Part shown: positions 1 through 34,021 of the stretch, piece after piece
Layout of the letters: every line of letters starts with the position of its first letter
Numbering within the stretch: the first letter of the stretch is position 1
DNA from: a virus
Length of the DNA: 34,021 nucleotides
Direction: 5' to 3' (one strand)
Virus record (IMG/VR): IMGVR_UViG_3300027704_000076
Coordinates: 1-34,021 of that record
The notes under the pieces: model-generated
Seen by the model: only the letters and a program-made list of their open reading frames with translations
What the model was told of the DNA's origin: nothing
Databases searched by the model: none
Translations under genes and position numbers: made by a program

Positions 1-1431
1 GAAATCTAATGCTGCAATATCATAGGCAGGGTTATCAGCGGAAGACACAGAATCTCCGGTGCCGTCTAATAATAATGATGCAGTTCCAAAGTATTTCTGG
101 GCAGTGTCTAGTTGAGCGTTGCCGTTGAAAGTTAAAGTTCTCGCTGCGAGTGACACATCTGTTGAGCTTGTCGCAGCATCAGAGCCGTCAAAGTGGGTAA
201 GAAATTCTGTCTTTTGTTGAGCAAAAGTACCACCCGCTTGAGTGTCTGTTCCATTTGAAACATTAGCTCCACCTTCGATTAAGAAACCATTATTTCCAAA
301 TTTACTGTCAGACGGTTCAATTAATTTTAACTCAACAATCGTTGCTCGTTGTGAAGAATCGCCTTGAGTATCGGTTATCACGACACGATGATACGTGTAC
401 GATGCAGTATTAGTTACATCAAAAGATTTAGTCTCGCCTGCTGACCACGATAAACTAGATTGTGTATCTAACACTGTTTCCTCGCCATTGTATGCGCCAG
501 AGTTTGACGCTTTTAACGTAAAGGCTGTCGGTGATCCCTCTGTGCTTCCAGAGTATCGTCCCATCATTGTGTATCGGACAACGTTCAATGCCGTTGGGGT
601 CTTTATCTGTAGATAAGGGTTAGATGCGGGTGCGCCTCCTTGCCAACGATTAGCTTGTGCTAACACGCCATCAAATGCTTCAAAAGGCTGCTCACCAGTT
701 GTTCCACCATTATCAGAAGCCACGTAACCGCTAGGCGCTGAGTTTCCTGTCATTGCTGGTATAGATGTTGTTGAGTTAATAGGATAGTCCCAAGAAGGTG
801 CAGGAGCACTGTTGATCTGCCAGAATCCATCTGATGTTACTTCGCCGAATGATGTTGGGTCTAGGACTAGTCCGTCTATATATGTAGCTCTAGCTAAGTA
901 ACCATCTAAATACGAAGCAGCACCAGTTTGAAACCCGATTGTCACAGGCTTATCTGGGTTCATTAAATTGAGGTCAGTTGCACTAGATAAATTTACTCTT
1001 GTGCCAAAATCTGTGATCTGGGTTCCATTTACATAAATATTGACACAGCCATTTCCCGTGGTGTCGCCATCATAGTTTACAACAATGTGGTAGTATGCAG
1101 AAGTGTCTCTAAACAGGGAATTTGTAATATGATTTATAATAGCAGTGCCGCCATCATTCTCGCACATCACTCTTATTTGATAACTACTAGTTATATATAC
1201 CCAAAATGCTGTACCAACGCCACCGCCTCTGGCTTGATAAATCAACATAGTGTCAGCAAACTCAGAAGGCTTTACAATAAATTCAACTGTTCCTTGACGT
1301 TCATCACCCGCACTTGACGGTGTCCGCGACAAGAACCCACTGCTCCCATCAAATAATCCACTGCCTTCGATGATATGCCCAGTAGCTCCACCTGCACCAG
1401 CCGCACCTATTAATATATTATTACCTAACAT
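1..1431 (-). CDS. LamG / discoidin-like virion protein (partial, C-terminus off the window)
   Basis: An open frame of 477 codons runs from an ATG at 1431 to the window edge without a stop. It starts 6 bases after the tail-fibre gene ends, so the two are probably co-transcribed. Read by eye, residues about 20-215 resemble a concanavalin A/LamG jelly roll (FWVYITSSYQIRV, then NIYVNGTQI, then GYLARATYIDGLVLDP). Residues about 240-375 resemble an F5/8-type discoidin domain (AFDGVLAQANRWQGG, FTLKASNSG, VVITDTQGD). A second LamG-like unit begins near residue 410 (THFDGSDAAT). Such domains bind glycans, so a receptor-binding or tail-decoration role is likely. Domain calls are pattern recognition and were not searched. 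Confidence 0.8.
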   Translation of the reverse strand, partial: MLGNNILIGAAGAGGATGHIIEGSGLFDGSSGFLSRTPSSAGDERQGTVEFIVKPSEFADTMLIYQARGGGVGTAFWVYITSSYQIRVMCENDGGTAIINHITNSLFRDTSAYYHIVVNYDGDTTGNGCVNIYVNGTQITDFGTRVNLSSATDLNLMNPDKPVTIGFQTGAASYLDGYLARATYIDGLVLDPTSFGEVTSDGFWQINSAPAPSWDYPINSTTSIPAMTGNSAPSGYVASDNGGTTGEQPFEAFDGVLAQANRWQGGAPASNPYLQIKTPTALNVVRYTMMGRYSGSTEGSPTAFTLKASNSGAYNGEETVLDTQSSLSWSAGETKSFDVTNTASYTYHRVVITDTQGDSSQRATIVELKLIEPSDSKFGNNGFLIEGGANVSNGTDTQAGGTFAQQKTEFLTHFDGSDAATSSTDVSLAARTLTFNGNAQLDTAQKYFGTASLLLDGTGDSVSSADNPAYDIAALDF

Positions 1432-1437
1432 TATTTT

Positions 1438-3318
1438 TTATGCTCCTGCTTTAACGTCTAATGAAGCTACTGCATGTACGTCAGTAGAAGTTCTAACTAT
1501 GTAATCTATCCTGTCTACAGCGGCTGCAGCTGTCGATAGTGTTGGGGCTGTACCTCCAGCAAAGTGCCATTCAGTGGCATAGGATAATGTCCTACCTCCT
1601 GTTCCATCTTGTATAACAAATATGGACCCGCCAGACCCTGCCACTGCATTAGTGGGGGTACTCAACGTCCTATTGCCAGCCAAGGTCAATGCAAAGTTTG
1701 AGCCTTGATTAAATGATAGGGATACTGAGGCCGCATCAGTCAAGGTCAATATGTTTACAATAGTATTCTTAGTTACATGAATGGCTGTGACACCCACTGA
1801 TGTAGCGACTACAGCGGCTGCAGATACTATACCACTAAATGTATGTGAGGTAGAACTTACATGTCCAGTAATAGTTCCCCCAGCCAAAGGTAATCTAGTT
1901 GCTATTGATGTGGCTAAGGCTACACTAACTGCTGTGATCTTAGTATTGATTGATGTTTTAGCTGCAAGATTAACTGCAGTCAATGCGGAAACTGCAGCCA
2001 CAACAGTATTGACTGAGGTAATGGCAGTTAGATTAGTTTTTGATAGGACTGATACTGCAGCTATATGGGTATTGCTATTCCCTATAGAAGTTGTTAGGGC
2101 GGCACTGACTGCTGTGATCTTAGTATTGATTGATGTTGTAGCAGCCAAGTTAGTTGCTGTCAATACTGAGACTGCAGCTACCACAGTATTTACCGATGTT
2201 ATAGCAGTTAAATTAGTTTTTGATAGGACTGATACTGCAGCTATATGGGTATTACTATTCCCTATAGAAGTTGTAAGGGCTGCGCTGACTGCAGTGATCT
2301 TAGTATTGATTGATGTTGTAGCAGCTAGATTAGTTGCTGTCAATGCTGATACCGCTGCTACCACAGTATTCACTGAAGTTATGGCAGTTAAATTAGTTTT
2401 AGATAGGACAGATACAGCGTCTACCCTAGATGTCATAGCCGCACTGACTGTACTTAGGCTGGCTGCAGTGGCTAAAGCATTACCCCCAACTGTGATTGCT
2501 GTTGTAGCAGCCAAGGTCCCAACAGAGACTACAGCACTGAAGACACCTGATGTACCACTGACCACACCAACAAAGTTTGCTGCCGCTATTGATGCCCTAG
2601 TAACTACCTGTAATGTATTTGTAGTGAAGTCTGTCAGGGATGTATCATATCCATCAACAGTTAAGGACTCAGCAAATAGGTTAGTTACTGATATAGCGGT
2701 TGCATTTATCTTTGTCGCCCTAAGGGAAACTAGGGCTACATCTTTTAAGGATGTTATACCATCAACAGTTATAGCGCCGACAAAATGGGAAGTACCGGTG
2801 ACTGATACTGTACCTGATCCATGGATATTAGCTACATTTAATGTTGCAACACCTAAGGTGGCTATTGAAGTTGCAGTGGGTATACCTGCACTTACTAGTT
2901 GACCAAAAGAGTTGAACTCTCCCTGAATGAATGGTCCATATGAAGCTGAAGTTATACCAGTGGTATTTAATGTTATGGTTGGATTACCTGATACACCATT
3001 ACCATTGGTGACTGATACACCTCCACCGGCTGTTATGGTTCTTCCTGATGCCGATCCACTACTCATACCTACTAAGCCTGTAACACCAGTTATATCTGCG
3101 TTAGCATTAATGGCTGATACACTTGCTGTTAAAGCTACTCCACCAATCTGTAGTGTACCATTAACATTTACTGTAGAGTTACTTACTTGTAAAGCACTGG
3201 CTGTACCTTCACCATCCTCAATGGATCGTAAGGTTCCATCGACCCCACTATTACTATTGGATACCTGAAGTAGGTCTTTATAGGTATTGGCAATCTTCTT
3301 ACCTGTTAATGTAGCCAT
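1438..3318 (-). CDS. Tail fibre protein with 60-residue repeats
   Basis: This 626-residue protein is rich in Ala, Ser, Thr and Val and nearly lacks Cys. The N-terminal part has beta-rich segments (LQVSNSTVNVNGTLQIGG). The middle has three units of about 60 residues built on AVSALTATNLAATTSINTK-like heptads, which fits a trimeric coiled-coil shaft. The C-terminal part begins with LPLAGGTITG, a motif common in phage tail fibres, and continues with LAGNRTLSTPTN and QDGTGGRTLSY, typical of fibre tip domains. It lies between a zinc-binding-like small protein and the LamG protein. The inferred role is host recognition at the tail. The long reverse-strand frame across the gene is a shadow of its biased composition. 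Confidence 0.85.
   Translation of the reverse strand: MATLTGKKIANTYKDLLQVSNSNSGVDGTLRSIEDGEGTASALQVSNSTVNVNGTLQIGGVALTASVSAINANADITGVTGLVGMSSGSASGRTITAGGGVSVTNGNGVSGNPTITLNTTGITSASYGPFIQGEFNSFGQLVSAGIPTATSIATLGVATLNVANIHGSGTVSVTGTSHFVGAITVDGITSLKDVALVSLRATKINATAISVTNLFAESLTVDGYDTSLTDFTTNTLQVVTRASIAAANFVGVVSGTSGVFSAVVSVGTLAATTAITVGGNALATAASLSTVSAAMTSRVDAVSVLSKTNLTAITSVNTVVAAVSALTATNLAATTSINTKITAVSAALTTSIGNSNTHIAAVSVLSKTNLTAITSVNTVVAAVSVLTATNLAATTSINTKITAVSAALTTSIGNSNTHIAAVSVLSKTNLTAITSVNTVVAAVSALTAVNLAAKTSINTKITAVSVALATSIATRLPLAGGTITGHVSSTSHTFSGIVSAAAVVATSVGVTAIHVTKNTIVNILTLTDAASVSLSFNQGSNFALTLAGNRTLSTPTNAVAGSGGSIFVIQDGTGGRTLSYATEWHFAGGTAPTLSTAAAAVDRIDYIVRTSTDVHAVASLDVKAGA
1928..2418 (-). repeat. 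Tandem 180-bp repeats inside the tail fibre gene
   Basis: Near-identical units begin at 1928, 2108 and 2288, an exact 180-bp spacing (60 codons). The third copy loses similarity near 2418. The period keeps the reading frame, so copy number could change shaft length by recombination. Confidence 0.85.
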
Positions 3319-3319
3319 C

Positions 3320-3595
3320 TTAAGTTAAACTCCAGTAAGTGTCCTGATCTTCCCAAGTGGAACTTTGTCTATCCCAATCCAGCTGACGCTCTGAGAAGTT
3401 CTCAGGACTATTATGTCTGACAATACCCTCAGCCTTATGGGGTGCCGATCTATTCTGTGGGTGGTTCTTTAAATCAAATGTACCATCAAAGTCTGTGGGG
3501 CACATTAATGAGCCGTAGCTGTTCTTTTTTAGTTGGCTAAGTTTATACCTGAAGCCACAACCTTCACAGATTCCAAACATGTTCTTTTGAGCCAT
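3320..3595 (-). CDS. Small zinc-finger-like virion-region protein
   Basis: This 91-residue protein has Cys10 and Cys13 (CEGCGFRYK) and Cys32 (LMCPTDFDG). The expected fourth ligand position is held by Asp35, so zinc binding is possible but incomplete. The KNHPQN segment and the acidic, aromatic C-terminus resemble small proteins that lie between adaptor and fibre genes in marine phages, from memory. It starts 6 bases after the 224-residue adaptor-like gene ends and finishes 1 base before the fibre gene starts, so it is tightly coupled in the structural operon. A role at the neck or tail is inferred from position only. Confidence 0.7.
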   Translation of the reverse strand: MAQKNMFGICEGCGFRYKLSQLKKNSYGSLMCPTDFDGTFDLKNHPQNRSAPHKAEGIVRHNSPENFSERQLDWDRQSSTWEDQDTYWSLT

Positions 3596-3601
3596 GACTG
3601 A

Positions 3602-4276
3602 TTAAGCCCTATTTAATCTTGGACGGAAGAATAGTGAAGTTCTTTCACGATCTTCTGACATAGCATCTTTCAATCGCTCAGTATAATCAGCCTTCAATAG
3701 GGCAATTCTTTCTACCGGAACATTGGGACGTTTGATTGATAGCTGATAGGCTAGGCCAACTGTTAAGCATGGTAGGAATCTTCTAGGGACATCAGCAGTT
3801 TGAATTGCAGACTTATCAACATCTTCCAAGTATCGGAACTTTTCAAAATGTATAATGTCGGTACTGTTTTCAGGGAGGGGCCATACAAATACATTTGCCG
3901 TATCCCTTGAACGCCTAATAGCATACTGATTAGGTCTGCCTGACTGAGTTTTATTGGGGATTAATAGGTACTCTTCCATACTAATTCTTGATAGCTGAGT
4001 AGAGCTATTGTTACGTTCTATGACAGCCTCCAATACATCAATGGTACTTGCTCCTAAAACATATGTAGACGTACTTGCAGCTACTGTGACTGCAGTAGTC
4101 CCTACAGTCCATAGGTTTACACCTTTGTTCTGCCAGTCCGTTAAGATAAGGTTGATGCTTCGACGGGCACTCTTAGGCTCATGACCAAGAGTTGTCTCAC
4201 CACCAATCATTTCAGTTGCTTCCTGAATTACCTCATCTATATCTAAATTAAAATTATAAGTACCTGAAGTAGCCAT
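3602..4276 (-). CDS. Head-tail adaptor / tail tubular A-like protein
   Basis: This 224-residue protein has N-terminal helices (DVIQEATEMIGG, SARRSINLILTDWQNKG), a beta-rich centre (TYVLGASTIDVLEAVIERN, FVWPLPENSTDIIHFEK) and C-terminal helices (LPCLTVGLAYQLSIKRP). This layout matches the gp4/gp11-type adaptors of P22- and T7-like podoviruses that join portal to tail. A second protein of similar layout is encoded at 7897-8529, so the two may form successive rings. The family call is from the fold pattern and position and needs a profile search. Confidence 0.65.
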   Translation of the reverse strand: MATSGTYNFNLDIDEVIQEATEMIGGETTLGHEPKSARRSINLILTDWQNKGVNLWTVGTTAVTVAASTSTYVLGASTIDVLEAVIERNNSSTQLSRISMEEYLLIPNKTQSGRPNQYAIRRSRDTANVFVWPLPENSTDIIHFEKFRYLEDVDKSAIQTADVPRRFLPCLTVGLAYQLSIKRPNVPVERIALLKADYTERLKDAMSEDRERTSLFFRPRLNRA

Positions 4277-4282
4277 GATATC

Positions 4283-4417
4283 CTATCTCTTACGTCCCTG
4301 TTGAACTCTCTTTAGTGTACCATTCTTTAATTTCTTTGCAAGCTTCTTACGAACATGAGGCCCTTTTGAAGGCTTTCGTTTGATTTGCATAGGTATCATT
4401 GATCTATTCATTGCCAT
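4283..4417 (-). CDS. 44-residue basic protein
   Basis: An ATG at 4417 opens a 44-codon frame (MAMNRSMIPMQIKRKPSKGP at the N-terminus) ending in TAG at 4283. A Shine-Dalgarno AGGAG lies about 13 bases upstream, partly over the stop of the LysM gene. The protein is almost entirely Lys, Arg and polar residues and ends in QQGRKR. It sits at the end of a run of four larger lysine-rich genes and probably belongs to the same functional group. Nucleic acid binding or internal head packing is inference from charge. Confidence 0.6.
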   Translation of the reverse strand: MAMNRSMIPMQIKRKPSKGPHVRKKLAKKLKNGTLKRVQQGRKR

Positions 4418-4433
4418 TATTATTATTTATCTC

Positions 4434-5786
4434 CTAGTAAGGTTTGCATCCACGGGTGCCGTGATTAGTTTTCATACCTACTTTACCACCAGACATGAGT
4501 TTTGTAGCATTCTTACGTTTAGCAGCTCTTTTTTTAAAAGCAGCTGTTTCGGCATCCAATTTTTTGGACATAGCTTCCTCCCGTGCTAAGCCTTTAGCAT
4601 CAGGTGTTTTGCCTGACCTAGCAATGATTGTACTTGAATAACTTCTACTAGGTACACCCTTGGAATTAAGTGTATATACAGGCTTAGGCTTAGTAGCCTT
4701 CTGCTTAGTATCCTTCTTAGGAGGATTCTTAGCCTTATTAGCCTTATTAGCCTTCTTAGGAGCTTCAACTCCCGGTGCGCGTTTGATATCCTTCCTAGAC
4801 TTTGCAATCTCAGACTTCATAAGCTTCTTATCAGCTTCGGAGATTACATTGGAGCCACGCCCAGTCATCTGATCCTTGCTCATTCCTTTGTAGGGATTGG
4901 CAGCTTTACCTTTTGGAAGCATATTGATCACCTGACCAAGACCAATCTTATTAGCATTTTTGATATTAGGGTTAGCCTTCATCAATGCAGCTACTGTGAG
5001 ACCATTCTTCTTGGCAATCTGTGATAGGGTATCACCTGACTTGACTTTATAAGATTTCTTAGGAGATACAAAATCTACAACGGCATTAATCCCTTTCCCA
5101 ATAGCTTTAGGAGCGACCTTTGCTAAGTTATCCTTATCCTTAACAGGTTTCTTTAAAGCTTGTCCAACAGGCTTATTAGTGATCTTAAAAGGACTATCTT
5201 TTAAGAATCCTTTTGCTTTAGGTTTCTTAGCTTTAGAAGCTTTATCAGTACCTAGAAATTTACGAATAGATTCCATCAGTCCCTCACCTTCTTTAAGCTT
5301 TACAGTACCGCCTTTTTTTAAATTTAAACTACTCATAGACTTTTTAACAGAAGCAGCTTTAGCTTTCTTATTATCATCAGCAGTCATAGAGTTGTATGAA
5401 CGATTATTAAGTTTAAAGTCACCTTTTTTATTTAAAGGAAATTTTTGACCATCAATAGTAAATGAATTTTTACCGGCTAAACGAGCTTTACGTGCAGCAG
5501 AAAAAGCTTGTCTAAACCCTACAGCTGAAGCAGACTTCTTTTTATAGACAGGATACTCACCACCCTTTGTTTTTTTAGTTACCTTCTTAGGAAGAATACT
5601 ACCTTTCTTTTTCTCTGTAGCTATATCAGTGTAGGCTCCTCCTAAGTTAGCTTTACCTAAAAATACACTTTTATTTTTAGCCTTCTTAGCTGCCAACGCT
5701 TTCTTAAGAGCTACAGATTTTTTAGATTTAGGAGATGCTCTTTTTTCCATAGACGCTTGAGCTTTCTTCATTATATCGAATGCCAT
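4434..5786 (-). CDS. Lysine-rich protein with a LysM domain
   Basis: This 450-residue protein is extremely rich in Lys and Ala. A clear LysM domain occupies about residues 246-290 (YKVKSGDTLSQIAKKNGLTV, then IGLGQVINML), which normally binds N-acetylglucosamine polymers such as peptidoglycan. Residues 91-120 contain FRQAFSAARKARLAGKNSFT followed by IDGQKFPL, which resembles a short motif seen in other marine podovirus virion proteins. The C-terminus has a Gly-Gly-Lys then GTRGCKPY tail. No lytic domain is visible. It may be an internal virion protein that helps cross the cell wall at entry, or an anchoring factor. It starts 24 bases after the stop of the upstream basic gene. Confidence 0.75.
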   Translation of the reverse strand: MAFDIMKKAQASMEKRASPKSKKSVALKKALAAKKAKNKSVFLGKANLGGAYTDIATEKKKGSILPKKVTKKTKGGEYPVYKKKSASAVGFRQAFSAARKARLAGKNSFTIDGQKFPLNKKGDFKLNNRSYNSMTADDNKKAKAASVKKSMSSLNLKKGGTVKLKEGEGLMESIRKFLGTDKASKAKKPKAKGFLKDSPFKITNKPVGQALKKPVKDKDNLAKVAPKAIGKGINAVVDFVSPKKSYKVKSGDTLSQIAKKNGLTVAALMKANPNIKNANKIGLGQVINMLPKGKAANPYKGMSKDQMTGRGSNVISEADKKLMKSEIAKSRKDIKRAPGVEAPKKANKANKAKNPPKKDTKQKATKPKPVYTLNSKGVPSRSYSSTIIARSGKTPDAKGLAREEAMSKKLDAETAAFKKRAAKRKNATKLMSGGKVGMKTNHGTRGCKPY

Positions 5787-5810
5787 AACAAGTATATCCT
5801 TTTAAGTTAA

Positions 5811-6818
5811 TTATTTAGTACGTGCTTTGCCCCAACCCTTTTGGGGAGACAGCCGCCCGCCTGATTTACGTTTGACTGTGCCATTTGTTTTACGTTTCTT
5901 AGGCTCCCTCTTAGGACCACCTAAGCCTTCTTCTCCTCTGGACTTATGCCCAAGGATATTCTTACCAGAACCCTTACGTTGCTTCTGATGACTTAAGCCA
6001 CGATTTTCTGGTAGCTGTGATTCTAGATGAGCTATCAATTCCCTCCGTTTAGGGGACATAGCTCTAGCTCTCTGGTTTTTAATAGCTTGCTGGATTTGGT
6101 TTGGAGTTACCTTACCATGTACCTCACCAGTAACTGGATCAATATAATCTGTCTTAGCATTCTTAGCTTTACGCTTAGCATAACTATCAGACTTGAGTTG
6201 TTTAGTCTTAATAGTGTTCCCCCTTTGACGGTTATATGCTTCCTTATCAGTTTTGTTTATCTTAGCTAATCTAGCCTTATCAGCTTTAGTAGCTGTACCG
6301 TCCTTCTTCTTCTTCTCTAACTCTACAGTTGTCTTAGCCTTCTTACGTGTAGCAGGACTAGTCTGATCTCTGAAGAAGTTAGTAACACTATGCTTACCTC
6401 TGGTAACTTTCTCTCCTTTAGTCCCAACATCACGGGCATGATTAACGCTACCACCTGTCTCAGGGTCTAAGGCTGCACCTTCAGACACTTTAAACTTCTT
6501 AGCAAATGTACCCTTACCCTTCATTATAGGTTTATTAGGGGAGTTCTTTTTTGCCTTTGTTCTATTTTCAGCAAGCATCTCTGATACCCGCTTCTTCTGA
6601 GTAGCTTTACGTCCTGCTACAGTTTTAAGAGTCTTCTTAGGCTTAGGTGAAGCTTTTTTCTTAGCTGGTGTAGCTTTCTTTTTCTTAGTAGAGGCCTTCT
6701 TTTTCTTAGGTCCCTTCAGTAAATCTATCTCTATTACACTACGCACAACTCCCGGATTTGGCTTCTTACGTGTAAGAGCCTTCTTCCCTATATTATATAA
6801 TTTCTTCACTATAGCCAT
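5811..6818 (-). CDS. Lysine-rich basic protein ending in GWGKAR motif
   Basis: This 335-residue protein is dominated by Lys, Arg, Ala and Gly with few hydrophobic stretches, so it is probably extended or disordered. The first 70 residues contain runs such as KKKKASTKKKKATPAKKK. The centre has helical charged segments (TRKKAKTTVELEKKKKDGT) and a recognisable SYAKRKAKNAKTDYIDPVTG stretch. It ends in GGRLSPQKGWGKARTK, nearly the same tail as the 253-residue protein at 7133-7894. No enzyme motif is visible. A histone-like or DNA-condensing role inside the head is inference from charge and from its place in the virion operon. Confidence 0.75.
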   Translation of the reverse strand: MAIVKKLYNIGKKALTRKKPNPGVVRSVIEIDLLKGPKKKKASTKKKKATPAKKKASPKPKKTLKTVAGRKATQKKRVSEMLAENRTKAKKNSPNKPIMKGKGTFAKKFKVSEGAALDPETGGSVNHARDVGTKGEKVTRGKHSVTNFFRDQTSPATRKKAKTTVELEKKKKDGTATKADKARLAKINKTDKEAYNRQRGNTIKTKQLKSDSYAKRKAKNAKTDYIDPVTGEVHGKVTPNQIQQAIKNQRARAMSPKRRELIAHLESQLPENRGLSHQKQRKGSGKNILGHKSRGEEGLGGPKREPKKRKTNGTVKRKSGGRLSPQKGWGKARTK

Positions 6819-6835
6819 AACTTTAAACTCCTAGA

Positions 6836-7117
6836 TTATTTATTACGTTTCATAGCAGCTTTTTTCTTAGCCGCATTCTTAGCTTTTTGATCCGGGGTTA
6901 CTTTATTGACAGGGCGTTTCATATCCATCAACTTCTGAATCTTAGCATCAATAACTTTATTGTATGCCTGTGTCTGAGGACCAGCCTTTTTCTTAGGGAA
7001 ACCCTTCTGACCCCCTTCACGTTTGATTTGTGTTTTAGATTTAGGCTTCTTCTTTTTACCTGAAGCTTTCCTAGCAATCTTTATGCCCAACCCTAATAAC
7101 TTACCTTGCATACTCAT
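6836..7117 (-). CDS. Small lysine-rich basic protein
   Basis: This 93-residue protein begins MSMQGKLLGLGIKIARKASG, possibly an amphipathic helix, and then becomes almost wholly basic (KKKKPKSKTQIKREGGQKG). It ends AAKKKAAMKRNK and lacks the GWGKAR tail of its neighbours. It starts 15 bases downstream of the 253-residue basic protein and ends 17 bases before the 335-residue one. The cluster probably makes components that act together. Function unknown. Confidence 0.7.
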   Translation of the reverse strand: MSMQGKLLGLGIKIARKASGKKKKPKSKTQIKREGGQKGFPKKKAGPQTQAYNKVIDAKIQKLMDMKRPVNKVTPDQKAKNAAKKKAAMKRNK

Positions 7118-7132
7118 ATCTTTAATTCCTAT

Positions 7133-7894
7133 CTAGCGTTTACGAGCCTTGCCCCAGCCACGTTGTTGAATGCTTTTCTTTTTAGAACCTACCTGACCAC
7201 CATACTTACGCTTATCGAAGTAGTCATCAGGATCAATCCTGACATCACGATCTGCCCCACGCATGAAGTCACTTGCCTGACCTTCACCTGTCAAGCCATG
7301 AACTGGATCGCCAGAGTCGAAGGCTGTGCCTGTACGTTTGTCAGGGCCTTTACCGGTTCCAGATACGCCACCTTGATGAGCCATACCGCTCAAGCGAGAT
7401 TCAAAATCTTCATAGGTCTCACGTTGCTCAGACTTACGTTGGGCTTCCTTCTTTTTAGTTCTTGATAACTTAGGCTTAGTACCTACACCCTTACCAACCG
7501 TAGTAGTGAAAGACTTTCTACCTTCCTGATCACGGGACTTCATAGCCTTGCGAAGTGTATTGGATGCTTTAGATTTATCCTTATCAGAGTTTAAAGCAGC
7601 CTTAGCCTTCTTCTTCATCTTTTTTGGAGCCTTCTTAAAGGATGTTGGGGTCATAACCTCACCCTCAGCTTTAGGAGGTCTAGACTTTTTAGCAGCTTCA
7701 GCTTTACTACCCATAACTTTTATGACACGCTCAACACGGGCCTTACCGAAACCTTTTACTGCAGCTTCTCTACCATGCTTACCGGCAAACTTTTTAATTG
7801 CTGTTTGAGGGACACCCTTTTTACCTTCTCCTGAGTATTTACTGATGACCCGTTTGGCTAGGTCTAGTACTTTACTGCTTATTGCTTTTGCCAT
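7133..7894 (-). CDS. Lysine-rich basic protein ending in GWGKAR motif
   Basis: This 253-residue protein has a more structured N-terminus (SSKVLDLAKRVISKYSGEGK, then AIKKFAGKHGREAAVKGFGK) and a disordered, charged remainder. Residues about 185-225 are more acidic (SGDPVHGLTGEGQASDFMRG). It ends KKKSIQQRGWGKARKR, a close match to the C-terminus of the 335-residue protein downstream. The shared tail on otherwise different proteins suggests a sorting or docking signal. It follows the 210-residue adaptor gene after 2 bases, so it belongs to the structural transcription unit. Confidence 0.75.
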   Translation of the reverse strand: MAKAISSKVLDLAKRVISKYSGEGKKGVPQTAIKKFAGKHGREAAVKGFGKARVERVIKVMGSKAEAAKKSRPPKAEGEVMTPTSFKKAPKKMKKKAKAALNSDKDKSKASNTLRKAMKSRDQEGRKSFTTTVGKGVGTKPKLSRTKKKEAQRKSEQRETYEDFESRLSGMAHQGGVSGTGKGPDKRTGTAFDSGDPVHGLTGEGQASDFMRGADRDVRIDPDDYFDKRKYGGQVGSKKKSIQQRGWGKARKR

Positions 7895-7896
7895 TT

Positions 7897-8529
7897 CTAA
7901 GCTTCCTTAACATTTGTTACTGGTTGTTGCATATCATCTCGCCTTGTTCGATTAGCCTGATTACGGAGGGCCATTACAGCTTCTTTATATTTACCTTCAT
8001 AGTTAGTCACAGCGGAATAGTTTTTCTGGAATAATAGGGCTTCTATTTGTGATGCATAGAATAGGGCATCGTAGCAAAAGTCGGTAAAGTAATTATTGTC
8101 ATTTGTACTTGTCAACGTTACAGGTCTACTTATATGTGCAATAGTTCCATCTAATGTAGTATCTGGTGTGGGTGCCAAAGCTATTGCTGTATTGGTCAGT
8201 CTAGTATAATACTTGGGAGTACCTGTGGATGCTATGACAGGCCAGTAGTCATTCAAATACTCACTGGTCCTCATCAACATATTTATCTTAGTCCCAGCAT
8301 TATTTATGAAAAAGTTTTTAATAATACGTGTACCCAATGGTAGGGTTATATTGCTATTACTATTGGACACTGCTACAGATGTATAGGTTACCAGACCTGT
8401 ATCATCTAAGTCCTTAGTTAGTTTTTCTTCAGCCCGATTAATCATACTGGGAATGTATGCTAGGAATTCATCACCGTCATTCTCATTGACCCTGATCAAC
8501 TCTGTAACTAACTCTGAATAACTTGCCAT
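7897..8529 (-). CDS. Head-completion / adaptor-like protein
   Basis: This 210-residue protein has N-terminal helices (SELVTELIRVNENDGDEF, then IPSMINRAEEKLTKDLDD), a beta-rich middle (NITLPLGTRIIKNFFINNAG, IALAPTPDTTLDGTIAHISR) and C-terminal helices (FCYDALFYASQIEALLFQKN). This pattern is usual for phage adaptor proteins that sit under the portal (DUF6682-like, by memory). It shares layout but little sequence with the 224-residue protein at 3602-4276. It follows the 101-residue structural gene in the unit driven by the candidate promoter at 8901-8929. Confidence 0.65.
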   Translation of the reverse strand: MASYSELVTELIRVNENDGDEFLAYIPSMINRAEEKLTKDLDDTGLVTYTSVAVSNSNSNITLPLGTRIIKNFFINNAGTKINMLMRTSEYLNDYWPVIASTGTPKYYTRLTNTAIALAPTPDTTLDGTIAHISRPVTLTSTNDNNYFTDFCYDALFYASQIEALLFQKNYSAVTNYEGKYKEAVMALRNQANRTRRDDMQQPVTNVKEA

Positions 8530-8548
8530 GTACGTAGTCCCCTATACT

Positions 8549-8854
8549 TTAGCCGTAGGTTACTGTTATCGTCGATGCAGAGGTAGGTGCAGCTATTGAT
8601 ACTAACCCATCAACCTTTAATCCAAAGTCTGCAAAGTTAATATATGCATGATCGGATGCGGTAGCCACAGTAAACATAAAGATGTTACCTGCAATGTTAC
8701 CCAATGGTGTAGTGGATGTCCCATTAATGGTAAACTTACCAACACCTGTAGCATAGATTGATCTAATACGTGTGTCTTGAACAACTACACTGGTGGTAGC
8801 ATCAACTAAAACTCCGCTGCCGTCTAGGTAAGCTGAACGAATATTGGTAGCCAT
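8549..8854 (-). CDS. Small beta-rich structural protein
   Basis: This 101-residue protein is composed of short alternating hydrophobic and polar segments (SVVVQDTRIRSIYATGVG, NIFMFTVATASDHAYINF, ASTITVTYG) with almost no charge clusters, which suggests a small beta-barrel or beta-sandwich. It is the first gene after a leftward terminator and promoter pair, just downstream of the capsid gene. A head or neck decoration role is plausible from position. No family was recognised with confidence. Confidence 0.65.
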   Translation of the reverse strand: MATNIRSAYLDGSGVLVDATTSVVVQDTRIRSIYATGVGKFTINGTSTTPLGNIAGNIFMFTVATASDHAYINFADFGLKVDGLVSIAAPTSASTITVTYG

Positions 8855-8900
8855 ATTATTTATTCCCCAAGGTCAATACGTTATATCTTTGATATTTAGG

Positions 8901-8929
8901 AGTATAATGGCTATACATACTATACGCAA
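8901..8929 (-). promoter_or_regulatory. Leftward late promoter candidate
   Basis: Read on the minus strand, TTGCGT (8924-8929) is followed after 17 bases by TATACT (8901-8906). It lies just past the terminator of the capsid unit and 47 bases before the 101-residue gene. Two other gaps in this arm hold the same arrangement (12154-12183 and 15406-15434). Confidence 0.5.
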
Positions 8930-8931
8930 AT

Positions 8932-8966
8932 AAAAAGGCCTACCAGCTTAATAGCTAGTAGGCCTT
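8932..8966 (-). terminator. Intrinsic terminator after the capsid gene
   Basis: On the minus strand a 9-bp stem (GTAGGCCTT at 8958-8966 against 8935-8943) continues past one mismatch into a 4-bp AGCT stem with a TAAT loop. Five T residues follow the stem. It lies 33 bases after the capsid stop and should end the scaffold-to-capsid transcript. Confidence 0.75.
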
Positions 8967-8999
8967 AATATTATTAGTTAGTGTTTTAGGCTACCCAGA

Positions 9000-9929
9000 T
9001 CAACTTGATCCAGAAGCACCAAACCACTGCCGCCAGTCTGACCAACCGAAAGCATAACGCTCACGACACTTATAGCGGATGTTGCCGGTATCGAAATCAG
9101 GCTCCATCTTAGTCTGTAGACCAACACGGTCAAACATCTTAGTACCATTAGACTGATCCGTCTTTAAGAACCAAGCATTGGTATCGGAGAAGCGACGATT
9201 AACGAAAGCTCCACCGGGAACAGTGCCCATGCTCATGATAGCGTTGATGTTGTTCTGTGCAAATCCTGTAGAAGCAACGTTACCGGCAGTAGTTGTACCG
9301 GGGCTGCGAAGGATTTGCTCAGCAGTGAATCCTAGATCACTAGGGATGTGTAGAGACTTGGCGCTTGCACCAATTAGGATGTTACGCTCATCCTTAGTCT
9401 TGGAGATTGCAATAGATGCAGTTTCCAATGCAGCCTCAGATAGGTCAGTAGCACCGATTAGGTTGCTCTGATTACCTGACAAAGTCGGGTGAGCACTACT
9501 GATCATTGCTACACCATCACCACCAAGGTAGGATGCTGAGAATGCATTGTTGTACACATCAGCTGCCTTGACTTGCTTTGTATTACTCATGGCACGGGCC
9601 AGAGCTTTAGCACGAAGCTTGGCAAACGAATCATAAAGATTGTCTTCCATAGCTTCTTCGGTGATAGCAAAAGCTAGGGCAATCGTTTCCATAGTGTAAC
9701 GAGCCGTGTAGCCTTCCTGTGCTTCATCATAGGATACGGAAGAACCTTCATCCTTAGTTGGAGCGGTTCCGAAACCTGTGAAGAGTACTTCTTCTTCAAA
9801 GGCACGATCTGAGGACTCAGTTTCAAATAGAACTTTATGCTCATCTGCAACTTCACCATATTCCATACCGAAGACTTCATTAAGTCCCGGCAGTAACTGC
9901 TTACTTATCGCTGAACGATTAATAGCCAT
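9000..9929 (-). CDS. Major capsid protein
   Basis: This 309-residue protein matches the general pattern of the gpT-like/HK97-fold major head proteins. It has an N-terminal helical segment (LLPGLNEVFGMEYGEVADEH), an E-loop-like region (VLFTGFGTAPTKDEGSSVSY), a spine-helix region (ITEEAMEDNLYDSFAKLRAK) and a beta-rich end (YKCRERYAFGWSDWRQWFG). It sits between the scaffold and decoration-like genes upstream and a strong terminator downstream, as expected for the most abundant virion protein. A good Shine-Dalgarno (AAAGGAAA) precedes the ATG at 9929. Confidence 0.85.
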   Translation of the reverse strand: MAINRSAISKQLLPGLNEVFGMEYGEVADEHKVLFETESSDRAFEEEVLFTGFGTAPTKDEGSSVSYDEAQEGYTARYTMETIALAFAITEEAMEDNLYDSFAKLRAKALARAMSNTKQVKAADVYNNAFSASYLGGDGVAMISSAHPTLSGNQSNLIGATDLSEAALETASIAISKTKDERNILIGASAKSLHIPSDLGFTAEQILRSPGTTTAGNVASTGFAQNNINAIMSMGTVPGGAFVNRRFSDTNAWFLKTDQSNGTKMFDRVGLQTKMEPDFDTGNIRYKCRERYAFGWSDWRQWFGASGSS

Positions 9930-9948
9930 TTTTTAATTTCCTTTCCTA

Positions 9949-10518
9949 TTAAGTAGCTGATAAGGCAACAGTGACGTATGCATCAGCATGGGTGAGTAAA
10001 CGAACTTCAACCTTTGTGAATGCGTCACCGATGGTGTTACCGGGTTCTTTAATGATTGCGATAGGCACTAATGCACCTGTCGAGGCTCTAGTTGATGGTT
10101 CAATGCCGAAGCCTGAACGACCAGTTACTGTTGAACCGGCACCAAGCGTAACAGCCATTGCCCAAGTATTTAAGTCTGCAGCAGTTACTGGGGCATCAGA
10201 GTTGATAGCATACGTCTGCCGCTCATCATCATAGATGTAGGCTTCGATATTACTTGCTGACGTTCCAGCAGGCCAGTACTTAGACCATGTAGGTGTGCCA
10301 TTGACATCATACTTAGCGCCTGCAAAGACACCAAGTACTTTTTCAGTGGTAGCTGCATAGACGTTAATATTACCAAGAGTGGTTTTAACTAGGTCGCCGG
10401 AAAAGATATTCGCATTATAGCCGGAAGCGATAGAGTAGACGTTAGTACCTGAAGTATTGGCACCTGCCCCACGCTTACGGTATGGACGAAGACCGTCGAG
10501 TGCTTTAACAGTACTCAT
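9949..10518 (-). CDS. Capsid-associated structural protein
   Basis: This 189-residue protein is beta-rich and weakly charged (SGTNVYSIASGYNANIFSGD, TEKVLGVFAGAKYDVNG, KVEVRLLTHADAYVTVALSA). It resembles small head proteins encoded just before the major capsid gene in many phages, possibly a decoration or stabilisation protein. An AGGAGA Shine-Dalgarno precedes its ATG. It ends 19 bases before the capsid start, so the two are translated from one message. Specific family not identified. Confidence 0.65.
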   Translation of the reverse strand: MSTVKALDGLRPYRKRGAGANTSGTNVYSIASGYNANIFSGDLVKTTLGNINVYAATTEKVLGVFAGAKYDVNGTPTWSKYWPAGTSASNIEAYIYDDERQTYAINSDAPVTAADLNTWAMAVTLGAGSTVTGRSGFGIEPSTRASTGALVPIAIIKEPGNTIGDAFTKVEVRLLTHADAYVTVALSAT

Positions 10519-10579
10519 ATTGTATTCTCCTAAGTGGATTGATTGGATAAAAATGTCAAGGGTAACTAGGGTTTCCTAA

Positions 10580-11074
10580 TTAATTAAAAGAAGGTGTTCG
10601 TCCTTTCGTAACTTGACTACGGGATCGGTTGGAAATTGGCATACGAGAATCATTTGCTTGGTCAAGCTGTGAGTGAACTGCGTCAATCATCTCTCGACTT
10701 TTATTCTCATAGTATTCTTTCCGTGCCACAGCTTTTCCTGTCGGTATCTTTGCGAGACCTAAATCTCCCCGGCATACCGTTCCTGTGTGGCGACCTGACT
10801 CCTTCACGAAAGAGTTATATTCCATTTCTGGTGCTTCTTCAGACTGTACAAACGACCAACCTTCATGGAGGCGCTTACCTAGATTAGAGATATCATCCTG
10901 ACCTTTAAGGGTCATTCTAATCCATCTGAGTGACATACCTTGAGAACTAAACCGGTCCCGAACTTCTTCGGGGATTTCTAGGAAGTCTGGTTCTTCAAAC
11001 GTGTATTCTTCCTGTCTGGTATTCTGATCTCGTTCATTGGAACTACGTGTATTAACTTCTGGGAACCGTGACAT
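10580..11074 (-). CDS. Unknown protein between scaffold and capsid genes
   Basis: The ATG at 11074 is chosen over one at 11119 because GGAGGT lies 7 bases before it and it follows the scaffold stop (11076) directly, while the longer form would overlap the scaffold gene by 44 bases. The 164-residue product is hydrophilic and charged. It contains FLEIPEEVRDRFSSQGMSLR and LGKRLHEGWSFVQSEEAPEM and ends in a Ser/Arg/Thr-rich tail. No enzyme motif is seen. It probably helps in capsid assembly, judged only from its position. Confidence 0.7.
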   Translation of the reverse strand: MSRFPEVNTRSSNERDQNTRQEEYTFEEPDFLEIPEEVRDRFSSQGMSLRWIRMTLKGQDDISNLGKRLHEGWSFVQSEEAPEMEYNSFVKESGRHTGTVCRGDLGLAKIPTGKAVARKEYYENKSREMIDAVHSQLDQANDSRMPISNRSRSQVTKGRTPSFN

Positions 11075-11075
11075 A

Positions 11076-12095
11076 TTATTTACCTCCGCGATTAATGTTG
11101 ATTGTTGAATATTCACCATCTGCAGCTTCAGCTTCTAACTTACTGGCTGCAAACCTGTCCAATGGTATATCCCACTTTTGGGCCATTGCTACATCTTCAC
11201 GGGTCAACTTAACTTTGTTGGACTTCCCGCCAGACAGTGTTGGTGCAGTTGTACGCGATCCCCCTGCAACCATCTGAGGAACTTTAGCTTTAGGCTTAAG
11301 CTCCTGAGTTTCTTCAACCAAGTCTTCAACTTGTTCTTCTTGGGCTACGTCAAACTTCTTAGGGAAGTTCTCTCGTAGTCGCTGATCGACCTCATCATAG
11401 AACTCATCATCTGATGGATCAAAACCTTCAGCCTTTAATTGTGCATCTATATGTAATGCAGCGGCTGTTAAGACTTTGTCTTCACCGAACCATGTATTAT
11501 CTTCAGTCCATGCTACAGCTTTAGGGTCATAGTTTGACTGTTCAGCTTGTGGTGCTTGGATAGTTTCTTTAGGTTCTTCGGCTTCCTCAAACTCTTTATA
11601 GGCTTCTTGACTCTGCTTAATAAGCATCATCTCAGCTTGAGATTGGGATAGATTGGTTTGGGCTTGAACAATAGCATCAGTGTCTTCAGATTCTAAAGCA
11701 GCTTTATAACTATGTTGTGCCTGTGTTATACGATCTGCAACAGCTTTACCTGATGCATCCATATTAGCTTTTTGAGTTTTAGTATATTCAATAGTCTGTT
11801 TTTTTATAGCATCTTCCAACTCTCTGATACGGGTTTCACGATTGACTAATTGGTCATCCCGATCTTTACGTTGTTTAATCAGTTGTCGGATTCGCTTTTG
11901 GGCACCTTTTGTTTCTATGCCGTCAAGTTCTTTTGGGGGTGTAACAGATTCTTGATTAGTCTTTGAAGACTCTTTAGGGTCACTTTCGATTTCAAACTCT
12001 ACTTTTGGAGTTTCTTCTTTTGATTCCCTTGGGTCTACTTTCGACCATTCTTCTTTATCATCTTCTATCTCAATGTCAAGCTGAACTTCAGCCAT
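11076..12095 (-). CDS. Scaffolding protein
   Basis: The ATG at 12095 is preferred (AGGAGA 8 bases upstream) over a start 30 bases further out. The 339-residue product is highly acidic and helical. Residues about 75-190 form a long coiled coil rich in Gln, Lys and Glu (KRIRQLIKQRKDRDDQLVNR and following). The C-terminus has a basic patch (GGKSNKVKLTREDVAMAQKW). Acidic helical proteins with a basic C-terminal capsid-binding patch, encoded between portal and capsid, are typical phage scaffolds. The candidate promoter at 12154-12183 begins its transcript. Confidence 0.8.
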   Translation of the reverse strand: MAEVQLDIEIEDDKEEWSKVDPRESKEETPKVEFEIESDPKESSKTNQESVTPPKELDGIETKGAQKRIRQLIKQRKDRDDQLVNRETRIRELEDAIKKQTIEYTKTQKANMDASGKAVADRITQAQHSYKAALESEDTDAIVQAQTNLSQSQAEMMLIKQSQEAYKEFEEAEEPKETIQAPQAEQSNYDPKAVAWTEDNTWFGEDKVLTAAALHIDAQLKAEGFDPSDDEFYDEVDQRLRENFPKKFDVAQEEQVEDLVEETQELKPKAKVPQMVAGGSRTTAPTLSGGKSNKVKLTREDVAMAQKWDIPLDRFAASKLEAEAADGEYSTININRGGK

Positions 12096-12153
12096 ATTTA
12101 TTCTCCTACGTTGGCGGTGAACCAATCGGTATTAATATTCACCTATAGTTTAT

Positions 12154-12183
12154 TGTATAACATACATCTAAGGGGCTATGCAA
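12154..12183 (-). promoter_or_regulatory. Leftward late promoter candidate before scaffold
   Basis: On the minus strand TTGCAT (12178-12183) is followed after 18 bases by TATACA (12154-12159). It begins 7 bases past the stop of the GroES-like gene and lies 59 bases before the scaffold start. The bases after the -10 resemble those at the antisense promoter candidate near 25775. Confidence 0.45.
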
Positions 12184-12189
12184 ATAAGC

Positions 12190-12603
12190 TTAGTTTGATA
12201 GATTATATGTTGGGTCTAGGTCTGCTGCATCATCCAGTGTCATTACTGCCTGATCATCATAGATCAATAGGAGTTTAACACCCTTATAGATCATTTTTGT
12301 ACCTACATGTTTATGGTATGAGATGGTATCTCCAACTTTACACCATGGCCCATTGGGGAACTTTTCTTTATCTTGGTAGGCCGTATCACCCAGAGAGAGG
12401 ACCCGACCAACTGTTGTTAGGTAGGCCATGTCATCACGGGTTGAGTCAGGCAGGATGATACCACTCTTTGTCTTAGCTTTTACTGAGACAGGTCTCACTA
12501 GGATATGGTATCCATTTAGTTTTGGTAACTTTTTAGGATCAGGCTTATCAGCATCTTCAATCCATTCGTCGTTTTTTAACGCTCCGGCTATCGGCATTTG
12601 CAT
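12190..12603 (-). CDS. GroES-like co-chaperonin
   Basis: This 137-residue protein follows the Cpn10 pattern: YHILVRPVSVKAKTKSGIIL (core strand leading into the mobile-loop region, with the conserved SGIILPD), then VGRVLSLG, then a VGDTISYHKHVGT segment, then the closing strand KLLLIYDDQAVMTLDD. Cpn10 proteins cap GroEL. Phage versions such as T4 gp31 replace host GroES for folding the capsid protein. Its place between portal and scaffold fits capsid folding. The N-terminus adds about 25 residues before the core. An AAGGAAG Shine-Dalgarno lies upstream. Confidence 0.8.
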   Translation of the reverse strand: MQMPIAGALKNDEWIEDADKPDPKKLPKLNGYHILVRPVSVKAKTKSGIILPDSTRDDMAYLTTVGRVLSLGDTAYQDKEKFPNGPWCKVGDTISYHKHVGTKMIYKGVKLLLIYDDQAVMTLDDAADLDPTYNLSN

Positions 12604-12604
12604 A

Positions 12605-12805
12605 TTAAAAATCTTCCTTATCTATTTCATCTAGGTTTTTAGTTAAGATATCCTTGATGAGGGATTGAGTCTGGTACATACCTTCAACTTTACCTACCAT
12701 AAACTGGTACTCTGCATAGTTGGTGGCTGCACCTCTACTCAACGAATCAACATGGGTATCAATGTCTTGCTGGATAAGATAATTGATCTCTTTATATATA
12801 GTCAT
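12605..12805 (-). CDS. Small helical protein next to the portal gene
   Basis: The ATG at 12805 gives 66 residues. A TTG at 12823 in the same frame is possible, and neither has a clear Shine-Dalgarno. The product is helical and acidic at its end (TIYKEINYLIQQDIDTHVDS, then YQFMVGKVEGMYQTQSLIKD). Similar short helical proteins often flank portal genes in podoviruses. It ends 1 base before the GroES-like gene starts, which suggests translational coupling. Function unknown. Confidence 0.65.
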   Translation of the reverse strand: MTIYKEINYLIQQDIDTHVDSLSRGAATNYAEYQFMVGKVEGMYQTQSLIKDILTKNLDEIDKEDF

Positions 12806-12838
12806 AATGTTAGTTATACACAAGGACTATTTCATATG

Positions 12839-15331
12839 CTAGGACTTTTTAGTTTTATTATCGTCCACTAGGAGCTTACCTATAACATCACCGACCTTCA
12901 TACGTTCTTCTTGAGTGAAAGACTTGTCTTGTTTGATTAGATCAGTCATAGCTTTGATTGCTTCCTTCTGTAAAGCTAGACTACGATCTTTGGTCTTTTC
13001 TTCGATCTGGGTTAATGCAGTGGCACCCTTTTCGTAGGCTTTGAGTGCAAGTTCTTTTTCATCTAGGTCAATCTTACGATTGGCAATCTGGGACTCACTC
13101 AACTCTTTAGCCAATGTCCCTTCGACACGCTTATCATCAATGATTAATCTTTGTTCTTCCAGCTTAACCATTTGTTCTTCAGGTGAACTTGGGCCTTCAG
13201 CTGCAGCTTTATTGGCTTCCATAACCTGTGTAGCTGCCTGCGTCATAGCCATCTGTAATACCTTAGGGTCTTGACCATCCGCACCTTTGGTTATCTCCTG
13301 AGTCATACCATTCATTTGTTCCTGATACTTCATGATACTGTGTTCTTGGATATTTGCAGTGATTAGGGGGACTACCCTCTGCATGATAGGTGAGGCACCA
13401 TTGGCTGGGTCTTGTAGGTATGCCATCTTAACCTGTATGTGTGCATCATGTTGCTGCCCTGCAAAAGCCTTGATAGGCATACCTTTAACTGCAGCCATCA
13501 AGTCTGATACTGGGTCCATAGGTTGAGGGTCAGGCTTCTTAGGCATAATCCTATCTAGGTTGGGCATGTTTGCCGACTGAAGGATTGTCTTATTTAATTC
13601 CTCCATGTCGAACATACCGGCAGGGGAGGTCTGGGCCATTTGCATAGCCATCTGGTTCATCATCATCCTATGTGCATTGGACGGAACATTGGGATCAGAT
13701 ACTGGGATGATATCAATTCTACCATCATAGTCAGACTTTAGGGCTTTGTTATCATAATCATTAAGCTCATATGGGTACTCATCAGGGAGGAACTCGTAGT
13801 TTAATCTGGCAAGAATCTTAAGTTCTTCTTTTTGGGCTTTATGTAATCTTTTATGTACCGCTGAGAAGAACTTACCTGATGCTTCTAGTAGGGCCATCGT
13901 AGTACCTACTGGACCCTTATTACTACCGTCTGAGATAACCTTCTCTGTAGAGTCTGCAAACTTCTCTCCGACACCGGATACAAACTGTAGCATCTGGAAA
14001 AGGGTCTGGGATGGTTCTTTGTAGGGGAGTGGTACGATAGACTTGGTTAAGTCCATACCGGTTGCCTCTACTTCTTTAAACTCACCGGGGGCTATAGGAT
14101 CATTGTCTCCGGTGATACGGACACCCTTAGCTTTGAAACCTGCAGGTAGAGTTGCAAACTGACCAGCATCCACTAAGGCACGTAGGGCTGAGGTAGCTGT
14201 CATTGTTAGGTTGCCCAAGAAATGCATAAGTCCCAGACCATAGAATCCAAAACCGGGGACAAACTTATAGTGGACAAAGAAGTCTTTCTTTATTCTACGT
14301 GGGTCATCCAAGTTATAGTTACGTCGAATAGCTAAGATAGTCCCACTGTCTAAGTCTAGGGTAACAATGTAGGGGAGTGTCAACTCGGTATCATCTTCAT
14401 CAACTTCTATGTCAAGGTATGTGTGTTGCTCCAGTAATGTAAACTGTGGATCATACTCAGCCTGAGGAGAGACACCCATGACCTCATTCATCTTTATAGC
14501 CATACCAGCCAAGTTTGGCTCTGCAGCATCTCCTAAGTCTACGTCCCTATACATTCCTGACACTACTTCACGTTCCATCTCAATAGGGGACCTATAGATG
14601 ACCTGTGTGTATCTGGCAGCTTTCTGTAGTGATGTAGCAAAGTTTGATATGTAGAACTGGTTAATAGGTACAAACTCTGAAACGTTTACACCCAGCCCCA
14701 CATCATGGTAGACCTTCTTGAATGCCGACCCAAATAATGGTAGGTGGAATAACATCCGTTCCTGTTCATCAAAGTACTCAGGCATCTCATCAGTGATCTG
14801 GTAGTTCATGTGGTTCTTGATACGGTTTGCCTGATTTAGTTTACCTTCAGTTTGTTTACCGACCACCTTTGTCTTGACTGGACCTGAAGCAGGTAGTAAC
14901 TCTTGGATGGCTTTAGATTGGAACTTAACTGCAGACTCAATCAGTAATGGATGAACTGCAGTACAGGCACCTTCAAATGGCTCTGATGTTTCTTCAATCT
15001 TCAACCCTAGTAGGTCAAAGCCTTTATCAAACATCTGTTCCCACTCTTCTCTGGAGGACTTGTCAGACTCGTAGGCATTGATTACCTGAGTGGATATGAT
15101 CTGTAGGTCTTCCTCATCCATCTTATCTACTAGGTTCTCATAGAAACCATCAGTGGACTTGGGATCAAAGTCTGGTATCTCAGACTCCCCATTACCTTCA
15201 AGGTCAATAATTACATTACCATCATCATCAAATACTAATGTAGACATGGGAGATTCTAAATCCATCTCAGACGGATCAATCATAGGCTCATCAATATTGG
15301 TTGGTTCGTTTGGGTTTTTAGCTATAGCCAT
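12839..15331 (-). CDS. Portal protein (P22-like)
   Basis: This 830-residue protein resembles the large podovirus portals. Its early region has SREEWEQMFDKGFDLLGLK and GACTAVHPLLIESAVKFQSK. The core has YFDEQERMLFHLPLFGSAFK and the wing/stem region has FFVHYKFVPGFGFYGLGLMH. The C-terminal 200 residues are Gln-, Glu- and Lys-rich helices that fit the barrel of P22-type portals. It would form the 12-mer vertex for DNA packaging and tail attachment. It follows TerL in the usual order and is preceded by a promoter candidate at 15406-15434. Confidence 0.9.
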   Translation of the reverse strand: MAIAKNPNEPTNIDEPMIDPSEMDLESPMSTLVFDDDGNVIIDLEGNGESEIPDFDPKSTDGFYENLVDKMDEEDLQIISTQVINAYESDKSSREEWEQMFDKGFDLLGLKIEETSEPFEGACTAVHPLLIESAVKFQSKAIQELLPASGPVKTKVVGKQTEGKLNQANRIKNHMNYQITDEMPEYFDEQERMLFHLPLFGSAFKKVYHDVGLGVNVSEFVPINQFYISNFATSLQKAARYTQVIYRSPIEMEREVVSGMYRDVDLGDAAEPNLAGMAIKMNEVMGVSPQAEYDPQFTLLEQHTYLDIEVDEDDTELTLPYIVTLDLDSGTILAIRRNYNLDDPRRIKKDFFVHYKFVPGFGFYGLGLMHFLGNLTMTATSALRALVDAGQFATLPAGFKAKGVRITGDNDPIAPGEFKEVEATGMDLTKSIVPLPYKEPSQTLFQMLQFVSGVGEKFADSTEKVISDGSNKGPVGTTMALLEASGKFFSAVHKRLHKAQKEELKILARLNYEFLPDEYPYELNDYDNKALKSDYDGRIDIIPVSDPNVPSNAHRMMMNQMAMQMAQTSPAGMFDMEELNKTILQSANMPNLDRIMPKKPDPQPMDPVSDLMAAVKGMPIKAFAGQQHDAHIQVKMAYLQDPANGASPIMQRVVPLITANIQEHSIMKYQEQMNGMTQEITKGADGQDPKVLQMAMTQAATQVMEANKAAAEGPSSPEEQMVKLEEQRLIIDDKRVEGTLAKELSESQIANRKIDLDEKELALKAYEKGATALTQIEEKTKDRSLALQKEAIKAMTDLIKQDKSFTQEERMKVGDVIGKLLVDDNKTKKS

Positions 15332-15405
15332 GTTTGATTCATATCCAATGTAATTAATATATCTATGTATATAATTAGAGTGTTGTTGGTTTATTAATAT
15401 GGCTG

Positions 15406-15434
15406 AGTATATAGTCTAATCAGTATTAATGCAA
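15406..15434 (-). promoter_or_regulatory. Leftward late promoter candidate before portal
   Basis: On the minus strand TTGCAT (15429-15434) is followed after 17 bases by TATACT (15406-15411), 75 bases before the portal start. It is the best of three matches to the same pattern in this arm. The 116-base gap also holds AT-rich DNA with no visible terminator for TerL. Confidence 0.5.
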
Positions 15435-15447
15435 ATGTTTTAAACTA

Positions 15448-17022
15448 TTATACTTTCCAGTAGGACCTCTTCCTAGCCCTTGGGGAGTCTATAGGGTCAT
15501 AATTGGGGTCTTCAGGGTGTAGAATGTTCCATGAATCCCTCATATATTGTATAGCCATAGTCATACAATCAACTTGGTCATCATGTGCAGCATTGGGGAA
15601 TGTGATGGCTTCTTCATACAGATCAACAGCCCAGTCTTTATTGCTTGGTATCCAGACCCTACCAGACTCCATAAGGGGTGTTGAAGCGTAGACCCTACTT
15701 ACTTTATCCCTGTCGGGGAGATAGTCTAATACTGGCAGACCAGCCCTCCTCAGGTCCTGCAGCAGTGATTGTCCTGATGCCTTCTTCTCTATTATACAGA
15801 TGTCTGGTCTGTACATGTCATGCATCTCTTGAGCTTTTCTCCTTAGCTCTGGATATTCAAATCTATCCTTTACATTGCTGAGGAGGATCATGTTGGATAC
15901 ATAGGCTTCTGATCCTTCAGAGTCCTGACCCATCTGCCCAAAGATACCCCATGTCTGTATCACTGAATAATCTGCAGTCTTTGAAGTACTGAAAGCTGTA
16001 TCATATGTTTGTAGTATAAACTCACACTGTGGAGGGTCTTCTTCATCCCACCACTGGAACCACTTCTTCTTAATGATACCACCCTCATCCGGCTGTGGGT
16101 CCTGCATGTATAGGGCATTCCAGTAACGACTACCGTTGGCAGCTTTTATTTCTTCTTCATCTATCCTTAACATCTCATCTGACTTCCACTCTGGAAAGTA
16201 TGATGAACCCACATCCATGTTCAGTAGTTCTGCAGCGTCTTCATCTAACCATGCAGGTATCTTTATAACCTCCCACTTATTGGTCATGTCATTGTCCGAC
16301 TCCTGCTTCAATAGCCATCCACAGATGTCATCATAGTGATACCTAGTATTTATTATTATGATGGCACCATTGGGCATCACACGGGTCCTTAAGCCTGAAG
16401 GATACCATTCTTTTATGTAACGTCTACCGGCTTCTGAGAAGCTATCATCCTCCGACATTACATCATCAAGTATGGCTACGTGAGCGCCACGACCTGCCAA
16501 CTTAGACCTGACACCGGCTGCGTAGTATTTACCTCCTTTACTTGTCATCCATTTACCGGCAGCTTTAACGTCTGCCCTTAGCTGTACACCATTAAACATT
16601 TCTTGGAAGTCTTCATCGTTGACAATGTCCCTGACTGATCTGCCGAAGTCTGACGCTAGTTGGTCTGAGTGGGACAGGGCCATTATTTCATGTGCTGGAT
16701 TATGACCCATATACCATGCAGGGAATAGCATGGAACAGATGACTGACTTGGTTGATCGGGGTGGTAGGAAGACCATCAATCGTTTACATTCACCCTCCAC
16801 TACTGCTTGGAGCTTGTCGCATAGTAGTTCAATATGCCTACCCATGACAAACTCAGGAATTATCTTGGGAGCTTCTTTTCTGACAAATGATAGGAAGCAC
16901 TCTTGTGCGGCTAGGTCTACTCTAGGCTTTAAGGCATTCCTCAAAGCTAGGCAGTCTAACATGTTAGTCTTCGGATTCTTTGTCAGAAAAGAACTTGATC
17001 CGGTGTCTGTGTTGTCGATCAT
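15448..17022 (-). CDS. terL: Terminase large subunit
   Basis: This 524-residue motor ATPase/nuclease packages DNA. Walker A is FLPPRSTKS (Lys92), Walker B is VAILDD (Asp186, Asp187), and the coupling motif is INTRYHYDD near residue 225. The RNase H-like nuclease has Asp341 (QTYDTAFS), Glu412 (CIIEKKASG) and the Asp481-485 cluster (HDDQVD). All catalytic positions are present. The ATG at 17022 has GGAAGA upstream but overlaps the preceding gene by 59 bases. An ATG at 16962, one base after that gene's stop, would give a 504-residue product that keeps every motif. Confidence 0.95.
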   Translation of the reverse strand: MIDNTDTGSSSFLTKNPKTNMLDCLALRNALKPRVDLAAQECFLSFVRKEAPKIIPEFVMGRHIELLCDKLQAVVEGECKRLMVFLPPRSTKSVICSMLFPAWYMGHNPAHEIMALSHSDQLASDFGRSVRDIVNDEDFQEMFNGVQLRADVKAAGKWMTSKGGKYYAAGVRSKLAGRGAHVAILDDVMSEDDSFSEAGRRYIKEWYPSGLRTRVMPNGAIIIINTRYHYDDICGWLLKQESDNDMTNKWEVIKIPAWLDEDAAELLNMDVGSSYFPEWKSDEMLRIDEEEIKAANGSRYWNALYMQDPQPDEGGIIKKKWFQWWDEEDPPQCEFILQTYDTAFSTSKTADYSVIQTWGIFGQMGQDSEGSEAYVSNMILLSNVKDRFEYPELRRKAQEMHDMYRPDICIIEKKASGQSLLQDLRRAGLPVLDYLPDRDKVSRVYASTPLMESGRVWIPSNKDWAVDLYEEAITFPNAAHDDQVDCMTMAIQYMRDSWNILHPEDPNYDPIDSPRARKRSYWKV

Positions 17023-17371
17023 TTATTAGTTCTTCCATTTCATTAGGGGTGTCGTAGGCAGCGTCTACTAATAACTCCCTAAAGGCAATCATTTGATTTA
17101 TACTTGATTGATATGTATTTCTTAGATAGTCATCTCTTGTGGTCCTGCCCTGCATCTGGGGGACCATATTCAATACATTGATAAACTCCGCTATAGTATT
17201 TGAGACTATAACTGCAGCTGTTTCTGGATGTAGGTCTTCTTTATCAAAGTAGATAGGAGTTGTCTCAGCCTTTGAAGATATAAAGTCTTTGTAGGATTGT
17301 AAGTTTGATTGATACTTATAATCATCAAGGATAGTGTCTAGGTCTGGTAGCTCATCTGTTAAGGTTTTCAT
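16964..17371 (-). CDS. Putative terminase small subunit
   Basis: The ATG at 17371 is chosen, with GGAG 11 bases upstream. A GTG at 17392 would add seven residues. The 135-residue product is helical and acidic, with segments DLDTILDDYKYQSNLQSYKD and TAAVIVSNTIAEFINVLNMV, and ends in a charged tail. No HTH is obvious. Position directly upstream of TerL and as first gene of the leftward arm is the main evidence for a TerS role. It could instead be another packaging accessory. Confidence 0.55.
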   Translation of the reverse strand: MKTLTDELPDLDTILDDYKYQSNLQSYKDFISSKAETTPIYFDKEDLHPETAAVIVSNTIAEFINVLNMVPQMQGRTTRDDYLRNTYQSSINQMIAFRELLVDAAYDTPNEMEELINDRQHRHRIKFFSDKESED

Positions 17372-17413
17372 AATATGATTGTCTCCATTCACCTCTATTA
17401 CTTATCTTTGATA

Positions 17414-17419
17414 ATTATA
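17414..17419 (-). promoter_or_regulatory. Possible -10 box for the leftward arm
   Basis: On the minus strand a perfect TATAAT lies 42 bases before the TerS-candidate start. No good -35 box is present at 16-18 bases, so the call is weak. A CCCTA-TGA-TAGGG hairpin ends directly at it. Confidence 0.25.
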
Positions 17420-17827
17420 CCCTATCATAGGGGTAGACCATAATCAAGTATTATTATTATAATTATTATTATTAAATAGTTTGTATGATTGAATGATCCA
17501 TGATATTGTGCGAACATATTAGCCCTAAATAGATACCTAGACTAAGTAGACTAAATAGACCTTTAAGTATCTATAGTCTCTATAGTCATACTAGGTTATA
17601 TAGACTACATAGGTCTTATATGTTTACCTATATAGATTAGTTGATAATAGTGGTAGTAGTGTTATCTTAATAGATAACTTTATATACTCAATAGTATTCC
17701 TATATAGATACTATATAACCTATGTTGTCTATATAGGTCTCGCCGTTAAAATCTTAGTATACTCCCCAGTCACTACCGGTGCGGTCTATTTTTTTATGGA
17801 GTGGCTAAACTCTTCTAATTAGTTTGC

Positions 17828-17853
17828 GGAGTGTATTTTTAACTTTACGCTCC
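17828..17853. other. Hairpin in the central region
   Basis: GGAGTGTA (17828-17835) pairs with TACGCTCC (17846-17853), with one G-U pair, around a 10-base T-rich loop. It lies 30 bases before the rightward terminator and could be part of the same transcript. Confidence 0.4.
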
Positions 17854-17882
17854 ACAAGTATGAATAATGGTTACGACGATAG

Positions 17883-17924
17883 AGGCCTCTATAATTTTAT
17901 ATATTATAGAGGCCTTGTTTTTTG
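17883..17924 (+). terminator. Strong rightward intrinsic terminator without an obvious gene
   Basis: AGGCCTCTATAAT (17883-17895) pairs perfectly over 13 bp with 17903-17915 around a 7-base loop and is followed by TGTTTTTTG. The T tract is on the plus strand only. No coding sequence precedes it, so it may end a small RNA or stop rightward readthrough before the early promoters. Confidence 0.7.
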
Positions 17925-17994
17925 TAGAATTTATTGGGGGGGTAGTATATATATATGCACACGGGCCACGTAGCTGCGGTGGGGTCTCTGGATT

Positions 17995-18026
17995 GACTAT
18001 ATAGTTCTCTACAGAACTTTATAGTC
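17995..18026. other. 14-bp hairpin, first of a run
   Basis: GACTATATAGTTCT (17995-18008) pairs with 18013-18026 with one T-T mismatch around the loop CTAC. It is the first of several hairpins spaced through the next 300 bases. Confidence 0.6.
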
Positions 18027-18028
18027 AC

Positions 18029-18140
18029 AGTGTTGCTGATATGTCACAGTAGACTAACTAGTCTACAGTGACTTAATTGCCACAATCATAGCTCTTTAGA
18101 GCTACCCTAACACTAAAGTGTTGCTGAAATACCACAGTAG
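18029..18140 (+). repeat. Duplicated 24-mer AGTGTTGCTGAWATRYCACAGTAG
   Basis: Copies lie at 18029-18052 and 18117-18140 and differ at 3 of 24 positions. Each is next to a hairpin. The first copy runs into the hairpin at 18043-18072, and the second overlaps the 5-bp AACAC/GTGTT hairpin that begins at 18109. Confidence 0.65.
18043..18072. other. Perfectly symmetric hairpin
   Basis: GTCAC (18043-18047) and GTAGACT (18049-18055) pair with AGTCTAC (18060-18066) and GTGAC (18068-18072). One A-A mismatch separates the two helices and the loop is AACT. Confidence 0.6.
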
Positions 18141-18318
18141 GCCTCGTGAGTTATGATGATCGTAGGCCCACCCCCGCATATGTAGTCTACTTAGTCGCGC
18201 ATGATCCGCGAGGCTCAGAAATCTGGTGTGGTAATTATGCCACAGTTATTCCTTAACTCTATAGAGTTACCAGACAACCAAGACTATACAACCTATCCCC
18301 TTAAAACCTAAGAGGTTT
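18088..18318. other. Further palindromes of the central region
   Basis: Four more symmetric elements follow: TAGCTC-TTTA-GAGCTA near 18088-18103; TGTGGTA-ATTA-TGCCACA at 18227-18244 with one wobble pair; the 16-base palindrome TAACTCTATAGAGTTA at 18254-18269; and AAACCT-AAG-AGGTTT at 18304-18318. None has a T tract, so they are not ordinary terminators. Confidence 0.55.
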
Positions 18319-18396
18319 CAGCCCAGACAACCCATGTCTTCCCAAGTATTAATACCTGCCAAGATCACGGAAAGGTTGACGAGGTTTTGGGATTGG

Positions 18397-18468
18397 TATA
18401 ATATATCTAGTTAATAGTAATAACCTAGTTCTTACGAAGGTTATTACCTTATTAACTTAGATATTATA
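18397..18468 (+). promoter_or_regulatory. Class A hairpin leader, copy 1
   Basis: Left arm 18397-18426 and right arm 18438-18468 flank the loop AGTTCTTACGA (18427-18437). The inner stem is TAATAACCT with AGGTTATTA, the middle stem GTTAATA with TATTAAC, and the outer arms TATAATAT with ATATTATA. TATAAT may serve as a -10 box, with TTGACG 15 bases upstream. It precedes the 48-residue gene. Confidence 0.85.
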
Positions 18469-18492
18469 GAGAAGATTAGGAAGGAAATTAGT

Positions 18493-18639
18493 ATGTTTCA
18501 GTTAGTTTTGGAAACCTCTGATGGAGACTTATTAGTCTCCTCAGAACTATTTGATAGCTTCGAAGAAGCTGTTGCAGCAGCCAAAGCTAAGACCAAAGGT
18601 CTTGGTGAAGGTGAAACCTTAACTGTCGAGCCGTTTTGA
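18493..18639 (+). CDS. 48-residue early protein
   Basis: An ATG at 18493, preceded by AAGGAAAT, opens a 48-codon frame ending in TGA at 18637. The product starts MFQLVLETSDGDLLVSSELF and continues with a short Ala/Lys helix (EEAVAAAKAKTKGLGEG). It is compact, acidic overall, and of unknown function. It is the first gene of the rightward arm, where phages often place host-takeover factors. It ends 4 bases before the second class A element begins. Confidence 0.65.
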   Translation: MFQLVLETSDGDLLVSSELFDSFEEAVAAAKAKTKGLGEGETLTVEPF

Positions 18640-18643
18640 AAGG

Positions 18644-18715
18644 TATAATATATCTACTTAATACTAATAAGGTAGTTCTTACGAACCTTATTAGCTTATT
18701 AAGTTAGATATTATA
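18644..18715 (+). promoter_or_regulatory. Class A hairpin leader, copy 2
   Basis: Arms 18644-18673 and 18685-18715 flank the invariant loop AGTTCTTACGA. The inner stem is CTAATAAGGT with ACCTTATTAG, and the middle stem is CTTAATA with TATTAAG. Arm lengths (30, 11, 31) equal those of copy 1, while stem bases differ and remain paired. It precedes the 74-residue gene by 14 bases. Confidence 0.85.
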
Positions 18716-18729
18716 AAGGATTATTAATA

Positions 18730-18954
18730 ATGGAAAATGTAGTTACAACAGTTGAGGATTTTATGTTCCCTAAAGGGTATGTTGAAATCCACTGTGGTCT
18801 CCATATCTACGATATTGAAAACCCTGATGAAGCAAAGCTTCAGCATTTAGTCAATCAAACCTTTGGTTTTGATGATGGCTGGCCCAGACGTTGGGTAGAA
18901 TTAGTAAGTCTTAACTTACTTGACGGCTCAATTACAATTCTCGATTGTTCTTGA
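18730..18954 (+). CDS. 74-residue early protein of unknown function
   Basis: AAAGGA lies upstream of the ATG. The product has a beta-rich start (YVEIHCGLHIYDIENPDEAK) and a Trp-containing segment (GFDDGWPRRWVELVSLNLLD). It is acidic and soluble and no family was recognised. It forms the second early cassette, between two class A elements, and ends 5 bases before the next element. Confidence 0.65.
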   Translation: MENVVTTVEDFMFPKGYVEIHCGLHIYDIENPDEAKLQHLVNQTFGFDDGWPRRWVELVSLNLLDGSITILDCS

Positions 18955-18959
18955 CAAGG

Positions 18960-19031
18960 TATAATATATCTAGTAAGTAATAACTAGGTAGTTCTTACGA
19001 ACCTAGTTATCTTACTTACTTAGATATTATA
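18960..19031 (+). promoter_or_regulatory. Class A hairpin leader, copy 3
   Basis: Arms 18960-18989 and 19001-19031 flank AGTTCTTACGA. The inner stem is TAACTAGGT with ACCTAGTTA, and the middle stem is GTAAGTA with TACTTAC, changed at several positions on both sides compared with copies 1 and 2. TTGACA ends 3 bases before the element. Confidence 0.85.
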
Positions 19032-19057
19032 AAACTTAAACAAAAGGATTATTAACT

Positions 19058-19246
19058 ATGGATATTTCAACAATCGAACTTCATGAATTAAACTTTCAAC
19101 TATGGATGGCTAATAAGCCAATCGAAGTTTCAACATCCTGTGGGTCTATTGATACTCATGACACCGATACCGGTGAACACCTCGACAGTTTTGAGACTGT
19201 CGTTGAAGCAACATTTGCTTTACTAGTTAAACCCTTATCGGTATGA
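19058..19246 (+). CDS. 62-residue early protein of unknown function
   Basis: AAAGGATT precedes the ATG. The product is acidic with a Trp-containing N-terminus (ELHELNFQLWMANKPIEVST) and a short hydrophobic end (VEATFALLVKPLSV). No family was recognised. Its stop overlaps the start of a 26-residue membrane peptide gene in an ATGA, so the two are probably translated together. This is the third class A cassette. Confidence 0.6.
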   Translation: MDISTIELHELNFQLWMANKPIEVSTSCGSIDTHDTDTGEHLDSFETVVEATFALLVKPLSV

Positions 19247-19323
19247 TTATCTTATTAATTATCTTGGGCATTGGAACCTTCATAATAGTAGGTTCTATCC
19301 TTCAATCCTCCAACAAATTTTAA
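19243..19323 (+). CDS. 26-residue single-helix membrane peptide
   Basis: The frame starts within the ATGA overlap at 19243 and ends in TAA at 19321. The product begins MIILLIILGIGTFIIVGSIL, a clear membrane helix, and ends in a short polar tail (QSSNKF). It ends 3 bases before the fourth class A element. A second 26-residue peptide follows the next gene. Function unknown. Confidence 0.5.
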   Translation: MIILLIILGIGTFIIVGSILQSSNKF

Positions 19324-19326
19324 ATA

Positions 19327-19399
19327 TATAATATATCTAGTTAATAATTGATAGGGTAGTTCTTACGAACCTATCAATCTTATTAACTTAGATATTATA
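19327..19399 (+). promoter_or_regulatory. Class A hairpin leader, copy 4
   Basis: Arms 19327-19357 and 19369-19399 flank AGTTCTTACGA. The inner stem is TTGATAGG(G)T with ACCTATCAA, with one extra G in the left arm. The middle stem equals that of copy 1. No TTGACA-like box precedes this copy. Confidence 0.85.
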
Positions 19400-19426
19400 A
19401 AACTTAAACAAAAGGAAATTATTACC

Positions 19427-19762
19427 ATGACAAACATTACAACAGCTACCACTATCGAATACAAATCTGCCAAAGGTGGCTTCATCTCAGTAGATGATAT
19501 GGATGCCGATCACCTAAGGAATGCTTTCAAAAAACTGATTAAGGATCAGTTAATCCCTGAAGGTCGTGTTGTCAGCAACGTTGTTGATCAGAAGCTATCC
19601 CTTAAAGCTTTAGCTTCTGTCCAAGCAGCCATCGTTGATATCCGTAAGATAGATATGTCGGCCTCTGAAGAGGGTGTTGAGCATTGGAAGGGTGTAAGAA
19701 AGACCCTTGCAAACGTCGGTATCCTACTTGATCAGTATGCTAATCCTGACAAGGATGTTTAA
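19427..19762 (+). CDS. 111-residue early protein of unknown function
   Basis: AAAGGAAA precedes the ATG. The product starts with a beta-like segment (TTIEYKSAKGGFISVDDMDA) and is otherwise helical (LRNAFKKLIKDQLIPEGR, LKALASVQAAIVDIRKIDMS, KGVRKTLANVGILLDQY). It looks like a small globular or coiled soluble protein. It forms the fourth class A cassette together with the membrane peptide gene downstream. No family was recognised. Confidence 0.65.
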   Translation: MTNITTATTIEYKSAKGGFISVDDMDADHLRNAFKKLIKDQLIPEGRVVSNVVDQKLSLKALASVQAAIVDIRKIDMSASEEGVEHWKGVRKTLANVGILLDQYANPDKDV

Positions 19763-19768
19763 TCCTTG

Positions 19769-19849
19769 ATGATTAACCTTGAACGTATCCTTGAATTCTG
19801 TGGAGTGATAGCATTCTTTGCTATCCTCTACGGTTCAACATTTCTTTAA
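19769..19849 (+). CDS. 26-residue membrane peptide
   Basis: An ATG at 19769 opens a 26-codon frame (MINLERILEFCGVIAFFAIL at the start) ending in TAA at 19847. It has a charged N-terminus and one hydrophobic helix. It follows the 111-residue gene by 6 bases and equals in length the peptide at 19243. The ribosome-binding site is weak, so translation may depend on coupling. Confidence 0.45.
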   Translation: MINLERILEFCGVIAFFAILYGSTFL

Positions 19850-19859
19850 ATAATATTAT

Positions 19860-19897
19860 TGTGATAATAATGTCACACCATGTAGCTTAACAGCTAC
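19860..19897 (+). promoter_or_regulatory. Operator-like palindrome and hairpin before the HTH gene
   Basis: TGTGA (19860-19864) and TCACA (19873-19877) form a symmetric site, followed by the hairpin GTAGCT-TAAC-AGCTAC at about 19882-19897. Because the next gene encodes an HTH protein, autoregulation here is plausible. No experiment supports it. Confidence 0.35.
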
Positions 19898-19927
19898 TTA
19901 TATAGTCCCGAAAGGACACTATCTACC

Positions 19928-20218
19928 ATGTCAAACAATATTAAAGCTATTAAATTATCAAACCGTCCAGTCTTTGTGACATCCAACAACATTAAAGCTG
20001 TCCGCCAAGCTGCTAAGCTTACTGTAGAACAAGTGGCAGATAAATGTGGTGTAGGAATTGTAACAGCCCTATCATGGGAAACTGGGGAGCATCACCCTCA
20101 ACGTTTGAATGCTATTAAAGTATCGGCATTACTGAATAGCTTCATACATCGTAGCTCTATTCAGTTCTCATACAGTACTGAACGTGCCGACCAGTTACTG
20201 ACAGGCCCTACTCAGTAA
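19928..20218 (+). CDS. XRE-like HTH regulator
   Basis: This 96-residue protein has a helix-turn-helix pattern at residues about 22-70. NNIKAVRQAAKLTVEQVADK leads into CGVGIVTALSWETGEHHPQR, with the usual tryptophan and Glu-Gly-His turn after the recognition helix, then a third helix (AIKVSALLNSF). XRE-type proteins bind operators as dimers. It is the only clear DNA-binding regulator in the window, and it sits between the class A cassettes and the middle genes. It could switch off the early promoters. No CI/Cro partner or integrase is present. Confidence 0.7.
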   Translation: MSNNIKAIKLSNRPVFVTSNNIKAVRQAAKLTVEQVADKCGVGIVTALSWETGEHHPQRLNAIKVSALLNSFIHRSSIQFSYSTERADQLLTGPTQ

Positions 20219-20228
20219 GCTAAGTAGG

Positions 20229-20276
20229 TCTTATTAGGACTGGGCTATCTATTATGGTAGCCCATGTCTAATAAGA
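20229..20276 (+). other. Long two-part hairpin after the HTH gene
   Basis: TCTTATTAG (20229-20237) pairs with CTAATAAGA (20268-20276). After a 3 by 3 internal loop, TGGGCTA (20241-20247) pairs with TAGCCCA (20258-20264). No T tract follows, so a simple terminator is unlikely. It may be a processing or stability element. Confidence 0.6.
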
Positions 20277-20302
20277 ATTACATCCCGCACCGATCATGGC
20301 TC

Positions 20303-20316
20303 TACCCTATAGGGTA
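20303..20316. repeat. 14-base perfect palindrome
   Basis: TACCCTATAGGGTA is a perfect palindrome in a gene-free 255-base gap. A CCCTG/CAGGG hairpin follows about 20 bases later. It could be a protein-binding site. The CTATAGGG core recurs in coding DNA, which lowers its weight. Confidence 0.35.
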
Positions 20317-20366
20317 TCCACAGAGAATGTATCCCTGAATGAACAGGGTATCAAGGGGTAAACTTA

Positions 20367-20450
20367 TTAGGTGTTACATTAACTATTCCATAGGATTAGT
20401 AATCCTTGTCGGTAGCATGTCAGTCTATAAGCTTTGCTTGTAACACCTAA
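20367..20450 (+). other. Structured leader with 12-bp closing stem
   Basis: TTAGGTGTTACA (20367-20378) pairs perfectly with TGTAACACCTAA (20439-20450). The enclosed 60 bases hold an inner hairpin, AGGATT-AGT-AATCCT (20392-20406), and a short AAGC-TTT-GCTT stem. A second small palindrome around the Shine-Dalgarno follows at once. The shape is that of a multi-branch leader RNA. It does not fit the tRNA pattern. Confidence 0.55.
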
Positions 20451-20456
20451 CCTTAT

Positions 20457-20472
20457 TATATCTGGAGATATA
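20457..20472 (+). promoter_or_regulatory. Palindrome enclosing the ribosome-binding site
   Basis: TATATCT-GG-AGATATA places the GGAG Shine-Dalgarno of the 60-residue gene in its centre and 3' arm. A near-copy, TATATCT-AGG-AGATATA, lies before the ssDNA-binding protein gene (29796-29812). Confidence 0.5.
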
Positions 20473-20474
20473 AC

Positions 20475-20657
20475 ATGAGTAGAACACATAAGTCTAAGCC
20501 CTATAGGGACAAGACAAAAGGTAATGAGGTCTTGTTCAAGCCTCGTAACCCATACCATGTACATACCCTGTTCAAGGGCCATAAGGTTGAGCCTAATTTG
20601 AAGGCTAAACGGCTCAAAAATCTATGTAGAAACAAAGGAGTATCTATAGATGAGTAA
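20475..20657 (+). CDS. 60-residue basic protein
   Basis: The product is Lys- and Arg-rich with His residues (SRTHKSKPYRDKTKGNEVLF, then YHVHTLFKGHKVEPN). It has no family that I recognise and may bind RNA or DNA by charge. Its last 8 bases overlap the next gene, which indicates an operon. Its ribosome-binding site lies within a palindrome, after a long structured leader. Confidence 0.6.
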   Translation: MSRTHKSKPYRDKTKGNEVLFKPRNPYHVHTLFKGHKVEPNLKAKRLKNLCRNKGVSIDE

Positions 20658-20955
20658 TGAAACCTATGAAGATAAATGGGGTGGCCCTATAGGGTCTGAC
20701 TGTATCAACCTTAATTCATCCTTAGCTGAATGGTTAGGGACAAGGATGGTACACCTTGCTAAGTATAGCAACTCATATCCCCATTCATTCAGGAGCATTG
20801 AGGTTTACAATGAGTACCTCAACATGCATGGCAATGCCTTACTAGACTATAGTAAGGATGATTCAAGCTTTACCACTGAAGGGGCTATCATAGCTTATAA
20901 AGCTAAGGATGCTATGAGTTGGGTAGCCAATAACCTTGAAACATTATGGGACTAA
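20650..20955 (+). CDS. 101-residue protein of unknown function
   Basis: The product is soluble and helical, with aromatic residues (LAEWLGTRMVHLAKYSNSYP, then IIAYKAKDAMSWVANNLETL). A start at 20650 overlaps the upstream gene by 8 bases and has AAAGGAG close by. The next gene begins 6 bases after its stop. No motif points to an activity. Confidence 0.6.
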   Translation: MSNETYEDKWGGPIGSDCINLNSSLAEWLGTRMVHLAKYSNSYPHSFRSIEVYNEYLNMHGNALLDYSKDDSSFTTEGAIIAYKAKDAMSWVANNLETLWD

Positions 20956-20961
20956 CATAAC

Positions 20962-21162
20962 ATGTCTAAACAAATAACAATCAAGCCTGATAGTAATAGG
21001 CTCAGACAACTCATTAAAGATCATGGTAAGACATGGTCGATAGTGAAAGGCCCTAAAGGGATGCAGTGTTTCAACGGTCAATTAGGCTGTGGAATACAAT
21101 CTTTAGATGGTAAACATGAACGTAACATACCGATGACTTCGGTATCTATAAAGGATTTATAA
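20962..21162 (+). CDS. 66-residue protein of unknown function
   Basis: The product is basic at the start (SKQITIKPDSNRLRQLIKDH) with a Gly/Cys-containing beta-like region (GMQCFNGQLGCGIQSLDGKH). It ends 1 base before the next ATG. It is part of a run of tightly packed small genes typical of phage early regions. Confidence 0.55.
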   Translation: MSKQITIKPDSNRLRQLIKDHGKTWSIVKGPKGMQCFNGQLGCGIQSLDGKHERNIPMTSVSIKDL

Positions 21163-21163
21163 G

Positions 21164-21355
21164 ATGACTAAAGTTTTATACCTATTGATAATGTTTTCTA
21201 TAGAGAACCCTACTAAGTCAGGAGTGGTTGTCAATACCTACCCAGATGAACTATCATGCTTAAAGACTGAATCCCTACTGGATCAAGCATCCAATGATAA
21301 GGCGTATGAATGCCATGAATTCTCTTTCGACATACCTAAAGGTAAGGATAAATAA
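21164..21355 (+). CDS. 63-residue protein with hydrophobic N-terminus
   Basis: The first 13 residues (MTKVLYLLIMFSI) form a short hydrophobic segment that could be a signal or anchor. The remainder is acidic and has two Cys (SCLKTESLLDQASN, then AYECHEFSF) that could form a disulfide if exported. The next gene begins 2 bases after its stop. Function unknown. Confidence 0.5.
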   Translation: MTKVLYLLIMFSIENPTKSGVVVNTYPDELSCLKTESLLDQASNDKAYECHEFSFDIPKGKDK

Positions 21356-21357
21356 TT

Positions 21358-21699
21358 ATGGGAACGAATTACTACTGGACTAAAGTCCTCACACAATGTG
21401 AATGTTGTGGTAATAAAGATACAATTAACTTACATATAGGTAAGTCATCCTTAGGATGGAAGTTCCTATTCAATGGTACTGATTATAAATCATGGGGTGA
21501 ATGGGATAGGTTACTTGAATCCGGTGGGGAAATCACTGATGAATATGGGGAGGTTTGGGGATGGGATGATCTTGTCTTAAAGATAGAGGACAAGCAAGGT
21601 CTCATATCTGCTAAGGATCTTACTTTTGGTGCCTATGACCGTGATGATTACTGGACTGACCCTTTAGGATATGAGTTTGTGGAAGGGGAGTTCTCATGA
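21358..21699 (+). CDS. MGTNYYW-family Cys-containing phage protein
   Basis: This 113-residue protein starts MGTNYYW and has a Cys cluster (CECCGN, Cys14, 16 and 17), followed by LHIGKSSLGWKFLF. This combination of MGTNYY, a zinc-knuckle-like CxxCG and a HIGKSS-GW motif is recognisable as a small protein family found in many phages and some bacteria, of unknown function. The rest is acidic and Trp/Asp-rich (EVWGWDDLVLKIED). Its stop overlaps the next small gene in an ATGA. Confidence 0.65.
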   Translation: MGTNYYWTKVLTQCECCGNKDTINLHIGKSSLGWKFLFNGTDYKSWGEWDRLLESGGEITDEYGEVWGWDDLVLKIEDKQGLISAKDLTFGAYDRDDYWTDPLGYEFVEGEFS

Positions 21700-21788
21700 T
21701 TAGAATAACTAATCTAGCCTATGGCACCATAATGTACTTGATAGGTATCATAACAGGCACCGCCATCATGTATGGTCTAATGAATTAA
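21696..21788 (+). CDS. 30-residue membrane peptide
   Basis: The frame starts in the ATGA overlap with the upstream gene and ends in TAA at 21786. The product (MIRITNLAYGTIMYLIGIIT at the start) has one hydrophobic helix with Gly residues. It is one of several tiny predicted membrane peptides in this arm. Coupled translation is likely because no separate Shine-Dalgarno is required. Confidence 0.5.
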   Translation: MIRITNLAYGTIMYLIGIITGTAIMYGLMN

Positions 21789-21790
21789 AT

Positions 21791-21839
21791 AAGTATACAC
21801 CATAGTAGTAATGAAATGAATACTATGGATTGTATACTT
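21791..21839 (+). promoter_or_regulatory. Class B hairpin leader, copy 1
   Basis: AAGTATACACCATAGTA (21791-21807) pairs with 21821-21839 around the loop GTAATGAAATGAA, with a 2-base bulge in the right arm. The copy at 25811-25856 has the same bulge and a compensated T-A to G-C change. It precedes the gp88-like gene by 24 bases. Confidence 0.7.
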
Positions 21840-21863
21840 TAAACAACTTGATAGGAGATTGAT

Positions 21864-22565
21864 ATGACTAGCACCAATGGAAATTTAGAGTTAAGATATT
21901 GTGAAGATATAGATATGTTTGCATGGGACAGACCTATCAATGACATACCTGAACATGACATAGAAGGATCATGTTTACATGCCACCGATTATTGCAAGGC
22001 AACATGTTACAACAACAAGTTGTATAAAGTATACAAGAACATGGTAGTTAAAGATGTAAGGAATGAGATTGCTTGGCAGGCAATGCAGCCCAACCAAGTT
22101 GCTAAACAACTCAACCGAAAGTTAAAACCTACCAATAGGGTTAGGGGATGTACCAGAGGAGAGAACATTAAAGATGTTAGCGATGTCTATAGAATTGCAA
22201 ACCTAGCAAGGGCTACACCCAATACAGACTATTGGATACCAGTCAGAGCATGGCGTGACCCTGAGTTGAAAGCCCTAATAGAAGAGGTCTTGTTTCCTAT
22301 AGGAAATGTTGTAGTTAATGCAAGTACTGATCCTTCCACCACTATAGAAGAGTGGCACATGTTGGAAGATGATGGATGGTCTATCATGAATTTTGGGAAC
22401 TCAGATACTCATACACCCACAGGTAGTAGAATGTTTAAGTGTCCAAAGACACAGGGAAACCATGGTAAGGGCATTAAAGGCCATTGTTCAACATGCAAGG
22501 CTGGTTGCTTTAAGAAGATAACAATGGGCATCCCGTCCATCGTACAATTAGGAGAGGCGCATTAA
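21864..22565 (+). CDS. Gene-product-88-like Cys-rich protein
   Basis: This 233-residue protein has an N-terminal Cys cluster (Cys37, Cys44, Cys48 in ATDYCKATCYNNK) and a C-terminal one (Cys193, Cys208, Cys211, Cys215, in GHCSTCKAGCF). Two conserved-looking cores are NTDYWIPVRAWRDPELKALI and VVVNASTDPSTTIEEW. The pattern matches the phage family called gene product 88, whose activity is unknown to me. Seven Cys in two groups suggest a metal or iron-sulfur site. TAGGAGA precedes the ATG. Confidence 0.65.
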   Translation: MTSTNGNLELRYCEDIDMFAWDRPINDIPEHDIEGSCLHATDYCKATCYNNKLYKVYKNMVVKDVRNEIAWQAMQPNQVAKQLNRKLKPTNRVRGCTRGENIKDVSDVYRIANLARATPNTDYWIPVRAWRDPELKALIEEVLFPIGNVVVNASTDPSTTIEEWHMLEDDGWSIMNFGNSDTHTPTGSRMFKCPKTQGNHGKGIKGHCSTCKAGCFKKITMGIPSIVQLGEAH

Positions 22566-22566
22566 T

Positions 22567-22734
22567 ATGAAGATGTTTGTATTAGAAGATACAGGACTTG
22601 TTGAAGAGAAGCTTACTGTAAACCGTAACTACTATAGTAAATCCAAACAAGCATACCTAAAGGTTAGTGAGATGCCTGAACAACATGTAAGGAATGCGCT
22701 TCAAAAGATGTTGAACGAGGAGGTTATCGAATGA
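22567..22734 (+). CDS. 55-residue protein of unknown function
   Basis: The ATG at 22567 opens a 55-codon frame ending in the TGA of an ATGA shared with the next gene. The start is MKMFVLEDTGLVEEKLTVNR and the rest is helical (QHVRNALQKMLNEEVIE). GGAGAGG lies upstream at the end of the gp88-like gene. It is soluble and its function is unknown. Confidence 0.6.
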   Translation: MKMFVLEDTGLVEEKLTVNRNYYSKSKQAYLKVSEMPEQHVRNALQKMLNEEVIE

Positions 22735-23069
22735 TTAACTTTACCTTAAGGGGACATGGTAAGTATGAATGGTCATTCCATTATGCTCATGGCCTAGCGG
22801 AGACTATGTTAAATAGAAATTATAATGATTATAATAATTATAATAATGGGAATAGTAATTGGCTCCCGCCTGACTTATTAGATTGTGATAGCTCAGCTGA
22901 ACATGTAGGATTTGGAATGATAATGTGTCTACTTGATGGGGCACCTGCAACCCTCTATAGATGGACTTCAAGACCTATGGTAGCTCATGGGTTGGTCTGT
23001 CTAAACATAGATAGGTTGGGTATGAGACATGCAGCCACTAAATTAATGAAGAAGGATCAATGGATATGA
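22731..23069 (+). CDS. 112-residue protein with an Asn/Tyr-rich insert
   Basis: The start overlaps the upstream stop in an ATGA, and GAGGAGG lies upstream. The product has a low-complexity stretch near residues 28-43 (NRNYNDYNNYNNGNSN) coded by ATT/AAT repeats. The C-terminal half holds hydrophobic and aromatic segments (GFGMIMCLLDGAPATLYRWT) that may be a globular core. No family was recognised. Confidence 0.6.
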   Translation: MINFTLRGHGKYEWSFHYAHGLAETMLNRNYNDYNNYNNGNSNWLPPDLLDCDSSAEHVGFGMIMCLLDGAPATLYRWTSRPMVAHGLVCLNIDRLGMRHAATKLMKKDQWI

Positions 23070-23326
23070 TTAATAAAACTAAACAGACTGTAACCAACCA
23101 AATGGTTGATGATGTAATTGAATGTGGTGATAGGCTGGATACTGAGTTGATCATCATGCAGACAGAAGGCGTGGAAGATTTACACATAGCTGCCGCTGCT
23201 TTACATACAGCCCTGTCCTTTACATTAGGAACAGCCCCTTCATATGACCATGCTTGGGAATTAATTGAGGCAACCATAGACTTCCATAAGACCTCTATAG
23301 AGGAGGAAGTTAATGAAAGCTTATAA
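23066..23326 (+). CDS. 86-residue helical protein of unknown function
   Basis: The ATG at 23066 shares an ATGA with the upstream stop and has AAGGAT at good spacing. An ATG at 23060 would add two residues. The product is acidic and helical (NQMVDDVIECGDRLDTELII, EDLHIAAAALHTALSFTLG, WELIEATIDFHKTSIEEEV). No activity can be assigned. Its end overlaps the next gene by 14 bases. Confidence 0.6.
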   Translation: MINKTKQTVTNQMVDDVIECGDRLDTELIIMQTEGVEDLHIAAAALHTALSFTLGTAPSYDHAWELIEATIDFHKTSIEEEVNESL

Positions 23327-23627
23327 GATTGTAGAGCTTGTTGATGGTAACATCAAGACATTATTCCATGGTGTCAATGGCAGTAGAGTAATGCCTAAAG
23401 GTGAGTGGATTAAGGCAGAGTATAAACAAGTAACTGACGGGTCAAAACAGAAACCTTACCTATCTGGCTGGCATGTTTTATTAAACTATGAAGATTGTGT
23501 TACATATATGTCACGATTTAAGACACGACTAGACCTATTAAATATTATTGAGTGTGATGTTAAAAATGCCAGACGCAAAGAACATTCCCCATCCCCTGTA
23601 TACTTAGCAGAGTATATTAAATTCTAA
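23313..23627 (+). CDS. 104-residue conserved-looking phage protein
   Basis: GAGGAGGAAG lies before the ATG, inside the end of the previous gene. The product contains KPYLSGWHVLLNYEDCVTYM, then RLDLLNIIECDVKNARRKEH, then PVYLAEYIKF. This pattern of SGWHVL, a basic middle and VYLAE recurs in small phage proteins of unknown role, by memory. Two Cys and several aromatic residues suggest a compact fold. Confidence 0.6.
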   Translation: MKAYKIVELVDGNIKTLFHGVNGSRVMPKGEWIKAEYKQVTDGSKQKPYLSGWHVLLNYEDCVTYMSRFKTRLDLLNIIECDVKNARRKEHSPSPVYLAEYIKF

Positions 23628-23637
23628 GGATAATAAC

Positions 23638-23829
23638 ATGCCTACAAACTATAGTAAAGCATTAGATGTTGTGCTATTAGCAGCCTTCAATCAAGCCAGT
23701 GATATTAAAGGACTACTATTGCACAGTGGTTCCTGCGACTTAGCTAAAGAGTATATGACGCAGGATAGATTAATAATATTAGAAGCTGTAGACTATCTAA
23801 GGTCTGCATTGAATAGGGAGCCTAAGTAA
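23638..23829 (+). CDS. 63-residue helical protein of unknown function
   Basis: AAGGATAA precedes the ATG. The product is mostly helical (ALDVVLLAAFNQASDIKGLL, then DRLIILEAVDYLRSALNR) and has a single Cys. It closes the run of small genes that began at 21864. A 15-codon hydrophobic frame (MIYVTLIIITMLLLN, 23830-23877) follows directly, but it is too short to call. Confidence 0.55.
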   Translation: MPTNYSKALDVVLLAAFNQASDIKGLLLHSGSCDLAKEYMTQDRLIILEAVDYLRSALNREPK

Positions 23830-23873
23830 ATGATATATGTAACATTAATAATTATAACTATGTTACTTTTAAA

Positions 23874-23902
23874 TTGACATACTACTATAATTAATATAGA
23901 TT
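23874..23902 (+). promoter_or_regulatory. Rightward promoter candidate before the DUF932 gene
   Basis: TTGACA (23874-23879) is followed after 17 bases by TAGATT (23897-23902), 45 bases before the ATG. The -35 box is perfect and the -10 box is moderate in an AT-rich setting. Confidence 0.4.
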
Positions 23903-23946
23903 ATAATAGTAAACCTTATATAAATAGATAGAAAGATAAATACAAT

Positions 23947-24885
23947 ATGTTAAATAATAATATGTTTGACCACAATAAGATTGACTTCACAGTATCCAAG
24001 CATACCATGTATGATGAGTCAGGTAAAGCTATTGACCATGACATTGGTATGTTACTTAAACGTAACGATACCTTTGAAGGATTGAGTGTTGTAAGTGATG
24101 GCTATACACCAGTACAGTATGGCGACATTGTTAGTCAGGTAGAAGATTCATTAGTTGAATCAGGTATCGACATGACAGATGCTGAGTTCTTCACCGGTGT
24201 ATTTAATAACGGATCACAGTTGGAATTACGTGCTAAGTTTCCAGCGCATAAGCAATCCATTGGTCGGCTAACCGATACTGTAGTACCACAGTTTGTCTTC
24301 CGTACCTCCCATAATAAGACATGGGGCAACAATGGAATGGTTGGTCTTTGGAGAAACATGTGTTGGAATACCTTAGTATCAGGCAGTAAATTAGCCTATA
24401 CATATGGTCGGCATACTAAGGGCTTCTCAGTCCCCACCTTTGCAGCTAAGGTTAAGAATGCTGCCGAGTACATAGCCGGTGATGGGATGACACAGATGAA
24501 TAACTGGTTCGATACTATGGTTGATCGTGACACTATCATTGATATGTTCTCAGAAACCTTAGCCAGCCGTGTCGATAACGTTAAACGTACCAAGGTAGCC
24601 AACAAGGTTATGCTGTCCCACCTTATGAAGGTCTTTGATGAAGAGGCAAGACACCTACATGGTAAGTCAGCCTATGGTTCCTACGCCTCCAATACTAATG
24701 GCTCATTGTGGTGTGCCTATAATGCCGCAACTCATTGGTCTTCTCATGTCAGTCAGTCTAAGTCTGACACACCTCAGAATGTTAGGGTGACCCGTGAGGA
24801 TAGGGTTAAGAAGATGTTAGCCAGCCCTGAATGGTTGAGCCTAGAGGGTACGGTTGATGAGCCAACTACAATGCTTGCGGCTTAG
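23947..24885 (+). CDS. DUF932-family protein
   Basis: This 312-residue protein matches the phage/plasmid DUF932 pattern: a YTPVQYGDIVSQVEDSLVES segment after residue 55, a central QFVFRTSHNKTWGNN, a WRNMCWNTLVSG core near residue 140, and a C-terminal SLWCAYNAATHWSSHV stretch. Proteins of this family are common in phages and plasmids and have no established activity known to me. It occupies its own unit between a promoter candidate and a hairpin at 24897. The start lacks a clear Shine-Dalgarno. Confidence 0.8.
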   Translation: MLNNNMFDHNKIDFTVSKHTMYDESGKAIDHDIGMLLKRNDTFEGLSVVSDGYTPVQYGDIVSQVEDSLVESGIDMTDAEFFTGVFNNGSQLELRAKFPAHKQSIGRLTDTVVPQFVFRTSHNKTWGNNGMVGLWRNMCWNTLVSGSKLAYTYGRHTKGFSVPTFAAKVKNAAEYIAGDGMTQMNNWFDTMVDRDTIIDMFSETLASRVDNVKRTKVANKVMLSHLMKVFDEEARHLHGKSAYGSYASNTNGSLWCAYNAATHWSSHVSQSKSDTPQNVRVTREDRVKKMLASPEWLSLEGTVDEPTTMLAA

Positions 24886-24896
24886 CATAGTATACA

Positions 24897-24946
24897 TAAG
24901 ATATGTTTGTCACCTATATGAATCTCATAGGGTGGCAAACGTCTTA
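24897..24946 (+). other. Hairpin between the DUF932 gene and the next gene
   Basis: TAAGA (24897-24901) pairs with TCTTA (24942-24946). TTTGTCACCTAT (24906-24917) pairs with 24927-24939 with a wobble pair and a 1-base bulge. No T tract follows. It could be a leader element like the others in this arm or a weak terminator. Confidence 0.5.
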
Positions 24947-24978
24947 GGTACTAATATAAATATTAAAGTATAGGAAAC

Positions 24979-25218
24979 ATGTATCAAATGAATACCAATA
25001 ACCTTAAGCCTAAAGACATCTATAAGCTTCACACACAGTTAGGAATAGTTGGAGGAAATAAAACTAATATCTGGAAGAATGGGGCTGGTTCAGTTATCAT
25101 CGAAGATATTAAGACAGGCAAGTGTACCACTCATAGAACTAATAAAGTACATACATTTAAAAACTTTGATAACGCACTGACAGCCACCCAATCTTGGCAT
25201 AGGGAGTTAAGATCATGA
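24979..25218 (+). CDS. 79-residue basic protein of unknown function
   Basis: AGGAAAC lies just before the ATG at 24979. A second ATG at 24988 is possible. The product is basic and polar (KDIYKLHTQLGIVGGNKTNI, then KTGKCTTHRTNKVHTFKNFD) with no recognised family. Its stop lies 15 bases from the end of the opposite-strand membrane gene, so the two messages converge here. Confidence 0.55.
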   Translation: MYQMNTNNLKPKDIYKLHTQLGIVGGNKTNIWKNGAGSVIIEDIKTGKCTTHRTNKVHTFKNFDNALTATQSWHRELRS

Positions 25219-25233
25219 GATCAATAGGGATGT

Positions 25234-25749
25234 TTAAAGGAAGTAAAGGCCACCAAGTAATGAACCGCCAAGAAACATTTCCATCACTGAACCTGAGTTC
25301 CAATGAAAGTCCTTCCCAAGAAGAGGTATCGACTTCTCCTGACAACCTACTAGATCAAAAAGTTTTTGTCGAATTGGATAAGACCATCCCATTAATGCAG
25401 CAATCATTGGATAAATTAATGCCCCCCACTGCCCTTGGACAAGCCACGGCATCACTAATAACAATGAAGGCACTCCATACCTTAGCATCATATGTTTCCG
25501 GTCTTCCCATTGAGTATACCCCATCCCCAGAGTCAGAGACACTACAAGAACAGCCCAGCCCATACAGGCTACTGTCAAGATATCTAAGCCCTGATGAATG
25601 GAAACTAATTGAAGAGCTACGACTATCAAAGCTATCGGAGGATAAGTTGCCCATCGGCTTAGATGACCACTTCCAACAAGTGATCGACCAGCTGCACCAA
25701 GTAACACGGATATGGTTCCGAACAGAATAGTAATCAATAGGCTTGACAT
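25234..25749 (-). CDS. Multi-pass membrane protein on the opposite strand
   Basis: This 171-residue protein has hydrophobic segments near residues 3-21, 37-52, 57-77, 89-104, 107-123 and 156-171, separated by charged loops (YTQWEDRKHMMLR, YPIRQKLFDL, DFHWNSGS). GGGAGG lies 8 bases before the ATG, the strongest ribosome-binding site of this region, and a promoter candidate lies further upstream. It points against all neighbours. A rightward frame of equal length (25215-25730) overlaps it but has a low-information Ser/Pro/Leu composition. A holin-like or superinfection-exclusion role is possible and not shown. Confidence 0.7.
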   Translation of the reverse strand: MSSLLITILFGTISVLLGAAGRSLVGSGHLSRWATYPPIALIVVALQLVSIHQGLDILTVACMGWAVLVVSLTLGMGYTQWEDRKHMMLRYGVPSLLLVMPWLVQGQWGALIYPMIAALMGWSYPIRQKLFDLVGCQEKSIPLLGKDFHWNSGSVMEMFLGGSLLGGLYFL

Positions 25750-25774
25750 ATTATATACCTCCCAGTATAGGTAG

Positions 25775-25803
25775 TGTATAACATATATAGCCTACGCAGC
25801 CAA
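25775..25803 (-). promoter_or_regulatory. Leftward promoter candidate for the antisense membrane gene
   Basis: On the minus strand TTGGCT (25798-25803) is followed after 17 bases by TATACA (25775-25780), 26 bases before the start codon. The stretch ATGTTATACA is identical to that at the scaffold promoter candidate, which suggests the same timing. Confidence 0.45.
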
Positions 25804-25810
25804 CTCTTAG

Positions 25811-25856
25811 GGATACACCATAGTTGAGTTCTATACGAACACTATGGATTGTATCC
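25811..25856 (+). promoter_or_regulatory. Class B hairpin leader, copy 2
   Basis: GGATACACCATAGT (25811-25824) pairs with ACTATGGATTGTATCC (25841-25856), with the same 2-base bulge as copy 1. The loop contains GTTCTATACGAAC, close to the invariant class A loop. It precedes the 122-residue gene by 33 bases. Confidence 0.7.
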
Positions 25857-25889
25857 TTTATATAACAACAACAACGGAGACTGACTAAC

Positions 25890-26258
25890 ATGAAAATTAT
25901 ATTTGACATGCCAAAAGGTATTACAATTACACCGCCGAAAGACATTACTGAAGAACAAACAACTAAAAACTTTACTAAGATGGTTGTGGCTGCTACCAAG
26001 GAGATGATCAAGGGTGATCGTAAGGCTGATGGTAAGTGGTCAATGAAAGAGATTGTTGACTGTATTCAAATGGAGTTGGGTAGTAACTCTGGTAATATAG
26101 CCAGAGCATACATCCTAAAGACCCGACTAAACATTGAAGATATAACTCAAGAAGTAGGCTACATAAATCGTAATATCTCTATTGCTAAAGAGCAAGGTAA
26201 ACTAGACAAGTACTTCAAAGGTAAGAAAAATATTAAATCAACTGGAGAAACTAATTAA
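25890..26258 (+). CDS. 122-residue protein upstream of the primase-helicase
   Basis: GGAGACTG precedes the ATG. The product begins with a beta-like MKIIFDMPKGITITPPKD and is then helical and basic (FTKMVVAATKEMIKGDRKAD, then EVGYINRNISIAKEQGKLDK). It ends 2 bases before the helicase gene and is probably co-translated. A role as a replication accessory is plausible from position alone. No family was recognised. Confidence 0.6.
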   Translation: MKIIFDMPKGITITPPKDITEEQTTKNFTKMVVAATKEMIKGDRKADGKWSMKEIVDCIQMELGSNSGNIARAYILKTRLNIEDITQEVGYINRNISIAKEQGKLDKYFKGKKNIKSTGETN

Positions 26259-26260
26259 AC

Positions 26261-27946
26261 ATGACAAACTATAGAGAGTACACTAAAGAGTTGGACAGTA
26301 CCCCAGTATCTAAAGGCCCCTGTGATTGTGGCTCCTCAGATGGTAACGTACTGTTCAGTGATGATCATTCATATTGTTTTGTGTGTAACAACTACACACC
26401 CCCAGATAATGGGTTCACAAACCAACCACAAGACTCGTATGTCCAAGCTCCTATACAGGGTGTGGTAAATACACATCTAACTATCGGGGACTGGAAAGCT
26501 ACTGCTTTGGTTGATCGTAACTTAAAAGGTGAGACACTCCAGAAGTATGGTGTAACCTTAGACAGGGACGGTACAGATGTACTGAAGCATTACTACCCAT
26601 ACACTGACGTTGAAGGTAATCACATTGCTAATAAAGTCAGACAAGTTAAAGATAAGAAGTTCTTTGTTGAAGGTAACCTACCTCAGGCTACTATGTTTGG
26701 TCAGAAACTATTCCCTAAAGGTGGTAAGTTTATAACCATCTGTGAAGGGGAAATAGATGCAATGTCAGCCTATGAATTGACTGGGTCACAGTATGCAGTG
26801 GTATCTGTCAAGACAGGTGCGGCTGGTGCAGTCAAGGATGTTAAGGCACAGTTTGAATACCTAAACTCTTTTGAGACTGTGGTTGTATGCTTCGACATGG
26901 ATCAAGCAGGACAGGATGCGGCCTCTAAAGTAGGTCAGCTATTTGAACCTAACAAGTGTCGTATCATGAAGCTTACAGATAAGGATGCTAACGAGTATCT
27001 AAAGAAGAATGATCGTACAGGGTTTACCAAAGCATGGTGGGCCGCTGAAGCGTTCACCCCTGCCGGTATCATTAACCTAGCCAGCATAGGTGAGTCACTC
27101 TATGATGAGGCAGATAACATTACTGTTAAGTATCCATGGGAAGGTATGAATGACATCCTATATGGTATCAGGACAGGGGAGCTAGTAACCTTCACGGCTG
27201 GTACTGGTGCCGGTAAGTCAAGTATCATTAGAGAGCTTGAGCATTGGATACTGAATAACTCTGAAGAGAACATCGGCATCTTTAGTTTAGAAGAGAATAC
27301 TAAACAGACATGCTTCCATCTAATGGCTGTCGAGGCTAACGCTAGACTAAACATTAAGGAAGTCAGAGACCTCTATAGTAAGGAAGCGTTACATACCTAT
27401 CAAAATAATACTATAGGTACTGGTAGAGTGTTTGCCTTTGACCACTTCGGGTCATTGGACAATGATGATATCCTTAACAGGTTACGGTATATGGTTAAGG
27501 CTTTAGGATGTAAATGGATTATCCTTGATCACCTATCTATATTGGTGAGTGGACAAGAAGGTAATGATGAACGTCGATCTATTGATATCCTTATGACTAA
27601 GCTTAGGAGCCTAGTAGAAGAGACACAGTGTGCATTGCTAATGGTATCACACATCAGACGGATGGGTGGCGACACTGGGGCTGAGGATGGTAAGGAGATT
27701 GCATTGAATCACCTGAGAGGTTCAGCATCTATTGCACAGATTAGTGATGCAGTCATAGCTATTGAACGTAACCAACAGGCCGACGATCCTAACGAGGCTA
27801 ACAAGACTACAGTAAGAGTACTTAAGAATCGTTATGCCGGTATCACTGGTGTAGCATGTCAGTTGACATATGATAGGGAAACAGGTAGACTGACTGAGTC
27901 AGACGATGACTTTGAAGATTCACTGGACATTCCCTTTACAGACTAA
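26261..27946 (+). CDS. T7 gp4-like primase-helicase
   Basis: This 561-residue protein has the T7 gp4 layout and nearly its length. An N-terminal zinc-ribbon-like motif uses Cys21, Cys23, Cys39 and Cys42. The TOPRIM primase core has CEGEIDAM (Glu162, Asp166) and CFDMDQAG (Asp212, Asp214). The RecA-type helicase has Walker A AGTGAGKSS (Lys319), Walker B WIILDH (Asp423), and MVSHIRR and LRGSASIAQISD motifs. It should unwind DNA at the fork and prime the lagging strand. The first Cys pair is CxC, while T7 gp4 has CxxC. The C-terminus is acidic and ends in Phe-Thr-Asp. Confidence 0.95.
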   Translation: MTNYREYTKELDSTPVSKGPCDCGSSDGNVLFSDDHSYCFVCNNYTPPDNGFTNQPQDSYVQAPIQGVVNTHLTIGDWKATALVDRNLKGETLQKYGVTLDRDGTDVLKHYYPYTDVEGNHIANKVRQVKDKKFFVEGNLPQATMFGQKLFPKGGKFITICEGEIDAMSAYELTGSQYAVVSVKTGAAGAVKDVKAQFEYLNSFETVVVCFDMDQAGQDAASKVGQLFEPNKCRIMKLTDKDANEYLKKNDRTGFTKAWWAAEAFTPAGIINLASIGESLYDEADNITVKYPWEGMNDILYGIRTGELVTFTAGTGAGKSSIIRELEHWILNNSEENIGIFSLEENTKQTCFHLMAVEANARLNIKEVRDLYSKEALHTYQNNTIGTGRVFAFDHFGSLDNDDILNRLRYMVKALGCKWIILDHLSILVSGQEGNDERRSIDILMTKLRSLVEETQCALLMVSHIRRMGGDTGAEDGKEIALNHLRGSASIAQISDAVIAIERNQQADDPNEANKTTVRVLKNRYAGITGVACQLTYDRETGRLTESDDDFEDSLDIPFTD

Positions 27947-27961
27947 AGAGGACTAATAAAC

Positions 27962-29701
27962 ATGAGAGTCAGTACAGATATTGAGACAGACAAGATACGT
28001 AATGGATTAGTTACTAAGATACACTGCATAGCCTGTACTGACTTAGACAGTGATGCAGAATATAAATTTGTATTACCTATGGACTTGGATAAGTTTATAG
28101 AGTTTAGTAAGTCTGTTACCCTATGGGTTGGTCATAACTTAATAGGCTTTGACTTAGTATGGATCAAGAAGTTTACAGGAGTATCAGTACCGCTGAAGCT
28201 GGTTGAAGACACAATGATCCTATCTAAGATGCATCACCCCTACAGGGAAGGAGGCCATTCACTGGCTGCATGGGGGGAAAGATTAAAGTTTCCTAAGATA
28301 GACTTTGATGACTATGATAACTACTCAGAAGAGATGTTAGAATATTGTTGTCAGGATACTAGGGTAACTAAGAAGCTCTACTTATCTTTGAAACCTTCAA
28401 TGGCTAACTGGTCAGACAGGTCTATACAGCTAGAGTATCAAGTCAGATCAATCGTTACCCAACAGGAGTTCAACGGCTATCCAATCAAACGTAAGGAAGC
28501 CTATATATTACAGGCAACCTTTGAAGATAGGATGGCAACTGTTGAAGCTGAGGTGCGTAAAGTATTTAGACCACTACCTATCAATGAAGGCTTAAAAGTA
28601 GTTAAGTATAAAGAAGATGGTAGTATGTATCTTAATAGTTATAAAAGACTTGGTAGTCATGGTAAGTATGTATCAGGTGACTACACATTTATTGACTGGC
28701 CTGAGTTTAACTTAGGCAGTAGACCACAGATATCCAGACACCTGATGCACTATGGTTGGAAGCCTAAAGAGTTTACACCTACTGGACAACCTATTGTTGA
28801 TGAAGCTCACCTAGAAGGGGTAGACATTCCAGAGGCTCAGCTGATCTGTGAGTACCTAATGTTACAGAAGAGATTAGCTGAGGTATATAAATGGATTAAG
28901 TTCTCAGAGTTTGACGGTAAGGTACATGGTCAAGTAGATACATGTCGGGCTGTCAGTAACCGTATGGGACATATGGAACCAAACCTAGCTCAAGTCCCAT
29001 CCATTGGGTCTACATGGGGTAAGGAATGCAGAGAACTATTTACTGTCACTGACCCTGATAGGTATGTTCAATTAGGTACTGATGCTTCAGGCTTAGAGAT
29101 GAGGTGTCTGGCCCACTACATAAATGACCCTGAGTTTACTGATGAGTTAATGAATGGGGACATACACACTAAGAACATGAACGATGCTGGACTAGACAAC
29201 AGGGATCAAGCTAAGACCTTTATCTATGCCATGATCTATGGTGCCGGTGGAGGTAAGATAGGAGAGATCGTTGGTGGGTCTGCCAAGGTAGGTAAGAAAC
29301 TTATTGAGACCTACATGAACAACAACCCTAAACTAAAGAACCTTAAGAAGGCTGTCGAGACTAGAGCTACCAAGACAGGCTTCATACCAGCCCTCGACGG
29401 TAGGATACTAAGGGTTAGGACACCACATGCAAGTCTTAATCTTTTATTACAAGGATGTGGAGCTATAATTTGTAAACAATGGTTAGTAGAGATAACAAAA
29501 CTATATAGGAAAAGGAGACTAGACGCTACCCTGTTAGCATCAGTACATGATGAGTACCAGTGGGAAGTATTAAAAGAGGACGCTGATGAGTTTGGTGACC
29601 TGTGCAGTGAAGCTATTAAGCTTGCTCAAGTATCACTGAACGTTAGGTGTCCTTTAGATGCAGACTATAAGATCGGCCTTAACTGGGCTGAGTGTCATTA
29701 A
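27962..29701 (+). CDS. Family A DNA polymerase with 3'-5' exonuclease (T7 gp5-like)
   Basis: This 579-residue replicative polymerase starts with an exonuclease domain: Exo I STDIETD (Asp6, Glu8), Exo II GHNLIGFD (Asp64), Exo III YCCQDTRVT (Asp132). Polymerase motif A is GTDASGLEMR (Asp374), motif B is RDQAKTFIYAMIYGAG (Arg414, Lys418, Tyr422, Tyr426), and motif C is SVHDEYQ (His529, Asp530). All catalytic positions are present, so proofreading and synthesis are expected. It is shorter than T7 gp5 (about 704 residues). It lies 15 bases downstream of its usual partner, the primase-helicase. Confidence 0.95.
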   Translation: MRVSTDIETDKIRNGLVTKIHCIACTDLDSDAEYKFVLPMDLDKFIEFSKSVTLWVGHNLIGFDLVWIKKFTGVSVPLKLVEDTMILSKMHHPYREGGHSLAAWGERLKFPKIDFDDYDNYSEEMLEYCCQDTRVTKKLYLSLKPSMANWSDRSIQLEYQVRSIVTQQEFNGYPIKRKEAYILQATFEDRMATVEAEVRKVFRPLPINEGLKVVKYKEDGSMYLNSYKRLGSHGKYVSGDYTFIDWPEFNLGSRPQISRHLMHYGWKPKEFTPTGQPIVDEAHLEGVDIPEAQLICEYLMLQKRLAEVYKWIKFSEFDGKVHGQVDTCRAVSNRMGHMEPNLAQVPSIGSTWGKECRELFTVTDPDRYVQLGTDASGLEMRCLAHYINDPEFTDELMNGDIHTKNMNDAGLDNRDQAKTFIYAMIYGAGGGKIGEIVGGSAKVGKKLIETYMNNNPKLKNLKKAVETRATKTGFIPALDGRILRVRTPHASLNLLLQGCGAIICKQWLVEITKLYRKRRLDATLLASVHDEYQWEVLKEDADEFGDLCSEAIKLAQVSLNVRCPLDADYKIGLNWAECH

Positions 29702-29725
29702 TATAATAATAATTTAAATAGACTA

Positions 29726-29753
29726 TTGACAATCACTGAGGATATGGTATCTT
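29726..29753 (+). promoter_or_regulatory. Rightward promoter candidate before the SSB gene
   Basis: TTGACA (29726-29731) is followed after 16 bases by TATCTT (29748-29753). The same bases form the hairpin ACTGAGGATA (29735-29744) with TATCTTCAGT (29748-29757). A further GCCGT/ACGGC hairpin lies at 29764-29781. Confidence 0.4.
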
Positions 29754-29795
29754 CAGTACATAGGCCGTTAATGAGTACGGCATAAACAAACTAAA

Positions 29796-29812
29796 TATAT
29801 CTAGGAGATATA
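29796..29812 (+). promoter_or_regulatory. Palindrome enclosing the SSB ribosome-binding site
   Basis: TATATCT-AGG-AGATATA holds the AGGAG Shine-Dalgarno, 6 bases before the ATG at 29819. It nearly equals the element at 20457-20472. Pairing would hide the site and could limit initiation. Confidence 0.5.
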
Positions 29813-29818
29813 ACTACT

Positions 29819-30277
29819 ATGATGATCAACGGAAAAGCATTTTGGGCATCCCTTCAAACACCTAACACAACATTCGATCCTTGCTATCAAATAGATGTTG
29901 CACTAGATTCAGCCAACAAAAAACTTGTTGAAGCAGCTGGATTAACTATCAAGAACAAAGGAGATGACCGTGGTGATTTTGTATCAATCAAACGTAAGGT
30001 AGCCCGTAAGGATGGTAAAGAGAATCAGGCTCCACAGGTTATTGATACCAAGCTACGCCCCTTCAATGACCTAATCGGTAACGGTTCATTAGTAAACGTT
30101 AAAGTAAATACATTTGACTGGGAGTTTAAAGGTAAGTCAGGTGTCGGTGCAGACTTAGTTAAGGTACAGGTTGTTGAACATGTATCCTATGCCGGAGCTA
30201 CAGATGATGAAGACTTTCAAGTCATTGGCGGTGATGAGGATGGCTTCGATGATATCCCCTTAGCGAATGCTGGATAA
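29819..30277 (+). CDS. Single-stranded DNA-binding protein (T7 gp2.5-like)
   Basis: This 152-residue protein has a beta-rich core (FWASLQTPNTTFDPCYQIDV, DFVSIKRKVARKDGK, LVNVKVNTFDWEFKGKSG, ADLVKVQVVEHVSY) that fits an OB fold. A strongly acidic tail (ATDDEDFQVIGGDEDGFDDI) is the mark of phage SSBs that contact polymerase and helicase. It follows the polymerase gene, as expected for a replisome set. An alternative start is the next ATG. The neat match to gp2.5 organisation is inference from pattern, not from alignment. Confidence 0.8.
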   Translation: MMINGKAFWASLQTPNTTFDPCYQIDVALDSANKKLVEAAGLTIKNKGDDRGDFVSIKRKVARKDGKENQAPQVIDTKLRPFNDLIGNGSLVNVKVNTFDWEFKGKSGVGADLVKVQVVEHVSYAGATDDEDFQVIGGDEDGFDDIPLANAG

Positions 30278-30297
30278 GACGTTAAGGGTAACTAGGG

Positions 30298-30333
30298 TAG
30301 GGGTTTGGGTGATGAAAGTTATCCAAGCCCCTA
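30298..30333 (+). terminator. Terminator-like hairpin after the SSB gene
   Basis: TAGGGGTTTGG (30298-30308) pairs with CCAAGCCCCTA (30323-30333) with one G-U pair and a 14-base loop. Only TTAGTTTAT follows, so termination may be partial, or the hairpin may protect the 3' end of the SSB message. Confidence 0.5.
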
Positions 30334-30366
30334 TTAGTTTATAACCTATTGAAAGGTATAGATATT

Positions 30367-30537
30367 ATGTGGTATGAATGGGTGTTCCTATTATACATAT
30401 TGGTTACATTGGTAATTGCATTAATGGTAATCTTCATATCTAAGAAGCCTATTAAGGCTGGTGTATTCCTATGGCCCTACTGGGTGCCAATGTGTTTCAT
30501 CAGCGCATTAAAGGAGACTTACTTAGATGGCAAGTAA
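30367..30537 (+). CDS. 56-residue membrane protein
   Basis: The ATG at 30367 is chosen, with GAAAGG upstream. The product has one long hydrophobic segment (WVFLLYILVTLVIALMVIFI) and a second weaker one (AGVFLWPYWVPMCFISAL). It overlaps the exonuclease gene by 11 bases. Function unknown. Confidence 0.6.
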   Translation: MWYEWVFLLYILVTLVIALMVIFISKKPIKAGVFLWPYWVPMCFISALKETYLDGK

Positions 30538-31387
30538 GATTAAAAAGAAATCGTTAGACACAGTAGTTGAGGACATCTTCAATGTCTTTATGAATAACAT
30601 AGCCCCCTCTAAAGAACACTTGGATGATCTAGCCAAGGACATTAGAGATTCAGTAGAGCGACAGATTACTGAAGTTCGTCAAGAGAAAGGTTACTTAAGA
30701 CTGTCACAGATAGGTAAGCCGGACCGTAAGACATGGTACGACATTAAAGGTGTCCCTAAAGATGTACCACAAGGCCCAGTAAGAATGAAGTTTCTAATGG
30801 GGGACATCTATGAAGCTCTGTTAATTTTATTAATTAAGACTGCAGGGCATGAGGTAACTGATGAACAAAAAGAAGTTGAGATAGAAGGCATCAAAGGTCA
30901 TAAAGATTTAAAGATTGACGGTATCAATGTTGATATCAAGTCAGCATCAGCCTATGGATTTAAGAAGTTTAAAAACAATACATTAGACCAAGACGATCCA
31001 TTCGGTTACATAGCTCAGCTAAGCTCTTATGCTCAGTCAGAGGGTGCAACTGAAGCTGCCTTCCTAGCTATCGACAAGTCATCATGTGAGTTAGCATTGA
31101 CTCCATTAGATCATATGGACATGATCAATTCACATGATAGAGTTAAACATCTAAAGGGTATAGTTAAGTCAGACACAGTACCGGAGAAATGTTATGAAGA
31201 TGAACCTTCAGGGGTGGCAGGCAATCGTGTACTTAGTAAGTCTTGTGGTTGGTGTGAGTTCCATATGTATTGTTGGTCGGATGCTAATAATGGCGTTGGC
31301 CTCAGAAGCTTCCAGTATGCCGACAATGTAAGGAAATATACTAAGGTAGTTAAACTTCCTAAGGTTGAAGAGATTACGGCACAATGA
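30527..31387 (+). CDS. PD-(D/E)XK exonuclease with Cys cluster
   Basis: This 286-residue protein matches the Cas4/RecB-like nuclease layout. Glu96 lies in GDIYEALL, Asp127 in KGHKDLKIDG, Asp136-Ile-Lys138 in NVDIKSAS, and a QLSSYA motif near residue 164 follows. Cys222, Cys240, Cys243 and Cys249 (KSCGWCEFHMYC) could hold an iron-sulfur cluster as in Cas4 and AddB. In phages such enzymes take the role of T7 gp6 exonuclease in recombination, genome processing or host DNA breakdown. It follows SSB and a small membrane gene. Metal and cluster content are inferred. Confidence 0.8.
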   Translation: MASKIKKKSLDTVVEDIFNVFMNNIAPSKEHLDDLAKDIRDSVERQITEVRQEKGYLRLSQIGKPDRKTWYDIKGVPKDVPQGPVRMKFLMGDIYEALLILLIKTAGHEVTDEQKEVEIEGIKGHKDLKIDGINVDIKSASAYGFKKFKNNTLDQDDPFGYIAQLSSYAQSEGATEAAFLAIDKSSCELALTPLDHMDMINSHDRVKHLKGIVKSDTVPEKCYEDEPSGVAGNRVLSKSCGWCEFHMYCWSDANNGVGLRSFQYADNVRKYTKVVKLPKVEEITAQ

Positions 31388-31413
31388 TACTTGAAATTAT
31401 TAGGAAAATAATA

Positions 31414-31494
31414 ATGAATAACAACATGACAAAGGTAGGTTTAATAATTATAACTGCTTGGATAGTTATAATGATAATGCCTATCTTCTTTTAA
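31414..31494 (+). CDS. 26-residue membrane peptide
   Basis: The ATG at 31414 has AGGAAA 8 bases upstream. An in-frame ATG at 31384, overlapping the exonuclease stop, would add ten residues. The product (MNNNMTKVGLIIITAWIVIM at the start) has a polar N-terminus and one membrane helix. Its length equals that of the peptides at 19243 and 19769. Confidence 0.5.
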   Translation: MNNNMTKVGLIIITAWIVIMIMPIFF

Positions 31495-31497
31495 GAT

Positions 31498-31719
31498 ATG
31501 TCTACAAGTAAAAGACCATTACCTACGGCAACATGTCAACATTGTAAGTTTGTCTTGAAGACAGGCAAACCAGTAACCTACTATTGCCGTAGGTTTCCTC
31601 CCACACTTATCAGTCACTCACAGGGTGCTTCATTCCCTAATGTTTATCAGGATGATTGGTGTGGTGAGTTTTATAGAACTATGCAGGGACAGCATGGACA
31701 TCAACATAAGGACAAATAA
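31498..31719 (+). CDS. Small Cys-rich zinc-finger-like protein
   Basis: This 73-residue protein has Cys13, Cys16, Cys30 and Cys55 (ATCQHCKF, YYCRRFPPT, DDWCGEFY), enough for one zinc site. The order CxxC, CRRFPP, FPNV and DWCGEF recurs in a small phage protein family, by memory, with no known role. A His-rich tail (MQGQHGHQHKDK) follows. It lies between two nuclease genes and could assist one of them. It starts 3 bases after the membrane peptide gene. Confidence 0.65.
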   Translation: MSTSKRPLPTATCQHCKFVLKTGKPVTYYCRRFPPTLISHSQGASFPNVYQDDWCGEFYRTMQGQHGHQHKDK

Positions 31720-31721
31720 AT

Positions 31722-32198
31722 ATGATTAAAGTAGATATAACACAGGACATGAGAGACAAAGCTAATAAGATGTCAGATGAGATGGGGACTCTAAAGGGTT
31801 CCTTTATGAATGGTAAAGGTAATGTATATGGCTTTCTAGGAGAGCTAATGTTTATGGACCTGTTAAAGGATGCAGAGCATGTAAACACATACAACTATGA
31901 TATCAAACTTAAAGACGGTAAGACGTTGGATGTTAAAACTAAGAAGACAACTGTGGAGCCTAAGCCTAACTATGAATGTTCAGTAAGTACATGGAACCTT
32001 AAACAATCATGTGACGTTTATGGATTTGCAAGAGTCCATAAAGACATGACACATGGTTGGGTCTTAGGTACTATGGATAAGGATACATTTATTAATGACG
32101 GGACGCATTACAACAAGGGAGACTATGACCCGTCCAATAGATATACGGTCAAGTCTGAATGCTACTCAGTAGCGATAGAGGATTTAACGAGTATCTAA
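31722..32198 (+). CDS. PD-(D/E)XK endonuclease-like protein
   Basis: This 158-residue protein carries a compact nuclease pattern: GFLGELMFMDLL (Glu41), NYDIKLKDGKTLDVKTKK (Asp60, and Asp70-Val-Lys72-Thr-Lys74). It is followed by a beta-strand and aromatic region (CSVSTWNLKQSCDVYGFARV). Such small enzymes are often endonucleases or Holliday-junction-like resolvases in phage replication modules. All expected acidic and lysine positions are present. Substrate cannot be told from sequence. It starts 2 bases after the zinc-finger-like gene. Confidence 0.7.
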   Translation: MIKVDITQDMRDKANKMSDEMGTLKGSFMNGKGNVYGFLGELMFMDLLKDAEHVNTYNYDIKLKDGKTLDVKTKKTTVEPKPNYECSVSTWNLKQSCDVYGFARVHKDMTHGWVLGTMDKDTFINDGTHYNKGDYDPSNRYTVKSECYSVAIEDLTSI

Positions 32199-32199
32199 T

Positions 32200-32628
32200 A
32201 TGAAGTATAAATTTGGTCACTGGGAATCAGACATTGAGTTAAACTCTGAAGAGTCATTCGGGTTTATCTATAGGGTAATTAATACCACTGATGGTAGGCA
32301 GTACATAGGTAAGAAACAGTACTGGTTCTATAAGAAGTCTAAGAAGCTGAAGCCCAGTGGCTGGCAAACCTATACAGGGTCTAGCAAAGACCTGAACAGT
32401 GACATCAAAAAGATTGGCAAGGACAAGTTTAAGTTCTGCATAGTAGCTGAATGTGTCACTAGGGGTTGGCTCTCCTATCTTGAGAGTAACTATCTTCATA
32501 AAGAAAATGCATTGACTGAATGGATAAATGATGACACTAGATTATACTATAATAAACAAATCGGGGCTACAAGATATGTCCCTAAGAGGGTGGACAATAA
32601 CACCCCAGTACCGAGGAAAAAGAAATGA
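32200..32628 (+). CDS. GIY-YIG nuclease domain protein
   Basis: This 142-residue protein has a GIY-YIG core: GFIYRVIN (residues 21-28), then RQYIGKKQYW (residues 33-42), then a KPSGWQTYTGSSKDLNSDIK segment and LSYLESNYL with a candidate catalytic Glu95. GIY-YIG enzymes cut DNA and are often homing or host-degrading endonucleases in phages. It has no second DNA-binding domain, so a stand-alone nuclease is likely. It starts one base after the upstream nuclease ends and overlaps the next gene in an ATGA. Confidence 0.8.
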   Translation: MKYKFGHWESDIELNSEESFGFIYRVINTTDGRQYIGKKQYWFYKKSKKLKPSGWQTYTGSSKDLNSDIKKIGKDKFKFCIVAECVTRGWLSYLESNYLHKENALTEWINDDTRLYYNKQIGATRYVPKRVDNNTPVPRKKK

Positions 32629-32963
32629 GCATCACAAACATATCAGTTATCTTAGATAATACCTTCCATATAAGAAACGCTAAAGATAATTCACAGTTAT
32701 TATTCTTAGCAGTAATACTACAAGCCTTGCTTGATGCTACTAAGCCTCCCCTATTCAGTGATAATGAAGAGATTATACTAGATAGGGACAGGGCTAGGGC
32801 ATGGTTCTCAGCATCAGTAGGAGTAACCTGTGAAGACTTTAACACCGTCTGTGAGTGTGCAGGGGTTGACCCATCATACACTAAGACTTTTGCCTATAAA
32901 GTTTTGGAGTCAGGTGAAGTCCCGTTCATCCGCAAAAGGATAAATACAATACTATCAATGTAA
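32625..32963 (+). CDS. 112-residue phage protein of unknown function
   Basis: Its start is in the ATGA shared with the GIY-YIG gene. It is helical, with LLFLAVILQALLDATKPP and a core RARAWFSASVGVTCEDFNTV followed by CECAGVDPSY. The pattern of an AW, DF, VCE-CAG run recurs in small proteins of replication modules in phages, by memory. No catalytic motif is seen. Function unknown. Confidence 0.6.
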   Translation: MSITNISVILDNTFHIRNAKDNSQLLFLAVILQALLDATKPPLFSDNEEIILDRDRARAWFSASVGVTCEDFNTVCECAGVDPSYTKTFAYKVLESGEVPFIRKRINTILSM

Positions 32964-32979
32964 TTACAAAGGATTAATA

Positions 32980-33402
32980 ATGTCTCAGAAGACCCATGAA
33001 GAACTAGTTGAAGAATTCCATACGGCTATGTCTATTGATGTAGCCGTTAAGCCTAGACAGTCCCTCTTACAGCTACGGGAGAAGCTACTAAAAGAAGAGT
33101 GTACTGAAGTATGTCAAGAGCTTAACAAAATAGAAATGAAGATATTACATGGCAGTCCCCCCAGTAAAGAAGATTGGGCAGACCTTCTAAAAGAACTATG
33201 TGACTTACAGTATGTCCTATCAGGTACTTTCATATCCTTTAAGAAGCTATGGGATACAGACTTCGATGAGGCTTTTAAATTAGTTCATGAAAGCAACATG
33301 TCTAAGCTTGACGATGAAGGTAATCCAGTGTACCGTGAAGATGGTAAGGTTACTAAAGGCCCAAACTATTTACCCCCAGACTTATTGGAGTTAATTGGAT
33401 GA
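32980..33402 (+). CDS. MazG-like nucleotide pyrophosphohydrolase
   Basis: This 140-residue protein has the all-alpha NTP pyrophosphatase signature. EECTEVCQEL gives the ExxE pair (Glu40, Glu43), and KELCDLQYVL gives the ExxD pair (Glu72, Asp75). A C-terminal VHESNMSKLDDEG and GKVTKGPNYLPPDL are typical of the phage PRA-PH/MazG-like group. These enzymes cleave NTPs or dNTPs to monophosphates. In phages they may adjust nucleotide pools or host stress signals. Its neighbour is the ribonucleotide reductase, which fits nucleotide metabolism. Confidence 0.85.
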   Translation: MSQKTHEELVEEFHTAMSIDVAVKPRQSLLQLREKLLKEECTEVCQELNKIEMKILHGSPPSKEDWADLLKELCDLQYVLSGTFISFKKLWDTDFDEAFKLVHESNMSKLDDEGNPVYREDGKVTKGPNYLPPDLLELIG

Positions 33403-33608
33403 GTATATGGATAGATGGTGACATACCTCCTAAAACTGCACGTACTGTGTTAGCCTATGTAGGTGCTGGAAATTTAGCCACAGCTTACTACGAATATAAT
33501 AAATGGGTATGGGCAGGAGGACATGTCATGGCTTCAGACCCCCTCTATTGGAGAGATGTACTTGACCTGTTACAATCAGTTCCTCCCATTAAAACTAAAA
33601 AACTATAA
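33399..33608 (+). CDS. DUF551-like small protein
   Basis: This 69-residue protein matches the DUF551 pattern: IWIDGDIPPKTARTVLAYVG at the start, YYEYNKWVWAGG in the middle, and YWRDV near the end where family members have a Trp-x-x-Leu-Pro. Such proteins are frequent in phages and have no known role. It overlaps the MazG-like gene in an ATGA and precedes the reductase by 35 bases. Confidence 0.55.
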   Translation: MSIWIDGDIPPKTARTVLAYVGAGNLATAYYEYNKWVWAGGHVMASDPLYWRDVLDLLQSVPPIKTKKL

Positions 33609-33643
33609 TCAAAATAACCTATAACGATTAAGGATTAATACTT

Positions 33644-34021
33644 ATGAATATTGGACACAACAGCTACGGACCACAAGTACAAGCATGTGATGATCTACAT
33701 GCACAAAAGTATCGACTACCAAACGAATCATTTAATGAAGCATGTGCTAGACAAGCAGGGTCTATGTCGGATAATGAAGAACACCGTTTAGTATTTAAAA
33801 ATATCCTACTTAACCAACGGTACATGCCAGCTGGTAGAGTACAGGCAGCAATGGGGAGTCCTAAGAATGTCACAGCGTACAACTGCTTCGTCAGTGGAGT
33901 CATTGAAGACAGCATGGATAGCATCATGGACAAGGCTAAAGAGGCCGCTGAAACTATGCGTCGAGGAGGTGGGATTGGCTTTGACTTTAGCCGGATACGT
34001 CCTCGTAATGATCGTATTGTT
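33644..34021 (+). CDS. Ribonucleotide reductase, class II-like (partial, N-terminus)
   Basis: The first 126 residues of the protein are present and the frame runs off the window. The start is ATG at 33644, after AAGGATTAAT. Residues 58-82 (NQRYMPAGRVQAAMGSP, then TAYNCFVSGVIEDSM) hold the N-terminal redox Cys81 of the reductase barrel. ETMRRGGGIGFDFSRIRP is the next conserved loop. The GR-Q-A-G and NC-F-S pattern and the short N-terminus without an ATP cone fit the adenosylcobalamin-dependent class. The remaining catalytic Cys residues lie outside the window, so the class is inferred. Confidence 0.8.
   Translation, partial: MNIGHNSYGPQVQACDDLHAQKYRLPNESFNEACARQAGSMSDNEEHRLVFKNILLNQRYMPAGRVQAAMGSPKNVTAYNCFVSGVIEDSMDSIMDKAKEAAETMRRGGGIGFDFSRIRPRNDRIV

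Follow-up and report, generated by a model that had tools for sequence, protein, structure and literature searches.

RNase III sites of phage T7 are long hairpins at early gene boundaries, present several times per genome, with stems whose sequence is not conserved. The boxB hairpin of phage lambda is about 15 nt long with a pentaloop and acts with boxA, and its loop type varies between relatives. Hairpin promoters of phage N4 have stems of 5-7 bp and loops of 3 nt, and require the giant virion RNA polymerase. Integron attC sites form cassette borders; they are inverted repeats that fold, with stems that vary and bases that lie outside the helix, and they keep the boxes at the stem base while the tip varies. 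The put element of phage HK022, which overcomes terminators further downstream through binding to the beta' zinc-binding domain, is a cis-acting RNA of early transcripts whose paired stems contain particular unpaired bases and which needs no phage protein (PMC9378689).

Here we describe a hairpin that leads early genes in a marine phage record of 34,021 bases (positions 1-34,021; the window, to which coordinates refer unless a contig is named). Judging from its sequence, the hairpin has the look of a marine phage control element that has not been described before, with a putative function.

Results

The late genes of the window run leftward (terminase, 15448-17022; portal, 12839-15331), and the early and replication genes run rightward from 18493, among them those for a T7-like primase-helicase (26261-27946) and PolA (27962-29701). 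A first-pass annotation had described four long hairpins with a common loop at the head of the early block, and all four are present as described, on the + strand: copy 1 at 18397..18468 (72 nt, loop 18427-18437), copy 2 at 18644..18715 (72 nt, loop 18674-18684), copy 3 at 18960..19031 (72 nt, loop 18990-19000) and copy 4 at 19327..19399 (73 nt, loop 19358-19368, with one extra G adjoining the loop). They lie 5' of the first four early ORFs, which are on the + strand, encode 48, 74, 62 and 111 aa (18493..18639, 18730..18954, 19058..19246 and 19427..19762, respectively) and have no family that we could find. Between the 3' edge of each hairpin and the start codon lie about 14-27 nt, which include a Shine-Dalgarno-like sequence.

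The 11-base loop, AGTTCTTACGA, is invariant across the four copies, as had been claimed, and exact occurrences of its core, GTTCTTACGA, within the 34 kb are confined to them. Each copy folds as one long hairpin, with energies from -22.8 to -25.9 kcal/mol and z from -5.3 to -5.5; none of 200 shuffles folded as well, and a covariance model recovers all four at E 1e-17 or better. While the arm architecture of the first-pass annotation is exact as to the elements, the arms are not simple palindromes, since bulges occur in both and copy 4 has its extra G. Three offsets are conserved: where the inner stem meets the middle stem, the 3' side has a bulge of two nt (CT); a single T stands between the middle stem and the outer one; and the left outer arm contains a further bulge of 2 nt. 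The stems are A+T-rich with no T-run behind them, and no terminator-like site (G+C-rich stem plus T run) was found at any of the four.

Inspection and folding suggest that the window holds two diverged copies beyond the four first counted. Copy 5 (21791..21839, + strand; AAGTATACA-CCATAGT-[AGTAATGAAATGAAT]-ACTATGG-AT-TGTATACTT; z = -2.7) leads a GP88-like gene of 233 aa (21864..22565, + strand), and copy 6 (25809..25858, + strand; AGGGATACA-CCATAGT-[TGAGTTCTATACGAAC]-ACTATGG-AT-TGTATCCTT; z = -3.4) leads a 122-aa ORF (25890..26258, + strand) directly 5' of the primase-helicase gene. Both have the 2-nt 3' bulge of copies 1-4, but copy 5 has a different loop; that of copy 6 resembles the loop of copies 1-4 (class I below) with a small insertion. 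The covariance model matches these sites weakly, at 21785-21842 (E 0.13) and 25808-25860 (E 2.8), and because such scores are near chance their membership is a matter of judgement.

Other structures occur near these genes. A strong terminator-like hairpin with a T run (17882-17916, + strand) stands between the late and early blocks, and the roughly 400 noncoding nt upstream of copy 1 (17950-18340) contain several hairpins and a repeated TGTTGCTGA..CACAGT motif. The hairpins of this stretch are retained in contigs L045 and L052 with changed arms, so it may be a structured RNA or a regulatory region in its own right. Long intergenic hairpins that lack the conserved loop are found at 20229-20275, 24885-24950, 30290-30340 and 31432-31487, at breaks between early or middle genes, with folding z down to -5.2.

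Selection on pairing

The first-pass annotation had read the differences among the arms as compensatory change, and hence as selected pairing. For eight distinct copies, the window's four together with near-relative copies from L010, L052 and L007, 12 of 28 pairs differ in both partners and no pair differs in just one of them, which bears out that reading. Paired cells amount to 98.2%, compared with 83.7% after partner shuffling, and slid registers are only 32-43% paired. The covariation score is 0.375 against 0.090 for shuffles, none of 500 of which reached 0.375; thus the lack of significant covariation that the annotation had named as the telling contrary result, which we checked in kind, was not what emerged. 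The same analysis of 25 class I stems gave a score of 0.81 against 0.18 shuffled, in an alignment whose rows with 11-nt loops are off by one column, an error that can only lower the score. The clearest single instance of compensatory change is the first copy in L052 and L045, which has wholly different arms and the same loop. The pairing of the hairpin is under selection.

Within the inner eight pairs of the non-redundant true elements, about 400 pairs in all, there is no G-U pair and there are a few mismatches; the G-U cells in the pair tally all come from sites that have no true stem. Wobble may not be tolerated, or the arms may be matched by template switching, or it may be the DNA form that acts.

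Distribution of the loop

The same loop core is found on unrelated stems of 8-22 bp in more than 30 other viral contigs, with up to six copies per genome; because the collections were sampled by exact patterns these counts are lower bounds, and related copies among them are not independent. In relatives with a terminase about 70% identical, hairpins occur that combine this core with other stems. A scan with a pattern of loop and ribosome-site letters, containing no stem letters beyond the closing pair, returned 63 loci, and the length of the stem beside TTCTTACGA was two-peaked, at 0-5 or 8-22 bp. What is conserved across phages is therefore the loop at the tip and not the arms.

The variants of this class I loop are few, with AAG, GAG, AG or AC on the 5' side and UUAC, UUGC, UAC or UGC at the tip. 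The closing pair may be U-A, A-U or C-G, and this variability suggests that the unit is a tip on a free stem, which we would read as roughly [R]A-GU-UCUU-AC-GA; the ACTTCTTACGA variant does not fit this putative fold. Two other models of the tip were rejected, a kink-turn because the fixed G-A step is absent from the window copies, and a UUC/GAA mini-stem because it does not hold for elements closed by A-U or C-G (L166, L264).

A second loop class, GATACTTTAGTGA, is the repeated loop in HMO-2011 (two copies) and CRP-1, and related tips occur in the isolates CRP-345 and CRP-1. HMO-2011-type phages are reported to be a dominant and broadly distributed marine viral group (PMC9038755), and their kin include a 54.5-kb carrier of the element (G030) whose PolA is 55% identical to that of Roseobacter phage CRP-345. 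Scanning for GATACTTTAGTGA gave at least 120 stretches; among the matches listed, 82 of 140 sites have seven or more pairs and 58 have three or fewer, with none between. Class II occurs in many more contigs, the isolates HMO-2011 and CRP-1 among them. The two tips look interchangeable, since contig L166 has both, class I in three copies and class II in one, within a common outer frame. At HMO-type loci (L156, L157, L174, L166 and others) the elements are closely followed on their 3' side, a short way 5' of the ribosome site, by another small hairpin, GTCCAATGTTGGAC, of which paired variants occur (GTCCGACAGCGGAC and GTCCGATGTCGGAC). A perfect 28-bp stem in L108 (+ strand), also present in L117, has a loop, TTCATTCTGAACTT, unrelated to both classes.

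Searches elsewhere were negative. No other repeated-loop hairpin was found in relatives G005, G008, G010, G014 and G015 (terL about 70% identical, no exact loop), and no hairpin with either loop in the scanned stretches of pelagiphages HTVC104P and HTVC027P and lake phage DSL-LC04, or in Sinorhizobium phage phiM6. BLAST of the array and of other stems against 50,697 phage records returned chance matches only. Among possible hosts, GTDB genomes gave no match to the class I pattern of the window, and a second pattern matched only two Francisella contigs, at sites that showed no 8-bp stem.

A leader RNA as the probable acting form

Among 94 non-redundant elements, 84 are followed on the sense strand, within 130 nt, by an ORF start led by a Shine-Dalgarno sequence; random positions would give about 32, and the antisense direction gives 14. 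The copies within one genome all have the same orientation. In L052, at 4890-5146, the fourth element has no gene start behind it but about 250 nt that appear to be noncoding.

We give a probability of about 0.5 to the proposal that the elements are transcribed 5'-leader RNA hairpins whose loop is read by a trans-acting factor and which act on each early mRNA; that RNA is the acting form, that the loop has a reader, and what follows from the reading are all things that we infer. According to this proposal, each early expression unit would have one leader hairpin, with the apical loop recognised by the factor and the stem, free in sequence, serving to display the loop and to provide double-stranded RNA. 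Transcripts from an upstream promoter would contain the whole hairpin, while those from the promoter that overlaps copy 1 would start with it. A factor that binds or cuts there would then determine where the mRNA of the next gene begins and how stable it is or how well it is translated (processing, stabilising or licensing it), and if the hairpin fixes the expression of the adjoining gene in this way, each small early gene would be an autonomous and exchangeable cassette.

Several observations favour a leader RNA: the pairing is selected, the loop predicts a stem, and the elements are gene-proximal in the sense direction with an asymmetric loop whose sense orientation would not be maintained by copying of the arms alone. 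A promoter-like site at 25743..25771 (+ strand; TTGACA, 17 nt, TATAGG), read by eye and below the scan cut-off, lies wholly upstream of copy 6, so that its transcript would carry the complete hairpin, and other intergenic breaks in the early region also have long hairpins, of other sequence.

The factor that reads the loop is more likely a host protein than a phage protein, since the carriers were found to share no specific gene. BLAST of the carriers revealed no carrier-specific phage protein, a search that small basic proteins could escape. The genes common to the carriers are those for replication and packaging and MazG-like, DUF932 and Cas4-like genes, and relatives that lack the element mostly have the shared replication and packaging genes too. 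The first candidates would be RNase III or some RNA-binding protein of the host.

Promoters and a possible DNA form

The first-pass annotation had reasoned that, if TATAAT is a -10 box, transcripts would start near the base of the middle stem. The sequence agrees with this for copy 1, which overlaps a sigma-70-like promoter (18376..18404, + strand; TTGACG, 17 nt, TAATAT, or 15 nt to TATAAT; 9 of 12 matches) whose -10 is inside the left outer arm and whose predicted start, at about 18410-18412, is at the base of the middle stem; TTGACGAGGTTTT is retained at the homologous position in L005, L045 and L052. Copy 1 also has its -35 and -10 at the 16-18 nt spacing of our sigma-70 scan, a scan whose yield is about the same as from shuffled DNA. 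Copies 2-4, on the other hand, have no -35 hexamer 16-18 nt before the TATAAT or TAATAT of the arm, only weak 9-of-12 matches with other hexamers. We therefore retain the earlier view that the four leaders head early cassettes but do not accept that each of them drives transcription.

In the element set as a whole, TTGAC[AGT] occurs 30 times at 25-80 nt before the loop, where 3.6 are expected, and twice in the next 45 nt out. These -35 boxes are mostly at -34 to -57 from the loop, which places the -10 in the left arm, and in L174, L197, L261 and L278 a TTGACA stands exactly 17 nt before a TATATC or TATACC in that arm. When the upstream TTGACA is taken as anchor, transcription is often predicted to begin within the inner stem or the loop, and the transcript would contain a partial hairpin; a simple 5'-cap model thus does not fit all elements. 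In L020, a relative without the loop, a long early-region hairpin on the reverse strand (about 4661) has TTGACT and TATACC 17 nt apart, with the TATACC located in its loop (GTAGGGCAAGGCTAGTGTATACCTAGTCTTGCC).

These predicted internal starts weaken the case for a leader RNA, as does the complete absence of G-U pairs, which would be odd for a structure that acts only as RNA and which makes a role at the DNA level conceivable. By analogy with N4, the element might be an extruded cruciform or single-strand hairpin over a host promoter, its loop read as single-stranded DNA. Strict Watson-Crick pairing and the placement of the -35 boxes would both suit such an element, as would copy 1 of L045 and L052, in which both outer arms have changed even though transcription from the promoter would begin inside them. 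We nevertheless consider it unlikely, if credible, that the element acts in this way, given that about 70% of elements have no TTGAC box, that the promoter-like site of copy 6 is outside the hairpin, that no RNA polymerase gene was seen among the large ORFs checked, and that the consistent closeness to start codons suggests mRNA.

Antitermination and gene exchange

A nascent hairpin might also, alone or with an N-like protein, bind RNA polymerase and render the elongation complex resistant to pausing or termination. As put RNA needs no phage protein (PMC9378689), such a role would fit the absence of a shared phage factor; the swapping of class I and class II loops between phages recalls the variation of boxB, and the class II elements of HMO type have their second hairpin. 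However, the + strand of the early region has one weak terminator-like site, the total being below chance expectation, and intrinsic terminators are not enriched downstream of the elements. Genomes carry up to six copies where one per operon would suffice, and the fixed fold of put, two adjacent stem-loops in about 70 nt, has no counterpart in the window, where each copy is one hairpin. Antitermination is thus an unlikely function.

Units consisting of an element and its gene are present or absent between near relatives, with junctions at the element edge, from which it follows that the elements are at least modular borders. At one and the same site L005 has the stem of copy 2 directly after the first promoter, L045 has a unit of 82 aa, and the window has the unit of 48 aa. 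Such gain and loss would be expected if the repeats served mainly as homology for the exchange of early genes and had little regulatory effect. Template switching between inverted repeats, which homogenises arms (PMC8604942), could then have produced two-sided changes without G-U steps. Yet template switching inverts the spacer as well (PMC8604942), and here the loop has kept its sense orientation and the bulges have not been erased, so that arm copying alone is unlikely; moreover, the conservation of the loop and its position near genes require selection. We regard exchange as the main role as improbable.

Finally, ordinary host promoters with chance dyads or terminators are a very improbable explanation, for although copy 1 overlaps a plausible sigma-70 promoter, z is below -5 in all four copies, the stems covary and lack a following T-run, and the element recurs in more than 30 contigs.

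Beyond the leader RNA that we prefer, a broader proposal can be made tentatively, and we think it rather less likely than not to hold in full. The element would be a widely shared, undescribed control element of marine phages, in which the tip, class I RAGUUCUUACGA or class II GAUACUUUAGUGA and interchangeable within a genome, is a code read by a conserved host factor, the stems are free under strict pairing without wobble, and each early cassette is licensed by an element that may act through DNA as well as RNA.

Comparison with known systems

The first-pass annotation knew of no described phage element of this form, and we likewise found none in the open-access literature or in Rfam 15 (4227 families), where the window and eight other carrier loci gave no match at gathering or relaxed thresholds, the best sub-threshold matches being chance ones to miRNA and snoRNA models. 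Nor did we find in the open-access literature a description of early-gene control in HMO-2011-type phages. The element marks the 5' edge of early genes and groups small unknown genes into exchangeable cassettes, and its presence in cultured phages (HMO-2011 and CRP-1, with a related hairpin in CRP-345) makes it testable. If a host factor reads the loop, the element would be a new point of contact between phage and host, and if the strict pairing reflects a role of the DNA, it would be a new form of promoter.

Of the systems compared, N4 hairpin promoters share with the element a hairpin that overlaps a promoter, but their virion RNA polymerase was not found among the large ORFs of the window, which may be incomplete. 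The attC sites of integrons likewise fold from inverted repeats, vary in their stems, have extrahelical bases and mark the borders of cassettes; here, however, it is the tip that is kept and the base that varies, and no integrase, of integrons or otherwise, was found among the window ORFs searched. The boxB sites to which lambda N binds are likewise small RNA hairpins of early transcripts with a conserved loop whose type differs between relatives, but BLAST, which small basic proteins can escape, revealed no N-like protein common to the carriers. HK022 put resembles the element in its hairpins with unpaired bases in early transcripts and in needing no phage protein, but has two stem-loops in a fixed fold and one copy per early operon, in contrast to the single hairpin in many copies described here, a second hairpin being present only in elements of HMO type.

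The RNase III sites of T7 are similar as long paired hairpins at early gene boundaries, several per genome, and the 28 pairs of the window copies reach the roughly two helical turns of duplex in intergenic early mRNA that are typical of T7, while many class II (family 2) copies elsewhere have only about 14-18 pairs. The element thus resembles these sites in anatomy and would be a putative site of RNase III cleavage. Where the two differ is at the tip, for T7 sites have no invariant terminal loop that is common to all copies and to unrelated phages.
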